Source: an uncultured Flavobacteriales bacterium (GTDB lineage: Bacteria > Bacteroidota > Bacteroidia > CAIKAF01). From it: DNA of 55,145 nucleotides. Position 1 is the stretch's first letter; each line of letters opens with the position of its first letter. Position numbers and translations under genes: made by a program. Shown piece after piece: positions 1-55,145 of this stretch. The DNA lies in NCBI GenBank assembly GCA_903837495.1, contig CAILUT010000034.1, positions 1 to 55,145 on the forward strand. Direction: 5' to 3'. The notes under the pieces are model-generated. The model had not been told where the DNA came from and ran no database searches. It worked only from the letters and a program-made list of their open reading frames with translations.

Positions 1-104
1 CCAAAAGGAGCTCCTCGCGTCGCTCTTTTGGGCCTTGCCCGCCTGCCGCCCTGCCCCTTGCGGGTTAGCCTCGTCAATCCCTGCCGCGGGCCGTTCATTC
101 TATC
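1..104 (+). repeat. GC-rich dispersed repeat, copy 1 (partial, at window edge)
   Basis: The segment holds the GCTCCT...GTCGCTC core and ends near AATCCCTGCCGC. Both are shared with the copies at 18440-18605 (reverse), 37561-37715, 48350-48520 and 53930-53996 (reverse). It lies beyond the 3' end of the leftward SRPBCC gene. The 5' part is cut off by the window edge. No coding region is supported here. Confidence 0.7.
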
Positions 105-151
105 TACCCTTTCTTATTTTTTTTACGGGTACAACCCGCTTAAATCCATCG

Positions 152-607
152 CTAAGATGCAGACGGGGCTCCCCAAAGACGCTTGGCATAAATCGGTTTT
201 CGATAGGCAAATTGCTGCCGCATAAGGGGCATGAACAGCCAAGCCCAAAACCCAGAACGAAACTCCAATTCAATGTGGTCAATCACCCGGCAACGCCCAT
301 GCTGGCTCTCAACCCGATGTACATGCGTCCATTTTTGTAAAAAAAAAGGCAGCAGCACCCCTTCATCAACAAAATACCAAGCATCAAAACCTGTTTTTTC
401 TTCGGTAATTTGACTCTCCCAATCCATCTGAATAGGCCAAAGTCCCAATTTTAGCCGAACCACATCGCCGGGCGAACAGCCGTCAAAACGAACCACCTTT
501 GCAGGCATCCAGGGCGGATTCAAGGCTTTGAACAAACTCAAATTAAACCCCTGTTTTACGTTGTGCAGCTCGGCATCAAACCAACCGCTAACTACCTTAA
601 TTTCCAT
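152..607 (-). CDS. SRPBCC-fold (START-like) small cytoplasmic protein
   Basis: This is a protein of about 151 residues read from the ATG at 605-607. The open frame extends further upstream, but that extension runs into the preceding gene, and the sequence from MEIKVVSGW onward reads like the start of the family. The pattern FNLSLFKALNPPWMPAKVV followed by RFDGCSPGD, a central ITEEKTG...WYFVDEG stretch and a C-terminal FAYRKPIY motif is typical of Bacteroidota SRPBCC proteins, which form a helix-grip ligand pocket. The ligand is unknown. No signal peptide is seen. It lies 46 bases after the large T9SS-secreted protein gene and could be co-transcribed with it. The family call comes from recalled sequence pattern, not a search. 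Confidence 0.7.
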   Translation of the reverse strand: MEIKVVSGWFDAELHNVKQGFNLSLFKALNPPWMPAKVVRFDGCSPGDVVRLKLGLWPIQMDWESQITEEKTGFDAWYFVDEGVLLPFFLQKWTHVHRVESQHGRCRVIDHIELEFRSGFWAWLFMPLMRQQFAYRKPIYAKRLWGAPSAS

Positions 608-653
608 AATACCACAACAAACAGAACCGTTTTCGGTTCGAATAAAAACCCGT

Positions 654-2873
654 TTATTCGGCCCCAGGACGGGCGAGCAAAGCACTGCCGCGAATCAACA
701 TCGCCTTCCCCCGAAACCGATGTGAAACCCCAAGGGCGTCAACAATGTCGGCCGAATACACATAAACCCCCTGTGGACAAATTTTAGAACCATAAAAACC
801 ATCCCAGTATTCTGTTAAATCGGTCGAATAAAAAAGTTCTTCTCCCCAACGATTAAAAATCCGAAAGGCGTATTCAGCAATTCCAGTACCATAGCCGCGG
901 AATCCTTCGTTGATTCCATCGGCGTTTAATGTAAATGCGTTTGGGACATAATACGTAAATTCAGGCCGCACATAAATGCGATAGCGAGCCGTATCGCTGC
1001 ATTGGTAATCGTTGACAGCCACCAACACCGCATCAAAATATCCAGCCGAATCGTACGAATAAGAATACGTGTTTTGACAGGGTTGCCAGGCCGAACCATC
1101 GCCGGGATTAAACATGCAATTTGAATAATCCGACGAACCGTTGCTGAACATAAAATGCGGATTAAAAATGGATTGCTCATTGGGGCTGCCGCTTAAAACC
1201 GCCGTCGGAATCGGAAATACAACCACTCCTCCTGCAACAGGCAGCGTAAAAGTATCGACACAGGCCCCCGTAGAAACAACGGTTAGCACAGGCTGATACG
1301 TTCCCGCTCCGTAAACCACGGTTGGATTAAGTTGGTTTGAACTTTGGCCATTGCCCAAATCCCAGTTAAAAAACAAGGTGTTGTTTTCGGGAAAAATCTG
1401 GGGATTAAATGTAAGGGTGGTTGGCTCACAGCCGGCATAGGGCCCATCGGAAATTCCATAGGCATAGCCAGAAATGTTCACCGGAACGACTAAGGAATCG
1501 CGGCATCCCATGCGTTCGGCCAGCAAGCGTATTTGAAATTGACCGGGCTGCATGTAATTCACCGGGCCCGTTGGGTTCTGATTCGAACTTTGGGGGTTGG
1601 CCAAAGGACCAAAATTCCAGTTGAAAGAGGTGCCTGCAGGCAGGGCACCCGTAGCCGTTAAATTAATGTTTTGACTGCCTATGCACTGATCTGCAATCAC
1701 CTGAGGATTTATCAGCACGGCCGCCTTCGCCGTTAAGGTTTGATAGGCCGTGTCGGCGCAAAAAAAGCCGGGATTGCTAATCAGCTGAATCTGATACACC
1801 CCCGGACCGGGAAAGGTGTACTGCGGTTGGTATGCATTGCTTACATCGGTATTGATGCCGTTAACCCCAAAATCCCAAGCAAAGGTCGAGGCATTCAAGG
1901 AAGAATTGCTGAAATTTACCGGCAAATCTCCGCAAATAAAATAACTGCCGTCGGGTTCGGTTTGCAAATTGGTGTTGAAACTAAAACCCGCCTGAGTATT
2001 GATTAGACAGGCGGTTACATTGAACTGAAAATCGCGTTGGTGTACGCCCAACAAGACTCCGTTTCGGTATTCACGCACACAAACTCCAACAACGTATTGC
2101 CCAACTTGATTGGGAACCGCCGTCATAAATCCGGTTGAGGGATCAATAGAAATCGCCGGATTGGAGGCCAAAGGGTAGGCCGCCGAAAAGGGGGGCGAAA
2201 AGGTAATTGGGTTAAAAGGCGGCGGACTGGTGGGAACAGGCATGGGATTGGCCACCGAACCGCCATGATAGGTAGAACACAATTCATACACCAGACTGTC
2301 TCCGTCGGGGTCGGTGGCGGAGTGGTCGAACTTTAAGGTATCGCCCAAGCACACAGCGATGGGAGGAAAGTTGTTGAACCGAGGGCTGGAATTGCAGACC
2401 ACCAAATTGCTGCCCGGAATGGTGGTTTGGTAGGTACTGCCGGTACTTCCCGGATTCACCAAATTGACAATGCTGTTGTTTCGGCAGCAACGCTGATAAG
2501 CCAGGGTTATTCCCGTGGTTTGAATGGGCAATGAAGTTTGAAAGGTATAAATGGCCTCTTCAACGCACACATTTGGGGGTGCCTGAAAGCAGGGCGAGTT
2601 GGGCGTAAAAGGCACATTGTTGGCCCCGGGGAAAGGCAAATTGATGGTTTGCAGCAAATTGCCCCCGGCATCCCAAACCGAAATGCTGGCCGGATTGTCA
2701 AAGGGTGCCTGCCCGTTCAAACAATCTCGGTACACCTTTAATGTAATAAGGTAATTGTTGCCTCCAAGGCAATCGTAGTACAATTCGCCCCCAATAATAT
2801 GGGTAGCCCTAAGCGGAAGACCTAGTCCGATGAAAAGCAAAGCAACAACTAAACCTAAACCTCTTCCAAGCAT
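654..2873 (-). CDS. Secreted PKD-repeat surface protein with T9SS type B (gliding-motility-associated) C-terminal domain
   Basis: The protein has about 739 residues and starts at ATG 2871-2873; an in-frame GTG at 2876 is an alternative, and either start overlaps the upstream stop codon. An N-terminal hydrophobic signal segment (LGLVVALLFIGLGLPLRA) precedes the THIIGGELYYDCLGG motif common in large Bacteroidota surface proteins. The middle contains several PKD-like beta-sandwich modules, for example FAWDFGVNG and FNWDLGNGQSS. The C-terminus YYVPNAFTLNADGINEGFRG ... FRIFNRWGEELF ... GVYVYSADI ... GKAMLIR is a textbook type B sorting domain, which T9SS uses to export and anchor proteins. The neighbour at 2873-5008 has the same tail, so the two probably form one operon of surface adhesins or structural proteins. 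The function of the individual modules is not known. Confidence 0.9.
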   Translation of the reverse strand: MLGRGLGLVVALLFIGLGLPLRATHIIGGELYYDCLGGNNYLITLKVYRDCLNGQAPFDNPASISVWDAGGNLLQTINLPFPGANNVPFTPNSPCFQAPPNVCVEEAIYTFQTSLPIQTTGITLAYQRCCRNNSIVNLVNPGSTGSTYQTTIPGSNLVVCNSSPRFNNFPPIAVCLGDTLKFDHSATDPDGDSLVYELCSTYHGGSVANPMPVPTSPPPFNPITFSPPFSAAYPLASNPAISIDPSTGFMTAVPNQVGQYVVGVCVREYRNGVLLGVHQRDFQFNVTACLINTQAGFSFNTNLQTEPDGSYFICGDLPVNFSNSSLNASTFAWDFGVNGINTDVSNAYQPQYTFPGPGVYQIQLISNPGFFCADTAYQTLTAKAAVLINPQVIADQCIGSQNINLTATGALPAGTSFNWNFGPLANPQSSNQNPTGPVNYMQPGQFQIRLLAERMGCRDSLVVPVNISGYAYGISDGPYAGCEPTTLTFNPQIFPENNTLFFNWDLGNGQSSNQLNPTVVYGAGTYQPVLTVVSTGACVDTFTLPVAGGVVVFPIPTAVLSGSPNEQSIFNPHFMFSNGSSDYSNCMFNPGDGSAWQPCQNTYSYSYDSAGYFDAVLVAVNDYQCSDTARYRIYVRPEFTYYVPNAFTLNADGINEGFRGYGTGIAEYAFRIFNRWGEELFYSTDLTEYWDGFYGSKICPQGVYVYSADIVDALGVSHRFRGKAMLIRGSALLARPGAE

Positions 2874-5008
2874 CACCGAATCAAATTTACATGTCCCATA
2901 AACACCCGGGGTCGGTTGTTGGGCAAAACCAGCTCAAAGCGGTATGCATAAACGCCAATCGGGTAAGGCTCCCCATTTCGTTGACCGACCCAACCCCGCT
3001 TCATGTGGGTTGACTCAAATACCTGTTGCCCCCAACGGTCAAAAATCCGCCAAACAATGTCTTTAAACCCTTGCCCATATCCCCTAAAAATATCGTTAAC
3101 CAAATCGGCGTTGGGAGTAAAGGTGTTGGGAATGTAAAATCCGAAGGGCGGATAAATATAAATGGTGTCAACCAACTCAACCTGACAACCAAATTCGTTG
3201 GTTACGGTCAACCGAACTACTTGAAATCCTGTATCCAAAAACACCCGAATCGGATCGGCCAAGGTGTCGGTTCCCGAGGGCCCAAAATCCCAGAACCAAG
3301 CGACCACATCTGCCGAGGTTTCAGAATCGAAAATCAACTTGTTGTTGTCTAAATAGAAGTATTCAAATGAAGCCTCAGGCACCCGTACCGTTACCCGCGA
3401 AGACAAGCTAAGCACATTTCCGCAGCTGTCGGCCACCGAAACGGTATAAATCTGGGTGCTCATGGGGTTCACCCATTGACGTAGGGAATCGGACGAAAAT
3501 CCGTTGTCCCAAACAAAAACCAACTCTCCAATTCCCCCTCCATATTGCGCTTCCAACAACACAGAGGCGCCTGGGCATATCACGGTGTCTGGACTAAATT
3601 CCAAATTCAAGGGAGAAACATTGGGAACCTGAATTAAAACCGTATCGGTGGCTGTATTCTGGCATACATCGGTGGCTGTAACCACAAATTGAGTGCTTTG
3701 CCCCACCAAAGTTGGAACGGGAGAACCACTCAGCCCACCTGGATTCCAGGTTAAGGAGGCCTGACCTACCCCGCCCGTAGTACTGGCGGTTAAAAACACC
3801 AACTGATTGTTGCAGGCAAAAGACTGGTCGTCCATGGCCTGAACGTTTAGGGGGCGCACATCTGCAATGGGAATTCGAACGCTGGGGCGTTCAATATCCG
3901 GACATAGGTTTGGATCGTCTGCCGTAACAATCAACAGCTCCAACCCTTCGTTCAACACATCGGTTAGGGCCGAGGTGTACAAAACCACCGAGTCGGCCCC
4001 TGCAGGAATGGTAACCTGAGTAGGCAAGGTTTGATAATCGACTCCATTGATGGAATTGCCTTGAAGCAGGAGATTGATGGTTTTATCTTGGGTTAGGGGC
4101 AGGGTGTTTTTGATTACAATGGCGGCAGTGCCGCAGCCTTCATACAAGGTATCTTTAGAAACCCCATTTAGAATGGTATAATACATGCTCAATCCATCAG
4201 AGGTAAAGCTCTTCGCTTCTAAAAATACGCCCGAATCGTAAATGGCGTCGGCCACATCGGCAATGGCTAAGCGAATGGTGTAGGTGGAACAGGGAATCAC
4301 TTTTGCACGGGCCGTAAGAACCCGGGTAAAGCCGTCGTATTGAATAAACATACCGGGCGAGGGCAATTCATTGTCCACATAATATTGAGAATTGCTAAGG
4401 TGGTTTACATTGTTGATGGCCACCTTGGTTCCGTTGGGCAGCAAGGCAATGTTTTGGTTTTGGTAGTTGCCCCCGGCCGGGTTGGGGCCGCTGATAAAAA
4501 ACCCGAATACATCGTTGTATTCAGACCCTACAAATTCCCGGTATTCTTCCGAGCCAAACACGTAGCGAAAGGCCACAGAATCGCCTTGGGGAATAAAGTT
4601 GAAGGAAAGGGTGGTGGCATTGAAGGTGGGTTTATTAAATCCAAACTCCGCGTTCAACAAAGGAGAACCTTGAAAATTGTTGTCAATGTAGGCATCGGGG
4701 CGGTTGTTTGGGCCCTGAGGCCCGTTGGGGCCCGAAATAATACCTGTGGTCAATAAAATTCCCGAATTCAAACCCAAATTGGTATTGTTGGCCGTAAAAG
4801 CACCGTAGGCTTGACCACTGCCCGTCAAGGTTACATTGGAAACCTGAACTCCCCCACCCAACAAAATGTTTTGAACCAAATCGTTGGGCGTTATTCCCCC
4901 TGTGGTTTGAAGCTGAGCAAACCCCATCGATGGCAAGAACAACAAGGCGATCCCCATGGCAATCTGAGGCCAATTCACGATCAAAGTTTTGTTGCAGTTC
5001 TTGCGCAT
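2873..5008 (-). CDS. Choice-of-anchor L domain surface protein with T9SS type B C-terminal domain
   Basis: The protein has 711 residues starting at ATG 5006-5008, with a signal peptide ending around GFAQ. Residues of about 35-270 match the choice-of-anchor L domain: LVQNILLGGGVQVSNVT, GILLTTG, a conserved FRYVFGSEEYREFVGSEYND and a DVFGFFISGP motif. This is followed by a long region with Calx-beta-like and PKD-like modules (WFWDFGPSGTD). The C-terminal 90 residues (FYIPNTFTPNADLVNDIFRG, WRIFDRWGQQVFES, GHVNLIR) form the type B sorting domain recognised by T9SS. The stop codon overlaps the start of the next gene, suggesting translational coupling. Homologues are large cell-surface proteins of unknown ligand. 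I infer an adhesive or surface-coat role. Confidence 0.92.
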   Translation of the reverse strand: MRKNCNKTLIVNWPQIAMGIALLFLPSMGFAQLQTTGGITPNDLVQNILLGGGVQVSNVTLTGSGQAYGAFTANNTNLGLNSGILLTTGIISGPNGPQGPNNRPDAYIDNNFQGSPLLNAEFGFNKPTFNATTLSFNFIPQGDSVAFRYVFGSEEYREFVGSEYNDVFGFFISGPNPAGGNYQNQNIALLPNGTKVAINNVNHLSNSQYYVDNELPSPGMFIQYDGFTRVLTARAKVIPCSTYTIRLAIADVADAIYDSGVFLEAKSFTSDGLSMYYTILNGVSKDTLYEGCGTAAIVIKNTLPLTQDKTINLLLQGNSINGVDYQTLPTQVTIPAGADSVVLYTSALTDVLNEGLELLIVTADDPNLCPDIERPSVRIPIADVRPLNVQAMDDQSFACNNQLVFLTASTTGGVGQASLTWNPGGLSGSPVPTLVGQSTQFVVTATDVCQNTATDTVLIQVPNVSPLNLEFSPDTVICPGASVLLEAQYGGGIGELVFVWDNGFSSDSLRQWVNPMSTQIYTVSVADSCGNVLSLSSRVTVRVPEASFEYFYLDNNKLIFDSETSADVVAWFWDFGPSGTDTLADPIRVFLDTGFQVVRLTVTNEFGCQVELVDTIYIYPPFGFYIPNTFTPNADLVNDIFRGYGQGFKDIVWRIFDRWGQQVFESTHMKRGWVGQRNGEPYPIGVYAYRFELVLPNNRPRVFMGHVNLIR

Positions 5009-5235
5009 GGTACAATATCGCTTAAAATTACACTCTTTTTATGGGCTTTTCAAGGAACTTAAAGGCAATTTAACAGAACTTTTAAGCCATCGGAACGTTT
5101 GATTTCAAGAAGTGCGACAGATTCCGTACTTTCAGCCTGAATTTTCGGTGGCTTGAAAGGCAGGTTTTCTTGCTGTATTTTCACCCATAATTCCCAAGAT
5201 TGAAATACGTTTACCCCATATAAACAGCAATATCC

Positions 5236-6603
5236 ATGCAAAAAACACAGCACTTTATCCAGGCACAGCGGGAACGGTTTATGTCCGAATTGTTTGATTT
5301 GTTGCGCATTCCTTCCATCAGTGCCGACCCTGCGTTTGCAAAAGACGTTCATGCTTGTGCGGCGTTTGTGGCCGATCGGCTTAAAGAGGCTGGAGCCGAT
5401 GCCGTTGAGATTTGCCCTACAGCGGGATATCCGATTGTGTACGGAGAAAAAATCATGGATCCATCCTTGCCCACCGTATTGGTGTACGGGCATTACGACG
5501 TTCAACCCGCGGTTCCGTTGGAACTGTGGACCACTCCGCCCTTTCAACCCGAAATCCGAAACGAGCGCATTTATGCCCGCGGTTCAGCCGACGACAAAGG
5601 CCAGTTTTACATGCACCTTAAAGCCTTTGAAGCCATGTGGGCCGCCGGCGAATTGCCCTGCAACGTCAAGTTTATGATTGAAGGCGAAGAAGAGGTTGGC
5701 TCCAACAACTTATCGACCTTTGTGAAACAAGAAAAAAAGCGCCTGTCTGCCAACATGGTTTTGATTTCTGACACCAGCATGTTGGGCAACGACACCCCAT
5801 CCATCGATGTTGGCCTGCGTGGACTTTCGTACGTTGAGGTGGAAGTTACTGGACCAAACCGCGATTTACACTCGGGCGTTTACGGCGGCGCAGTAGCCAA
5901 TCCCATCAATATTTTGGCTCGAATGATTGCCCAAATGCACGACGACCAAGGCCGAATTGCCATTCCCGGTTTTTACGAAAAGGTTTTAGACCTTTCAGAA
6001 ACCGACCGAACCGCCCTGAATACCGCTCCTTTTGATGTGCAAGAATACAAACGCGATTTGGGCATTGATGCCTTGCACGGAGAGCAGGGCTATACCACCT
6101 TTGAACGCACCGGAACCCGACCAACTTTAGATGTGAATGGCATTTGGGGCGGCTACATCGGCGAAGGAGCAAAAACAGTGCTGCCCTCAAAGGCCTATGC
6201 CAAAATATCCATGCGCTTGGTGCCAAACCAAAGCTCTGAAGAAATTACCGCCCTTTTTGCAGAATACTTCCGCTCCATTGCTCCGGCCTCAGTAAAGGTA
6301 GAAGTACGGCCCCACCACGGTGGCGAACCCGTTGTAACCCCTTCTGACTCCCCCGAATTTAAAGCGGCAAGCCTAGCCATGAAAGAAACCTTCGGAAAGG
6401 AGCCCATTCCAACCCGGGGCGGCGGTTCCATTCCCATTGTGGCCTTGTTTGAACAAGAGCTGGGTTTGAAATCGGTTTTAATGGGCTTTGGCTTGGATAT
6501 TGACGCCCTGCATTCCCCCAACGAAAGCTATGGCGTTTTCAATTTCTACAAAGGCATCGAAACCATTCCTTGGTTTTTCCATCACTATGCTAAAATCAAG
6601 TAA
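5236..6603 (+). CDS. M20-family dipeptidase / metallopeptidase
   Basis: This 455-residue protein has the standard length of the M20 dipeptidase (PepV/CNDP-like) family. The zinc-site motifs are all visible: GHYDVQP at about 85-91 (His86, catalytic Asp88), the bridging Asp in RGSADDKGQ at about 115-123, the general base and ligand glutamates in EGEEEVGS at about 149-156, and a late metal-ligand region with HSPNE near the C-terminus. A dimerisation lid domain lies in between (HSGVYGG). It should hydrolyse dipeptides or similar N-terminal peptide bonds in the cytoplasm; there is no signal peptide. Its last 17 bases overlap the start of the next gene. The exact substrate cannot be read from sequence. 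Confidence 0.9.
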   Translation: MQKTQHFIQAQRERFMSELFDLLRIPSISADPAFAKDVHACAAFVADRLKEAGADAVEICPTAGYPIVYGEKIMDPSLPTVLVYGHYDVQPAVPLELWTTPPFQPEIRNERIYARGSADDKGQFYMHLKAFEAMWAAGELPCNVKFMIEGEEEVGSNNLSTFVKQEKKRLSANMVLISDTSMLGNDTPSIDVGLRGLSYVEVEVTGPNRDLHSGVYGGAVANPINILARMIAQMHDDQGRIAIPGFYEKVLDLSETDRTALNTAPFDVQEYKRDLGIDALHGEQGYTTFERTGTRPTLDVNGIWGGYIGEGAKTVLPSKAYAKISMRLVPNQSSEEITALFAEYFRSIAPASVKVEVRPHHGGEPVVTPSDSPEFKAASLAMKETFGKEPIPTRGGGSIPIVALFEQELGLKSVLMGFGLDIDALHSPNESYGVFNFYKGIETIPWFFHHYAKIK

Positions 6604-7054
6604 AGCCGCTGGCCTCTTCTTAACTGCCCTCGGTTGTTTGGCTTTTTACTCCTGTAAAATCGCTATGCCCAGCGTAGATTTCGTCTCTTTCAACCTAAAC
6701 GCTGCCGGTGGACAGGTTCAGCTGCGAACCGAAAATCCAAATGGATTCTCGGTCACCTCAACCCGTGTTGCCCTTCAAGTTCGGTACCAGCAAATTGAGG
6801 TTGGAGAACTCAGCAACACTTCGCCTATCCGCTTTCCGGCGCGCCAATCTGTGGTGTTCCCCTTGAATGCACAGCTAAATACAAACGCCATGCTAAGGGC
6901 CGCGCCCAATGCTGTTGTGCTTGTACTTCAAGGAAAAAAATTGCCCGTTCAGGTGCAAGGAGAAATTCAAATAAAAGTTTGGGGGATTTTTAAGGCATCT
7001 GTGCCTGTTGATACCACAATAATGGTGGACCCCAAAGACCTTATTGGGCGCTAA
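6587..7054 (+). CDS. LEA type 2-like lipoprotein
   Basis: The protein has about 155 residues from ATG 6587, inside the end of the peptidase gene. The start is chosen because it gives a compact lipoprotein signal: basic start, hydrophobic core, then LAFYSC with the lipidated Cys at about residue 22. The mature part carries a single immunoglobulin-like LEA14/WHy domain: VDFVSFNLN, GGQVQLRTENPNGFSV, and VPLQGxx-like strands near IQIKVWGIFKASVPVDTTI. Members are thought to help under desiccation or stress, or to act as periplasmic structural proteins; no enzymatic activity is known. Its 3' end overlaps the convergent metF gene by 14 bases. Confidence 0.75.
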   Translation: MLKSSKAAGLFLTALGCLAFYSCKIAMPSVDFVSFNLNAAGGQVQLRTENPNGFSVTSTRVALQVRYQQIEVGELSNTSPIRFPARQSVVFPLNAQLNTNAMLRAAPNAVVLVLQGKKLPVQVQGEIQIKVWGIFKASVPVDTTIMVDPKDLIGR

Positions 7055-8018
7055 ACACCGATTCGGCTATGGCCCGAACGGATTTGCTTTTACCCATGGT
7101 GAAAAAGTGAATGCCAGGCACATCGCTGCCTATCAACTCTTTGCACTGAGCCATGCCCCAATCAATTCCTACCTGCCTTGCCTCGTCGTCGGTCTTGCAC
7201 TTCATTAAAGAATGGGTCAGCGGCCCCGGTATTTCCACATGGAAAAACTTGGGCATAAACGTGAGGTGCGAAATCTTTTCGATGGGCTTTATGCCTGGAA
7301 TTATGGGCACCCGAATGCCCTCTGCCCAACAACGGTCGCGAAAAGCAAAAAACTTTTGGTTGTCAAAAAACAACTGGGTTACAATATACTGAGCTCCTGA
7401 ATCGATCTTCTCTTTTAGGTATTGGAAATCCAAATCCATGTGGGGCGATTCAAAATGCCGCTCTGGATACCCCGCAACGCCAACACAAAAATTGGTGGGA
7501 GCAGGCTCTCTAATTTCATCGTCCAAATAAACTCCCCGATTCATGTCGGTAATTTGCCGAACCAAATCGACCGCATGAGCATGGCCGCGGTCGGTGGGCG
7601 AGAAATGTGTTTCGGTTTTAATGGGGTCTCCACGAAGCGCCAATACATTGTTTATTCCCAAAAAGTCCAAATCAATTAGGGCGTTTTCTGTTTCTTCTTT
7701 GGTAAAGCCGCCACAAATTAAATGAGGGACCGTATCTATGGAATACCGGTGTTGAATCGCAGCACAAATGCTTACGGTTCCTGGGCGCTTGCGCATCGAT
7801 ACCTTTTCCAAGTACCCTTTTTCTCTCTTCTTGTAAACAAACTCCTCGCGGTGATACGTAACATTGATGAAAGACGGCTTAAGGTCAATCAATGGATCAA
7901 TGGCCTTAAACAAGGTTTCGATTCCTACGCCTTTAAGGGGGGGTATTACCTCAAAAGAAAACAAAGGCCCACTCGCCTCTTCAATACGTTCAATCACATT
8001 TTTTCCCATGGATGTCAA
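7041..8018 (-). CDS. metF: 5,10-methylenetetrahydrofolate reductase
   Basis: This 325-residue FAD-dependent TIM-barrel enzyme reduces 5,10-methylene-THF to 5-methyl-THF for methionine synthesis. The family landmarks are present: the catalytic Glu in SFEVIPP near residue 23, FINVTYH, PHLICGG, NNVLALRGDP (FAD binding), GVAGYPERH, YIVTQLFFDN and PIIPGIKPI. The start ATG at 8018 overlaps the stop of the DUF6952 gene in an ATGA arrangement; an internal ATG three codons later is possible. It is the last gene of a three-gene operon with thioredoxin and DUF6952. Such overlaps usually mean coupled translation. Confidence 0.95.
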   Translation of the reverse strand: MTSMGKNVIERIEEASGPLFSFEVIPPLKGVGIETLFKAIDPLIDLKPSFINVTYHREEFVYKKREKGYLEKVSMRKRPGTVSICAAIQHRYSIDTVPHLICGGFTKEETENALIDLDFLGINNVLALRGDPIKTETHFSPTDRGHAHAVDLVRQITDMNRGVYLDDEIREPAPTNFCVGVAGYPERHFESPHMDLDFQYLKEKIDSGAQYIVTQLFFDNQKFFAFRDRCWAEGIRVPIIPGIKPIEKISHLTFMPKFFHVEIPGPLTHSLMKCKTDDEARQVGIDWGMAQCKELIGSDVPGIHFFTMGKSKSVRAIAESVFSAQ

Positions 8019-8254
8019 GATATGGAATTTCTGACGCGTTGAGAATAAGCCCGAACGGCATCGTTGATGGACATCCCTTTTTCCATGTTTTGCACAAGGT
8101 CTTGGGCCGCCAAAATATGGGTGAGTTTTTCGCCTTCGTCGTCCCCATGCACTTCGATGCCGAGCTCCTGCTCTTCATACATCGCTTCCTCGGCCAATTT
8201 TAGTTCTGACAAAGAATGGGTTTGAGCCAGTCTTTTTATTTCCGCCATTTTCAT
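8015..8254 (-). CDS. DUF6952-type small acidic protein
   Basis: The protein has 79 residues with start ATG at 8254, overlapping the thioredoxin stop (ATGA) just as its own stop overlaps metF. The start MKMAEIKRLAQ is preferred over upstream in-frame codons because those lie inside the thioredoxin gene. The sequence is short and charged, with a predicted helical pattern (KLAEEAMYEEQELGIEVHGDDEGEKLTHILAA) and C-terminal INDAVRAYSQRVRNS. I recall this as a Bacteroidota family that accompanies thioredoxin/peroxiredoxin genes. Function is unknown. The conserved pairing suggests a redox-linked adaptor, which is inference only. Confidence 0.7.
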   Translation of the reverse strand: MKMAEIKRLAQTHSLSELKLAEEAMYEEQELGIEVHGDDEGEKLTHILAAQDLVQNMEKGMSINDAVRAYSQRVRNSIS

Positions 8255-8571
8255 TCGGCAATGTCTTTTAGCATTTCCAACACTTTTTCTTCTTTGCTGG
8301 TCGCCAATCCTTGAACACAAAGCCCTTTTTTAAACACGGCAATAAAAGGCAGGTTGTCAACCCCAGCCAACCGGCGGCTTTCCGGATTTTCTTCCGCATT
8401 GATTTCCACAAAGCGAATGCCTAAGTTGGACTCCTCTTCGCTCATTCGCCGAAACTTGGGTGAAAACAACTTGCAGCTTCCACACCAATCCGCATAGAAC
8501 TTAACTGCAATTGAGCCACCCTCTTTAAGCAACTCCGAAAAGGATGCATCGTTTAATGTCTCTACGGCCAT
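8251..8571 (-). CDS. Thioredoxin-like protein
   Basis: This 106-residue single-domain thioredoxin fold has the active site FYADWCGSCKLFSPKF (WCGSCK, so CGSC rather than classical CGPC) and the cis-Pro region near GVDNLPFIAVFKKG. There is no signal peptide, so it is cytoplasmic. A Bacteroidota -7 element TACCTTTG lies at 8589-8596 on the same strand, about 20 bases upstream of the ATG, and likely drives the thioredoxin-DUF6952-metF operon. Its redox partner is not shown by the sequence. Confidence 0.9.
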   Translation of the reverse strand: MAVETLNDASFSELLKEGGSIAVKFYADWCGSCKLFSPKFRRMSEEESNLGIRFVEINAEENPESRRLAGVDNLPFIAVFKKGLCVQGLATSKEEKVLEMLKDIAE

Positions 8572-8588
8572 ACTTATTGCGTTTTACA

Positions 8589-8596
8589 CAAAGGTA
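8589..8596 (-). promoter_or_regulatory. Bacteroidota -7 promoter element (TACCTTTG) for the thioredoxin operon
   Basis: On the minus strand this reads TACCTTTG, an exact match to the TAnnTTTG consensus of Bacteroidota primary sigma promoters. It lies 18 bases upstream of the thioredoxin ATG. No clean -33 TTG partner was found at the expected distance. Confidence 0.55.
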
Positions 8597-8838
8597 ACAA
8601 ACCAAAACGGGCACAGGTTTTGGATTTTTAAAATTTAAGGAATGAACAAGAAAAACCAAGCCAACCAAGCCCTATTCCTAAGCCAAGGTTCAGCTTTTCA
8701 TGTGTAAAAAGAATGCCTACCGGCAAAAGGCATCGGCCTATGCCATGTTGCAAGCCCAAGCTTTTGCCGGGGCCAAGGGTCTTTTAATTAATTTTACCTT
8801 ATTGAAATTAAGTAGAATGGCATCTGCCTTTTGCTTGC

Positions 8839-8846
8839 TACCTTTG
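8839..8846 (+). promoter_or_regulatory. Bacteroidota -7 promoter element (TACCTTTG) for the enoyl-CoA hydratase operon
   Basis: This is an exact TAnnTTTG match 18 bases upstream of the enoyl-CoA hydratase ATG at 8865. The rest of the 8572-8864 intergenic region holds no supported gene. Confidence 0.55.
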
Positions 8847-8864
8847 TTTCAAACCTAACCTGCC

Positions 8865-9641
8865 ATGGACCATCGGAATATTTTATTGGAAATAGAATCT
8901 GGGCTGGCTACCCTTACAATCAATCGCCCCGAAAAATTAAACGCCCTTAATCGAGCTACCATTTTAGAATTAAACCAAGCCCTAGAAACGCTGGCCAACG
9001 ACTCCGCTGTTCGGGTTCTAATTCTAACGGGATCTGGCAACAAGGCCTTTGTGGCAGGGGCCGATATTTCCGAATTCGCCGCCTTTCCTGTTGAACAAGG
9101 CGAGGCTTTGGCCCGCGACGGGCAAGCCTTGCTTTTTGATAAAATTGCCCATTTCCCAAAACCCGTTATTGCTGCCATCAATGGATTTGCCTTGGGCGGC
9201 GGGTTGGAATTGGCCCTGTCCGCACATGTCCGCCTTGCCTCTGACAACGCCAAAATGGGCCTGCCCGAATTAAGCTTGGGCGTTATTCCAGGCTATGGCG
9301 GCACCCAACGCCTGCCTCAGTTGATTGGCCGAGGAAGAGCCTATGAATTGCTTTTTTCGGCCAAAATGGTCGATGCCAATACCGCCTTGAACTGGGGATT
9401 GGTCAACAAAGTGTGCAGCCAAGAAGACCTGCTTGCTGAATCGAAGGCCATGGCAGCCTCTTTCTTGAAAAATTCAACCCAGGCGAGTGCTGCAGCCATT
9501 GCCGCGGTCGAAGCCGGATTTCGGCCCACAGAAAAAGGATATTCCACCGAAATTCAATCGTTTGGAGCCTGTTTCCAAACCTCCGATTTCATCGAAGGCA
9601 CAGGAGCTTTTATGGAAAAAAGAAAACCCGATTTCAACTAA
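8865..9641 (+). CDS. Enoyl-CoA hydratase / crotonase family protein
   Basis: This 258-residue crotonase-fold protein should hydrate trans-2-enoyl-CoA in fatty-acid beta-oxidation. Visible motifs are TINRPEKLNALN near the N-terminus, the oxyanion-hole/CoA signature AGADISEF, the helix INGFALGGGLELAL, and PELSLGVIPGYGGTQRLPQ, which carries the glutamate expected for a true hydratase rather than an isomerase. It lies directly before xseA with only three bases between, so it shares that operon although the functions are unrelated. Its specific acyl-CoA substrate cannot be told. Confidence 0.9.
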   Translation: MDHRNILLEIESGLATLTINRPEKLNALNRATILELNQALETLANDSAVRVLILTGSGNKAFVAGADISEFAAFPVEQGEALARDGQALLFDKIAHFPKPVIAAINGFALGGGLELALSAHVRLASDNAKMGLPELSLGVIPGYGGTQRLPQLIGRGRAYELLFSAKMVDANTALNWGLVNKVCSQEDLLAESKAMAASFLKNSTQASAAAIAAVEAGFRPTEKGYSTEIQSFGACFQTSDFIEGTGAFMEKRKPDFN

Positions 9642-9644
9642 ATC

Positions 9645-11048
9645 ATGCCCGTTTCAGGCCCCAGTTACTCCCTGTTTGAATTGTGCGAAAACATCAAGGG
9701 CGTTCTGCGGTCCACCTACACCCAAACCTATTGGGTACGCGCCGAAATAAACACCCTTAACCATTATCCCGCCTCAGGACATTGCTACCCCGATTTAGTA
9801 GAAAAACAAAATGGAAGCATTGTGGCTCAAATGCGGGCAAACCTATGGAAAGGCGATTACCAACGCATTAATTCCACCTTTTTAAATGTCCTTAAAGAAC
9901 CGCTGCGCGACGGCATCAAGGTTCTTATGCTCGTGGAAATCCAATTCCATCCTGTTTATGGACTTTCCCTACATATTCAGGATATGGACCCCGCATTTTC
10001 TTTGGGAGATTTGGAACAAGAAAAACAACGCTGCATCCAATCCCTAAAGGAAGAGGGTTTGTTTTCAAAAAACAGAACCCTTTCCAAACCCTGGCTCCCT
10101 CAACGCATTGCCTTGATTTCCGATGCCAGCAGCAAAGGATACGGAGATTTTACCAAGGTCTTGGCAGAAGCCAATAAACACTGGGGATATGCCTTTTATT
10201 TTCACCTGTTCCCTGCGGTTCTACAAGGAGAAAGGGCGGTAGTTACCATCCAAGAACAACTGCAAAAAATTCAAAAGGTTAAAGGCCATTTTGATGTGGT
10301 CGCTTTGGTGCGCGGCGGTGGTGGTGAAGTGGGCATGGCCTGCTACAACAACCTGGAATTAAACCGAGCCTTAACCACATTTCCCCTGCCCGTTTTAACC
10401 GGAATTGGCCATGCCTCAAATTTAACCGTGGCCGAACAAATTGCCTGGCACAACGCCATTACGCCTACCAAATTGGCCGAGTGGTTGGTTCAGCAATTCC
10501 ACAACCTCTCTGTTCCCCTTCAAAAATGCGAAGATGCCTTGGCAAAAAAAAGCATAGAGGTGGTTTCAAATGCCCGACAAGAACTGCAACATGCCCTTCG
10601 CCTGTTGGCGGCCACAACCCGAAGCCGGCAAATTCGGCACCTTGCCAATTGGCAACAGGCTGTTCAACATTTAAGCAGTTCGGCCCGGTATCTTACAAAA
10701 CACCACAACAACCAGTTGGAGCGAAATCGGCAGCAAATGGCCCAAGGAATGACGGTACGCATCCGAACCGAAACGCTGAATCTAGACCAATCCCTTCGGC
10801 AGCTGAACTCCAGAGTTAAGCAGACCTTAGCCAACCAACATCAAACTTTGGATTTCTTAAACAGCCACGTTCAACATTTAAGCCCCGAACACGTATTAAA
10901 ACGTGGATTCAGCATTGTAACCCAAGGAGGAAAACCCTTAAACAATACGGAAGACATCCATTTAAATCAGCACATTGAAATCCGAATGTTCCGCGGCGAA
11001 CTGTCGGCACAACCCATTGAAATCAATCATTCAAATGAACCTTTATGA
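9645..11048 (+). CDS. xseA: Exodeoxyribonuclease VII large subunit
   Basis: This 467-residue protein has an N-terminal OB-fold (YTQTYWVRAEINTLNHYP, GHCYPDLVE) followed by the catalytic domain with PQRIALISDASSKGYGDF, VVALVRGGGG and PVLTGIGHASNLTVAEQIA. A coiled-coil, Gln/Arg-rich C-terminal region follows (residues about 280-400), as is usual for XseA. With XseB it degrades single-stranded DNA into oligonucleotides in repair. The gene overlaps xseB by four bases (ATGA). Divergence from the E. coli enzyme in the OB-fold is normal for Bacteroidota. Confidence 0.93.
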   Translation: MPVSGPSYSLFELCENIKGVLRSTYTQTYWVRAEINTLNHYPASGHCYPDLVEKQNGSIVAQMRANLWKGDYQRINSTFLNVLKEPLRDGIKVLMLVEIQFHPVYGLSLHIQDMDPAFSLGDLEQEKQRCIQSLKEEGLFSKNRTLSKPWLPQRIALISDASSKGYGDFTKVLAEANKHWGYAFYFHLFPAVLQGERAVVTIQEQLQKIQKVKGHFDVVALVRGGGGEVGMACYNNLELNRALTTFPLPVLTGIGHASNLTVAEQIAWHNAITPTKLAEWLVQQFHNLSVPLQKCEDALAKKSIEVVSNARQELQHALRLLAATTRSRQIRHLANWQQAVQHLSSSARYLTKHHNNQLERNRQQMAQGMTVRIRTETLNLDQSLRQLNSRVKQTLANQHQTLDFLNSHVQHLSPEHVLKRGFSIVTQGGKPLNNTEDIHLNQHIEIRMFRGELSAQPIEINHSNEPL

Positions 11049-11245
11049 GCACAAAAGAAACCTACAAAGATTCCTTTGACGAGCTGCAAAAAATTGTGGC
11101 CGAAATGGAAAGCGGTGAAATTGGAGTCGATGAATTGGCCGGAAAAGTGAAACGCGCCTCGGTTTTGATTCAAAAATGCAAAGAAATTCTGAGCAAAACC
11201 GAGGTGGACGTTCAGAAAATCTTAGACGGATTGGACCAAGCCTGA
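11045..11245 (+). CDS. xseB: Exodeoxyribonuclease VII small subunit
   Basis: This 66-residue, almost entirely helical protein has the XseB signature SFDELQKIVAEMESGEIGVDELAGKVKRA followed by CKEILSKTEVDVQKIL. Several copies coat the stalk of XseA. It is translationally coupled to xseA by an ATGA overlap. Length and position agree fully with the family. Confidence 0.92.
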   Translation: MSTKETYKDSFDELQKIVAEMESGEIGVDELAGKVKRASVLIQKCKEILSKTEVDVQKILDGLDQA

Positions 11246-11252
11246 GCCTTGC

Positions 11253-11996
11253 TCAATGCACCCCAAATTCCAACCGAACCGTAATGGAAGCCGTTTTGTA
11301 AATGGAACTCGTATTGTAGGTTCCTCCCCAAGAATATTCTTCGTCACCGCTTTGCGAAGTGATCTGGAAAACACCTAAATTGGCATTTTTTAATTCGCCC
11401 AAGCTGCCGTTTGCCTTGCTAGCAATTTGCTCTGCCCGAACCCTTCCGTCTTCGGTTGCAGCTGCCACCATTTCAATTTTCAATGCCCCTAAATTGCTGT
11501 AATAGTAGGTGGGCGGATTGGAATTAATCTCGATTCCCTGATTGATTAATTCGGTAGCCTCTCTCGAAATTTTGGCGATTAAATCGACATCTCCCGATTT
11601 AACATCGACCTCCTGCAACAAGGTGTGATTCAAAAATGTCCTGCTCAACAGATTTCCGTGTTCATCGTACTTGGAACTGTAGTTCTTCTCGATCGATACC
11701 GAACTAAACGTTAGGTCCTCCTCCTTAAACCCTTTGTTTACCAAAAAAGCCAACACCGCCGCCCGGTTTTCCTGAAGCACCTTGTACCCCTCTTGAAGGT
11801 CTATGTTTTCAACAGAATAAGAACCCGTCCAGTTCCCTAAATCCGATTTAAAATCTTGACTGCCCGAACCCGTTACGTAAATGCGGTCTGCATCCTGATT
11901 TCGATGCAGGTATGACCGAGCCAAAATGGCCGAAGCGCCTATTACGGCCAGAAAAATAAAAAGGGTGTTTAGGTGGGCTTTGACTTGTTTGTACAT
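11253..11996 (-). CDS. SIMPL (DUF541) domain protein, membrane-anchored
   Basis: This 247-residue protein has an N-terminal transmembrane anchor (LNTLFIFLAVIGASAILARSY) and a periplasmic SIMPL domain: DRIYVTGSGSQDFKSDLGNWTGSYS, then GFKEEDLTFSSVSIEKNYS, VDLIAKISREATELINQGIEI and a C-terminal KTASITVRLEF. SIMPL proteins are oligomeric periplasmic or outer-membrane-associated proteins of poorly defined function, often linked to oxidative stress. The gene converges on xseB with seven bases between the two stop codons. Confidence 0.8.
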   Translation of the reverse strand: MYKQVKAHLNTLFIFLAVIGASAILARSYLHRNQDADRIYVTGSGSQDFKSDLGNWTGSYSVENIDLQEGYKVLQENRAAVLAFLVNKGFKEEDLTFSSVSIEKNYSSKYDEHGNLLSRTFLNHTLLQEVDVKSGDVDLIAKISREATELINQGIEINSNPPTYYYSNLGALKIEMVAAATEDGRVRAEQIASKANGSLGELKNANLGVFQITSQSGDEEYSWGGTYNTSSIYKTASITVRLEFGVH

Positions 11997-12103
11997 GAAT
12001 GAAGTTTGATTCTACCAAAGGAAAGGAAATATATGGCAATTTATTGCCCCCAATAAAAAAAGATGGAGTTGTTTTAAATGTTGGGAATTGTTGAAAACTT
12101 GGG

Positions 12104-12134
12104 TTGATTTTAGGAGACAATCTGCCTACCTTTG
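12104..12134 (+). promoter_or_regulatory. Bacteroidota promoter (TTG, 20 bp spacer, TACCTTTG) for the DUF3127 gene
   Basis: TTG at 12104-12106 and TACCTTTG at 12127-12134 are separated by 20 bases, matching the Bacteroidota -33/-7 architecture. The ATG at 12149 follows 14 bases later, implying a very short leader. This is the cleanest promoter in the window. Confidence 0.65.
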
Positions 12135-12148
12135 AAAAAAAAAGCGAA

Positions 12149-12553
12149 ATGGAAATTTCAGGTAAAGTAGTGCAGGACATGCAAGAAATAAATGGCCAAG
12201 GAAAAAGCGGGATGTGGAGAAAACAAGAATTTGTGGTTCAACAACCCGGACAATATCCTAAAAATGTATGTATGACCCTTTGGGGCGATAAAATTGACCG
12301 ATATGCCCTGAAAGAAGGCATGCAAGTTCGGGCTAAAGTAGATGTGGAAAGCCGGGAATACAACAGCAAATGGTACACCGACATTAAAGTATGGGATTTG
12401 GCTGTGGACGGCGCTGCCGATGCCGGAGCCCCAATGCCTCCAACAATGGATTCCAGTTCAGCTCCTTTTTCCGGTGGAACTTTACCCGGTGCAGCACCCA
12501 GCCCCCCAGCTCCACCCACAAATGCCCCTTTTGAAGACGATTTGCCCTTCTAA
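12149..12553 (+). CDS. DUF3127 protein (predicted OB-fold) with an SSB-like acidic C-terminal tail
   Basis: The protein has 134 residues from ATG 12149. The frame opens 15 codons earlier, but the promoter at 12104-12134 lies inside that extension. Residues 1-90 match DUF3127: MEISGKVVQDMQEINGQG, WRKQEFVVQQPGQYPKNVC, LWGDKIDRYALKEGMQVRAKVDVESREY and a YTDIKVWDL end, a pattern I read as a small OB-fold. A Pro/Ala/Gly-rich linker follows, and the protein ends in FEDDLPF. This tip resembles the C-terminal peptide of single-stranded DNA-binding proteins, which recruits repair enzymes. That suggests a nucleic-acid role, in line with nearby xseAB, but this is inference. Confidence 0.8.
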   Translation: MEISGKVVQDMQEINGQGKSGMWRKQEFVVQQPGQYPKNVCMTLWGDKIDRYALKEGMQVRAKVDVESREYNSKWYTDIKVWDLAVDGAADAGAPMPPTMDSSSAPFSGGTLPGAAPSPPAPPTNAPFEDDLPF

Positions 12554-13219
12554 GTTAAGGGCATTTCGGTTTCTCCTTTAATCCCAATCGTGTTCTCAAC
12601 CCCCAACTTCAATCCAGAAGGTTGAGGCTTGAAGATGTACCGATGTGCCATCAAACTTCAATTAAAATGTGCTGCCAATTTCCAAAACCAGGGGCGTTTT
12701 GCTTTGCCAGTTTCTCTTAAACCCCAAAAGAAGCAAGGCAATCATCCCCTGAATCCGGGTTATTTCATAAGCCCTTCTGCAACCTTTGATTTTACAGAGA
12801 ATAAATTTGGGCTTGGGTGTTAATTTTAAAAAAAACCGCCTTTGTTCTGTGTTTGTTGAGCCGCGGGGAGCTTAGCCACGAATGCACGAATGTGTTGTTT
12901 TTGAAGTTAGATTGGCGCAAGGAATTTAAGCCGCGGGTAGCTTAGCCACGAATACACGAATGGGATGTTTTTGAGGTTAGATTGGCGCAAGGAAGGTGAG
13001 CGGCGGGGAGCTCAGGAGAATGGCACCAAAGAACTACCCACTACCCACTAATAACTACCCACTAATAACTACCCACTAATAACTACCCACTAAAAAGCCC
13101 TTCTGAAACCTTTGATTTTACTGAGAATAAATTTGGACTTGGGTGTTAAAACGCGGAAGTCAGGAAACAAGGCAATTACCACAAAAACCTAAGCCCAAAA
13201 CCCATCTCCCCGCTTTTAT
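12554..13219. repeat. Repeat-filled intergenic region: 55-bp direct repeat, 70-bp tandem repeat and 14-bp minisatellite
   Basis: No gene is supported here. A 55-base segment at 12769-12823 (starting AAGCCCTTCTG) recurs at 13095-13149 with about three changes. Between the copies is a 70-base unit at 12860-12929 repeated at 12930-12999, with a third start at 13000-13014; it contains CCACGAATGCACGAAT, which also occurs at 53623-53643 and inverted at 53823-53840. Then comes a minisatellite of the 14-base unit AATAACTACCCACT at 13032-13092, about four units. The nesting suggests stepwise duplication of a small mobile or slippage-prone element. Confidence 0.85.
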
Positions 13220-13227
13220 TACCTTTG
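13220..13227 (+). promoter_or_regulatory. Bacteroidota -7 promoter element (TACCTTTG) for the PfkB kinase gene
   Basis: This is an exact TAnnTTTG match 19 bases upstream of the ATG at 13247, just past the repeat region. No convincing -33 partner was found. Confidence 0.5.
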
Positions 13228-13246
13228 GCCTCAAAATAACTGCACT

Positions 13247-14176
13247 ATGAGTTTATTGGTGATTGGAACCGTGGCGTTCGACGAAGTAGAAACCCCCTTC
13301 GCCTCTTCAGGCCGAATTATTGGAGGAGCCGCTACCTATGTATCCTTGGCTGCCTCGTACTTTCTAAAAAGCGGCATCCACCTGGTTTCAGTGGTAGGAG
13401 ACGATTTCCCTGAAAGCGGAATTGAACACTTCCACCGCCGGGGCATCTCAACCGAAGGACTGCAAATCAAAGCCGGCGAAAAATCGTTCTTTTGGCGAGG
13501 TCGTTACCGCGCTGACATGAACTCCCGCGATACCCTAGAAACACAATTAAACGTGCTGGCCGACTTCAACCCGGTATTGCCCGAAAGCGCCAAAGAATGC
13601 GACTTCCTAATGCTGGGAAACCTAATGCCCAGCCTGCAGCGCAGCGTACTTCAACAAATGAACCGCCGCCCAAAACTGGTGGTTTTAGATACCATGAACT
13701 TCTGGATGGACTCCGCCTGGGACGACCTTATCGACACCCTTACCATGGTCGATGTGTTGACCATCAACGACGAGGAAGCCCGGCAACTTTCTGGGGAATT
13801 TAGCCTGGTAAAAGCTGCCCGCAAAATTCTAAGCATGGGCCCCCGCTATTTGGTGATTAAAAAAGGAGAAAACGGTGCCTTGCTGTTCCATCAAAATGAA
13901 ATTTTCTACGCCCCTGCCCTTCCGCTGGAAGAGGTATTCGACCCAACCGGAGCCGGCGATAGTTTTGCTGGTGGATTTATTGGCTTTTTGGCCTCCCAAT
14001 CCGAAATCAACTTCGAAACCATGAAGCAAGCCGTCATTTATGGCTCGGCCATCGCCTCGTTCTGCGTCGAAAAGTTTGGGATTGAACGGGTCATTAACCT
14101 TGAACCTCAAGAACTCAGCGACCGCATTAGGCAGTTTGTTCGATTGGTGGATTTTAGCATTCAACCGGGAAATTGA
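13247..14176 (+). CDS. PfkB-family carbohydrate / nucleoside kinase
   Basis: This 309-residue ribokinase-fold enzyme has the substrate-side glycine motif GRIIGGAATYVSLAASYF near residue 25, VVGDDFPESG, a lid region SFFWRGRYRADMN, and the phosphoryl-transfer signature DPTGAGDSFAGGFIGFLA near residue 240 with the catalytic Asp. It should phosphorylate a sugar or nucleoside with ATP in the cytoplasm. The substrate cannot be read from sequence; the WRGRY lid motif is seen in a Bacteroidota subgroup of uncharacterised sugar kinases. It is probably a single-gene unit. Confidence 0.88.
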   Translation: MSLLVIGTVAFDEVETPFASSGRIIGGAATYVSLAASYFLKSGIHLVSVVGDDFPESGIEHFHRRGISTEGLQIKAGEKSFFWRGRYRADMNSRDTLETQLNVLADFNPVLPESAKECDFLMLGNLMPSLQRSVLQQMNRRPKLVVLDTMNFWMDSAWDDLIDTLTMVDVLTINDEEARQLSGEFSLVKAARKILSMGPRYLVIKKGENGALLFHQNEIFYAPALPLEEVFDPTGAGDSFAGGFIGFLASQSEINFETMKQAVIYGSAIASFCVEKFGIERVINLEPQELSDRIRQFVRLVDFSIQPGN

Positions 14177-14340
14177 TTCCAGAAAGCCAATTAAAATTGG
14201 TTTTTGCCCCCCAGGGGCCTAGGCGAACTTTTTTCTGCACCCAGGGCTTGCCCTATGTGCTGCTTAATGCCTCCATTTCTTTCACAATGCCGACATGGGA
14301 ATTCGGTTGAATGCGGACCAATCCAAGTATATTTATACCC

Positions 14341-15516
14341 ATGAAACGCGTTCTACTTTGCCTGGTTTGCCTATTCCATCTTGCAAGCGTTCAAGCACAG
14401 CGCGAAACCGAAAGCGATGAGGCCCCCCTGCTTAACGCCACACAAGGAGTTCGGTTTCAAAAAGACTCTTTGTATGCGATAAACATGCGGTTTCGGATGC
14501 AAAACCGCTTTTTTTATGAAAGCGAAGACGGGGCAAACCTGAGCCCTTCCACCCTCGGTTTCTTGGTCCGCAGGTTGCGTTTTCGCCTCGACGGATTTCT
14601 CTTCGACCCCCGACTGGCATACTACATTCAATTGTCGTTTAGCCGCAATGATTTGGGTTTGACCAACAGCGATGTTGCTGAACCCATCCGCGATGCCATG
14701 ATTTACTACCATTTTTCACCCAAATTTTACATCGGTTTTGGCCAAAGCAAACTCCCCGGAAACCGGCAACGGGTGGTTTCATCCGGAAACCTGCAATTGC
14801 CCGAACGCTCGCCCGTAAACAACCTTTTAACCCTTGACCGCGATGTGGGCGTCTTTTTCTACGCAACCCTGCCTTTGGGCCAGCAGGTAGTTCGCTTTAA
14901 AGGAGCCATCAGTTCGGGCGAAGGCCGCAATGCCCTTCCCAGGGACGCCGGACTGGCCTATACCCTCCGCGCCGAATGGCTGCCGCTTGGTAAATTCAAG
15001 AACAGCGGAGACTACTCGGAAGGAGCCCTTGAAGAAGAAGACAAACCAAAAGTTTCCATTGCCCTAGGTGGGCACTTTAACCAGTGGGCCATTCGGCAGG
15101 CTGGAACCCATGGAATTGAGATGCAAAGTGCTACAGACTTCCAGTCCCTTTTCGCCGATATCGCATTCAAATACAAGGGCTGGTCTCTGATGTCTGAAGC
15201 CATTTACAAAACCGGCAACCTTCCTGCCACCGGCATTTTGCCCATCTTGGGCCATGGCATCTTGGTTCAGGCCGGAAAAATGCTGGGCAAAAAAACCGAA
15301 TTGGTGCTTCGCTGGGCCCAATTTGTTCCCAATCCCGCCGTCGAACTGTCTTATCCCCAACGCAGCCAAAGCGGCTTGGGCTTCAATTGGTACATCAAAG
15401 GACATCGCATTAAATCCCAACTCTTTTTCGGCTATGAACAACTTGGAACCCGATGGGATTTAAACCATACTGGCAATCAATGGCTCGGACAATTTCAAGT
15501 GGAATTTGGCATTTGA
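14341..15516 (+). CDS. Phosphate-selective porin O/P-type outer-membrane protein
   Basis: The protein has 391 residues from ATG 14341, chosen over the open extension because MKRVLLCLVCLFHLASVQAQ is a clean signal peptide. The mature chain has OprO/OprP features: GVRFQKDSLYAINMRFRMQNR, LVRRLRFRLDGFLFDPRLAYYIQLSF, FYIGFGQSKLPGNRQRV, the YTLRAEW strand, and an alternating beta-barrel pattern ending in the aromatic-rich WLGQFQVEF. The family forms 16-stranded trimeric porins, often for phosphate or polyphosphate. Specificity here is unproven; there is no pho neighbour. It stands alone upstream of a secreted monooxygenase-like gene. Confidence 0.85.
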   Translation: MKRVLLCLVCLFHLASVQAQRETESDEAPLLNATQGVRFQKDSLYAINMRFRMQNRFFYESEDGANLSPSTLGFLVRRLRFRLDGFLFDPRLAYYIQLSFSRNDLGLTNSDVAEPIRDAMIYYHFSPKFYIGFGQSKLPGNRQRVVSSGNLQLPERSPVNNLLTLDRDVGVFFYATLPLGQQVVRFKGAISSGEGRNALPRDAGLAYTLRAEWLPLGKFKNSGDYSEGALEEEDKPKVSIALGGHFNQWAIRQAGTHGIEMQSATDFQSLFADIAFKYKGWSLMSEAIYKTGNLPATGILPILGHGILVQAGKMLGKKTELVLRWAQFVPNPAVELSYPQRSQSGLGFNWYIKGHRIKSQLFFGYEQLGTRWDLNHTGNQWLGQFQVEFGI

Positions 15517-15572
15517 CCCTTTCCTTTGCTAAAATTAACAAGAGTTACCCCTAATTTTCACTCTTTTTAGCC

Positions 15573-15580
15573 TACCTTTC
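15573..15580 (+). promoter_or_regulatory. Near-consensus -7 promoter element (TACCTTTC)
   Basis: It differs from TAnnTTTG only in the last base and lies 15 bases before the ATG at 15596. This supports independent transcription of the monooxygenase-like gene. Confidence 0.35.
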
Positions 15581-15595
15581 GATAAATTTCGAAGT

Positions 15596-17158
15596 ATGAG
15601 ACCTTTTTTGCTCCTTCTCGCCTTCTTGGGTTTGGCTTTACACTCAAGCGCTCAAACCCCAACTTGGTCTGACAACGTTGCCTGCATTGTATATCAACGC
15701 TGCTATTCTTGCCATTACACCGGCGGACCTACTCCCTTTTCCTTAAAAACCTATTCGGACGCATTTCTGGTACGCAACGCCATGAAATCGGCGGTTCAGG
15801 CCCGACGCATGCCACCCTGGCCTGCCGATCCCGCCTACCGCACCCACGCCAAAGAGCGCTACCTTACTCAAGCCGAAATTAATTTAATTGCCGATTGGGT
15901 CGATGCCGGAGCGCCCGAAGGAAATCCTGCCAATGCCCCTGTAGCACCGGTAATCAACACCGGCAGCCAAATCGGAACCGTTAGCTGGACTGGGAAAATG
16001 GCGAATTATGTAAATCCCTTAAACCAAGAAGATTACCGCTGCTTTGTGGTTCCATTAAACAATGCCCAAGCCGTATATCTCTCGGCCATGGAAGTGATTC
16101 CCGGAAACCGAGAAATGGTTCACCATTGTCTGGTATATGCCGACAACACAGGCATTCCAACTCAACTTGACGCCAACGACCCCCTTCCAGGCTACACCAA
16201 TTTTGGCGGCACCGGCTCTCAAGATTCGAAGTTTTTGGGTGGCTGGGTGCCCGGCGGCGACCCCGTTGTGTATCCCGCAGGAATGGGCATGAAGTTGGAA
16301 CCCAATTCGGTATTGGTGCTGCAAATGCACTATCCGATTAACACCCAAGGAAAACTGGACAGCACCCGGGTAAACCTGAAATTTGCCAGCGGAACCACCC
16401 GCGAGGTGATGAATATGCCTATTCTGAACCACATCACCACCATCAACCAAAACTTGGTGATCCCCGCAAATACGGTACGCAGCTTCACCGCTGAATACTC
16501 GATTCCGTACAACACTACCCTTTTGTCGGTGATGCCCCACATGCACCTGATTGGCAAATCCATGAAGATTTATGCGGTGCCCCCCGTTGGCGATACCATT
16601 CCCTTGGTAGATGTTCCCAAATGGGATTTTTCCTGGCAAGGAACCTATTCCTTCCGCAAGCCGCTGATTCTGCCCGCCAACTCGCTGCTGAAAGCCGAAG
16701 CGGTGTACGACAACACCGTCAACAACCCCAACAACCCCAGCAACCCGCCCCAAACCGTAACGGCCGGCGAAGCCACCACCGACGAAATGCTGATTGCCTA
16801 TTTCTCCTTTTTGATTCCATCCTTTGCCTCCGACGCCAACATTGTTATCGACACCGATACCATTCCCCCCGGTTTAGGACAATGCCTGGTATTAAGCAAT
16901 CCCGAGCAGCCCAATCTGCCCAACCTGAATTTGTTCCCCAACCCCACATCAGAACGGGCCATCTTGCAAATCCCTTCTGAATGGGAGACTCCCGAACTGC
17001 ATTTGACCGATGCCCTTGGCCGGGAATTGCCCCTTTCCTTTATTCGGGTCGAAAATGCCTTGCATTTGAGCACCCTGCCCAGCAGCCCCGGCATGTACAC
17101 CCTAACCGTTCGGTACCAAAACAGCGTTTGGACCGGCCGACTCAGCATTGCCCCTTAA
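15596..17158 (+). CDS. Secreted haem-c plus copper type II monooxygenase-like protein with T9SS type A sorting domain
   Basis: This 520-residue protein has a signal peptide (to about residue 19) and an N-terminal cytochrome-c-like module with CYSCH at about 36-40 and RRMPPWPAD. A PHM/DBH-type copper monooxygenase core follows. Candidate copper ligands are the His pair in MVHHCLVY (about 173-177), the His in LQMHYPI (about 243), the His-x-His of MPHMHLIGK (about 314) and the Met of DEMLIAYFSF (about 396), which together match the two-site pattern of peptidylglycine hydroxylating enzymes. The end LNLFPNPTSERAILQ ... LTDALGREL ... GMYTLTVRY is a T9SS type A sorting domain. It is likely an extracellular or surface oxidase. 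The substrate is unknown. Confidence 0.8.
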   Translation: MRPFLLLLAFLGLALHSSAQTPTWSDNVACIVYQRCYSCHYTGGPTPFSLKTYSDAFLVRNAMKSAVQARRMPPWPADPAYRTHAKERYLTQAEINLIADWVDAGAPEGNPANAPVAPVINTGSQIGTVSWTGKMANYVNPLNQEDYRCFVVPLNNAQAVYLSAMEVIPGNREMVHHCLVYADNTGIPTQLDANDPLPGYTNFGGTGSQDSKFLGGWVPGGDPVVYPAGMGMKLEPNSVLVLQMHYPINTQGKLDSTRVNLKFASGTTREVMNMPILNHITTINQNLVIPANTVRSFTAEYSIPYNTTLLSVMPHMHLIGKSMKIYAVPPVGDTIPLVDVPKWDFSWQGTYSFRKPLILPANSLLKAEAVYDNTVNNPNNPSNPPQTVTAGEATTDEMLIAYFSFLIPSFASDANIVIDTDTIPPGLGQCLVLSNPEQPNLPNLNLFPNPTSERAILQIPSEWETPELHLTDALGRELPLSFIRVENALHLSTLPSSPGMYTLTVRYQNSVWTGRLSIAP

Positions 17159-17201
17159 TTCCAAACACCTTAAACCTCTGCAAAAAGGCGGAGAAACCGG
17201 T

Positions 17202-18182
17202 ATGGAGAACAGGTTTAAAACGGTGGTAATAACCGGAGCCGCAGGTTTCATTGGCGGAGCCTTGGCTCGACACGCGATACAGGCCGGCTACCGGGTAATT
17301 GGAGTTGATGATTTTGAGCGCGGAGCCAACCAACAGGCTTGGAAATCCATCCCCTTTCTGGAATGCGTACACCGCACTGCGTTTGTTGCCCAGCCAGATC
17401 TATGGCTAAACCAGGCCGATGCGGTTTTTCATTTGGGCGCCCGAACCGACACCTTTTGCCTAGACACCCAGCTGCTCAAGGCTCTGAACTTGGACTACTC
17501 CAAATCGCTTTGGCAAGCAGCCCAACGCCACAACATCCCCTTTATTTACGCATCTTCTGCGGCCGTGTACGGCGAAGGAGAATGGGGCTACAGCGACAAC
17601 CTAGATGCCATTGGCAACCTGCGCCCGCTGAATCCGTATGGACAAAGCAAACTCGATTTTGACCGCTGGGCAATAGCACAAACCCATTCCCCTGCCTCCT
17701 GGTATGGCTACCGCTTTTTCAATGTGTACGGCTACGGCGAACACCACAAAGGCAAAATGGCCTCGGTGGTTTGGCATGGCTACCATCAAATTCAAGAAAC
17801 GGGGCAAATAAAGCTGTTCCGGTCGTACCGCGAACAGTATTTGGACGGAGAACAGGAACGGGATTTCATTTCGGTAAACGACATTGTGCGGGTGCTGTGG
17901 TACAGCTTTCAGCATCCCTTTGCCTCGGGCATCTACAACCTGGGCACGGGGCAGGCGCGCTCCTTTTTGGATTTGGCGCGGGGGCTATTTCAATCCTTGA
18001 ATCGGGAGCCCAACATTGAGTTTATCGACATGCCCTTGGCGCTGCGCGAGCGGTATCAGTACCACACCCAGGCAGACATGTCGCGGTTTACAAACGCTTC
18101 GGCCTACCCCTTTCCCTTTCAGTCGCTGCAACAGGGAATTGCCGGCTATGTGGAGCAATTGCACCGAGACCAGAAAGCCTAA
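17202..18182 (+). CDS. hldD: ADP-L-glycero-D-manno-heptose 6-epimerase
   Basis: The protein has about 326 residues from ATG 17202. An earlier in-frame ATG (17148) lies inside the preceding gene, while MENRFKTVVITGAAGFIGG is the natural start of this SDR-type enzyme. Motifs are the NAD(P) glycine loop TGAAGFIG, VFHLGARTDT, IYASSAAVYGEGEWGYSD, the catalytic Tyr-x3-Lys in NPYGQSKLDFD, FFNVYGYGEHHKGKMASVV, RDFISVNDIV, YNLGTGQARSFLDLA and YQYHTQADMSRF. All are characteristic of HldD/RfaD rather than generic epimerases. It makes the heptose nucleotide used for the lipopolysaccharide inner core. Confidence 0.9.
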   Translation: MENRFKTVVITGAAGFIGGALARHAIQAGYRVIGVDDFERGANQQAWKSIPFLECVHRTAFVAQPDLWLNQADAVFHLGARTDTFCLDTQLLKALNLDYSKSLWQAAQRHNIPFIYASSAAVYGEGEWGYSDNLDAIGNLRPLNPYGQSKLDFDRWAIAQTHSPASWYGYRFFNVYGYGEHHKGKMASVVWHGYHQIQETGQIKLFRSYREQYLDGEQERDFISVNDIVRVLWYSFQHPFASGIYNLGTGQARSFLDLARGLFQSLNREPNIEFIDMPLALRERYQYHTQADMSRFTNASAYPFPFQSLQQGIAGYVEQLHRDQKA

Positions 18183-18199
18183 TTCGGCGGTATATTTGG

Positions 18200-18360
18200 T
18201 TTTTTGGGCGCCTTTTCCCGCTGTCGCCTGTAGCGGGCTTGCCCTGCCCCAAGGGCCTTGGGCGCTGCGGTGGCTCCCAAGGTCGCCTCCTCGCACCCGG
18301 CCCTTTGGGGGCAGGTCGGCGCCCGCTGCCGGCTCCATCGGGGGCGCGGGCGAACTAAAA
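18200..18360 (+). repeat. GC-rich dispersed repeat, subfamily A, copy 2
   Basis: The segment begins TTTTTTGGGCGCC, contains the core GTGGCTCCCAAGGTCGCCTC, and ends in GGGGGCGCGGGC. The reverse complement of 24661-24830 matches it over its length. It sits immediately downstream of hldD. Internal GC-rich palindromes suggest an RNA or DNA hairpin. Confidence 0.8.
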
Positions 18361-18439
18361 AAAGCGGCACATGTTCAGGGTTATCAGCACCTTAGTAAAG
18401 GCAGCCAATGGGCTGCCTCTACCCATCCCGAACAGGATA

Positions 18440-18605
18440 AACGGCCAGGATGCGCGGCAGGGATTGACGAAGCTACCCCGCAAGCGCCAAAACGGCAGCC
18501 GGCCCCCAACCGGCAGAGCGACCTTGGGAGCTACTGCCGGGTGCGGGCCGGCCCGTTTTCGCGCTGCGGAGTAGCTCGGAAAGCCCGGCTGCCGCACAAA
18601 AAATA
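18440..18605 (-). repeat. GC-rich dispersed repeat, subfamily B, copy 3 (reverse orientation)
   Basis: Read on the minus strand it starts GGCAGCCGGGCTTTCC, carries the GCTCCCAAGGTCGCTC core, and ends CTTCGTCAATCCCTGCCGC. It closely matches 37561-37715. With copy 2 it forms an inverted pair filling the hldD/glycine-rich-protein intergenic space. Confidence 0.8.
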
Positions 18606-18629
18606 ACATAAATACCACCGGAACTGCCG

Positions 18630-18637
18630 TATATTTG
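18630..18637 (+). promoter_or_regulatory. Bacteroidota -7 promoter element (TATATTTG)
   Basis: This is an exact TAnnTTTG match 35 bases before the ATG at 18672, directly after the repeat pair. Confidence 0.45.
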
Positions 18638-18671
18638 TTGGGAAATACCTGATTCCCCTAAGCCGAATCCC

Positions 18672-20360
18672 ATGAAAAATTTCCTGTTTTTTCTGCTGAT
18701 TGCAAGCACATTAACCTTGAAAAACCTGCATTCGCAGGGGGTTACCATTGGCTCGAACAATCCGCCCGATGCCTCGGCGGTGCTCGATTTGCAATCTACT
18801 CAAAAGGGTTTGCTGCTGCCGCGGCTTACTACTGTTCAGCGCAACGCCATTCAGCTGCCTTCGCGTGCCCTGGTGATTTACAATACAGACAATGAGTGCA
18901 TTGAGGGATATTTTCCGGGCGGCTGGAAGGCCCTGCAATGCGACTGCAACAGCGCTCCGCCGAGTCCTGCCTTGATTTCGGGGCCAACCTTGGCTTGCCC
19001 TGCCGATACCGGTCTGCTGTTTTCGATAGCCCCGGTAACGGGCGCAACCTCTTACCTGTGGACCATTGGCAGTACCGACACCTTGGTTTCGGGCAGCGGA
19101 ACCGATTCGGTGTACATCAATTTAAGCGCTCTGACAGGGCAGCGCAGCATTGCAGTAAGCGCCGTAAATTACTGCGGAACTTCGGCTCCGGCCAGCCTAA
19201 GCCTCAGCGTTTCAGTGCCCGACAGCACCTTTACCGTACAGCCGGGAACGCCCATCATCAACAATGCGGCGCAATTTAACGCAAACCAAGCCAATGCTAT
19301 TTATGCCTGGACCTTTGCTTCGGGAAGCCCGGGGAGTTCAACCGCGCAAAACCCTTCGGTAACCTGGACCCAAACCGGAACCTATGCCGTGCAATTGACG
19401 GTAACCGATGCAAACGGCTGTCAAAGTCAAAACACCGACTCCGTAACCGTAACCAACTGTTCACCGGCCACATGGACCTTCAGCAACTGCGGTCAAACCG
19501 GGCGTACCGGCCCAAGCCAAGCTCAGTGCAATTCCACCTACGGGTCGGGCGTGGTAACGGTATCAAATGGGGTTCAGCTGTGGACGGTACCCGCTACGGG
19601 CAACTACAGCATTCAAGCGGCGGGAGCCGAGGGCGGCGACAAGGGCGATTACCTAAACCAATCGGGAAAGGGCGGCATTGTTTCTGGTAGCGTTTCTTTA
19701 ACTGCCGGAACGGTGTTGGCCATTGTGGTGGGGCAGCGGGGCGGACAGTGTTTGTCGGCAAACAACTCCGGCGGCGGTGGCGGAGGCGGGGGAAGTTATG
19801 TGTACAACAACCAAAGCAATGTACTGTATGTGGCTGCCGGCGGGGGCGGGGGCATTGGAGCTGGGAACAGCACCCGCAAGCCGGGCCGGAATGCTTCTAC
19901 AGCCCAAAGTTCAGGCACCGACCAACAAGACAACAACAACGGCCCAAACAGCTACAGCTATTTTGCCGTTACCGGAAACGGTGGGGGCAGTTATGGACAA
20001 GTTACAGGTCAGGGCGATTACGATTCGGGCGGTGGAGCCGGTTGGAATGGGAATGGAATGAACGGAGTGCAATTCCCCGGCACCGAAGGAGGGCGGTCGC
20101 GGGCCAACGGATTTTTAGGCGGGAATTACGACAACGGCCGAAATCCGTATGTAGCTGTGGGCGGTTTTGGAGGAGGCGGGGGCGCGGCGGATGGGGGTGG
20201 CGGTGGCGGCGGCTACACCGGTGGAAACGGCGGGCGCTGGGCCGGTTTGGCCACCGGGGGCGGGGGCGGAACCTGCTTCGTGGTGGGCAACAACAACCCT
20301 TCTAGCTTGGGGAATCAGTCTGGCCACGGGCAGGTGGTTGTTACCCGGACATGCCCTTGA
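18672..20360 (+). CDS. Secreted PKD protein with ALK/LTK-type glycine-rich domain
   Basis: This 562-residue protein has a signal peptide (MKNFLFFLLIASTLTL...) and a conserved N-terminal module DASAVLDLQSTQKGLLLPRL ... RALVIYNTDNECIEGYFPGGW, found in many Bacteroidota surface proteins. Ig/PKD-like repeats follow (YAWTFASGSPG, TDANGCQSQNTDSV). From about residue 267 there is a long glycine-rich domain beginning WTFSNCGQTGRTGPSQAQCN, then LWTVPATGNYSIQAAGAEGG and runs of glycine. This start matches the glycine-rich domain family also found in animal ALK/LTK receptors. No T9SS sorting tail is visible. It converges with a second glycine-rich protein at 20643-21929 that shares the same N-terminal module. 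Role inferred: surface or matrix protein. Confidence 0.8.
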   Translation: MKNFLFFLLIASTLTLKNLHSQGVTIGSNNPPDASAVLDLQSTQKGLLLPRLTTVQRNAIQLPSRALVIYNTDNECIEGYFPGGWKALQCDCNSAPPSPALISGPTLACPADTGLLFSIAPVTGATSYLWTIGSTDTLVSGSGTDSVYINLSALTGQRSIAVSAVNYCGTSAPASLSLSVSVPDSTFTVQPGTPIINNAAQFNANQANAIYAWTFASGSPGSSTAQNPSVTWTQTGTYAVQLTVTDANGCQSQNTDSVTVTNCSPATWTFSNCGQTGRTGPSQAQCNSTYGSGVVTVSNGVQLWTVPATGNYSIQAAGAEGGDKGDYLNQSGKGGIVSGSVSLTAGTVLAIVVGQRGGQCLSANNSGGGGGGGGSYVYNNQSNVLYVAAGGGGGIGAGNSTRKPGRNASTAQSSGTDQQDNNNGPNSYSYFAVTGNGGGSYGQVTGQGDYDSGGGAGWNGNGMNGVQFPGTEGGRSRANGFLGGNYDNGRNPYVAVGGFGGGGGAADGGGGGGGYTGGNGGRWAGLATGGGGGTCFVVGNNNPSSLGNQSGHGQVVVTRTCP

Positions 20361-20532
20361 TGGGGGGGGGAATCGAGCCAGAAAAAGTTGCAGAAAAATG
20401 GGATTGACCTTGGTTTATAGTAGCCAAAGTTTCATATCCATTTCCGTTGCCGGCTCCATAAAAGAAGTGGGCCTTGTCAAAAAAAGAGGTTGTTTAAAAG
20501 GCCCACCAAAGGGTTTGCGCCTTTTATTTCCT

Positions 20533-20556
20533 GGAAATCTTCAATAGAAGATTTCC
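20533..20556. terminator. Hairpin between convergent glycine-rich protein genes (possible bidirectional terminator)
   Basis: This is a perfect 10-bp stem GGAAATCTTC / GAAGATTTCC with a 4-base loop. It lies between the stops at 20360 and 20643. No long T-run follows, so terminator function is tentative. The rest of 20361-20642 shows nothing coding. Confidence 0.45.
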
Positions 20557-20642
20557 CTTGTGAACCTAAAAATCTATTCAATTAAAGAAGTTGATTTTTT
20601 ATCGCCCTTAAACTGAATAAAAGCCAAAAACAAAGAGATAGG

Positions 20643-21929
20643 TTAATACCGAAGAACAACCAGGCCAGAACCACCCGCCCCTCCTGTGCAAGGAGAACCT
20701 TGGCAACCGCCTCCGCCGCCACCTGTATTTGGCTGACCAGCTCCGCCCACCCCATGAGTTATGCAGGTTCCATTCCCGCCACCACCCAAGCCACCTTGAG
20801 GCGGAACATTGCAGGCTCCTGCCCAACCCGCACCACCGCCACCATAAAACTGCTGTGAACCGGTTATTCCGAAAGCCAAGCCATCTCCCCCCTTTCCTCC
20901 GGCGGGTCCAGAATTCCCCGGTGCTGCTGCACCGCCTCCGCCTCCAGCGGAAGAACTCCCCCCGTTGCCCCCGGCATTTCCTTGGCCTGCTTGGCCTGAA
21001 CCACCTGCCGTTCCTGGATGCCCACCTCCGCCTCCGGAACCCCCATTTAAGCCGTTGGAACAGCTGCGACCTGCCCCACCGCCCATGGCCACGACGGTTC
21101 CAAACTGACTGTTTTGCCCATTGTTGTTTGCGCTGCCTCCGGCCCCAACCGCGATTGAAATGGTATTGCCTGAAACCACCAAAAATTGAGCATGATATAG
21201 AACTCCACCGGCGCCACCGCCACCGCCTTCCCAGCCACAGCCTTGACCGTTCCCGCCGCCGCCGCCGCCTGCAACCACCAAAAGTTCAATGGCATTGAGA
21301 CCTTGAGGGACCTGCCATTGGTGACTGCCAACCGAGGTGAACTGAACTACGGTTCCGGCTGTGGTGCGAAAGGTATCTACAGCCCCATAAACGACGCCTG
21401 TGGCGGTTTCTACAAAGGCACGGTAATAATACAAGGTTTGAAAACTCAGGTTTTTCATGGAAACCTGAAAGGCCCCAATTCCTGGACTCACCCCTGCGGT
21501 ATCGGTTAAAATACTGGGATTGGGAAGCGTACTCCAGCAAATTCCTTGGGTTATAATGGGTTGATTTCCCATTTGAACGAGCGTTGCATGAGCGGTAGCC
21601 AAGGTCCCAAAAATTGAGTTTACAGAATCGGTACTGATTTGCGGTAAAACTGGGCAAGGAGAATACCAACCCTCTTGGGGTCCCCGATAAAATTCAAGGC
21701 ATCGGATGTCGGTGTTAAAGATGGTCAAACCCAGGGCAGGATTTAAAATAGCGTTTCTTTGCACAGAGGTTAAGCGGGGAGGCAAAAAGCCGCGGGTAGA
21801 GTCCACCAAATCCAAAATCGCACTGCTGTCAGGCTGTGTATTGCTGGGACTAATGACCACACCTTGTCCGGACAGACCAAAAACCAAAAAGGTAAAAGAA
21901 AAAACAAAGCAGCAAATTCTATTTAACAT
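20643..21929 (-). CDS. Secreted glycine-rich surface protein
   Basis: This 428-residue protein has a signal peptide (MLNRICCFVFSFTFLVFGLSG). Its N-terminal module DSSAILDLVDSTRGFLPPRL ... GLTIFNTDIRCLEFY parallels that of the 18672 gene. The middle is a fibronectin-like stretch (ITQGICWSTLPNPSI, YYYRAFVETATGVVYG). From about residue 205 it is a glycine-rich domain starting TSVGSHQWQVPQGLNAIELLV and then highly glycine-biased to the end GGSGLVVLRY. That ending is complete for glycine-rich domains of this sort, so the gene is not truncated. No T9SS tail is visible. The pair probably arose by duplication and inversion, or was assembled as a surface-protein island. Confidence 0.8.
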   Translation of the reverse strand: MLNRICCFVFSFTFLVFGLSGQGVVISPSNTQPDSSAILDLVDSTRGFLPPRLTSVQRNAILNPALGLTIFNTDIRCLEFYRGPQEGWYSPCPVLPQISTDSVNSIFGTLATAHATLVQMGNQPIITQGICWSTLPNPSILTDTAGVSPGIGAFQVSMKNLSFQTLYYYRAFVETATGVVYGAVDTFRTTAGTVVQFTSVGSHQWQVPQGLNAIELLVVAGGGGGGNGQGCGWEGGGGGAGGVLYHAQFLVVSGNTISIAVGAGGSANNNGQNSQFGTVVAMGGGAGRSCSNGLNGGSGGGGGHPGTAGGSGQAGQGNAGGNGGSSSAGGGGGAAAPGNSGPAGGKGGDGLAFGITGSQQFYGGGGAGWAGACNVPPQGGLGGGGNGTCITHGVGGAGQPNTGGGGGGCQGSPCTGGAGGSGLVVLRY

Positions 21930-22108
21930 GTTGAAATGTAGGCATATAATTTAAACGATGAACAATCCAATGGTAAATTATCGTTAAGGATTGGGGGGGG
22001 GGTGTGATTTGCGTATGTAATGAAAGGGGCTGAAAATGCGCCCAAGCGTCAAACCCTGCATTTTATTTGGCCCAAAAGTTCTATGTAACTGCCAAATTTT
22101 CTATTTCA

Positions 22109-22156
22109 GGCAAGGGCTTTATGCCTCCTCGTCCCTCGGGGCATTTAGCCCTTGCC
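22109..22156. promoter_or_regulatory. Large hairpin just 3' of the FGE-like variable gene
   Basis: Arms 22109-22125 and 22140-22156 pair at 15 of 17 positions (GGCAAGGGCT / AGCCCTTGCC outer part) around a 14-base loop. It starts about 40 bases after the stop codon of the FGE-like gene. It could be a terminator, although no T-run follows on either strand. It could also be the hairpin that DGR systems keep downstream of their variable region. Confidence 0.5.
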
Positions 22157-22195
22157 ACAACCTCCGGAGCTTAAAGGTCCGAATGGTTCCCGCTG

Positions 22196-22981
22196 TTAAC
22201 TCGGGACGACCAACCGAAAGCCAATGATGTGGTAGCGGCAGGAAGGCTCGCCGTTGCCGCGGTACGCCGAGCGGCAACCCCTGCCGTAGTAGTCCCAGCC
22301 GCCCCCACGCAGAACCCGATTCCCCCCCGATGATGGACCTTCGGGGTTGGTTTGGGCACCGCTGGAATAACCTCCATACCAATCGCTGCACCATTCCCAA
22401 ACATTTCCATGCATGTCGTACAAGCCCCAGGCATTCGGAGCATACGAGCCCACGGGCATGGTTTTTTCAAGGTATGTTCCTGTTGCGCAGGTGGAATAGG
22501 GATAATTGCCATTGTAATTCGCCTGACTGCTGCTTAAACAGCTTCCAGTATTGAAGGGACTTGTGATTCCTGCCCGGCAAGCGTATTCCCATTCCGCTTC
22601 GGTTGGCAGTCGGCAGCCCATCCATTGAGCAAAGTCGTAAGCATCGTACCAACTCACATTAATTACTGGCCGGTTGCCCCTGCCCCAGCCTTCATCGTCG
22701 GGTTTTTGCCGGCCCGTAGCCTCGCAAAATGCGTCGTACTGAGCAAAAGTTACCTCGTGCTTACTCATTTTAAACCCGCTTAAGGTTACCGAATGCTGGG
22801 GGCCTTCAACAGACTCCCTATCAGGTTCGTTTAGTGGACTACCCATAGTAAATGTACCAGCAGGGATATACACCCATTCCAACTCAGGAGGGGTAATATT
22901 ATCTGGGTCAGAACAACACCAATTACCTAATGTTGCAACCCCAAAAAAGGCAAACCAAAAACCATGAATATGTACTTTCAT
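22196..22981 (-). CDS. FGE/SUMF1-like (C-type-lectin fold) putative lipoprotein with DGR-type variable C-terminus
   Basis: The protein has 261 residues, with a hydrophobic N-terminus and CC at 22-23 suggesting lipid attachment, though the lipobox is weak. The fold signature is FGE-sulfatase: WVYIPAGTFTMGSP, KHEVTFAQYDAFC, RPVINVSWYDAYDFAQWMGCRLPTEAEWEYA, GLYDMHGNVWEWCSDWY, RVLRGGGW ... IGFRLV. The first catalytic cysteine of true formylglycine-generating enzyme is absent (WDYY instead), so it is a binding protein rather than an FGE. Residues 226-254 (22199-22306) have NNC codons at nearly every position where related proteins carry Asn (AAC). This is the pattern left by adenine-specific mutagenesis in diversity-generating retroelements. 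No reverse transcriptase or template repeat is seen in this window. Confidence 0.85.
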   Translation of the reverse strand: MKVHIHGFWFAFFGVATLGNWCCSDPDNITPPELEWVYIPAGTFTMGSPLNEPDRESVEGPQHSVTLSGFKMSKHEVTFAQYDAFCEATGRQKPDDEGWGRGNRPVINVSWYDAYDFAQWMGCRLPTEAEWEYACRAGITSPFNTGSCLSSSQANYNGNYPYSTCATGTYLEKTMPVGSYAPNAWGLYDMHGNVWEWCSDWYGGYSSGAQTNPEGPSSGGNRVLRGGGWDYYGRGCRSAYRGNGEPSCRYHIIGFRLVVPS

Positions 22982-22986
22982 GGTTT

Positions 22987-22994
22987 CAAAAATA
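22987..22994 (-). promoter_or_regulatory. -7 promoter element (TATTTTTG) for the FGE-like gene
   Basis: On the minus strand this matches TAnnTTTG, 5 bases upstream of the ATG at 22981. The leader would be nearly absent, so the start or promoter is tentative. The interval 23000-23270 holds no supported gene. Confidence 0.35.
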
Positions 22995-23274
22995 GCATTT
23001 TTCCAAATGAGAACTTCCTAAGTAGGGAATATTGTGTGTCCAAACAAAGATTTGGGCGAATTGGGGTCTATGAATAGATATTTGAAAGTGGTTTCAGGTG
23101 CAGAGCCGTTTACGCAACTGAATTTAATGGAAGAGTAGGAGAAGGGGGTTTTGAAGAAACGAAGAAAATGGGAAAGTTAGAACAAGGAAAAAGGGGACGC
23201 GCTACGAGTTCTTTCCTTGTATTTTTAGCCCCCTCAACCACTAACTTGTGTTACAAAAACGTTACAAAACCCCA

Positions 23275-23308
23275 AAACAAAAAAGGGCTGCATTGCTGCA
23301 ACCCTTTG
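23275..23308 (-). terminator. Rho-independent terminator after the CAT-anticodon tRNA
   Basis: On the minus strand AAAGGGTTGCAG pairs across a short loop with a TGCAGCCCTTT arm and is followed by a T-run. It lies 10 bases 3' of the tRNA. Confidence 0.75.
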
Positions 23309-23317
23309 TAGTAAACG

Positions 23318-23391
23318 TGGGCCCTGTTGGGCTTGAACCAACGACCCTCTGATTATGAGTCAGATGCTCTAACCAACTGAGCTAAGGGCCC
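23318..23391 (-). tRNA. tRNA with CAT anticodon (elongator Met or Ile2)
   Basis: The 74-base cloverleaf has acceptor stem GGGCCCT / AGGGCCC, D-arm TAGCTCAGTTGGTTAGAGC, anticodon loop CTCATAA, T-arm with GGTTCAAGCC and discriminator A. CAT can be methionine or, after lysidine modification, isoleucine AUA. C-G pairs at positions 4-69 and 5-68 lean toward Ile2, but I cannot settle it. No CCA is encoded. Confidence 0.9.
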
Positions 23392-23436
23392 TTCCTTGCG
23401 GAGGGCAAAGGTATCAAATTTTCGTGGAGAATTTTC

Positions 23437-24543
23437 CTACTTCTTCCGTATCAAATCGATGTACACCGGAAAGTGGTCGCTGTGGCCGCCCAAATACTTG
23501 GGCCCACTAAAGGTGCGGTAGGGCTTTTCGCCCAAATAGCGTTCGTCTTTTTCAATCAACCAGGGCGCATTAAATATGCCGGCATCGCCACCATCCACCA
23601 CCAAGCCTTTTTCTCTTTTAAACAAGGCCTTATTTACCAGCCACTGGTCCAACATGCCCCAGTGGTCTTGGTACTTTTCGGTGCCCTCGCCTTTTTCCCA
23701 GCTCTCGTACATAAAATTCACAAAATCGCTCGATTTCAATTCGGCATCTCGGCGTTTTCCGCGCAAAACATCCACCATGCTTTTGTCGCCTGGCTCATCG
23801 TTGAAGTCGCCCGAAATCAATACGTTCGCATTGGGGTTATCGCGAAGCAGGCTGTCGCACATGTTGCGAATCAGCTGGGCCACAAAAATCCGCTTGGGCT
23901 CTGAGGTCTGTTGTCCTCCCATTCTCGATGGCCAGTGGTTGTAAAAAACATGAACCGTGTCTTTGTCAAAAACCACCCCTTTTACGTACAATACGTCGCG
24001 GGTCTTAAAGCCGGGATCTTCCGGAACCGAAACCCGCCGGTATTGGTGGGAAAGGATTTTGATTTTATCGGGCCTATAAATCAAACACACATCAATGCCA
24101 CGGCGGTCGGGACTGTTCTGATGAAGTATTTGATAGTTGATGTCTTTCAACGAGGTTTCGGTGATGAGCCGGTGAATGACTCCCCGGTTTTCCACCTCGC
24201 AAAATCCAACCATGGCTGGGGCATCCCAGCCGCCCAAGGCAATCAGGGTTTTGGCATGGTTGTTAATTTTGTGCCGAAACCGGCTCTCCGACCAGCCTTT
24301 TACCCCTCCCGATACAAATTCTTCGTCGTTGATCAGCGAGTCGTTTTCGGTATCAAACAGGTTTTCTATGTTGTAAAAGGCCAAGCGCAGCGCGTTGGGG
24401 GTTTTGCGTTCAAATCGGCTTAAATCGGTTCCTACCTGGGGCCGCTCTGCGCGCTCTTCGTCGGTGTCGGGTACATTTTCTTGGGCCATGCAGGTCCAAA
24501 CGCTTCCCAATAGGGCAGCAAACAGCAGCAAAATAGGTTTCAT
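23437..24543 (-). CDS. Secreted endonuclease/exonuclease/phosphatase (EEP) family hydrolase
   Basis: This 368-residue protein has a signal peptide (MKPILLLFAALLGSVWTCMAQ). The EEP/DNase-I fold motifs are in order: LAFYNIENLFD, VGFCEVEN (metal-binding Glu), RRGIDVCLIYR, VFYNHWPSRMGG (catalytic His), LISGDFNDEPGD (Asp/Asn), MLDQWLV and GGHSDHFPVYIDL (final Asp-His). The family cleaves phosphodiester or phosphoester bonds with a divalent metal. Export suggests extracellular nuclease or phosphatase activity, for example nutrient scavenging. Its own substrate is unknown. It is transcribed toward the tRNA. Confidence 0.88.
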   Translation of the reverse strand: MKPILLLFAALLGSVWTCMAQENVPDTDEERAERPQVGTDLSRFERKTPNALRLAFYNIENLFDTENDSLINDEEFVSGGVKGWSESRFRHKINNHAKTLIALGGWDAPAMVGFCEVENRGVIHRLITETSLKDINYQILHQNSPDRRGIDVCLIYRPDKIKILSHQYRRVSVPEDPGFKTRDVLYVKGVVFDKDTVHVFYNHWPSRMGGQQTSEPKRIFVAQLIRNMCDSLLRDNPNANVLISGDFNDEPGDKSMVDVLRGKRRDAELKSSDFVNFMYESWEKGEGTEKYQDHWGMLDQWLVNKALFKREKGLVVDGGDAGIFNAPWLIEKDERYLGEKPYRTFSGPKYLGGHSDHFPVYIDLIRKK

Positions 24544-24660
24544 AGTTCAAATGTAACAAGCTATGGCCATTCTTTTGCACCAAAACACCAGGCATTGTTA
24601 CGCAAATTGCCAAATTTAACCTGGGAGCAATCAAATTTCGTGGTTCTGAATTCGTTTTAG

Positions 24661-24830
24661 GCCCGGGTTTGGCCTGCGCCCCCGATTGAGGCGGCAGGGG
24701 CTGCCGACGCTGCCTATAAGGGCCTGCGCCGAGGAGGCGACCTTGGGAGCCACCGCAGGCGCTTGGCCCTTAGGCAGCGGCAAAGCACCTACAGCCGAAA
24801 GCGGGAATAGGCGCCCAAAAAATAAAAGGG
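24661..24830 (-). repeat. GC-rich dispersed repeat, subfamily A, copy 4 (reverse orientation)
   Basis: The reverse complement starts TTTTTTGGGCGCCTATTCCC, contains GTGGCTCCCAAGGTCGCCTC, and ends in CGGGGGCGCAGGCC. It is nearly collinear with 18200-18360. It fills the interval between the secG 3' end and the EEP gene promoter; nothing else is seen in 24544-24854. Confidence 0.8.
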
Positions 24831-24854
24831 AGGAATTTGAGAGGAAAGTTTGCC

Positions 24855-25190
24855 TTATTCAGGCTGAGCTGCGGGAACGGCAGGCGACTCGGGGGCAGGC
24901 ATAGCCGGCATTTGATTTTCAAGCGTAGTCAATGGCTTGCGCGCCTGAGGAGCGTCTGTTTGAACCTCGTAGCTAAAGAAAAAACCGCTGCTAACACACA
25001 AAACCGCCAACAATCCCATCAACTGCCAGGTCCGTTTTTCAATCAATTCGGTTTCTTTGCGTGCCCCAAACAGCTGGTTCGACACCCCGATGTTCGAGGA
25101 AATGCCCCCACCTTTGGAGTTTTGAATTAGAATCACCAAAATCAACAGTACGGCTACCAACAATATCACTAAGGTCATTACGATGTCCAT
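24855..25190 (-). CDS. secG: Preprotein translocase subunit SecG
   Basis: This 111-residue protein has the SecG layout: a first transmembrane helix (VMTLVILLVAVLLILVILIQ), the conserved loop NSKGGGISSNIGVSNQLFG, a second helix (TWQLMGLLAVLCVSSGFFF), and a Pro/Ala-rich tail typical of Bacteroidota SecG. It assists SecYE in export across the inner membrane. The gene upstream (25201-25608) is 10 bases away and probably shares the transcript. Confidence 0.92.
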   Translation of the reverse strand: MDIVMTLVILLVAVLLILVILIQNSKGGGISSNIGVSNQLFGARKETELIEKRTWQLMGLLAVLCVSSGFFFSYEVQTDAPQARKPLTTLENQMPAMPAPESPAVPAAQPE

Positions 25191-25200
25191 GGCTCTGGAG

Positions 25201-25608
25201 TTAAATTTGAGTTGCTTCTTGCTTTACTTTAGCAATCAGGTCTGCAAAGTAACCGCTTTTTTCAGGATTTTCCAAACTCAATTGGCGGTAAACCGACAAG
25301 GCCAACTGCAGTTTTTTTTGTTGTATGTAAATGGATGCCAGGGTTTCAGAAACGCGCATTCCTGTTTTCGTGGAACTTTCAAGGCCTGAGATGCCCTTTG
25401 CCGCATCGGCCAAACCCGACACCCGAAGTTGTTCTTTGTTGGGCCGAATGCGCACCTTATCGCGCACAAAAGCATCAATGGACTGCCGGCGAGCTTCTTC
25501 TTCTCGGGCTCGAACGATTTGCCCCTGCTCGCACAACATCAACCAATGAAAAAAGGTAAACCCTTTCCCTTCGGACGACTGAAAAACCTCTTCAATGTTG
25601 TACTGCAT
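25201..25608 (-). CDS. Small TPR-like hypothetical protein upstream of secG
   Basis: This 135-residue protein has no signal peptide. The C-terminal third (SETLASIYIQQKKLQLALSVYRQLSLENPEKSGYFADLIAKV) reads as one or two tetratricopeptide-type helices. The N-terminus is basic and charged (IVRAREEEARRQSIDAFVRDKVRI). Bacteroidota often have a TPR protein of this type beside secG. The partner and function are unknown. Confidence 0.7.
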   Translation of the reverse strand: MQYNIEEVFQSSEGKGFTFFHWLMLCEQGQIVRAREEEARRQSIDAFVRDKVRIRPNKEQLRVSGLADAAKGISGLESSTKTGMRVSETLASIYIQQKKLQLALSVYRQLSLENPEKSGYFADLIAKVKQEATQI

Positions 25609-25628
25609 GGCAAACGTTGGTACTAAAG

Positions 25629-25664
25629 ATAGGCAAGGCGTTGAAAAATCAACGCCTTGCCTAT
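25629..25664 (-). terminator. Strong hairpin terminator
   Basis: A perfect 15-bp stem (ATAGGCAAGGCGTTG and its complement) surrounds a 6-base loop. It lies downstream of the Cys-rich gene (25716-25997) and upstream of the secG-linked gene, both leftward. It probably terminates the Cys-rich transcript. Only a short T stretch follows. Confidence 0.65.
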
Positions 25665-25715
25665 TCTAAAAAACGTGTTCAAAATCGGGGCGGTAAATTG
25701 CCCCAATGCTTGAAA

Positions 25716-25997
25716 TTAGTTGTCTTCTTTGCGGGCTTTGGCTTTGGCCTTTCCTTTGCCTTCGCAAGAGGCGCCAGCATGGTCTTTGCTGCAGCAGGCT
25801 TTGCCTTTTTCGGCGGGAGCTGCCGTGGCCGCTGTTTCGCCTTTTGAAGCAGCCGATTGGCAACCGGCGGCAGAGCCTTTAGAGCAGCAAGCCTTCGCGG
25901 GCTTTGAATCAACCGAAGTGGGAACGGTATTGGCTTGTTGAGCCTGAGCAGCCAACCCAAAGGCGGCAGCAAACATTAAACTTAAGATGGTTTTCAT
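25716..25997 (-). CDS. Secreted Cys/Lys-rich small protein (putative metal binding)
   Basis: The protein has 93 residues from ATG 25997, which gives a clean signal peptide MKTILSLMFAAAFGLAAQAQ; the longer open frame lacks one. The mature part has repeated Cys-containing motifs, ACCSKGSAAGC and KACCSKDHAGASC, and an Ala/Lys-rich tail. Such CCxK motifs suggest metal coordination. It is divergent from an HMA-domain gene, and the two face each other across an intergenic region with TAnnTTTG elements on both strands, so they may be co-regulated in metal handling. No database family is claimed. Confidence 0.65.
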   Translation of the reverse strand: MKTILSLMFAAAFGLAAQAQQANTVPTSVDSKPAKACCSKGSAAGCQSAASKGETAATAAPAEKGKACCSKDHAGASCEGKGKAKAKARKEDN

Positions 25998-26028
25998 ATC
26001 GTTTCGGGTATTGAACAAATTTATAAAC

Positions 26029-26055
26029 CAAAGGTACAAAAAACCCGTATCTTTG
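26029..26055. promoter_or_regulatory. Divergent promoter pair between the Cys-rich and HMA genes
   Basis: TACCTTTG on the minus strand (26029-26036) and TATCTTTG on the plus strand (26048-26055) lie back to back in the 80-base gap. Each points to its own gene, 31 and 22 bases from the respective ATG. Confidence 0.55.
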
Positions 26056-26077
26056 AAAAACAACCAACCGAAAATCC

Positions 26078-26455
26078 ATGCCGAACCCGTCCCTTCGTTT
26101 TTGTCTGCAACGAATTTCTTTTTTGTGGTTCGGATTTCTTTTGTTCGCCTTTATAAAGCCGGTTCAGGCCCAATCTTCGAACGATACCCTGCGCATTGAA
26201 ACGTCGGCCATCTGTGGCATGTGCAAAACCCGCTTGGAGTCAGAGCTGGGCTTTCTTCGCGGACTGAAATCGGCAGCACTAAATTTGGACTCAAAGTTGC
26301 TGACCGTTGTTTACAATTCCAAAAAATTAAGCCCCGCTGCCATCCGGTCTAAAATTTCAAGTTTGGGCTACCGGGCCGATTCAGTGGCCGCCAACCCAAA
26401 AGCCTTCGAGGCTTTGCCCGCCTGCTGCCAAGCCGAGGGAATGCACCACCCATAA
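26078..26455 (+). CDS. Exported heavy-metal-associated (HMA) domain protein
   Basis: This 125-residue protein has an N-terminal signal or anchor (FLWFGFLLFAFIKPVQAQ) and a single ferredoxin-like HMA domain: IETSAICGMCKTRLESELGFLRGLKSAALNL, with the metal-binding CGMC at about 45-48, then LLTVVYNSKKLSPAAIRSKISSLGYRADSV. The C-terminus adds CCQ and a His pair. It should bind copper or a similar soft metal in the periplasm. The neighbouring Cys-rich gene supports a metal-handling role, which remains inference. Confidence 0.8.
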   Translation: MPNPSLRFCLQRISFLWFGFLLFAFIKPVQAQSSNDTLRIETSAICGMCKTRLESELGFLRGLKSAALNLDSKLLTVVYNSKKLSPAAIRSKISSLGYRADSVAANPKAFEALPACCQAEGMHHP

Positions 26456-26533
26456 CGGGTTCGAAATTCAGCTTCAAAAGAAAACAGAGGAGATTTGATG
26501 GCGATAGCCTCTACCTAAAATCAAGGGTATTGT

Positions 26534-26541
26534 TACCTTTG
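26534..26541 (+). promoter_or_regulatory. Bacteroidota -7 promoter element (TACCTTTG) for the S9 peptidase gene
   Basis: This is an exact TAnnTTTG match 41 bases upstream of ATG 26583. Confidence 0.5.
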
Positions 26542-26582
26542 AAAATGGGAACAATCCCCTTTACCTTTCTTTTTTAGTGCTT

Positions 26583-28700
26583 ATGAGTCTTCGATGTTTC
26601 CTTGTTGCTTTTAGCCTGTTGCCTCTATTTACTCAGGCCCAGTTGAGTTTAGAACAAGCCACCCTAGGGCAATGGCGGCAGTTTAGGCCCAAAGATTTAA
26701 TGAATGTACAATGGAAAGATGCCAGCACCCCAACCTGTTGGGATGCCACAGGCATTCAAAAGCTTGAACCCAACGGAAACCGAAGCGAACTTGTTGGCCT
26801 AGAGCAATTAAACCGAATCTTGGGCGACAGCCTGAAAGGGTTCCCCTTTTCGTATTCTTGGGTAAGCCCCGACCTGCTTCAGCTTCAGCAAGGATTGCGG
26901 CTGATTCAAATTGACTTGGCCGGGCAGAGGTTGGTGCTAGACTACACCTTGCCTGAGGATGCAGAGAACGTCCACCCACATTCCAGTGGAAAAACAGCTT
27001 TCACCCGCGGGCAAAATGTGTGGTTGGCCGAGAAAAACGGCGCGTTGCGGGCCATTACCATGGACGAAAAACCGGGCCTGATAAATGGGTCCGGATACGT
27101 ACACCGACAAGAATTTGGCATTGCCGACGGCCTGTTTTGGTCGCCCGACGGCTCGGCCCTTGCTTGGTACAGAAAAAACGAAAGCATGGTTACCGAATAC
27201 CCCTTGGTGGAAAGCAGTCCCCGAATTGCTGCCCAGCGCCCGGTTCGCTACCCCATGGCCGGAATGAAAAGCGAAGAGGTTCAAATTCAAGTGATGCAGC
27301 TAAACGAAGGCCGCATACAAACCTTAAACACCCAAGGCCCAAAAGAACAATACCTTACCGCCGTAACTTGGTCGCCCGATTCAAAATCCATGTACGTAGG
27401 TTTGTTGAACCGGGGGCAAGACAGCTTAAACCTATGCCGGTATCGGATTTCCGATGGAGCATTGGAGGCGGAATTGTTTCAGGAAACCGACCCACACTGG
27501 GTAGAGCCAGAACATGGGCTTAGCTTTATTCCCAACAACCCTCAGCAATTTATTTGGCGCAGCGAACGCGACGGATACGACCACGCTTACCTGTATTCTA
27601 CCGATGGAAAACTCATTCGCCAACTCAGCACAGGCCCCTTTCCCATTACCGATTTCCACGGTGTTTTTGGGAAGGAAGTTTGGATAACCCGGGCCGAAAA
27701 CAACGGCTTGGACCGGCAATCCTATGCCATTCACCTAAACTCAGGAAAATACAGGCGGCTAACCGAAGGCGATGGGGTGCACAGCCTTATTCCCAATCCT
27801 ACAGGCAGCGCATGGATTGATAAATTATCGAATCCCCTGCTGCCCAACCGGATAGATTGGGTAAGCCCCCGAAACCGGCAACGGGTGTTGGATGCCCCCA
27901 ACCCTTATGTGGAGCAGGGAATCAACCTGCCCAAAGCCGAACAACTTACCCTAACCGCCGCCGACGGTAAAACAGCGGTAAATGCCCGCATCATATATCC
28001 TGCCCAATTCGATCCTTCAAAAAAATACCCTGTCCTTATATACGTGTACGGCGGCCCGCATGCCCAAATGATTAGCCGCTCTTGGCTTTGGGGGGCTCGG
28101 CTTTGGGATTTTTACATGGCCCAAGAAGGATATTTGGTGTTTACCCTTGACAACCGAGGCTCGGCCCACCGAGGAAAAATCTTTGAAGAGGTGATTCACC
28201 GGCAATTGGGAGAGATGGAGGCCGCCGACCAATTGCAAGGCTTGAATTACCTAAAAACTTTGCCCTATGTTGACAAAGCGCGCATTGGCCTGCATGGCTG
28301 GAGCTTTGGTGGCTTTATGACCACCAACCTGCTTACCCGAAATCCCGATGATTTTGCGGTGGGAGTGGCCGGAGGTCCCGTCATGGATTGGAGTTTGTAC
28401 GAAGTGATGTATGGAGAACGGTACATGGACCAACCTCAGGAAAATCCAGAAGGGTATGCCAAAAGCAACCTGCCTGCTCGGGCTAAAAACCTAAAGGCCC
28501 CGCTGTTAATTATTCATGGAGACCAAGACGATGTGGTGGTTCCTCAGCATTCTATGCAATTTATAAAAGCCTGTGTTGACAAGTCGGTTCCTGTAGATTT
28601 TTTTTTGTACCCAAACCATGCCCACAATGTATCGGGCAAAGACCGAGTGCACCTGATGGACAAAATTACCCGGTATTTAAACCAATACTTAAAACCTTAA
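26583..28700 (+). CDS. S9-family prolyl dipeptidyl peptidase (DPP-IV type), exported
   Basis: The protein has about 705 residues. ATG 26583 is preferred over the GTG two codons earlier; it gives signal peptide MSLRCFLVAFSLLPLFTQAQ. Residues of about 30-460 form the DPP-IV beta-propeller (WSPDGSALAWYRKNES, VTWSPDSKSMYVG, FIWRSERDGYDHAYLY). The hydrolase domain follows: IYVYGGPHAQ, FTLDNRGSAHRG, the nucleophile motif GLHGWSFGGFMT, the Asp in LLIIHGDQDDVVVP and the His in PNHAHNV, with the usual S9 spacing. It should remove X-Pro dipeptides from peptide N-termini in the periplasm or at the surface. Confidence 0.92.
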   Translation: MSLRCFLVAFSLLPLFTQAQLSLEQATLGQWRQFRPKDLMNVQWKDASTPTCWDATGIQKLEPNGNRSELVGLEQLNRILGDSLKGFPFSYSWVSPDLLQLQQGLRLIQIDLAGQRLVLDYTLPEDAENVHPHSSGKTAFTRGQNVWLAEKNGALRAITMDEKPGLINGSGYVHRQEFGIADGLFWSPDGSALAWYRKNESMVTEYPLVESSPRIAAQRPVRYPMAGMKSEEVQIQVMQLNEGRIQTLNTQGPKEQYLTAVTWSPDSKSMYVGLLNRGQDSLNLCRYRISDGALEAELFQETDPHWVEPEHGLSFIPNNPQQFIWRSERDGYDHAYLYSTDGKLIRQLSTGPFPITDFHGVFGKEVWITRAENNGLDRQSYAIHLNSGKYRRLTEGDGVHSLIPNPTGSAWIDKLSNPLLPNRIDWVSPRNRQRVLDAPNPYVEQGINLPKAEQLTLTAADGKTAVNARIIYPAQFDPSKKYPVLIYVYGGPHAQMISRSWLWGARLWDFYMAQEGYLVFTLDNRGSAHRGKIFEEVIHRQLGEMEAADQLQGLNYLKTLPYVDKARIGLHGWSFGGFMTTNLLTRNPDDFAVGVAGGPVMDWSLYEVMYGERYMDQPQENPEGYAKSNLPARAKNLKAPLLIIHGDQDDVVVPQHSMQFIKACVDKSVPVDFFLYPNHAHNVSGKDRVHLMDKITRYLNQYLKP

Positions 28701-28702
28701 AA

Positions 28703-29134
28703 TCAGGGTTGGGCAAGAGGCTGCAGGGCAAGGGCTTCGGGCACCCCCAATTGAAGTCGAATTTTTTGGTAGCCCTGCACATCGGTGGCAGTTAAAAAAG
28801 TAGGGGTGTTGTTGCGTTCCCGCAGCACCAACCAAGTCCCTTTTCCTTGAGCCAACACAAATTCGTCCGAGTAGGTTAGGCTATCTAGGGGAGTCAGCAG
28901 GGTTTTGTCTGTCAATCCCAGGTTCAGCATTAAGTGATTTCCCCGGTCGTTTTGTTTTAAAGCCGAATGGGATGTTAGGGTTTTAACATTGGCTTTTCCG
29001 TCTGATACCGCCCGATTCATTAAACCAAAGGCCGAGCCCAATCCGGCAAAAACCACAAAAAAGATTGGGATTAACGCCACCAAAAGCATGAGCAGCAGCA
29101 CGGGTGTCATTATTGAATATTTAGGGTTGCCCAT
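28703..29134 (-). CDS. Hypothetical membrane-anchored protein
   Basis: This 143-residue protein has one N-terminal transmembrane segment (MTPVLLLMLLVALIPIFFVVFAGL) and a soluble domain with short beta-strand-like segments (LMLNLGLTDKTLLTPLDSL, KGTWLVLRERNNTPTFLTATDV). I recognise no family. It overlaps the end of the GldA-like ABC gene by 14 bases, so it is translated from the same message and may belong to that transporter or to envelope physiology. Its stop converges on the S9 peptidase gene with two bases between. Confidence 0.6.
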   Translation of the reverse strand: MGNPKYSIMTPVLLLMLLVALIPIFFVVFAGLGSAFGLMNRAVSDGKANVKTLTSHSALKQNDRGNHLMLNLGLTDKTLLTPLDSLTYSDEFVLAQGKGTWLVLRERNNTPTFLTATDVQGYQKIRLQLGVPEALALQPLAQP

Positions 29135-30050
29135 GTTGCCGTCCTGTTTTTTCCCGGAAGACTTCTTCCAGGCTTCGAGATTCTTTTTGTATGCCGTTTA
29201 AGGTAATGCCCTGTTCAATTGCCCAACGGGAAATAGCCATGGCCATTCCCTTTTCGGTTTCGCTCAGCAGGTGCCAGCGTTTGCCGTCTAAGGCCTGAAC
29301 CCGTTGAATGCCAGGAATGCCTTGCAGCTGCTCTTGCTTTAAATCTTCTTCAAACTCGGCCAACCATACAATGCCCCCTTTTGACCTTGAGCCAAGTGCA
29401 TCGATGGGCGCATCTTCCACCAAGCGTCCTTGGTCTAAAATAAGAACGCGTTGGCAAACGGCTTGTACTTCCTGCAAAATGTGAGAGGAGAGCAAAACGG
29501 TTTTTTTTCCGGCAAGGCCTCGGATTAAATGACGGATTTCGACCAATTGATTGGGGTCAAAGCCGCTGGTGGGTTCATCAAGAATAACGACCTCGGGGTC
29601 GTGAATCAAGGCGGCAGCCAGCCCAACGCGTTGCTTGTACCCTTTTGAAAGGGCCCCTGTGCGCTTGTGTTGTTCCCTTCCCAAGCCGGTAACCTCTATC
29701 ATTTCTGAAACCCGATTTGAAAGCTTAGCGCCCGAAAGCCCATGCAGGCGGCCAATAAACCGAAGAAACTCCTTCACATACATGTCTGGGTACAGGGGGT
29801 TTGATTCGGGCAAATAACCCACCCTGCGCTTAACCTCTAATGGTTGGGTTTGGATATTAAATCCGGCCACCGATGTCAAACCGGAATCGGCCGGTATAAA
29901 GCCCGTCAAAATTTTCATCATGGTGCTCTTTCCGGCGCCGTTCGGCCCTAAAAATCCTACGATTTCGCCTTTTTGAATAGAGAAACTCACTTGGTCAAGG
30001 GCCTTTTGACTGCCGTAGGTTTTGGTGATGGACTGAACTTGGATAGACAT
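29121..30050 (-). CDS. gldA: ABC transporter ATP-binding protein, GldA-like
   Basis: The protein has about 309 residues from ATG 30050; the longer frame adds a non-family N-terminus. The nucleotide-binding motifs are Walker A GPNGAGKST, Q-loop region VGYLPESNPLYPDMYVKEF, signature LSKGYKQRVG, Walker B VVILDEPTSGFDPNQ and H-switch LSSHI. The MSIQVQSITKTYG start, NPLYPDMYV and LDEPT...FDPNQLVEIR strings resemble GldA of gliding Bacteroidota. The C-terminal domain of about 90 residues is longer than a minimal NBD. Permease genes gldF/gldG are not next to it. GldA is known in gliding, but it is not certain that this copy serves that role. Confidence 0.72.
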   Translation of the reverse strand: MSIQVQSITKTYGSQKALDQVSFSIQKGEIVGFLGPNGAGKSTMMKILTGFIPADSGLTSVAGFNIQTQPLEVKRRVGYLPESNPLYPDMYVKEFLRFIGRLHGLSGAKLSNRVSEMIEVTGLGREQHKRTGALSKGYKQRVGLAAALIHDPEVVILDEPTSGFDPNQLVEIRHLIRGLAGKKTVLLSSHILQEVQAVCQRVLILDQGRLVEDAPIDALGSRSKGGIVWLAEFEEDLKQEQLQGIPGIQRVQALDGKRWHLLSETEKGMAMAISRWAIEQGITLNGIQKESRSLEEVFREKTGRQHGQP

Positions 30051-30115
30051 GCAGAAACAATTCAAACAAAGGAACAAAAAGAAGACGAGGGACCGTTCAA
30101 AGCTGGGCGGAAAAA

Positions 30116-31093
30116 TCAGGAAATAGAAAAACCTAGGGCATTCCGCACCCGTTGCAGGGTTTCCTGCAAAATGGGGCGGGTACGTTCAGCCCCTTTTGCT
30201 AAAATGCGTTCCAGCTCAGCTGGGTCCGACATCAATTCAGCGTAAATGCCTCGGGCCCGATAAAACCGCTGCAAAAGCGCAGCAAGCAAGTCCGATTTGG
30301 CATGCCCATATCCATAGCCACCGGCTTGCAGCTTGTTCCGCATTTCTAGGGCTTGTTCGGGACTGCCAACGCATTTAAACAGTTGGTAAACAATGCAGGC
30401 ATCGGCGTCTTTGGGTTCTTCCAACGGAGTTGAATCGGTCAGAATGCCCATAACCACCTTTTTAAGTTCTTTTTCAGGAAGAAAGATGTCAATAAAATTC
30501 CCATAGCTTTTGCTCATTTTTTGGCCATCGGTACCGGGAATCAACATGGTTTCTTCGGCCACTTTCGCCTCGGGAACCACCAGAATATCGCCATACCTAT
30601 GGTTGAGGCTGTGGGCAATGTCTCGAGTCATTTCAAGGTGCTGAAGTTGGTCTTTACCTACGGGCACCAAATGGGCATCGTAGCCTAAAATATCGGCAGC
30701 CATGAGAACGGGATACGTAAAAAGCCCAGCGTTAACGTCGCTCAGGCGGTTGGACTTGTCTTTAAAGGAATGGGCATTGGCCAGCATCGGAAAAGGGGTG
30801 AAGCAATTCAGGTACCAGGTCAGCTCGGTAACCTCGGGCAAATCGGACTGGCAATACAATCGGTTTTTTTCGACGTCAAACCCACAGGCAATCCAAGTGG
30901 CGGCAACCTGCCTGACCTTGTGCCGTCGATCTTGCCCGTCTTTTACTGTGGTCAAGGCATGCAAATCGGCAATAAAAGCAAAAGCCTCCATTCCAGGAGC
31001 CTGGCTCAACTCAACCATAGGTTCAATAGCACCTAAAATATTCCCCAAATGGGGTTGATTCGTACTTTGTATGCCGGTAAGTAAGCGCTGCAT
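30116..31093 (-). CDS. trpS: Tryptophanyl-tRNA synthetase
   Basis: This 325-residue class I synthetase begins MQRLLTGIQSTNQPHLGNILGAI, where PHLGN is the HIGH-type motif. It has YLNCFTPFPMLANAHSFKD, NAGLFTYPVLMAADILGYDAHLVPVGKDQLQHLEM, and the KMSKS loop GQKMSKSYGN. It charges tRNA-Trp with tryptophan. It is divergent from the DUF3109 gene, with promoters between. Confidence 0.95.
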   Translation of the reverse strand: MQRLLTGIQSTNQPHLGNILGAIEPMVELSQAPGMEAFAFIADLHALTTVKDGQDRRHKVRQVAATWIACGFDVEKNRLYCQSDLPEVTELTWYLNCFTPFPMLANAHSFKDKSNRLSDVNAGLFTYPVLMAADILGYDAHLVPVGKDQLQHLEMTRDIAHSLNHRYGDILVVPEAKVAEETMLIPGTDGQKMSKSYGNFIDIFLPEKELKKVVMGILTDSTPLEEPKDADACIVYQLFKCVGSPEQALEMRNKLQAGGYGYGHAKSDLLAALLQRFYRARGIYAELMSDPAELERILAKGAERTRPILQETLQRVRNALGFSIS

Positions 31094-31102
31094 ATCGATT
31101 TG

Positions 31103-31137
31103 TTTGGCTCAAAATTACCAATTCCCGCCTACCTTTG
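31103..31137 (+). promoter_or_regulatory. Bacteroidota promoter (TTTG, 23 bp spacer, TACCTTTG) for the DUF3109 gene
   Basis: TTTG at 31103-31106 and TACCTTTG at 31130-31137 fit the -33/-7 arrangement. The ATG at 31155 follows 17 bases later. Confidence 0.6.
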
Positions 31138-31154
31138 AGGCAAAGTAGCTCTAC

Positions 31155-31733
31155 ATGATCGAAATTGATGGCAAAGTTGTATCGCTGGATGTATTAGACC
31201 AATACTTTGCCTGCGATTTAAGCAAGTGCAAGGGGGCTTGCTGTGTACAAGGCGATGCCGGGGCTCCGGTGGCCGAAACAGAAAAAGAAATATTGGCCCA
31301 AATTTGGCCGAAAGTAAAACCCTTTTTGCCGGAAGATGGAGTAAAAGCAATTGAAGAACAGGGCTTTTGGCAGCCTGACCCAGAAGATGGAGAAGCCGTT
31401 ACCCCGCTGGTAGAAGGCAAGCATTGTGCTTATACCGTCTTTGAAAAGGGAGTCGCTTGGTGTGGAATTGAAAAAGCTTGGAAAACCGGAGAAATCGCAT
31501 TCCAAAAGCCCTTAAGCTGCCATTTGTATCCGATTCGAATTCAGCAATACCCGCAATTTGAAGCGGTGAACTACGAGCGCTGGACAATTTGCAGCCCTGC
31601 CTGCGCATGCGGGGCCAAAAACAAAGTGGCCGTTTATGCCTTTTGCCGATCGGCCTTGGTTCGGGCTTATGGAGAAGCGTGGTACGAAAAATTGAAATTG
31701 GCCGCCGAATGGCACCAAAAAAATTCAAAATAA
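31155..31733 (+). CDS. DUF3109 family Cys-rich protein
   Basis: This 192-residue protein has at least ten cysteines in conserved positions: FACDLSKCKGACCVQGDAG, EGKHCAYTVFEKGVAWCGIE, PLSCHLYPIRI, WTICSPACACG and AFCRSALV. The layout resembles the YkgJ/zinc-iron-chelating type, so metal or Fe-S binding is likely. No signal peptide, so cytoplasmic. The family is near-universal in Bacteroidota and has no assigned function. No operon partner is evident. Confidence 0.88.
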   Translation: MIEIDGKVVSLDVLDQYFACDLSKCKGACCVQGDAGAPVAETEKEILAQIWPKVKPFLPEDGVKAIEEQGFWQPDPEDGEAVTPLVEGKHCAYTVFEKGVAWCGIEKAWKTGEIAFQKPLSCHLYPIRIQQYPQFEAVNYERWTICSPACACGAKNKVAVYAFCRSALVRAYGEAWYEKLKLAAEWHQKNSK

Positions 31734-31801
31734 TATTAAATGTCTAATTAGGCAGGCGGGGCATTCCCTTTGCCAACAGCCCAACCACCAAGCTCAAGGC
31801 C

Positions 31802-31825
31802 AAAGGGCATTTTATTTGCCCTTTC
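31802..31825. terminator. Terminator-like hairpin after the DUF3109 gene
   Basis: AAAGGGCA and TGCCCTTT pair around the 7-base loop TTTTATT. There is no T-run downstream. The rest of the 31734-32183 gap, upstream of nrdB, is AT-rich around 31970-32060. It shows no gene or clear NrdR box that I could support. Confidence 0.45.
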
Positions 31826-32183
31826 GGTTTGGGCAATGTTAAGAAAAGAAAGGGCTCCCTTTTTCTCTTACCAAAAAAAATCCGAACTTCAAAACTTCTG
31901 TATCCCTTTTTTGGCCAAGGATTTCACAATTCGTTGTTGATTTCAATTGCATTCCTTTGATGCAAAGGACTGCCGCCAATGTTAAGAATTCAAGGACCAA
32001 AAACAGCCAAAAAAATTGTTAATAACATTGGTAAAATGTGAATAATTGGAGGGTCGTTTTTGTTGGTAAGCCAGGTTTTTTAATGAAAATTTGTAGTGGT
32101 CATAAACTGAAGCAGAAAGGAGCTACTGGGAGAGGGCAAAAAATTCAGGCTAAGGCCCTTAACTTTTTTAAACTACATTTTTC

Positions 32184-33206
32184 ATGTCAGAATTGAGTGT
32201 TATTCCTACAAAGACAGTTACAGCGATTGAAGAGGCGTTAAAAACAAATTTGGTTATTGATGAACCCATTTTGGAGGACAATCCAGACCGCTTTGTTTTG
32301 TTTCCGATTGAACACAACGACATTTGGCAATTGTATAAAAAGCAGCAGTCTTTATTTTGGCGTGCGGAAGAGGTGGATTTGGCTCAAGACAAAAGCGACT
32401 GGAGCAAGATGTCGGAGGACGAAAAGCACTTTTTGAAATATGTTTTGGCCTTTTTCGCCGCCTCAGACGGCATCGTAAATGAAAACCTAGCCGAAAATTT
32501 CGTGCGGGAAGTGCAATACACCGAAGCCAAAATGTTTTATGGCTTCCAAATTATGATGGAGAACATCCACTCTGAAATGTATTCGCTGTTGATCGATACC
32601 TATGTTACCGACCCCACCGAAAAGAAATCCCTGTTTCGGGCCATTGAAACCATGCCCTGCATCCAAAAGAAAGCCGAATGGGCCTTGCGCTGGATCGAAT
32701 CGCCCAAATTCTCCGAACGCCTCATCGCCTTTGCCGCCGTGGAAGGCATTTTCTTCTCGGGCAGCTTCTGCGCTATTTTTTGGCTCAAACAAAAAGGGCT
32801 GATGCCCGGGTTAGCCACCAGCAACGAATTCATTAGCCGCGATGAAGGTCTGCACTGCGAGTTCGCCTGCCACCTGTACACAAAACACATCGTGAATAAA
32901 CTGCCCCAAGAACGCATCCAAGAAATTATCGCCGATGCCGTTGAAATCGAAAAGGAGTTCATCACCGAAAGCCTTCCCGTTCGACTCATTGGCATGAACG
33001 CCGATTTGATGAAACAATACATCGAATTCGTGGCCGACCACTGGCTCTCGGCTCTAGGTTGCACCAAATTGTACAATTCCACCAACCCCTTTAGCTTCAT
33101 GGATTTTATCTCCCTACAAGGGAAAACCAATTTCTTTGAAAAACGCGTCAGCGAATACAAAAAAGCCGACGTTTCCTCTGGATTTAGCCTAGACGAAGAC
33201 TTTTAA
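32184..33206 (+). CDS. nrdB: Class Ia ribonucleotide reductase, beta subunit
   Basis: This 340-residue ferritin-like subunit has the metal-site helices [11 protein letters not shown] (Asp/Glu ligand area), [37 protein letters not shown] (ligands Glu/His and the radical Tyr nearby), [19 protein letters not shown] and [15 protein letters not shown]. The C-terminal tail [11 protein letters not shown] is the peptide that docks on NrdA. It generates the tyrosyl radical for dNTP synthesis. nrdA follows 55 bases downstream in the same direction. Confidence 0.95.
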
Positions 33207-33261
33207 AGCCTAAAAACCAGAATTTACCCCTTTTTCAACCGCATTATTCAGCATTGCCCGT

Positions 33262-35679
33262 ATGGAAGACATGAAAGAAATGTTCGTGATTAAACGCGAC
33301 GGCCGTCGCGAAAGCGTCAAGTTCGATAAAATTACCGCCCGCATCATCAAGTTGATTTATGGATTAAACCCCATCTACGTTGACCCGATTAAGGTGGCCA
33401 TGAAGGTCATCAACGGCATGTACACCAGCATTACAACCTCCGACCTAGACAACCTAGCCGCTCAAGAAGCCGCGGCCATGTCGGTGGTTCACCCCGACTA
33501 CGCTTTGCTGGCAAGCCGCATCGCCGTTTCAAACCTGCACAAGGATACCGAAAAAAGCTTTTCTAAAAGCATCGATGCCCTATATCAATACGTGGACCCC
33601 ATGACCGGGCAGCCCGCGTCCTTGATTGCCCAAGACGTCTGGGAAATTATCCAGAAAAATGCCGAACTGCTCGACTCTACGCTGATCTACGACCGAGACT
33701 ACCATTTCGATTATTTTGGCTTCAAAACCCTGGAAAAATCCTACCTGCTCCGCCTTAAAGGAAAAGTAGCCGAACGCCCACAACACATGTACATGCGCGT
33801 GGCCATCGGCATCCACAAAGAAGACCTGCAAGCCGCCATCGAAACCTACCATTTGCTGAGCGAAGGCTGGTTTACCCACGCCACCCCTACCCTCTTCAAT
33901 TCCGGCACGCCCAAAGCCCAAATGTCCAGCTGCTTTTTGCTTCAAATGAAAGACGACAGCATCGATGGCATTTACGATACCCTTAAACAAACCGCAAAAA
34001 TCTCCCAATCGGCCGGAGGAATAGGCCTGGCTATTCATAAAATTCGCGCCAAAGGCTCCTACATCAAAGGCACCAACGGCACCTCAAACGGCATTGTGCC
34101 TATGCTGCGCGTGTTCAACGACACCGCCCGTTATGTGGACCAAGGCGGTGGCAAACGCAAAGGCTCCTTTGCCGTTTACATCGAACCCTGGCACGACGAC
34201 ATCATGGATTTCTTGGAACTGAAAAAAAATACCGGGCAAGAAGAACTGCGCACCCGTGATTTGTTCCTCGCTTTATGGATTCCCGACCTGTTTATGAAAC
34301 AGGTGAAAGACGATGGAGATTGGTACCTGTTCTGTCCACACGAATCGCCCGGACTCAATGAATCCCACAGCAAGGAATTTGAAAAACTGTACAACAACTA
34401 TGTTGCCGCCGGAAAATACCGCCGGAAAATCAAGGCCCGTACCCTGTGGACACGCATCATCGAATCGCAAGTCGAAACAGGTACCCCTTACATGCTGTTT
34501 AAAGACGCTGCCAACAGCAAAAGCAACCAACAAAACCTGGGAACCATTCAGTCCTCAAACCTCTGCACCGAAATCATTGAATACACGGCCCCCGACGAGG
34601 TTGCCGTATGCAACCTGGCTTCCGTCGCCCTTCCTAAATTCGTAAAAGAAGACAAAACCTTCGACCACGAACGCCTGTTCCAAATTACCTACACGGCAAC
34701 CCGTAACCTGAACCGCATCATCGACCGGAATTACTACCCCATCAAGGAAGCCCGAAACTCAAACATGCGGCACCGCCCCATCGGTCTCGGTGTTCAAGGA
34801 CTCGCCGATACCTTCGTGATGATGCGCATCGCCTTCGACTCAGACGAAGCTAAAAAACTCAACAAAGAGATTTTTGAAACCATCTACTACGCCGCCCTGA
34901 CTTGCTCTAAAGACCTAGCCAAAACCGAAGGCCATTACGAATCCTTCCCCGGATCACCCGCCAGCCAAGGTGTTTTGCAATACGATATGTGGAAGGTACA
35001 ACCCAGCAACCGTTGGGAATGGGACCTCCTGAAAGATGAAATTAAGCAGTATGGCCTGCGAAACTCCCTTCTTTTAGCTCCCATGCCCACCGCTTCAACA
35101 GCACAAATTCTTGGCAACAACGAGTGCTTCGAACCCTTTACCAGCAATATGTACATGCGGCGGGTGCTCTCGGGCGAATTCCCCATCGTCAACAAACACC
35201 TTCTCAGAGACCTCGTGCAACTCGGCCTCTGGAGCAACGACATGAAAAACAAAATCATGATCCACAACGGCTCCATTCAAAACATCGACGAAATCCCCGA
35301 TAACATCAAGGACATCTATAAAACGGTTTGGGAAATCAAACAAAAAGATTTAATCGATATGGCCGCCGACCGAGGCGCGTTTATCGACCAAAGCCAATCC
35401 CTGAACATCTTCATGGAAAGCCCAACCTATGCCAAAATGACCTCCCTGCACTTTTACGCCTGGGAAAAAGGACTCAAAACCGGCATGTACTACCTGCGCT
35501 CAAAAGCCGGAGCCGACGCCGTGCAATTCACCGTCGATAAATCCTCGGCCGCCGTCCCCAGCATTCAAGCAGAACAAGCCGAAACCCATACCATTTCCGA
35601 AGAAATAAACCCCGAGGTAATCAGCCAACTCTCTTGCTCCCTCGACAACCCCGAAGGCTGCGAAGCCTGCGGCTCCTAA
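33262..35679 (+). CDS. nrdA: Class Ia ribonucleotide reductase, alpha subunit
   Basis: This 805-residue catalytic subunit has an N-terminal ATP-cone ([23 protein letters not shown]), the catalytic barrel with [17 protein letters not shown] (Cys225-type), [26 protein letters not shown] and VCNLASVAL (active-site Cys region), [19 protein letters not shown], and a C-terminal redox Cys pair ending [15 protein letters not shown]. It reduces ribonucleoside diphosphates. It is transcribed with nrdB. There are no signs of an intein or intron, which are frequent in this gene. Confidence 0.95.
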
Positions 35680-35755
35680 TGCATTTTCGGTCAAACCAAC
35701 AACAGCAAACATCCAGACGCATTCCTTTGCACAAATCCCCTTGGAATGATTTTTG

Positions 35756-35763
35756 TAGCTTTG
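35756..35763 (+). promoter_or_regulatory. Bacteroidota -7 element (TAGCTTTG) inside the 5' open frame of the SPOR-like gene
   Basis: This exact TAnnTTTG match supports ATG 35770, seven bases downstream, rather than ATG 35746, which lies upstream of the element. Confidence 0.45.
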
Positions 35764-35769
35764 CAAAGC

Positions 35770-36186
35770 ATGCACACGTCTTTACTTGTCTTCCTGTTCT
35801 TTTTCCCAACACTGGGCATCCTTGCCCAGCTCGACAGCACACCCGTCCTTAAGGGTGCCGACTTGCAGTATTCTGGAAACCTAGAATCCCAAATATGGGC
35901 ATTCAAAGAAACCCAACGAAATCAATTCTACAAAGGGTACAGCGTACAAATTCTAAGTGCCAGCGGCCCTACTGCCCTGCAAGATCTCTCCGTTCTAAAA
36001 CAAACCTTTTTACAAAAATACCCCAAAGTACCCCTAAATGAAATCTGGGAAGCCCCCAACTGGAAACTCCGGGTAGGCGAATTTCGAAGCCGGTTCAATG
36101 CCGCCGTTTACCGGCAATATCTGTTGGGCGAATTCCCCAGAGCCTATGTGGTAGAAGGCGAATTGCGCAAGCGTTCAAAACGATGA
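35770..36186 (+). CDS. Exported SPOR-like protein
   Basis: The protein has 138 residues from ATG 35770, giving signal peptide MHTSLLVFLFFFPTLGILAQ. The mature domain (GYSVQILSASGPTALQDLSVL ... WKLRVGEFRSRFNAAVYRQYL) follows the SPOR pattern of a V/I-Q-I strand, a helix, and an R-V-G-x-F/Y strand. SPOR domains bind denuded peptidoglycan glycans at division sites. It overlaps nadD by four bases (ATGA). Confidence 0.7.
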   Translation: MHTSLLVFLFFFPTLGILAQLDSTPVLKGADLQYSGNLESQIWAFKETQRNQFYKGYSVQILSASGPTALQDLSVLKQTFLQKYPKVPLNEIWEAPNWKLRVGEFRSRFNAAVYRQYLLGEFPRAYVVEGELRKRSKR

Positions 36187-36767
36187 GCCAACCCAAAAAC
36201 ATTGCTCTTTATTTTGGCACCTTTAACCCCGTTCACATTGGCCATATGGCTATGGCGAACTTCCTGGTGAACGAGGCCCCAGTTCATGCCCTTTGGTTTG
36301 TCGTTACCCCGCAAAATCCCCTCAAACCCGCTACCGGTTTGCTGCCCGATTACCAACGGTTGGAACTTCTGAAACGAGCCGTAGGCGACGACCTTCGATT
36401 TCGGGTCTCGGACGTTGAATTTAAACTCCCCAAACCCAATTACACCGCCTATACCCTCCTCAAACTCTCCGAAACCTATCCCCAATACCGTTTTTGGCTG
36501 GTCATGGGTGCCGATAACCTTCAGAACTTCCATAAATGGAAAAATACCGAGTACATCCTAAACAACCACCGCATTCTCATGCTGCCACGCCCCGGATTCA
36601 ACGGCGGAGATTGGATTAAACACCCTGCAGTTACTACGCTAAACGCCCCACAAATCGAAGTCTCCGCCACCTTCATCCGGCAATCCATCGCTCAAGGAAA
36701 AGACGTTCGACATTTTATGCCAGAACCCGCCTTTAAATACCTCGACGAAATGAATTTCTTTCGCTAG
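36183..36767 (+). CDS. nadD: Nicotinate-nucleotide adenylyltransferase
   Basis: This 194-residue nucleotidyltransferase has IALYFGTFNPVHIGHMAMA (HxGH active site), VVTPQNPLKP, a YRFWLVMGADNLQNFHKW motif and the ISxTxIR-type signature VSATFIRQSI near the C-terminus. It adenylates nicotinate mononucleotide in NAD synthesis. It is translationally coupled to the SPOR-like gene. Confidence 0.93.
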   Translation: MSQPKNIALYFGTFNPVHIGHMAMANFLVNEAPVHALWFVVTPQNPLKPATGLLPDYQRLELLKRAVGDDLRFRVSDVEFKLPKPNYTAYTLLKLSETYPQYRFWLVMGADNLQNFHKWKNTEYILNNHRILMLPRPGFNGGDWIKHPAVTTLNAPQIEVSATFIRQSIAQGKDVRHFMPEPAFKYLDEMNFFR

Positions 36768-36789
36768 CCCAGAACTCGATTTTCTGTCT

Positions 36790-36797
36790 TATCTTTG
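36790..36797 (+). promoter_or_regulatory. Bacteroidota -7 element (TATCTTTG) for the lipoprotein gene
   Basis: This is an exact TAnnTTTG match 23 bases upstream of ATG 36821. Confidence 0.5.
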
Positions 36798-36820
36798 AAT
36801 AAATATAATCCGACTTTCGC

Positions 36821-37507
36821 ATGAAACGCATCCTCGGTTACTTAAGCCTAATTGCCGGCTTTATCTTATTCTTCTCTTGCGACAACGGGGCAGGCGATTG
36901 CCAAAAAAATTGGTACGTAAGCCTACGAAACCCCTCAGCCATCGTTGAAATTGATACCCTGAACGACGAACTTTCCATGCAAATGGAAAACCCCTCGGGT
37001 GTGGACGCAGAAACCTATCAGCGCACCGTCAGCGGCGACTTCAATTTCCGCATCGATTTCCGAAACTTCGCCCGGCCAAACCTAACCGACGAAATTTCCT
37101 ACGCAGCCCTAGTTCTCTACGACCCCACCGTTCCCGACACCATCGTCGATACCTCTATCGTCATGGCCGGAATCATGAACGGCAAACTCTTCGCCGTTGC
37201 TACTGTATCCGATACCGTGTACAAAAACACCAACGGCAACAAAGGCATATTTAACGTGCGCCGCACCGGAAACTTGATTACCGTAAAATCCATCAGCGGC
37301 TTCGATACCGCCGTCATCGAACGCGTTTACAAAGCCCAGCCCAGCCGCATCGGCTTCCGCATCGGTACCCTCGACTCCTCCAGCTCTGCCAGCGGCATGC
37401 TCGGCATTAAAATCACCAACTTCGAAGTCATCACCGGCGCCAATCAAGGCCTAAATCCCATCGTCTCCGACGACTTCAAATGCAACTCGCTCGGCAAAAA
37501 AGACTAA
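36821..37507 (+). CDS. Hypothetical lipoprotein
   Basis: This 228-residue protein has a lipoprotein signal, MKRILGYLSLIAGFILFFSCDNG, with the lipidated Cys at residue 20 or so. The mature part is beta-rich and looks like a jelly-roll or concanavalin-like sandwich (DFNFRIDFRNFARP, GKLFAVATVSDTVYK, SRIGFRIGTLDSS, LGIKITNFEVITG). I recognise no family. It has its own promoter element and a clean terminator, so it is a single-gene unit. Confidence 0.75.
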   Translation: MKRILGYLSLIAGFILFFSCDNGAGDCQKNWYVSLRNPSAIVEIDTLNDELSMQMENPSGVDAETYQRTVSGDFNFRIDFRNFARPNLTDEISYAALVLYDPTVPDTIVDTSIVMAGIMNGKLFAVATVSDTVYKNTNGNKGIFNVRRTGNLITVKSISGFDTAVIERVYKAQPSRIGFRIGTLDSSSSASGMLGIKITNFEVITGANQGLNPIVSDDFKCNSLGKKD

Positions 37508-37530
37508 CTTTTTGGCTTTAATTTAAATTC

Positions 37531-37567
37531 AAGCCCTGAAGTTTCAACTTTGGGGCTTTTTTTATGG
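37531..37567 (+). terminator. Rho-independent terminator
   Basis: Stem AAGCCC..AAGTT / AACTT..GGGCTT with a two-base internal mismatch, followed by a T-run, starts 23 bases after the lipoprotein stop. Confidence 0.8.
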
Positions 37568-37715
37568 GCGGCAGCCGGGCTTTCCGGGCTAGTCCGCACC
37601 TTAAGGCGGGGCAGTGCAGGCCCCAAAGTAGCTCCTAAAGTCGCTCTTTGGGGCGCTTTCTGCCAACCGCCTTAAGTTTTGCGGGCTAGCCTCGTCAATC
37701 CCTGCCGCAAGCCAA
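37561..37715 (+). repeat. GC-rich dispersed repeat, subfamily B, copy 5
   Basis: It starts GGCAGCCGGGCTTTCC, has the core GTAGCTCCTAAAGTCGCTC, and ends CTCGTCAATCCCTGCCGC. It matches 18440-18605 in reverse complement. It lies between the lipoprotein terminator and the tRNA-Ser locus. Confidence 0.8.
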
Positions 37716-37769
37716 CACAAGTAAAATACCAACTCGAATTCAGTGCGGATTCTACCCACTCACCCCTCC

Positions 37770-37824
37770 AAAAAAAAGGACCGCAACGTTCGTTGCGGCC
37801 CTTAAGCTTGGCGGAGAGGGGATT
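37770..37824 (-). repeat. Duplicated tRNA-Ser 3' end plus terminator (copy without tRNA)
   Basis: This segment repeats 37930-37989 with an offset of 162 bases: the terminator hairpin (GGACCGCAAC pairing with GTTGCGGCC) and the first bases of the tRNA-Ser 3' end GGCGGAGAGGGG. The tRNA body is absent here. This is the arrangement expected after a tRNA-targeted insertion and loss, or a local duplication. Confidence 0.75.
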
Positions 37825-37929
37825 ACGCTGCGCGCGTTCCCTAAAGGGGGGGGCAACAAGCTCAAGGGCAGCGCTCCGCGCTCCCTTTTTTTGGGGCCTT
37901 GCTTACCGATGCACGCATCGGACGCCGGC

Positions 37930-37962
37930 CCAAAAAAAAGGACCGCAACCTTCGTTGCGGCC
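37930..37962 (-). terminator. Terminator after tRNA-Ser
   Basis: On the minus strand GGGCCGCAAC-GAAG-GTTGCGGTCC is followed by TTTTTTTT. It is 12 bases past the tRNA 3' end. Confidence 0.8.
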
Positions 37963-37970
37963 CTTAAGCT

Positions 37971-38061
<91 letters not shown>

Positions 38062-38128
38062 AAAAAAATTCTTTAGGCAATATTCCCCAAAGCGGGACGC
38101 GAAAATACAAAAAAAGGCGTAGGCCAGA

Positions 38129-39160
38129 CTATTCCGAGTATTCTCCCGATAGATTCCTTTGCATAATTCGCTGAACCCCTTCCAAATCTGCAGCTTGGCC
38201 CAAGGCGTGCATGCACTTAACCATGGCCGCTTCAAAACTTAAATCCCGGCCATTAAAAACGCCCAAATCCTGCATGGCCTTGCCTGTTTTGTATTTTCCA
38301 GGCAGCAAACTGCCATGCCAACACTGGCTAATTTGCATTACAAAAACCCCCGCCTGCAACCAGCGTCGAATTTGCTCCATCAAACCCACATCAAAAGGAG
38401 CATTGCCAAAACCGAAGGTTTCAAGCACCACGGCACGCACCTGTTGATTCAAACCCCAATGCTCAAAAATAGAGGCCGGTATTCCAGGAAATAAACGCAA
38501 GGGCAATACCGCCGCATCCATGTCGGGAAAAAACTGCAGTTCCTCCATTTTAGGCCGCCAAAGGGCTGCCAAATTAAATTGAATGTCCACTCCTGCCTCA
38601 GCCAACACCGGGTAATTGGGCGACACGTAAGCATGAAAATGCTCGGTGCTGTACTTCCGAATTCGGTTGCCCCGAAACAATTTGTATTCAAAATAAACGG
38701 CCACCTCCTGCAACATGGGCGCTCCATCGTGCTGCGTCGCAGCTACTTCAATGGCCGACAATACATTCTCCTTTCCGTCGGTGCGAATTTTTCCTATGGG
38801 AAGTTGACTGCCCGTCAATACCACAGGTTTACGCAGCCCCTGAAGCATAAAACTTAGGGCCGAGGCCGTGTAAGCCATGGTGTCGGTACCGTGCAACACC
38901 ACAAAGCCATCTACCGATTCATGGTGCGTATAAATATGCCGGCCCATGGCAGCCCAATCTGCAGGCCGCATGTCTGAACTGTCTTTGGGCTCCCCCACCG
39001 AAACCACTTCTATATCCACATCCAATCGGCCCAATTCTGGAATGTGCTGGTGTAAATGCTCAAAATTAATGGGGTGCAAGCCGCCTTCCAAAGGCAATTC
39101 TACACTGCCAATGGTGCCACCTGTGTACATCAAATGGATTAAAGGGCGCTTGGTTAACAT
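38129..39160 (-). CDS. ansA: L-asparaginase, type I
   Basis: This 343-residue protein has the two catalytic threonine motifs: MYTGGTIGS near the N-terminus and VVLHGTDTMAYTASALSFML at about 85-105, plus KPVVLTGSQLPIG and the Lys-containing RTDGKENVLSA. It has no signal peptide, matching cytoplasmic type I rather than periplasmic type II. It hydrolyses asparagine to aspartate and ammonia. The TatD gene lies 79 bases upstream on the same strand. Confidence 0.9.
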   Translation of the reverse strand: MLTKRPLIHLMYTGGTIGSVELPLEGGLHPINFEHLHQHIPELGRLDVDIEVVSVGEPKDSSDMRPADWAAMGRHIYTHHESVDGFVVLHGTDTMAYTASALSFMLQGLRKPVVLTGSQLPIGKIRTDGKENVLSAIEVAATQHDGAPMLQEVAVYFEYKLFRGNRIRKYSTEHFHAYVSPNYPVLAEAGVDIQFNLAALWRPKMEELQFFPDMDAAVLPLRLFPGIPASIFEHWGLNQQVRAVVLETFGFGNAPFDVGLMEQIRRWLQAGVFVMQISQCWHGSLLPGKYKTGKAMQDLGVFNGRDLSFEAAMVKCMHALGQAADLEGVQRIMQRNLSGEYSE

Positions 39161-39239
39161 GGATTTAGTTTGTTTTAAGAGAAAAACGGCCGCGTTCTTG
39201 AAGCAAAGTTCTGAATTTTCTTCTGCGCATTCCGAAATG

Positions 39240-40019
39240 TCATGCAGATAATTTCGGATACACCTTTAATGCATTTTCGAAGGTGGTTTCAATTACTTCT
39301 TGCGGATGACAAGAACACGCCTGAGCAACAACCTGAACCACCTCCGATAACCAAGCTGGCTCATTGCGTTTTCCCCGGTGGGGAACTGGCGGCAAATAAG
39401 GACTGTCGGTTTCCAATACCACCCTGCTTAAGCCAACCTTTGAAAGAACTTCCCTTAACTCGGTTTGTTTGTACGTAACCACGCCCCCAATACCAATGTA
39501 CATATCCAAATCAAACACCTGTACCGCTTCAGCATAATTCCCACCAAAGCAATGAAAAACCCCGCCCAAATCCGGCCGAAATTCCCGCAAGGCAGCCACC
39601 GTTTCGGCATGGGCGTTTCGGGTGTGCAAACATACCGGCAAACCCATTTTTTGGGCCTTTTGAAACTGAACTTGCAAGGCCTGCAATTGCAGCTCTAAGG
39701 TGGTTTTATCCCAATATAAATCCAGCCCAATCTCCCCTACCGCAAGCCAATCTGCTTCGGATTCATGCTTCCACAATTCGGCAATTTGTTCTTCCCAATT
39801 CACTTGAACTGAACAGGGGTGCAAACCCAACATTCCAAAACACCAATCCGATTGGTCCTGAAGCAAACGAAGAATGGGCGCCAAGGTGTCTTCATCTACA
39901 TTTGGTAAAATGCATGCCACAACGCCTTGAGCCTCAGCTCGGGAACGCATCCCTTCCCAATCCGCATCAAACCGTTTGTCGTTCAAATGGGCATGCGTGT
40001 CAATGATTCCCAGCTTCAT
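39240..40019 (-). CDS. TatD-family metal-dependent hydrolase / DNase
   Basis: This 259-residue TIM-barrel protein has all TatD metal motifs: IDTHAHLNDKRF, MLGLHPCSV, GEIGLDLYWD, PVCLHTRNAH, VFHCFGGNY and LETDSPYLPPVPHRGKRNEP. Family members are 3'-5' DNases or related phosphoesterases. Length and motif order are standard. It is transcribed with ansA. Confidence 0.92.
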   Translation of the reverse strand: MKLGIIDTHAHLNDKRFDADWEGMRSRAEAQGVVACILPNVDEDTLAPILRLLQDQSDWCFGMLGLHPCSVQVNWEEQIAELWKHESEADWLAVGEIGLDLYWDKTTLELQLQALQVQFQKAQKMGLPVCLHTRNAHAETVAALREFRPDLGGVFHCFGGNYAEAVQVFDLDMYIGIGGVVTYKQTELREVLSKVGLSRVVLETDSPYLPPVPHRGKRNEPAWLSEVVQVVAQACSCHPQEVIETTFENALKVYPKLSA

Positions 40020-40181
40020 AGGGGCAAACCTACACAGAAATCAGGAAGCAAGAACCTGCCTCCATTTGATTTCGTAAAAAGTCCTAAAAAACAATCCTGT
40101 TGTGTATATTTGTATCCTGCTTTAAAAATTCACCGGCCTATAGAACACGTATATCCCACCAACCAGTTGTTTTTAATGCCC

Positions 40182-40215
40182 TTTGGGGTTTTGTTTGACG
40201 TTTAGGATATTTTTG
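40182..40215 (+). promoter_or_regulatory. Bacteroidota promoter (TTTG, 22 bp spacer, TATTTTTG) for ruvA-sprA
   Basis: TTTG at 40182-40185 and TATTTTTG at 40208-40215 are well spaced, but the ATG at 40220 is only four bases later. This implies leaderless or near-leaderless translation if correct. A further TATATTTG at 40105-40112 could be an upstream alternative start point. Confidence 0.45.
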
Positions 40216-40219
40216 CCGG

Positions 40220-40810
40220 ATGATTACCCATTTACAAGGTTCTATTGTAGAAATAACTCCGACCCATGCCGTGGTTGAATGCCAAGGTGTCGGTTATCAG
40301 GTTTTTATTTCCCTCCAAACCTACGATTTAATTCAGTCGTGGAAGCAAGGAAAACTCCTAGTGCACCAAATCATTCGAGAAGACGCCCATCAACTCTATG
40401 GTTTTGCCGAAGAAAGCGAACGCGAGATGTTTCGACTTTTGATTGGAGTTTCGGGGGTAGGTGCAGCCACCGCCCGCATGATTTTGTCTGCAAGTTCTGT
40501 GGCAGACCTACAACATACCATTTTGCGCGAAGATGTCGCCTCTTTAAAGCGCATCAAAGGAATTGGCGCCCGTTCAGCAGAACGAATCATTGTGGATTTG
40601 AAAGACAAAGTAGGCAAAGTTGTGCCTTCAGATTTTAGTGGAACAGCTGCTCAGATTGATGCTCCTGTTCGGCAAGAAGCCACACTGGCCCTGCTAGCGC
40701 TCGGATTTACCCGAGCCACCATTGAAAAAGCCCTAGATCGTGTTTCCAAAGAATCGCCCGGAAACGAACCGGTCGAAACCTGGATTCGCAAAGCACTTAA
40801 CTTTTTGTAA
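40220..40810 (+). CDS. ruvA: Holliday junction branch migration protein RuvA
   Basis: This 196-residue protein has the N-terminal OB-fold (MITHLQGSIVEITPTHAVVECQGVGYQVFIS), helix-hairpin-helix repeats (LIGVSGVGAATARMIL and LKRIKGIGARSAERIIVDLKDKV), and the C-terminal RuvB-contacting domain (EATLALLALGFTRATIEKALDRV). It tetramerises on Holliday junctions and loads RuvB. The sprA reading frame begins 7 bases after its stop, as is common in Bacteroidota. Confidence 0.95.
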   Translation: MITHLQGSIVEITPTHAVVECQGVGYQVFISLQTYDLIQSWKQGKLLVHQIIREDAHQLYGFAEESEREMFRLLIGVSGVGAATARMILSASSVADLQHTILREDVASLKRIKGIGARSAERIIVDLKDKVGKVVPSDFSGTAAQIDAPVRQEATLALLALGFTRATIEKALDRVSKESPGNEPVETWIRKALNFL

Positions 40811-40817
40811 CGTTCCG

Positions 40818-43800
40818 GTGCAAAGCCTCTCAAAACATAGGTCAATCCCGTTCTACCATTTGTTGCAATGGCTTATGCTCTTGCTGCTGCTGGGCTCACA
40901 GGCGGCAACGGCTCAGGTCGATACCAACAACCACCACCTTATGGGCGGAGAAGGACAGGTTGAAGAAGAAACCGTTTATGACCCCGACCTACAGCAATAC
41001 ATCGTTATTCGAAGGGCCGGCGGTGCCGAACTCTCCCGACAGTATTTGTCCGAAAAAGAATACCGGACTCGGCAATCCGCCCGAGAAATCATGGATTACT
41101 GGAAAAAGAAGGAAAAAGAAAAATCCGGCGGAAAAGAATCCAATTCCCTAATCCCTAAAATTAACCTGGCAAACATCCCAGCAGGCCTAGGTAAAATCGA
41201 CATTCGAGCCAATGGATCGGCCGAACTGATTATGGGTATTCGAGTAAATTCCAATCAAAACCCCAGCATACCCCTAGCACAACGCACCATCACTACTTTC
41301 CAATTCGACCAGAACATTCAGGTGAACGTATCCGGGTCCATCGGCGATAAAATTAAATTGGGAACGAATTTTAACACCGAAGCCGTTTTTGCCTTTGAAA
41401 ATCAGCTGGACCTAAAATACGAGGGGGGCGAAGACGATATTTTGCAGTTGCTTGAATTCGGCAACGTCAACATGGGCCTAACAGGCCAACTTATTCAAGG
41501 CTCATCTTCCTTATTTGGGGTAAAAAATAAGCTGAAGTTTGGACGCTGGGAAATTACCAGCGTGTTCAGCCAGCAGCAAGGGCAACGACAAAACATCACC
41601 GTACAAGGCGGAGCCCAAATCACCGAATTTGATTTGCCGGCATCCAAATACGAAGCCAATCGACATTACTTTTTAGGAGATTATTTTAAAAACAACTACG
41701 ACCAAGCAAACCAAACACTGCCCTACATTACCTCGCCGGTCAACATTACCCGGATAGAAGTATGGGTAACCAACCGAATCAATGCCACCGAAAACATCCG
41801 AAACATCGTGGCCATTCTTCCCCTAGGCGAAACCCTGCCAAACCCCTCCGCTTACCCTTCAAATGGAGTCAATAATTTCGATCCGGCAGGACTTGCCCCT
41901 CAAGTGCGCGACATTACCTCCCAATATTTGTTCAATCAACTCAACAATGGAACCCAAATTGAAAAATTAACCAACGCCCGCTTGTTGGGCCCAAACGAAT
42001 ACACCTTTAATCCGCTGTTGGGGTACATTTCGTTAAATCAGTCCCTAAATGCCGACGAAGTGCTGGCCGTGTCTTTTGAATTTACCGCAGGAAGCCAAAC
42101 CTATAAGGTGGGCGAATTCTCGCAAGACTTGTCCAGCCCCTCGGCATTGGTCGTTAAATTGCTGAAATCCTCAAACCTAGACATCAACGAGGCCAACTGG
42201 CCCTGGATGATGAAAAACATCTATTCCATTGGCGGTTACAACATTGGACAACAAGATTTTACCCTAAATATTCTATATCAAGACACCGAAACCGGAGTAA
42301 AAGTCAATTACTTTCCCAATGCACCCGGCGTCAGCGGAACACCCCTGCTTCAATTGTTCAATTTAGACCGATTAAACCCCCAAGGGGACCAACAAAAAGA
42401 CGGATTTTTTGATTTTCTGGAAGGAAAAACCATCGTAGCCCAAAACGGACGGATTATTTTTCCCGTGGCCGAACCCTTTTCTGCACGCTATTTAAGTCAA
42501 ATCTTTGCCAAGGCCAACCAATCCAACCCTGGCCTAGACATTCAGGCCATGACCGAACGCTATGCCTTTGACCAACTCTACGAGAACATTCAAGAACTGG
42601 CCGAATTAAACCAAGAAAAAAACCGCTTTTACCTGGGGGGCAGCTACAAAGGCGCCAGCGGTTCCGAAATCAGCCTAAACGCCTTTAACGTACCTCAAGG
42701 TTCGGTAACCGTTACGGCCGGAGGCCAAACCCTGCTCGAAAATACCCACTATACCGTAGATTATGCCATCGGGCGGGTTCGAATCATCGACGACGGAATT
42801 TTAAGCTCCGGATTGCCCATCAACATCTCGATGGAAAACAACGCCACCTTTAACATCCAGCAAAAACGCCTGATGGGAACCCATGTGGACTATAAACTCA
42901 GCAAAAACCTGGTGGCCGGAGCCACCATCATGAACCTGAGCGAATTGCCACTCACTCAAAAAATTGACATTGGAAATGAGCCGGTCAACAACACCATTTG
43001 GGGGCTTGATTTGAATTTTACCCGAGAACTCCCTTTTATTACCCGCTTGATCGACAAAATACCCGGCATCGACACCAAAGCCCCTTCCCTGCTCACCTTT
43101 AATGGAGAATTCGCCCACCTAATCCCAGGCTTCAATGGAGTTATCGATGCCAACGGCGAAAATGGTGTGTCTTACATTGACGACTTTGAAGCCGCCGAAA
43201 CCGCCATCGAAATCAAAAGCCCCATCCAATGGAAATTGGGCTCGGTCCCTCAAACCAATCCTGCATTCCCCAATGGCGATTTCTTTGATGATTTGCGCTA
43301 TGGATTCAATCGGGCCAAACTCACTTGGTTCACTTTAGACCCCCTCTTTTTTAGGCAAAATACCCAAACCCCTGCCAACGTTTCAAACGACCCCCTTATG
43401 CGGGCCAACAATTACCTGCGCGAAGTACGCCCCATGGAAGTCTTCCCAGGATTCCAACCCAACTATACCCAACAGCAAATTAACCAACAGATCTTTGATA
43501 TTCAATTCTATCCCTCCGAACGCGGCCCCTACAATTTCGACATCAACAATTTTGACGAAAACATAAGCGACCGGGTAGGCCTTAAAAACCCTAAAAGCAA
43601 CTTCGGCCTGCTGATGCGGCGCATGGAAACCACCAACTGGGATGCCGCCAACATTGCCTATATTGAATTTTGGTTGATGGACCCCTATCAGGCCAACGAC
43701 CTAAACCAACTAAAAGAATGGGATGTAGGAATACCAGGAGCCACCAACAAAAACCTGCTTCCCGGCGGCGGCGGCGACCTTTTGCTCCAAGTAGGAAACC

Positions 43801-46800
43801 TGAACGAAGATTTTTTACGCGATGGACGCATGAGCTATGAAAACGGACTCCCAACCCCAGAAGAAAACCGGCCCACCATTGAAACCGCTTGGGGCAAAGT
43901 CCCTTTGCTGCAACCCATCAATCAAAACTTTGACAACCTACCCGCCAACCGCGACCTACAAGATGTAGGCTACGACGGATTAAACGACAAAGAAGAAAGC
44001 AGCTTCTTTCAGGCCTTCATGAACGACGTTGAACTGAAATTTGCCGGCAACCCCGCTGCCCTCCAAGACCTACGCGAAGACCCCTCGGGCGACAACTTTA
44101 GGCATTACGCCGGTGCCTCCTACGACAACAGCACCAACATTCCCGGCGAAAACTACATCCACAACCGCTACAAGCACTTTCTTGGCCCCGACGGCAACAG
44201 CCCCGCCGAAAACAACACCGAAGCCTATGGCGTACTGCCCAACAGCGAAGACATCAACGTCAATTATACCCTTGACCAACCCGAAAGCTATTACCAATAC
44301 CGCATCAGCATGCGGCAAAACGACCTAGACGACATTGGCGAAAATTTCATTACCGATATCCTTGAAACAACCGTCTCCGTTCCCGGACCCTCCGGCGGAA
44401 CCATCAACAAACCCGTAAAATGGATTCAATTTCGAATCCCCATTTATTCCGAACAACGCGAACGCTTTGGCAACATCTCCGATTTCCGCTCCATCCGATT
44501 TATGCGCATGGCCCTGAAAGAATTTGACGACGATGTGTTTCTGCGCATGGCCACCATGCAGCTGGTTCGCTCCGATTGGCGCGTGTATCAGGGCCTTATT
44601 GCCGATGTGGCCGACATCTGGCAAGAAGGCGCCGACTTCAATTCAACCACGGTCAACATCGAAGAAAATACCCAAAAAACGCCTTTCCCCTACGTATTGC
44701 CCCCCGGAATTACCCGCGAAATTGACCCCGCAAACCCCCAACTTCAGCAATTAAACGAACAATCGCTGGTCTTGAACGCCTGCGACCTTAAAGACGGAGA
44801 AGGAAAAGGCGTCTTTAAAAATACCGAATTGGATTTGCGCGCCTACCGCTATGTCCGCATGAATACCCACCTCGAATCAAGAGACAATACCCCGCTCGAC
44901 AGCAACGATGTGTCCATTTTCGTACGCCTAGGCATGGACGCCTCTGAAAACTACTACGAATACGAAATCCCCCTCAAACCCTCCGACGTTTCCATTCAAC
45001 CCAACGCGGCCTCGGGCGACCCAAATACCGATTTTGCCTACCGCCAAAACGTATGGCCCGCCGAAAACCTGGTGAGCATCGAACTAAAACTGCTTTCAGA
45101 TTTGAAACTCAAAAGAAACTCCGAAGGCGAAAACTCCAACCTGATTTACAGCGATGTGGTGGATGGCGCCCGAATTTCGGTTCGAGGCAATCCCAACCTG
45201 GCCAACATACGAACCATGCTGGTGGGAGTACGCAACCCCTCAAAGAAAAACAACCCCTGGCAAACAGGACAACCTCAACCCGACGACGGCATGGCCAAAT
45301 GCGTGCAAGTCTGGGTCAACGAACTGCGGGCCACCGACTACTTTGAGTCCGGGGGCTGGGCAGCATTGGCAAGAACCACCCTCGATTTGGCCGATTTTGG
45401 ACAAGTAGGCTTATCGGTAGGAACCACCCGATTTGGATTTGGCTCCATTGAACAACGGCCTCAAGAAAGAAGCCGTGAAAACACCACCAACATCGATTTG
45501 ACAACCAAATTTGAACTGGGCAAATTCTTCGGCAAAGAAGCCGGAGTAAGCATCCCCGTTTTCTTTGGTTATTCCGGCAGCTTCGCCAGCCCTCAGTTCA
45601 ACCCCCTTGACCCCGATATCATTTTCACCGATGCCCTTGGCGCATTATCCAACGACTTTGCCCGCGATTCCTTAACCCGGTTGGTGGAAGAGGTAACGAA
45701 CCGAAAAAGCTTCAACATCAACAACATGCGCAAACAGCGCGGCAAAGAGGCCGGCAAACCCAAAATCTATGACGTCTCAAACCTCTCGGCCTCCTACTCC
45801 TTCACCGAAGAATTGTTCCGCGACACCAAAACCGAATTCAACAACACCTTCCAACACAAGGCCAGCATTACCTACGGATTTAGCCCCACCGTAAATTATT
45901 GGGAACCCTTTAAACGAAGCAAAAAACTCAAATCGCCTTGGCTCAAATTCATCAAGGATTTCAACCTAAGCTACATGCCCAAACGCATTGGATTCAGCGC
46001 CAACATTCTGCGCGATTGGAATGAGTTTAAACTCAGAAACACAACCCGATACGACCTGCTGATTGAAACCACCTACCGCAAAAACTTTACCTGGACCCGC
46101 AACTACGAATTCCAGTACAATCCTACACGAGCGCTAACCCTAACCTTCTCGGCCACCAACAATTCCCGCATCGACGAGCCCGAAATGCCCTTAGACAGCG
46201 TGATTCGCCCCCGAACCTCCTTCCTAGGACGCAATACCCGATACACCCACCGGTTTGATGCAAACTACAGCCTGCCCATCAACAAACTCCCTTGGTTTGA
46301 TTGGATAAACGCAACCGCAGGATACGGAGGCGATTTTTCATGGACCGCCAGCAACTTAGAACAAACTCCCCAATCCGGACAATTTACCCTTGGCCGCTGG
46401 GGAAATGTGCTGCAAAACAACCAATCCTTAAAGTTGAACAGCCAGTTCAACATGAATTCCCTGTATCGAAAATCCAATTACCTGAAAAAACTCCATGCGG
46501 CAGCCCCGCCTAAAAAGACAAACGACGACGATGAGGTCATTGAAGATTCCTCAAAAGTGAAAATCAAAATCGTTTCTTGGAAAGCCCCCAAACCCCTCTC
46601 CTTTAAAAAAGACCGAAAACGAACCCTAAAACACCAACTCAAAACCGAAGACGTCGATGTAGTTGTGCTGGCTCTAAATGGCGATACCGTTAAGGGCAAA
46701 GTTGAAATTGTGGACGATCGACGCATTCGGTTCATCTCGGCCTCCGATGTAAAATCCGCCTCTGTAAGCATCACCGGAAAACGAATCCGCAAAAAAATGG

Positions 46801-48203
46801 ATTGGGGTGTCGTGCCCAATACCATCGTTCGCGTCATTACCGGATTTAAAAACATTTCTATCAGCTACACCCAAACCAACGGAACCGTTCTGCCAGGGTA
46901 TGCCGCCGGCACCGACCTGTTCGGCTTGAATTTGGGCGGAGCCTCCATTGGTCCTGACTTTGCCTTCGGACGGCAATACAACGACCAAGACCTGCAAAGT
47001 AAAATTGTGCAAGACGCTTGGCTGGTCAGAGATTCTACCCTAAACCAAATGTTCATGCGAACCCATTCCACCTCCCTTAGTGGCAATGCAACCTACGAAC
47101 CCTTCCGCGGATTCCGCATTACCTTCAATGCCGAACGCACTTTCTCCGAAAACTACCAAACCAACTACCGCTTCGTACCCAGCGACAACGATTTTAGAAG
47201 CCAAAACCCACTCACCATGGGCAATTTCAGCATGTCTTACATGACCTTGGGCTCGTTCTTTGACGGCCTAGGACCCAATTTCAGTTCCCCCACCTTCGAC
47301 CGCATGCTGCAGCAACGAAGCATCATTTCAAAACGCCTCGCAGAACAAAACCCGAACAACGTGGTCAATCCAAACGCCCCTTTCCAACAAGGTTTCGGAG
47401 GCAACCAAACCGATGTTTTGTATTATTCCTTCATCAGCGCCTACACCGGCACCAACCCCGAATCGCAAGAGCTAAACATGTTCCCTCAAATCCCAATACC
47501 CAACTGGAGGCTCCAGTTCGACGGACTTAAAAACATTCCCTTCTTTGCCGATCGGTTTAAAAACATCGTTATAAGCCACAGCTACAAATCGACCTTAGAC
47601 CTCTCCGGCTTCCAATCCAACAACGTGTACAACAACCTCAATTCAGCCTATTGGAACGCCAATCCGTTCGGTTACAACCAGTTTGGCGTGGACGGCAATT
47701 ATGTTAGCCGTTTCTTCTTAAACTCGGTCAGCATTCAAGAGCAGTTCCAACCCTTGATTAAAATTGACATGACCTTTAAAAACGAGGTTCAAACAGCGGT
47801 CGAGGTAAAAAGCAGCCGCAACATCAGCCTTAATTTTCCCAACAATCAGCTAACCGAAACCAACTCGTTCGAGGTAAGCGTCGGGGCCGGCTACAAAGTA
47901 GCCAAGTTCAAATTGCCCTTCTTAATCAACGGGAAACGCCTTGAAAACGGGTTCAACGTTCGTGCCGACATAGGCTGGCGCGACAACTCCACCATCATCC
48001 GAAAAATACAGGAAGAGGTACAGCAAATCACAGCAGGCCAACAGCAGTTAACAATTAAAGTATTTGCCGAATACGAGCTAAGCAAAGCCATTACAGCCCG
48101 CGCGTTTATAGACCACATGGGCACCAATCCCTTTGTGTCAAATCAATTCCCCAACAGCACCACCAACGGGGGCATCAGCATCCGCTTTACCTTGCAGCCC
48201 TAA
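40818..48203 (+). CDS. sprA: SprA/Sov, T9SS outer-membrane translocon and gliding protein
   Basis: This giant outer-membrane protein is about 2461 residues from GTG 40818. The frame is open from ATG 40740 inside ruvA. The GTG start gives MQSLSKHRSIPFYHLLQWLM plus a leucine-rich core ending TAQ, a plausible signal peptide; ATG 40875 would lack the basic region. Family strings include YWKKKEKEKSGGKESN, NANGSAELIMGIRVN-like ANGSAELIMGI, FDQNIQVNVSGSIGDKIKLGTNFNTEA, NVNMGLTGQLIQGSSSLFG, SYIDDFEAAE, and repeated beta-strand segments to GGISIRFTLQP. SprA is a 36-strand barrel that carries T9SS cargo through the outer membrane. It follows ruvA as in other gliding Bacteroidota. It explains how the sorting-domain proteins here are exported. 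Confidence 0.95.
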   Translation: MQSLSKHRSIPFYHLLQWLMLLLLLGSQAATAQVDTNNHHLMGGEGQVEEETVYDPDLQQYIVIRRAGGAELSRQYLSEKEYRTRQSAREIMDYWKKKEKEKSGGKESNSLIPKINLANIPAGLGKIDIRANGSAELIMGIRVNSNQNPSIPLAQRTITTFQFDQNIQVNVSGSIGDKIKLGTNFNTEAVFAFENQLDLKYEGGEDDILQLLEFGNVNMGLTGQLIQGSSSLFGVKNKLKFGRWEITSVFSQQQGQRQNITVQGGAQITEFDLPASKYEANRHYFLGDYFKNNYDQANQTLPYITSPVNITRIEVWVTNRINATENIRNIVAILPLGETLPNPSAYPSNGVNNFDPAGLAPQVRDITSQYLFNQLNNGTQIEKLTNARLLGPNEYTFNPLLGYISLNQSLNADEVLAVSFEFTAGSQTYKVGEFSQDLSSPSALVVKLLKSSNLDINEANWPWMMKNIYSIGGYNIGQQDFTLNILYQDTETGVKVNYFPNAPGVSGTPLLQLFNLDRLNPQGDQQKDGFFDFLEGKTIVAQNGRIIFPVAEPFSARYLSQIFAKANQSNPGLDIQAMTERYAFDQLYENIQELAELNQEKNRFYLGGSYKGASGSEISLNAFNVPQGSVTVTAGGQTLLENTHYTVDYAIGRVRIIDDGILSSGLPINISMENNATFNIQQKRLMGTHVDYKLSKNLVAGATIMNLSELPLTQKIDIGNEPVNNTIWGLDLNFTRELPFITRLIDKIPGIDTKAPSLLTFNGEFAHLIPGFNGVIDANGENGVSYIDDFEAAETAIEIKSPIQWKLGSVPQTNPAFPNGDFFDDLRYGFNRAKLTWFTLDPLFFRQNTQTPANVSNDPLMRANNYLREVRPMEVFPGFQPNYTQQQINQQIFDIQFYPSERGPYNFDINNFDENISDRVGLKNPKSNFGLLMRRMETTNWDAANIAYIEFWLMDPYQANDLNQLKEWDVGIPGATNKNLLPGGGGDLLLQVGNLNEDFLRDGRMSYENGLPTPEENRPTIETAWGKVPLLQPINQNFDNLPANRDLQDVGYDGLNDKEESSFFQAFMNDVELKFAGNPAALQDLREDPSGDNFRHYAGASYDNSTNIPGENYIHNRYKHFLGPDGNSPAENNTEAYGVLPNSEDINVNYTLDQPESYYQYRISMRQNDLDDIGENFITDILETTVSVPGPSGGTINKPVKWIQFRIPIYSEQRERFGNISDFRSIRFMRMALKEFDDDVFLRMATMQLVRSDWRVYQGLIADVADIWQEGADFNSTTVNIEENTQKTPFPYVLPPGITREIDPANPQLQQLNEQSLVLNACDLKDGEGKGVFKNTELDLRAYRYVRMNTHLESRDNTPLDSNDVSIFVRLGMDASENYYEYEIPLKPSDVSIQPNAASGDPNTDFAYRQNVWPAENLVSIELKLLSDLKLKRNSEGENSNLIYSDVVDGARISVRGNPNLANIRTMLVGVRNPSKKNNPWQTGQPQPDDGMAKCVQVWVNELRATDYFESGGWAALARTTLDLADFGQVGLSVGTTRFGFGSIEQRPQERSRENTTNIDLTTKFELGKFFGKEAGVSIPVFFGYSGSFASPQFNPLDPDIIFTDALGALSNDFARDSLTRLVEEVTNRKSFNINNMRKQRGKEAGKPKIYDVSNLSASYSFTEELFRDTKTEFNNTFQHKASITYGFSPTVNYWEPFKRSKKLKSPWLKFIKDFNLSYMPKRIGFSANILRDWNEFKLRNTTRYDLLIETTYRKNFTWTRNYEFQYNPTRALTLTFSATNNSRIDEPEMPLDSVIRPRTSFLGRNTRYTHRFDANYSLPINKLPWFDWINATAGYGGDFSWTASNLEQTPQSGQFTLGRWGNVLQNNQSLKLNSQFNMNSLYRKSNYLKKLHAAAPPKKTNDDDEVIEDSSKVKIKIVSWKAPKPLSFKKDRKRTLKHQLKTEDVDVVVLALNGDTVKGKVEIVDDRRIRFISASDVKSASVSITGKRIRKKMDWGVVPNTIVRVITGFKNISISYTQTNGTVLPGYAAGTDLFGLNLGGASIGPDFAFGRQYNDQDLQSKIVQDAWLVRDSTLNQMFMRTHSTSLSGNATYEPFRGFRITFNAERTFSENYQTNYRFVPSDNDFRSQNPLTMGNFSMSYMTLGSFFDGLGPNFSSPTFDRMLQQRSIISKRLAEQNPNNVVNPNAPFQQGFGGNQTDVLYYSFISAYTGTNPESQELNMFPQIPIPNWRLQFDGLKNIPFFADRFKNIVISHSYKSTLDLSGFQSNNVYNNLNSAYWNANPFGYNQFGVDGNYVSRFFLNSVSIQEQFQPLIKIDMTFKNEVQTAVEVKSSRNISLNFPNNQLTETNSFEVSVGAGYKVAKFKLPFLINGKRLENGFNVRADIGWRDNSTIIRKIQEEVQQITAGQQQLTIKVFAEYELSKAITARAFIDHMGTNPFVSNQFPNSTTNGGISIRFTLQP

Positions 48204-48349
48204 CACAGCAGCCCTGCCGGCAATCGGCGCATGCGCGCTCCGCAAAAAGCAGGCAATCCGGCGCTATGTTGTTGAATCCCCGCACAGGCAAGGCACAGTG
48301 GACATGGCCAAAACTACAATTGCATACGGAGCGCCGTTGGAATGGGAAG

Positions 48350-48520
48350 GCGGGGGTGTTTTTGGGCGGCTGCGGGCTTTCACCGGTTGTCCGCGGTTGC
48401 CCATGGGCTGCCCAGCGGGCTTGCGGGGGCTCCTAAAGTCGCCTCCGCGCCTCGCGGGCAGCACCAGGGCCCCCTTGCGGGCAACCCGGTTCAATCCCTG
48501 CCGCGGGCGGCCTCATTGGT
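48350..48520 (+). repeat. GC-rich dispersed repeat, subfamily B, copy 6
   Basis: It starts GGGCGGCTGCGGGCTTTCA, has the core GGGGCTCCTAAAGTCGCCTC, and ends CAATCCCTGCCGCGGGCGG. Its last 70 bases match 53930-53996 in reverse. It marks the left edge of the AT-rich accessory region. 48204-48349 shows nothing else. Confidence 0.8.
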
Positions 48521-48695
48521 TAATGAATTAAAGAGCCTTTCCTCTTTTTGTGAAGAAAACAAGCTAAAACAGGCACTAGTAACCTCAATTGACAAATCAG
48601 GCATAAAAGAATTTAATAATATTCAAATACAATATCTACCAGCAGCAGTTTACGCATACAATGTTGGAAAAAACACATTAGAAAGCCAGAAATGA
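48516..48695 (+). pseudogene. C-terminal gene fragment (possibly DUF4143-type ATPase)
   Basis: From about 48516 the frame reads LVNELKSLSSFCEENKLKQA ... YLPAAVYAYNVGKNTLES to a stop at 48695. It has no start codon or upstream domain of its own and runs straight into the GC-rich repeat. The pattern (a helix-rich basic stretch, then PAAVYAY) resembles the end of nuclease-like or ATPase proteins, perhaps the DUF4143 family. The identification is weak, but a truncated C-terminus is the best reading. Confidence 0.45.
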
Positions 48696-48728
48696 CGCTA
48701 ATAAAAAAGACAACTGGACAGACCACGA

Positions 48729-48985
48729 GCTGCCAACAGCTAATCTTTCGTGCGGCGTGCAGCGCCCAGCCCGCACGTGCGGGATTGAACGTTAAAATCC
48801 CGTTTCTGCGGGAAACCGTTTTATGATTCCCCTATGGGTTTTACTGTATGATTTTAGAGATGTAGAAGGCAGCGGTTAGACGCATGGAGTTTTGTCAACC
48901 TTCTACTTGGGCGCTGTATTGCCATTAAAAAGGGTACTTTAGAGCGGGAAATGGAGTTGTTAGACGAACTGCCGTTGGCAGTGAT
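48729..48985 (+). repeat. Cassette-like structured junction J1
   Basis: The 5' half (48729-48840, starting GCTGCCAACAGCTAATC) contains the perfect palindrome CCCGCACGTGCGGG and a CCCG..CGGG hairpin. It is repeated in reverse at 53992-54103 and partially at 53310-53362. The 3' half (48880-48980, starting CGCATGGAGTTTTGTCAACC) is a direct repeat of 50484-50597. The outer ends GCTGCC and GGCAGC can pair. It sits between a stop codon and the next gene's start. Confidence 0.75.
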
Positions 48986-49012
48986 TTTAAACGACAGAAC
49001 AACAACAAGAAA

Positions 49013-49714
49013 ATGATAACAATTGACAACTATTTAGACAGCCATTACATACACCGAAGCAACTGGTTGAGAGCTGCTGTTCTTGGAGCAAATGACGGAA
49101 TAATTTCAATTTCAAGTCTTGCCATTGGAGTTGCGGCTGCAAGTTCGACAAGAGAACCTATTGTATTGGCAACCGTCGCGGGACTTGTTGCTGGTGCTTT
49201 ATCTATGGCAGCAGGCGAATATGTTTCGGTAAGCTCGCAAACAGACACTGAAAAGGCAGACATTGAAAGAGAAATCAAGGAACTTAAAGAAATGCCAAAT
49301 CAAGAGCTTAATATTTTGGCTCAAATCTATGAGAAGCGTGGACTAAAAAAAGAAACCGCAAGACAAGTGGCAATTGAATTGACAGAAAAAGACGCTTTGG
49401 GAACACACATAAGAGAGGAATTAGGCATCAACGAAATAAGTCAAGCAAATCCAATACAAGCTGCTTTAGCATCAGGAGCATCTTTTACAGTTGGCGGTGT
49501 ATTGCCGCTTTTAGTTGTCCTTTTTGCATCTGTTAAAGGAATGGAATATTGGTTATATGGATTTACAATAATTTTCCTAATTGTCTTAGGAGCGACATCT
49601 GCAAAAACAGGTGGTTCAAGCATTAAAAAAGCTATCTTTCGAATTACAATTTGGGGAACAATTGCAATGGTCCTTTCTGCGTTAGTTGGTTACCTATTTG
49701 GAGTAAACATTTAA
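49013..49714 (+). CDS. VIT1/CCC1-family iron/manganese transporter
   Basis: This 233-residue membrane protein has the family hallmarks: HRSNWLRAAVLGANDGIISISSLAIGV (first transmembrane helix with the GANDGI motif), ALSMAAGEYVSVSSQTDTEKADI, a cytoplasmic metal-binding insert rich in Glu (ERGL..QVAIELTEKDALGTH), then three helices (TVGGVLPLLVVLF, GFTIIFLIVLGATS, GTIAMVLSALVGYLFG). It exports or sequesters Fe2+/Mn2+. AT content is higher than in housekeeping genes of the window, consistent with recent acquisition. It is followed after 11 bases by a small membrane protein. Confidence 0.9.
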   Translation: MITIDNYLDSHYIHRSNWLRAAVLGANDGIISISSLAIGVAAASSTREPIVLATVAGLVAGALSMAAGEYVSVSSQTDTEKADIEREIKELKEMPNQELNILAQIYEKRGLKKETARQVAIELTEKDALGTHIREELGINEISQANPIQAALASGASFTVGGVLPLLVVLFASVKGMEYWLYGFTIIFLIVLGATSAKTGGSSIKKAIFRITIWGTIAMVLSALVGYLFGVNI

Positions 49715-49725
49715 TTTAAAAAAAC

Positions 49726-50220
49726 ATGAACGGCGCACATTGGCATTTAGTGGTAAATCATTTACCAATCATTTTCCCTATTGTAGGGGTAATCGTAATG
49801 ATTACAGGACTTATTTCAAAATCAGAAGCTGTGAAACGAACGGCATTCATGATTTTTGTGTTCGGTTCATTAGCCGCAATAGCAGCTATGAATACAGGAG
49901 AAGGTGCAGAAGAGGTAATAGAAAAAATAAATGGAGTTTCGGAAAACCACATAGAAAACCATGAAGAAACAGCAGAAACATTCGCTATACTATCTTATAT
50001 CCTTGGTGGCATTTCTTTGCTTGGACTTTGGGCGAGTTTTAAACAAAAATCTTTTTCTTCAATAATTTCAATGGCAACATTGCTTTTTGCATTTGTGGTT
50101 TTATTCTTTGCTAAACAGACAGGTACAACTGGCGGTGAAATAAGACACACAGAAATCCGAAGCGGCAATAATATTCCAGCATCAGAAAACAATAACGCTG
50201 AAGAAGACCATGACGATTAA
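49726..50220 (+). CDS. Small multi-spanning membrane protein (DUF2231-like)
   Basis: This 164-residue protein has four predicted hydrophobic segments (PIIFPIVGVIVMITGLI, TAFMIFVFGSLAAIAAM, FAILSYILGGISLLGLWA, SIISMATLLFAFVVLFFA). It starts MNGAHWHLVVNHLP with conserved histidines and has a NTGEGAEEVIEKI loop. This resembles Bacteroidota DUF2231-like proteins found near metal-resistance genes. A TAA at 50218-50220 ends it, but the same frame stays open for 50 more codons. It is probably co-transcribed with the VIT-type transporter. Confidence 0.7.
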   Translation: MNGAHWHLVVNHLPIIFPIVGVIVMITGLISKSEAVKRTAFMIFVFGSLAAIAAMNTGEGAEEVIEKINGVSENHIENHEETAETFAILSYILGGISLLGLWASFKQKSFSSIISMATLLFAFVVLFFAKQTGTTGGEIRHTEIRSGNNIPASENNNAEEDHDD

Positions 50221-50372
50221 GATGATAAAGAGAGAAAAAAAGAGCTTCTTCAACTATTAAAAATTGCAACACCGTTTATTTTAATTACAACGGTTTACAC
50301 AATTCTTGTTCTTGGGCTTGAAGTGAAAGTAGTTGGAAATTTCAACCGTATACAAACAAAGCCTGCTGCCTA
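50221..50372 (+). pseudogene. In-frame continuation after a TAA stop
   Basis: Immediately after the TAA of the previous gene the same frame reads DDKERKKELLQLLKIATPFI, a hydrophobic segment (LITTVYTILVLGLEV), and ends TKPAA at 50372. It has no ATG or GTG start at its head. Either the upstream gene was once longer and is now interrupted, or this is the tail of a lost neighbour. It is not likely to be translated alone. Confidence 0.5.
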
Positions 50373-50395
50373 AATTTGAACCCTACGCATTTCGA

Positions 50396-50597
50396 TACCA
50401 ACAATAACGCTTTTGGCTTTCATTTTTTACCCCTTCAGCGCCCTTTCAAGCCCAATTTCGGCCCTGTTTTGGCGGCGGTTTGGCGCATGGAGTTTTGTCA
50501 ACCTTGTACTTGGGTGCTGTGTTGCGGTTGAAAAGTGTAATTTAGAACGCGAAAAGGGCATAAAATGAGGTTATTTGATGAACTGACGTTATAAGCA
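50396..50597 (+). repeat. Cassette-like structured junction J2
   Basis: The 3' part (50484-50597, CGCATGGAGTTTTGTCAACC...) is about 80% identical to 48880-48980. The 5' part begins CCAACAATAACGCTTTTGG, a divergent equivalent of the J1 head. It lies between the metal-transport pair and the LamG/kelch gene. Confidence 0.65.
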
Positions 50598-50612
50598 CCA
50601 AAAAAAACAATC

Positions 50613-52790
50613 ATGAGATGCTTAACACCAATTGTGGCCATTTTTTCTTTCTGTTCTACAAACGCACAAATTCCAGCAGATAGTTTAAAAGGACATTATA
50701 AATTTGATGGGACATTGGCCGATTATTCCGGCCAGGCAAACGATATTGTCGCAGGTTCAGGCACCTTTGTTAATGACCGGTTTGGTAATGCAAATGAAGC
50801 ACTCTATTTGGATGGTATTTCTGATTCGTTGAACCTACCTGTTTCCGAATTTTCACCAATTCTGGGCGATTTCACAATCAGCTTTTGGTACAAAACAAAC
50901 AACCCTGAAATCATGAATTGTTTTTCATCCAAACAATCCCCACACGATACCACTAATAATTTTGAGATACAATTGAATAGCCACAACAGCTATTATCTTC
51001 AATATTATAAACAATTATTCTATCAAACATTTGTTTATTGGGACGGTAGCGGTGTTACTTCAAATGCAGTAGCAGAAGGTGTTCCTGGTAGTTTTACGAA
51101 TGGTCAATGGTGCCATTTTGCTATTACACGCCATGCCGATACGTTTAGAGTTTACCGAAATCATGTTCTTTACACACTAAGTCTCGACAATCCATTTTCG
51201 GGAACACTGGGTGTTGCGGTTGATTTAATTTTTAGTGCCTCTCCATATCGGTTTAAAGGTGCCATTGATGATATGCGCTTTTACAACCGCAGCTTCAACC
51301 AAAGCGAAATTGATTTATTGTGGTTTGAAAACAACCCGTTTTCATTTACAACAGTGAAGGCAAATGATGCCTATGTACAAGGATCCAACGTATTGGTTTT
51401 TTGGGAATACGATACTACTCAAGTGAGCGATTCCATATTGGTTGAATATCGAATTAATAGTGGTGCCTGGACTCCCGCAGTTCATTCAAATATGGCATAT
51501 GAATGTTATACATATATTGATATGTCTTATACGCCTGGCACAACGGTTGAAGTGCGTGTTTCCGATTTTACGAATTCAACACTTACCCAATCAACGGGAT
51601 CCTTCATCGTTAGCCAGTATGAATGGGTAGAAGTTGCAAGTTCTTTGCCGTTTAATGCAAAAGACGGATCCGGTTTAGTAAGCTTTCAAAATAAAATGTG
51701 GTTGTTGGGTGGATGGGATCCGCCATATCATCCGCCTATGAACACGCACAGTGAAGTATGGAGTTCGATTGATGGAGCAAACTGGACGTATGAAACCACT
51801 GCCTCCTGGCCGGCACGGCATTGTAGTGCTTGGCTTGTAAGCGATAGCGCCATATGGGTAATTGGGGGAGATCCTCAGTCTGGCTGCTTGACAGATGTTT
51901 GGAAAAGTACCGATGGAATTAATTGGACGCAAACAACAAGCGCTATACCGGGCTATGTTGTCAGAAACAACCCAAATTATGCATACGCCAATGGACACAT
52001 ATTTATTTATGGCGGTGAGCAATGCAGCGGAGGACCACTGAACGATGTTTGGACCAGCACGGATGGAATAACCTGGAACCAATTGCCAAATGCACCCTGG
52101 ACAGGCAGAGGCATGCAGATTAACAGTATTGTAGATGACAGCGGCCAAATATGGATGCTAGGTGGGTCTAATGAAGGCACACGAAGGTCATACAATGAGG
52201 TTTGGAAAAGTGCCGATGGGATTAATTGGACATTGGTAAATGATTCGGCTCCATGGCGAGGAAGATATTGGCACACAGTGGCCTGGTTTGATAATAAAAT
52301 ATGGTTAATGGGGGGAATGGCTACCGGATCAGAAATGAACGATGTTTGGTATTCAGAAGATGGCAGTACTTGGCATGAATTTAAAACTACAACAGGCAAC
52401 CTGCCTTCAGGTACACGACATGCACAATCAACGGCCGTTTATGATAACGCCTTATGGTACATGTGTGGAATTGCCTCTAACAATGCCTGGAAAATTATAA
52501 ATACCACTACAGTTGGTGTTCCTGAAACCTTAGGTCCAAATGTTCCTACGTTAAAATTATACCCAAATCCGGCACTTGAACAAGTAACATTAATGTTCCC
52601 GTCTTCAACCGGTGAAACAAACACGATTCAGATTTACAATCTCGTTGGTTCTTTAGTTTATGAAATGAAAATGCTTGCAAACAACTCAACAGGTACAACT
52701 ACTATTAACATCTCAGAATTTACAAGTGGCGTTTTTTTTATTAAAATAAATAACCAGCCCACTATGACCTCAAAATTCATTAAACTCTAG
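50613..52790 (+). CDS. Secreted LamG plus kelch-type protein with T9SS type A sorting domain
   Basis: The 725-residue protein has a signal peptide MRCLTPIVAIFSFCSTNAQ. Residues 25-230 form a LamG/concanavalin-like lectin domain (GHYKFDGTLADYSGQANDIV, FTISFWYKTNN, FTNGQWCHFAITRH, IDDMRFYNRSFNQSEIDLL). Residues of about 340-610 contain repeated kelch-like blades (MWLLGGWDPPYHP, SAIWVIGGDPQSG, DVWKSTDGINWTQTT, IFIYGGEQCSG, IWMLGGSNEGT, IWLMGGMATGS). The end LKLYPNPALEQVTLMF ... IYNLVGSLVYEM ... GVFFIKINNQ is a T9SS type A domain. It is probably a surface adhesin or carbohydrate binder carried by the accessory region. Confidence 0.88.
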   Translation: MRCLTPIVAIFSFCSTNAQIPADSLKGHYKFDGTLADYSGQANDIVAGSGTFVNDRFGNANEALYLDGISDSLNLPVSEFSPILGDFTISFWYKTNNPEIMNCFSSKQSPHDTTNNFEIQLNSHNSYYLQYYKQLFYQTFVYWDGSGVTSNAVAEGVPGSFTNGQWCHFAITRHADTFRVYRNHVLYTLSLDNPFSGTLGVAVDLIFSASPYRFKGAIDDMRFYNRSFNQSEIDLLWFENNPFSFTTVKANDAYVQGSNVLVFWEYDTTQVSDSILVEYRINSGAWTPAVHSNMAYECYTYIDMSYTPGTTVEVRVSDFTNSTLTQSTGSFIVSQYEWVEVASSLPFNAKDGSGLVSFQNKMWLLGGWDPPYHPPMNTHSEVWSSIDGANWTYETTASWPARHCSAWLVSDSAIWVIGGDPQSGCLTDVWKSTDGINWTQTTSAIPGYVVRNNPNYAYANGHIFIYGGEQCSGGPLNDVWTSTDGITWNQLPNAPWTGRGMQINSIVDDSGQIWMLGGSNEGTRRSYNEVWKSADGINWTLVNDSAPWRGRYWHTVAWFDNKIWLMGGMATGSEMNDVWYSEDGSTWHEFKTTTGNLPSGTRHAQSTAVYDNALWYMCGIASNNAWKIINTTTVGVPETLGPNVPTLKLYPNPALEQVTLMFPSSTGETNTIQIYNLVGSLVYEMKMLANNSTGTTTINISEFTSGVFFIKINNQPTMTSKFIKL

Positions 52791-52824
52791 CATAGAAACA
52801 TTTGATGTTGGCTAAATATAACAA

Positions 52825-52930
52825 GGGGTTTGCGATAGAGGGCGTTCCTTGCTTTACAGACACATTTGTACTAGGTGGAAGTTCAGCCCTCCGAATGTTC
52901 AGTGCTAAATTTGCCCGCCATCGCAACCCC
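52825..52930 (+). repeat. Inverted-repeat-bounded junction after the LamG/kelch gene
   Basis: Arms GGGGTTTGCGAT (52825-52836) and ATCGCAACCCC (52920-52930) pair with one bulge around an 83-base interior. It starts 34 bases after the stop codon. Together with J1 and J2 this shows that each accessory gene is followed by an imperfect palindrome. The rest of 52931-53149 holds no supported gene. Confidence 0.65.
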
Positions 52931-53149
52931 CATCTAAACATTTCAATTGTCAACAAATTTAAGGCTGTTGATTCCCATTTCTCCCCAAAAGACAACGTTG
53001 ATAGGCATTGAGGAATATTTTGTTAAATTGATAAACAAAAGGGGAGACCAGAACCCACTTAAGAAAACGGGGCGAAACTGAAAAGCCATATGAGTAAGAC
53101 GAAAAACAACAATAAAATGAAAACATATTCAATAATATCAGAGTAATCA

Positions 53150-53290
53150 ATGTGGTCAACTGAAAAATTGAAACGAAAAGTAGAAATAATACTTAATGAA
53201 AAAACCAAAGACGGATATGAAGTCGTTTCAGTAGCTTTTGGACTAAATATATGGTGGATTCCGACTGCATACATTACCCTAAGCAAATAA
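53150..53290 (+). CDS. Small hypothetical protein (46 aa)
   Basis: ATG 53150 begins MWSTEKLKRKVEIILNEKTK, then DGYEVVSVAFGLNIWWIPTA and ends YITLSK. The strand pattern DGYEVVSV recalls small DUF4177-like proteins, but the match is weak. It has AT-rich codon use like its neighbours and is followed within 20 bases by the J3 junction. It is a plausible minimal cassette gene. Confidence 0.45.
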   Translation: MWSTEKLKRKVEIILNEKTKDGYEVVSVAFGLNIWWIPTAYITLSK

Positions 53291-53309
53291 CCATTGACAA
53301 GAAAACCAG

Positions 53310-53362
53310 CCCATAACCGCTAGTTTTCCTACGGCGCGCATCGCTCAGTCCCGCACATGCGG
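53310..53362 (+). repeat. Cassette-like junction J3, cut by an IS end
   Basis: It starts CCATAACCGCTAG and runs through CAGTCCCGCACATGCGG, matching the first half of J1. Homology stops exactly where the IS3-type end begins at 53363. Its head TAACCGCT is complementary to AGCGGTTA at the far end of J1. Confidence 0.65.
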
Positions 53363-53549
53363 TGTAGGCTTCCCCTAAAATTGGACAGTTTAAAACTAGA
53401 ATTAATTTTGACTGTCTATGAAAAAGAGCAAGTTTTCGCCACCCCAAATCCTAAAGATTCGCAAAGAATTAGGAAGAGATAGCCGTTGCAACGGCTATCT
53501 ACAAAGAAATCGGGAGCTTGACTTTTCCAAATTATGGGCTGGTTTTTAA
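53363..53549 (+). mobile_element. IS3-family insertion sequence remnant (left end and orfA start)
   Basis: The left end TGTAGGCTTCCCCTAAAAT and GGACAGTTT precede an orfA start at 53418 reading MKKSKFSPPQILKIRKELG, the usual N-terminus of IS3-type OrfA. After about 20 residues family similarity is lost and a 22-base perfect palindrome (53478-53499) follows; no orfB is present. It is a decayed copy inserted into junction J3. Confidence 0.6.
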
Positions 53550-53622
53550 CCTTGGGTTGTTGGGCGGTTGGGGCGAGATTGGGTATCAGCGTTTGGTTTT
53601 ATGGGCCTTGGCAAAAGGAAAC

Positions 53623-53840
53623 TTAGCCACGAATGCACGAATGGTTTGCCTTGTACCTAAATTTTCCGCATTCCACACCAAGCCGCCCAGCCCTGAAGGG
53701 GCGAAATACCCCAGCACAGGGTGCAGCCCTGTGTATTCGTTCATCCGTTCATCCGTTCATCCGTTCATCCGTTCATTCGTTCACTCGTACCCACACCGGC
53801 GGAACCCATTTTAACCAGGAATATTCGTGCATTCGTGGTT
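53623..53840. repeat. Short-repeat block: inverted CCACGAAT motifs around an 8-bp microsatellite
   Basis: CCACGAATGCACGAAT (53626-53641) and its inverse (53823-53840) bracket six units of CGTTCATC at 53738-53787. The same motif occurs in the 70-base tandem repeat at 12860-13014. No gene is supported in 53550-53929. Confidence 0.7.
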
Positions 53841-53929
53841 ACACTTTCTAGGTGCGGGTTTTGTGGCTTGGCACGTGTTTGATGCAAGCCATTTTCAGTG
53901 GTTTTTTAATATTGAGGGCGGTTTGGGTT

Positions 53930-54103
53930 GGGGGGCAGCGGCAGGGATTGAACCGGGTTGCCCGTAAGGGGGCCCTGGCGCGGTGCTACAGCCCATAGGA
54001 GGAAAATACAGCGGTTTCCCGCTGAAGTGGGATTTTCGAGGTTCCATCCCGCAGGAGCGGGACTGGGCGCTGCGCGCCGAACGAAAGATCAGCTGTTGGC
54101 AGC
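53930..54103 (-). repeat. Fused GC-rich repeat end (copy 7) and cassette junction J4, reverse orientation
   Basis: 53930-53996 in reverse equals the last part of copy 6 (ending CAATCCCTGCCGC). 53992-54103 in reverse equals the first 110 bases of J1. The two meet at CCTATGGG. J4 begins 10 bases after the HigA stop codon, again directly 3' of a gene. Confidence 0.7.
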
Positions 54104-54112
54104 AGTACCCTT

Positions 54113-54469
54113 TTAATATTCTTTTATCAGTACTTCTGTTGGAATTCCTAATGTGTCATGAAGTTTTCTAATCATGTCAATCGTAAGTTTTCTTTTTTTA
54201 TTTAAAATTTCACTTACTCTGCTTTTCAACCCGATAGCTTGAGCCAAATCTTTTTGTTTATAACCAAGTTGATCCATTCTGAATTTGATTGCTTCGATTG
54301 GGTCTGGTAAATCAATCGGACTTATTTCGTCTTCATATTTTTCAATCAATAGGGCTAACAATTCAAGTTCATCGGCTGTTTTTGAATCCTTTTTGCTATC
54401 AAATATTTCTTCAAGACGGCTTAGAGCTGCTTGATATTCTTTTTCTGTTTTAATTACTTTCGTTACCAT
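54113..54469 (-). CDS. higA: HigA-type antitoxin (XRE helix-turn-helix)
   Basis: This 118-residue antitoxin has an N-terminal helical toxin-binding part (KEYQAALSRLEEIFDSKKDSKTADELELLALLIEKYED, typical of HigA) and a C-terminal HTH (YKQKDLAQAIGLKSRVSEILNKKRKLTIDMIRKLHDTLGIP). It should neutralise the adjacent HigB and repress the operon. It is the second gene after the toxin, with a 4-base gap, the usual HigBA order. Confidence 0.88.
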   Translation of the reverse strand: MVTKVIKTEKEYQAALSRLEEIFDSKKDSKTADELELLALLIEKYEDEISPIDLPDPIEAIKFRMDQLGYKQKDLAQAIGLKSRVSEILNKKRKLTIDMIRKLHDTLGIPTEVLIKEY

Positions 54470-54473
54470 AGCT

Positions 54474-54767
54474 TCAAATAGTTGATGCGTTTATTCTATC
54501 ATATTCCGCGTGAGTTCCAATGAATCGTATCCAAATAATTGCGAAATCGTAGTTAATCTTCACAATCAAGCGATACTTATTCCCTTTGATATTGAAAACA
54601 ACCCTATTGTCTTGAAGAAAACTTGCCGATGGATAATTGTTTTTGATATCCTGTGGTGAATTCCAATGGGCTTCTAAGGCTTCCTTATGCCAAGACTTCA
54701 ATTGTTCTTCACAATCGCTATGTTTGATCCAAAACTCTCTTAGAGTCTTTTTCGCAATTACTCTCAC
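54474..54767 (-). CDS. higB: HigB-type mRNA interferase toxin
   Basis: The protein has 97 residues from GTG 54767, five bases downstream of the TATCTTTG -7 element. Upstream in-frame ATG extension passes through the promoter and operator and lacks family similarity. Motifs: RVIAKKTLREFWIKHSDCEEQLKSWH, NSPQDIKNNYPSASFLQDNRVVFNIKGNKYRLIVKINYD and IWIRFIGTHAEYDRI, typical of the RelE-fold HigB that cleaves mRNA on the ribosome. Confidence 0.85.
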   Translation of the reverse strand: MRVIAKKTLREFWIKHSDCEEQLKSWHKEALEAHWNSPQDIKNNYPSASFLQDNRVVFNIKGNKYRLIVKINYDFAIIWIRFIGTHAEYDRINASTI

Positions 54768-54771
54768 AGTG

Positions 54772-54802
54772 CAAAGATACCGAAAGTTCCCGATTCGGGA
54801 AC
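54772..54802 (-). promoter_or_regulatory. HigBA promoter with palindromic operator
   Basis: The -7 element TATCTTTG (54772-54779, minus strand) is followed upstream by the perfect 8+1+8 palindrome GTTCCCGATTCGGGAAC at 54786-54802. It lies where -33 contacts would fall, so it is the natural HigA/HigBA operator. Confidence 0.65.
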
Positions 54803-54807
54803 GTTGT

Positions 54808-55145
54808 TTAAAAACTATATGGCATTTGGCTAAGAATATTTTTGGGGTATTCAATTGGGTCATTCATTTTCAGTTTAGTAATAAAGTCATAAACGATTGC
54901 AAAATCACCGCCTAAAAGTGGTCGTGTATGCATTACACGATTGCGAACAGGAATTATTGAAACTAAGTCGTTAAATATTGAGTTTATGACATCATTTGTT
55001 TGTTTTGTAAAGAAAACATTGTTCTTTTTGAGAATAACAAATGTGCCACCGAAGTCTAAAAAATCAACAATATCTTCCAAGGATTTTTTATAGTCAACCC
55101 CAGGATTCTCTTTATTAAATCTTTCAACTACTTTTATTTGAAGGC
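54808..55145 (-). CDS. Partial HEPN-like protein (3' part; continues past the window)
   Basis: The frame is open to the window edge and reads VERFNKENPGVDYKKSLEDI, then DFGGTFVILKKNNVFF and IFNDLVSIIPVRNRVMHTRP, ending ILSQMPYSF. RNRVMH fits the R-x4-H catalytic motif of HEPN ribonuclease domains. Similar modules sit at the front of large STAND-type NTPases; here the reading frame stops soon after, so the gene may be truncated. It is upstream of HigBA in a possible defence context. The family assignment is tentative. Confidence 0.45.
   Translation of the reverse strand, partial: LQIKVVERFNKENPGVDYKKSLEDIVDFLDFGGTFVILKKNNVFFTKQTNDVINSIFNDLVSIIPVRNRVMHTRPLLGGDFAIVYDFITKLKMNDPIEYPKNILSQMPYSF

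Follow-up and report, generated by a model that had tools for sequence, protein, structure and literature searches.

The window, the whole 55,145-nt stretch of DNA that we analyzed, is contig C34 of the genome of an uncultured Flavobacteriales bacterium (G000; 2.51 Mb in 67 contigs, scored as 100% complete and not closed). Positions 22196..22981 of its minus strand encode a 261-amino-acid protein that we annotate, from Pfam and AlphaFold-model fold matches, as a putative variable protein of the FGE/C-type-lectin fold and target of a diversity-generating retroelement (DGR). The product matches the FGE-sulfatase family (PF03781; 8.1e-61, Pfam), and its AlphaFold model (mean pLDDT 70, with the N terminus and residues 143-171 weak) matches formylglycine-generating enzyme (FGE), the Treponema DGR variable protein TvpA (2y3c; Z 22.4), and Mtd of Bordetella phage (Z 13.4-13.8), in agreement with the FGE fold assigned in a preliminary description of this gene. 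The strength of the sequence and fold matches to FGE would suit a catalytic enzyme with an unremarkable C terminus, but on alignment to human FGE (2aft) the reactive-cysteine segment (residues 336 and 341) maps into the variable region (VR) described below with no aligned cysteines, and this C-terminal segment is hypervariable among the paralogues. We consider a catalytic FGE highly improbable and, because of where the cysteine segment maps, a binding role likelier than a catalytic one.

At the N terminus (22894..22981, minus strand), the translation gives a hydrophobic leader with a Cys and acidic residues, a possible secretion or lipoprotein signal. Read by eye (MKVHIHGFWFAFFGVATLGNWCCSDPDN), the leader runs into GNWCC and then SDPDN; a canonical lipobox is absent, with no Gly, Ala, or Ser at position -1. 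The leader is not common to the paralogues, whose N termini are unrelated. Lipoprotein status is plausible, and we infer that the protein is exported or displayed at the surface and binds variable ligands.

Two genes for glycine-rich, secreted-looking proteins adjoin the target (window positions 18672-20360 and 20643-21929), and G000 encodes a protein similar to them on C24 (L056 7443-10871). At 23317-23391, ∼340 bp upstream of the target, lies a tRNA-Met gene, a possible integration site. Intergenic repeats with GCGGCAGGGATTGA-type sequence occur at window positions 18265-18354, 24669-24758, 1-92, 37622-37713, 48461-48504, and 53938-53981; they are 73-95% alike, stand in both orientations, and may represent a small repetitive element of G000. 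An Rfam DUF805 RNA (RF03081; 74 bits) is located at 53036-53104.

Variable region, gene family, and 3' elements

The VR spans 35 codons from RVLRGGGW to GFR (22214..22318, minus strand), with adenine-derived sites between TGG and ATT, as delimited by alignment with five other VRs and three external templates. The last 41 codons of the gene read CGG GTT CTG CGT GGG GGC GGC TGG GAC TAC TAC GGC AGG GGT TGC CGC TCG GCG TAC CGC GGC AAC GGC GAG CCT TCC TGC CGC TAC CAC ATC ATT GGC TTT CGG TTG GTC GTC CCG AGT TAA and include the GAC, TAC, GGC, TGC, AAC, CAC, and ATC codons singled out in the preliminary description. The rewritten sites stop ∼10 codons short of the stop codon.

A protein search found three paralogues in the same genome that share this C-terminal framework, at C6:31529 (83% identity), C6:29210 (76%), and C5:8360 (71%), and a degenerate pattern of the framework with 3 mismatches allowed retrieved exactly four VR copies there (C34, two on C6, and C5). 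The two C6 genes, C6a and C6b, are nearly identical along part of the gene body. They are arranged in tandem (L057 2866-6222), and the 766-amino-acid ORF of C6b begins inside a repeat (GGGCAGGCGCAAGGCCTG) downstream of C6a. The genome of a sister species, Bacteroidetes MAG K_DeepCast_35m_m2_130 (G001; scored as 99-100% complete), carries two intact VRs, on C10 and C46 (the latter in an FGE gene truncated by the contig end), and one partial or mosaic copy on C53. The four G000 genes together with G001 C10 and C46 make up the set of six VRs compared below.

An adenine-free 21-mer (GGCTTTCGGTTGGTCGTCCCG; 22202..22222, minus strand), identical in all seven genes by sequence and alignment, lies at the 3' end of the VR and would be a candidate for the IMH, the site of homing initiation. 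Positions 22124..22201 (minus strand) comprise the last codon, the stop codon, and a noncoding block of ∼75 nt with potential hairpins, conserved in the seven genes and two species. This block follows every VR at 79-100% identity, with most of the sequence past it differing, and the copy behind C5 has decayed to the 79% end of that range; among six genomes of the genus, matches above chance are located solely behind these FGE genes. Because many unmutated A's are present in the block, it lies outside the mutagenized tract. A reading as a structured RNA gained no support: its consensus fold has neither covariation support nor compensatory changes, and it has no Rfam match. Homing in Bordetella phage BPP-1 requires a hairpin directly downstream of its VR, and the block described here may act in cis during homing or serve as a terminator.

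Adenine-restricted variation

Scanning the inferred-template pattern across 395 genomes of the class returned a single locus, G170:C58 (L061), a complete DGR with an FGE target, an HRDC-domain accessory protein, a reverse transcriptase (RT) with an IGNLTSQ motif, and a noncoding template. A gene for a caspase-domain (Peptidase_C14) protein adjoins that template (L061 4647-6113). Relatives of the window protein in IMG/VR include L083 and L107/L108, in which a DGR-like RT stands beside an FGE gene on contigs classed as viral. Across L061, L083, and L107/L108, 95-100% of template/VR mismatches fall at A (17/17 at L061 in the best gapless window, the VR there having a one-codon deletion), and the three external templates, one bacterial and two viral, align gaplessly and in register with the VRs of the family.

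Among the VR copies, the nucleotide framework is almost invariant, and differences are found almost solely at codons derivable from AAC. Every rewritten site is NNC, with all 72 codons (12 sites in six genes) ending in C, compared with a third-position C/(C+T) of 0.50-0.59 in the gene bodies; variation thus sits at the first two codon positions with the third C kept, as the preliminary description had it. None of the 37 invariant core columns across the six VRs holds an A. Where all three external templates have A, 23 of 24 columns vary among the six VRs, versus 10 of the 69 columns at which no template has A. The corresponding counts for the three closest G000 VRs are 20/24 and 3/69, and at all 3 exceptions the missing template could have had an A. 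Fisher tests of the six VRs against each external template gave p values of 5e-13 to 1e-12, which are descriptive, since neither columns nor genes are sampled independently. The same test applied to two non-DGR FGE orthologue families of the genus, the paralogues C63 and C61 with their orthologues, gave p values of 0.91-1.0. We rejected these control genes as DGR targets on that result and on the C61/C17 orthologue pair, in which amino acids over the same region are frozen (40/40 identical) and fourfold sites are varied (7/16 identical).

Pairwise comparison of C34, C6a, and C6b showed fourfold sites of the VR to be identical at 18/19, 18/18, and 17/18 positions, versus 47/74, 35/65, and 59/78 in the body, so that bodies differing at 24-46% of fourfold sites accompany a framework with essentially no decay. 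At the amino acid level the same genes are less alike in the VR (26-28/40 identical) than in the body (∼78-88%), and low protein identity combined with frozen silent sites is the pattern expected from repeated copying from one template. The silent sites of the VRs are also nearly identical between G000 and G001, two genomes in which an orthologous FGE gene agrees at 34/67 fourfold sites; this likeness across species could reflect a template that is constrained or shared. A few VR changes lack an adenine origin: C5 carries four or five silent ones, G001 C10 has TGG in place of ATT and GCG in place of AGG, and in G001 C46 a TGG has become TGT.

Ordinary diversifying selection and gene conversion among FGE paralogues, with no DGR involved, would fit the placement of the variable residues where FGE/lectin-fold DGR proteins bind ligands, as well as the tracts that paralogues have in common, such as those of C6a and C6b. 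Selection on amino acids, however, leaves unexplained the uniformly C-ending codons, the A-free invariant core columns, and the match to the adenines of unrelated templates, and gene conversion would homogenize the very codons that differ most, and we therefore give this reading very little credence. The adenine pattern, read from a single sequence in the preliminary description, is proven here because paralogues were compared: the variable columns coincide with the adenines of three external templates, as proposed for adenine-directed mutagenesis of an AAC-rich template, and variation in relatives falls almost entirely at adenine-derived positions rather than being spread evenly over all bases.

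Search for the retroelement machinery

The absence of an RT, Avd, and template from the window, already recorded in the preliminary description, extends to the whole G000 assembly, and the template copy and DGR RT for which it proposed a genome-wide search were found on none of the 67 contigs despite the 100% completeness score. Neither G000 nor G001 yielded a DGR RT to PF00078, to the G170 DGR RT as a protein query, or to the PADLOC RT model. The degenerate pattern (3 mismatches) matched only the four VRs in the G000 assembly, where assembly gaps are possible, and revealed no template repeat. A 99-nt VR DNA query recovered FGE genes and chance-level short matches and no template, the DNA query of G001 was likewise negative for a template, and an unmutated-template pattern had no match in either assembly. 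Exact patterns of the template or VR had no match in IMG/VR, and a search of phage and plasmid collections with the VR DNA was negative.

Avd was not found in the G000 assembly, where the sole bAvd match (C24:4533-4856) was rejected: it belongs to the 23S rRNA intervening-sequence proteins (PF05635; 9.6e-41), and neither an RT nor a template lies in its vicinity. The RTs of two other genus members, G004 and G002, were rejected as DGR enzymes, being a retron-type RT and a DRT UG19 that are not near FGE genes or templates.

Of a complete DGR cassette, the searches thus recovered neither the DGR-type RT nor the template repeat nor Avd from the G000 assembly. As an RT and template did not turn up in these searches, we do not file the family as a complete DGR and describe its members as genes written by one. 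What the genome does hold is characteristic of an orphan or remote target, a VR near the 3' end of an FGE-fold gene with variation restricted to template adenines; a template in the same genome is needed for a proven active target and not for leftover targets such as those of Treponema denticola. The preliminary reading, in which an orphan VR is either served in trans or fossil, holds because the variation is almost entirely confined to adenine-derived positions, though RT and template were not found in the assembly.

Proposed origin and comparison with known DGRs

We conclude, with a probability of about 0.88, that the gene at 22196-22981 (minus strand) belongs to a family of orphan (remote) DGR targets of the FGE fold whose VRs were written by adenine mutagenesis. 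In the proposed mechanism, a DGR RT would copy an AAC-rich template RNA with misincorporation at adenines, and the resulting cDNA would replace the VR, the last ∼100 bases, by mutagenic retrohoming that keeps the non-adenine framework. About a dozen NNC codons for the presumed ligand-facing side of the lectin fold would in this way be randomized at their first two positions. RT and template would operate, or would have operated, in trans from a locus that neither assembly contains, with the ∼75-nt 3' block perhaps guiding homing. The predicted template has the framework CGGGTTCTGCGTGGGGGCAGCTGG and after it a run of AAC-rich codons, among which TGCCGCTCGGC, CCTTCC, and ATTGGCTTTCGG stand in register. 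The FGE gene on G001 C53 (L038) is a mosaic whose 5' part is unlike the VR framework and whose 3' part equals the inferred unmutated template; its 3' half reads TCC AAC CGC AAC AAC AAC ATT GGC TTT CGG and holds TCCAACCGCAACAACAACATTGGC, an unmutated tract as the template would have, which suggests a short homing tract.

If a DGR wrote these regions, its machinery is probably present in the cells and unassembled or unbinned, and a place on a phage or a distinct mobile replicon is unlikely. Recent loss is somewhat unlikely. Under that sub-case of the DGR reading, whose likelihood overlaps with that of the reading as a whole, a DGR of the lineage wrote the VRs, its RT and template were then lost, and today the VRs evolve like any ordinary gene. 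Such a fossil would be in keeping with the missing RT and template in two near-complete assemblies, with the silent framework changes and decayed 3' block of C5, and with the precedent of T. denticola isolates that keep targets without the core (PMC4891356). The framework of C34, C6a, and C6b is nonetheless essentially undecayed beside their divergent bodies, so any loss must be recent, and the framework is intact in G001 too. We argue that homing itself was recent, because these three genes are free of silent decay; the C5 VR, by its silent changes and 3' block, looks older. An extrachromosomal RT and template, on a phage, plasmid, or other mobile replicon shared between species and serving the targets in trans, appear distinctly unlikely; if true, such shared machinery would explain near-identical silent VR sites in two species with no machinery found in either genome.

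Among known systems, the G170:C58 DGR of the same class shares the C-terminal register of the target, with template AAC at the positions that are variable here, and the N-terminal domain of its target resembles paralogue C6a by eye, but in that DGR the target has the RT, HRDC accessory protein, and template as neighbors, none of which was found in G000. The viral L083 and L107/L108 have a similar template framework with AAC triplets in the same register; they differ in lying on contigs classed as viral, in the adjacent RT, and in targets just 44-46% identical to the window protein. BPP-1 is the prototype of adenine-directed retrohoming into the C terminus of a lectin fold, and its Mtd is a fold match to the window protein, but it has a single cis target, a phage tail protein, within a complete cassette with Avd. 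Another close system is that of T. denticola, whose TvpA likewise combines the FGE/C-type-lectin fold with a C-terminal VR and which has several dispersed targets per genome, and isolates that have targets while lacking both RT and template have been reported (PMC4891356). It belongs to another phylum, its template is known from sister isolates whereas ours is only inferred, and many of its targets have predicted lipoprotein signals, whereas the target here has a hydrophobic leader without a canonical lipobox.

Remote variable proteins have been reported in cyanobacteria (PMC7517822) and DGR activity in trans in Thiohalocapsa (PMC10907252), and a global DGR survey states that remote targets are missed, as large surveys look near the RT (PMC8144416). 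Because RT- and template-less, remote, and trans-served targets have already been reported, we regard the family as a further case of a known phenomenon. It indicates that DGR targets can be recognized by comparison of paralogues alone, without a template or RT, and adds an uncultivated lineage, with G000 encoding at dispersed sites no fewer than four hypervariable proteins that have different N-terminal regions.
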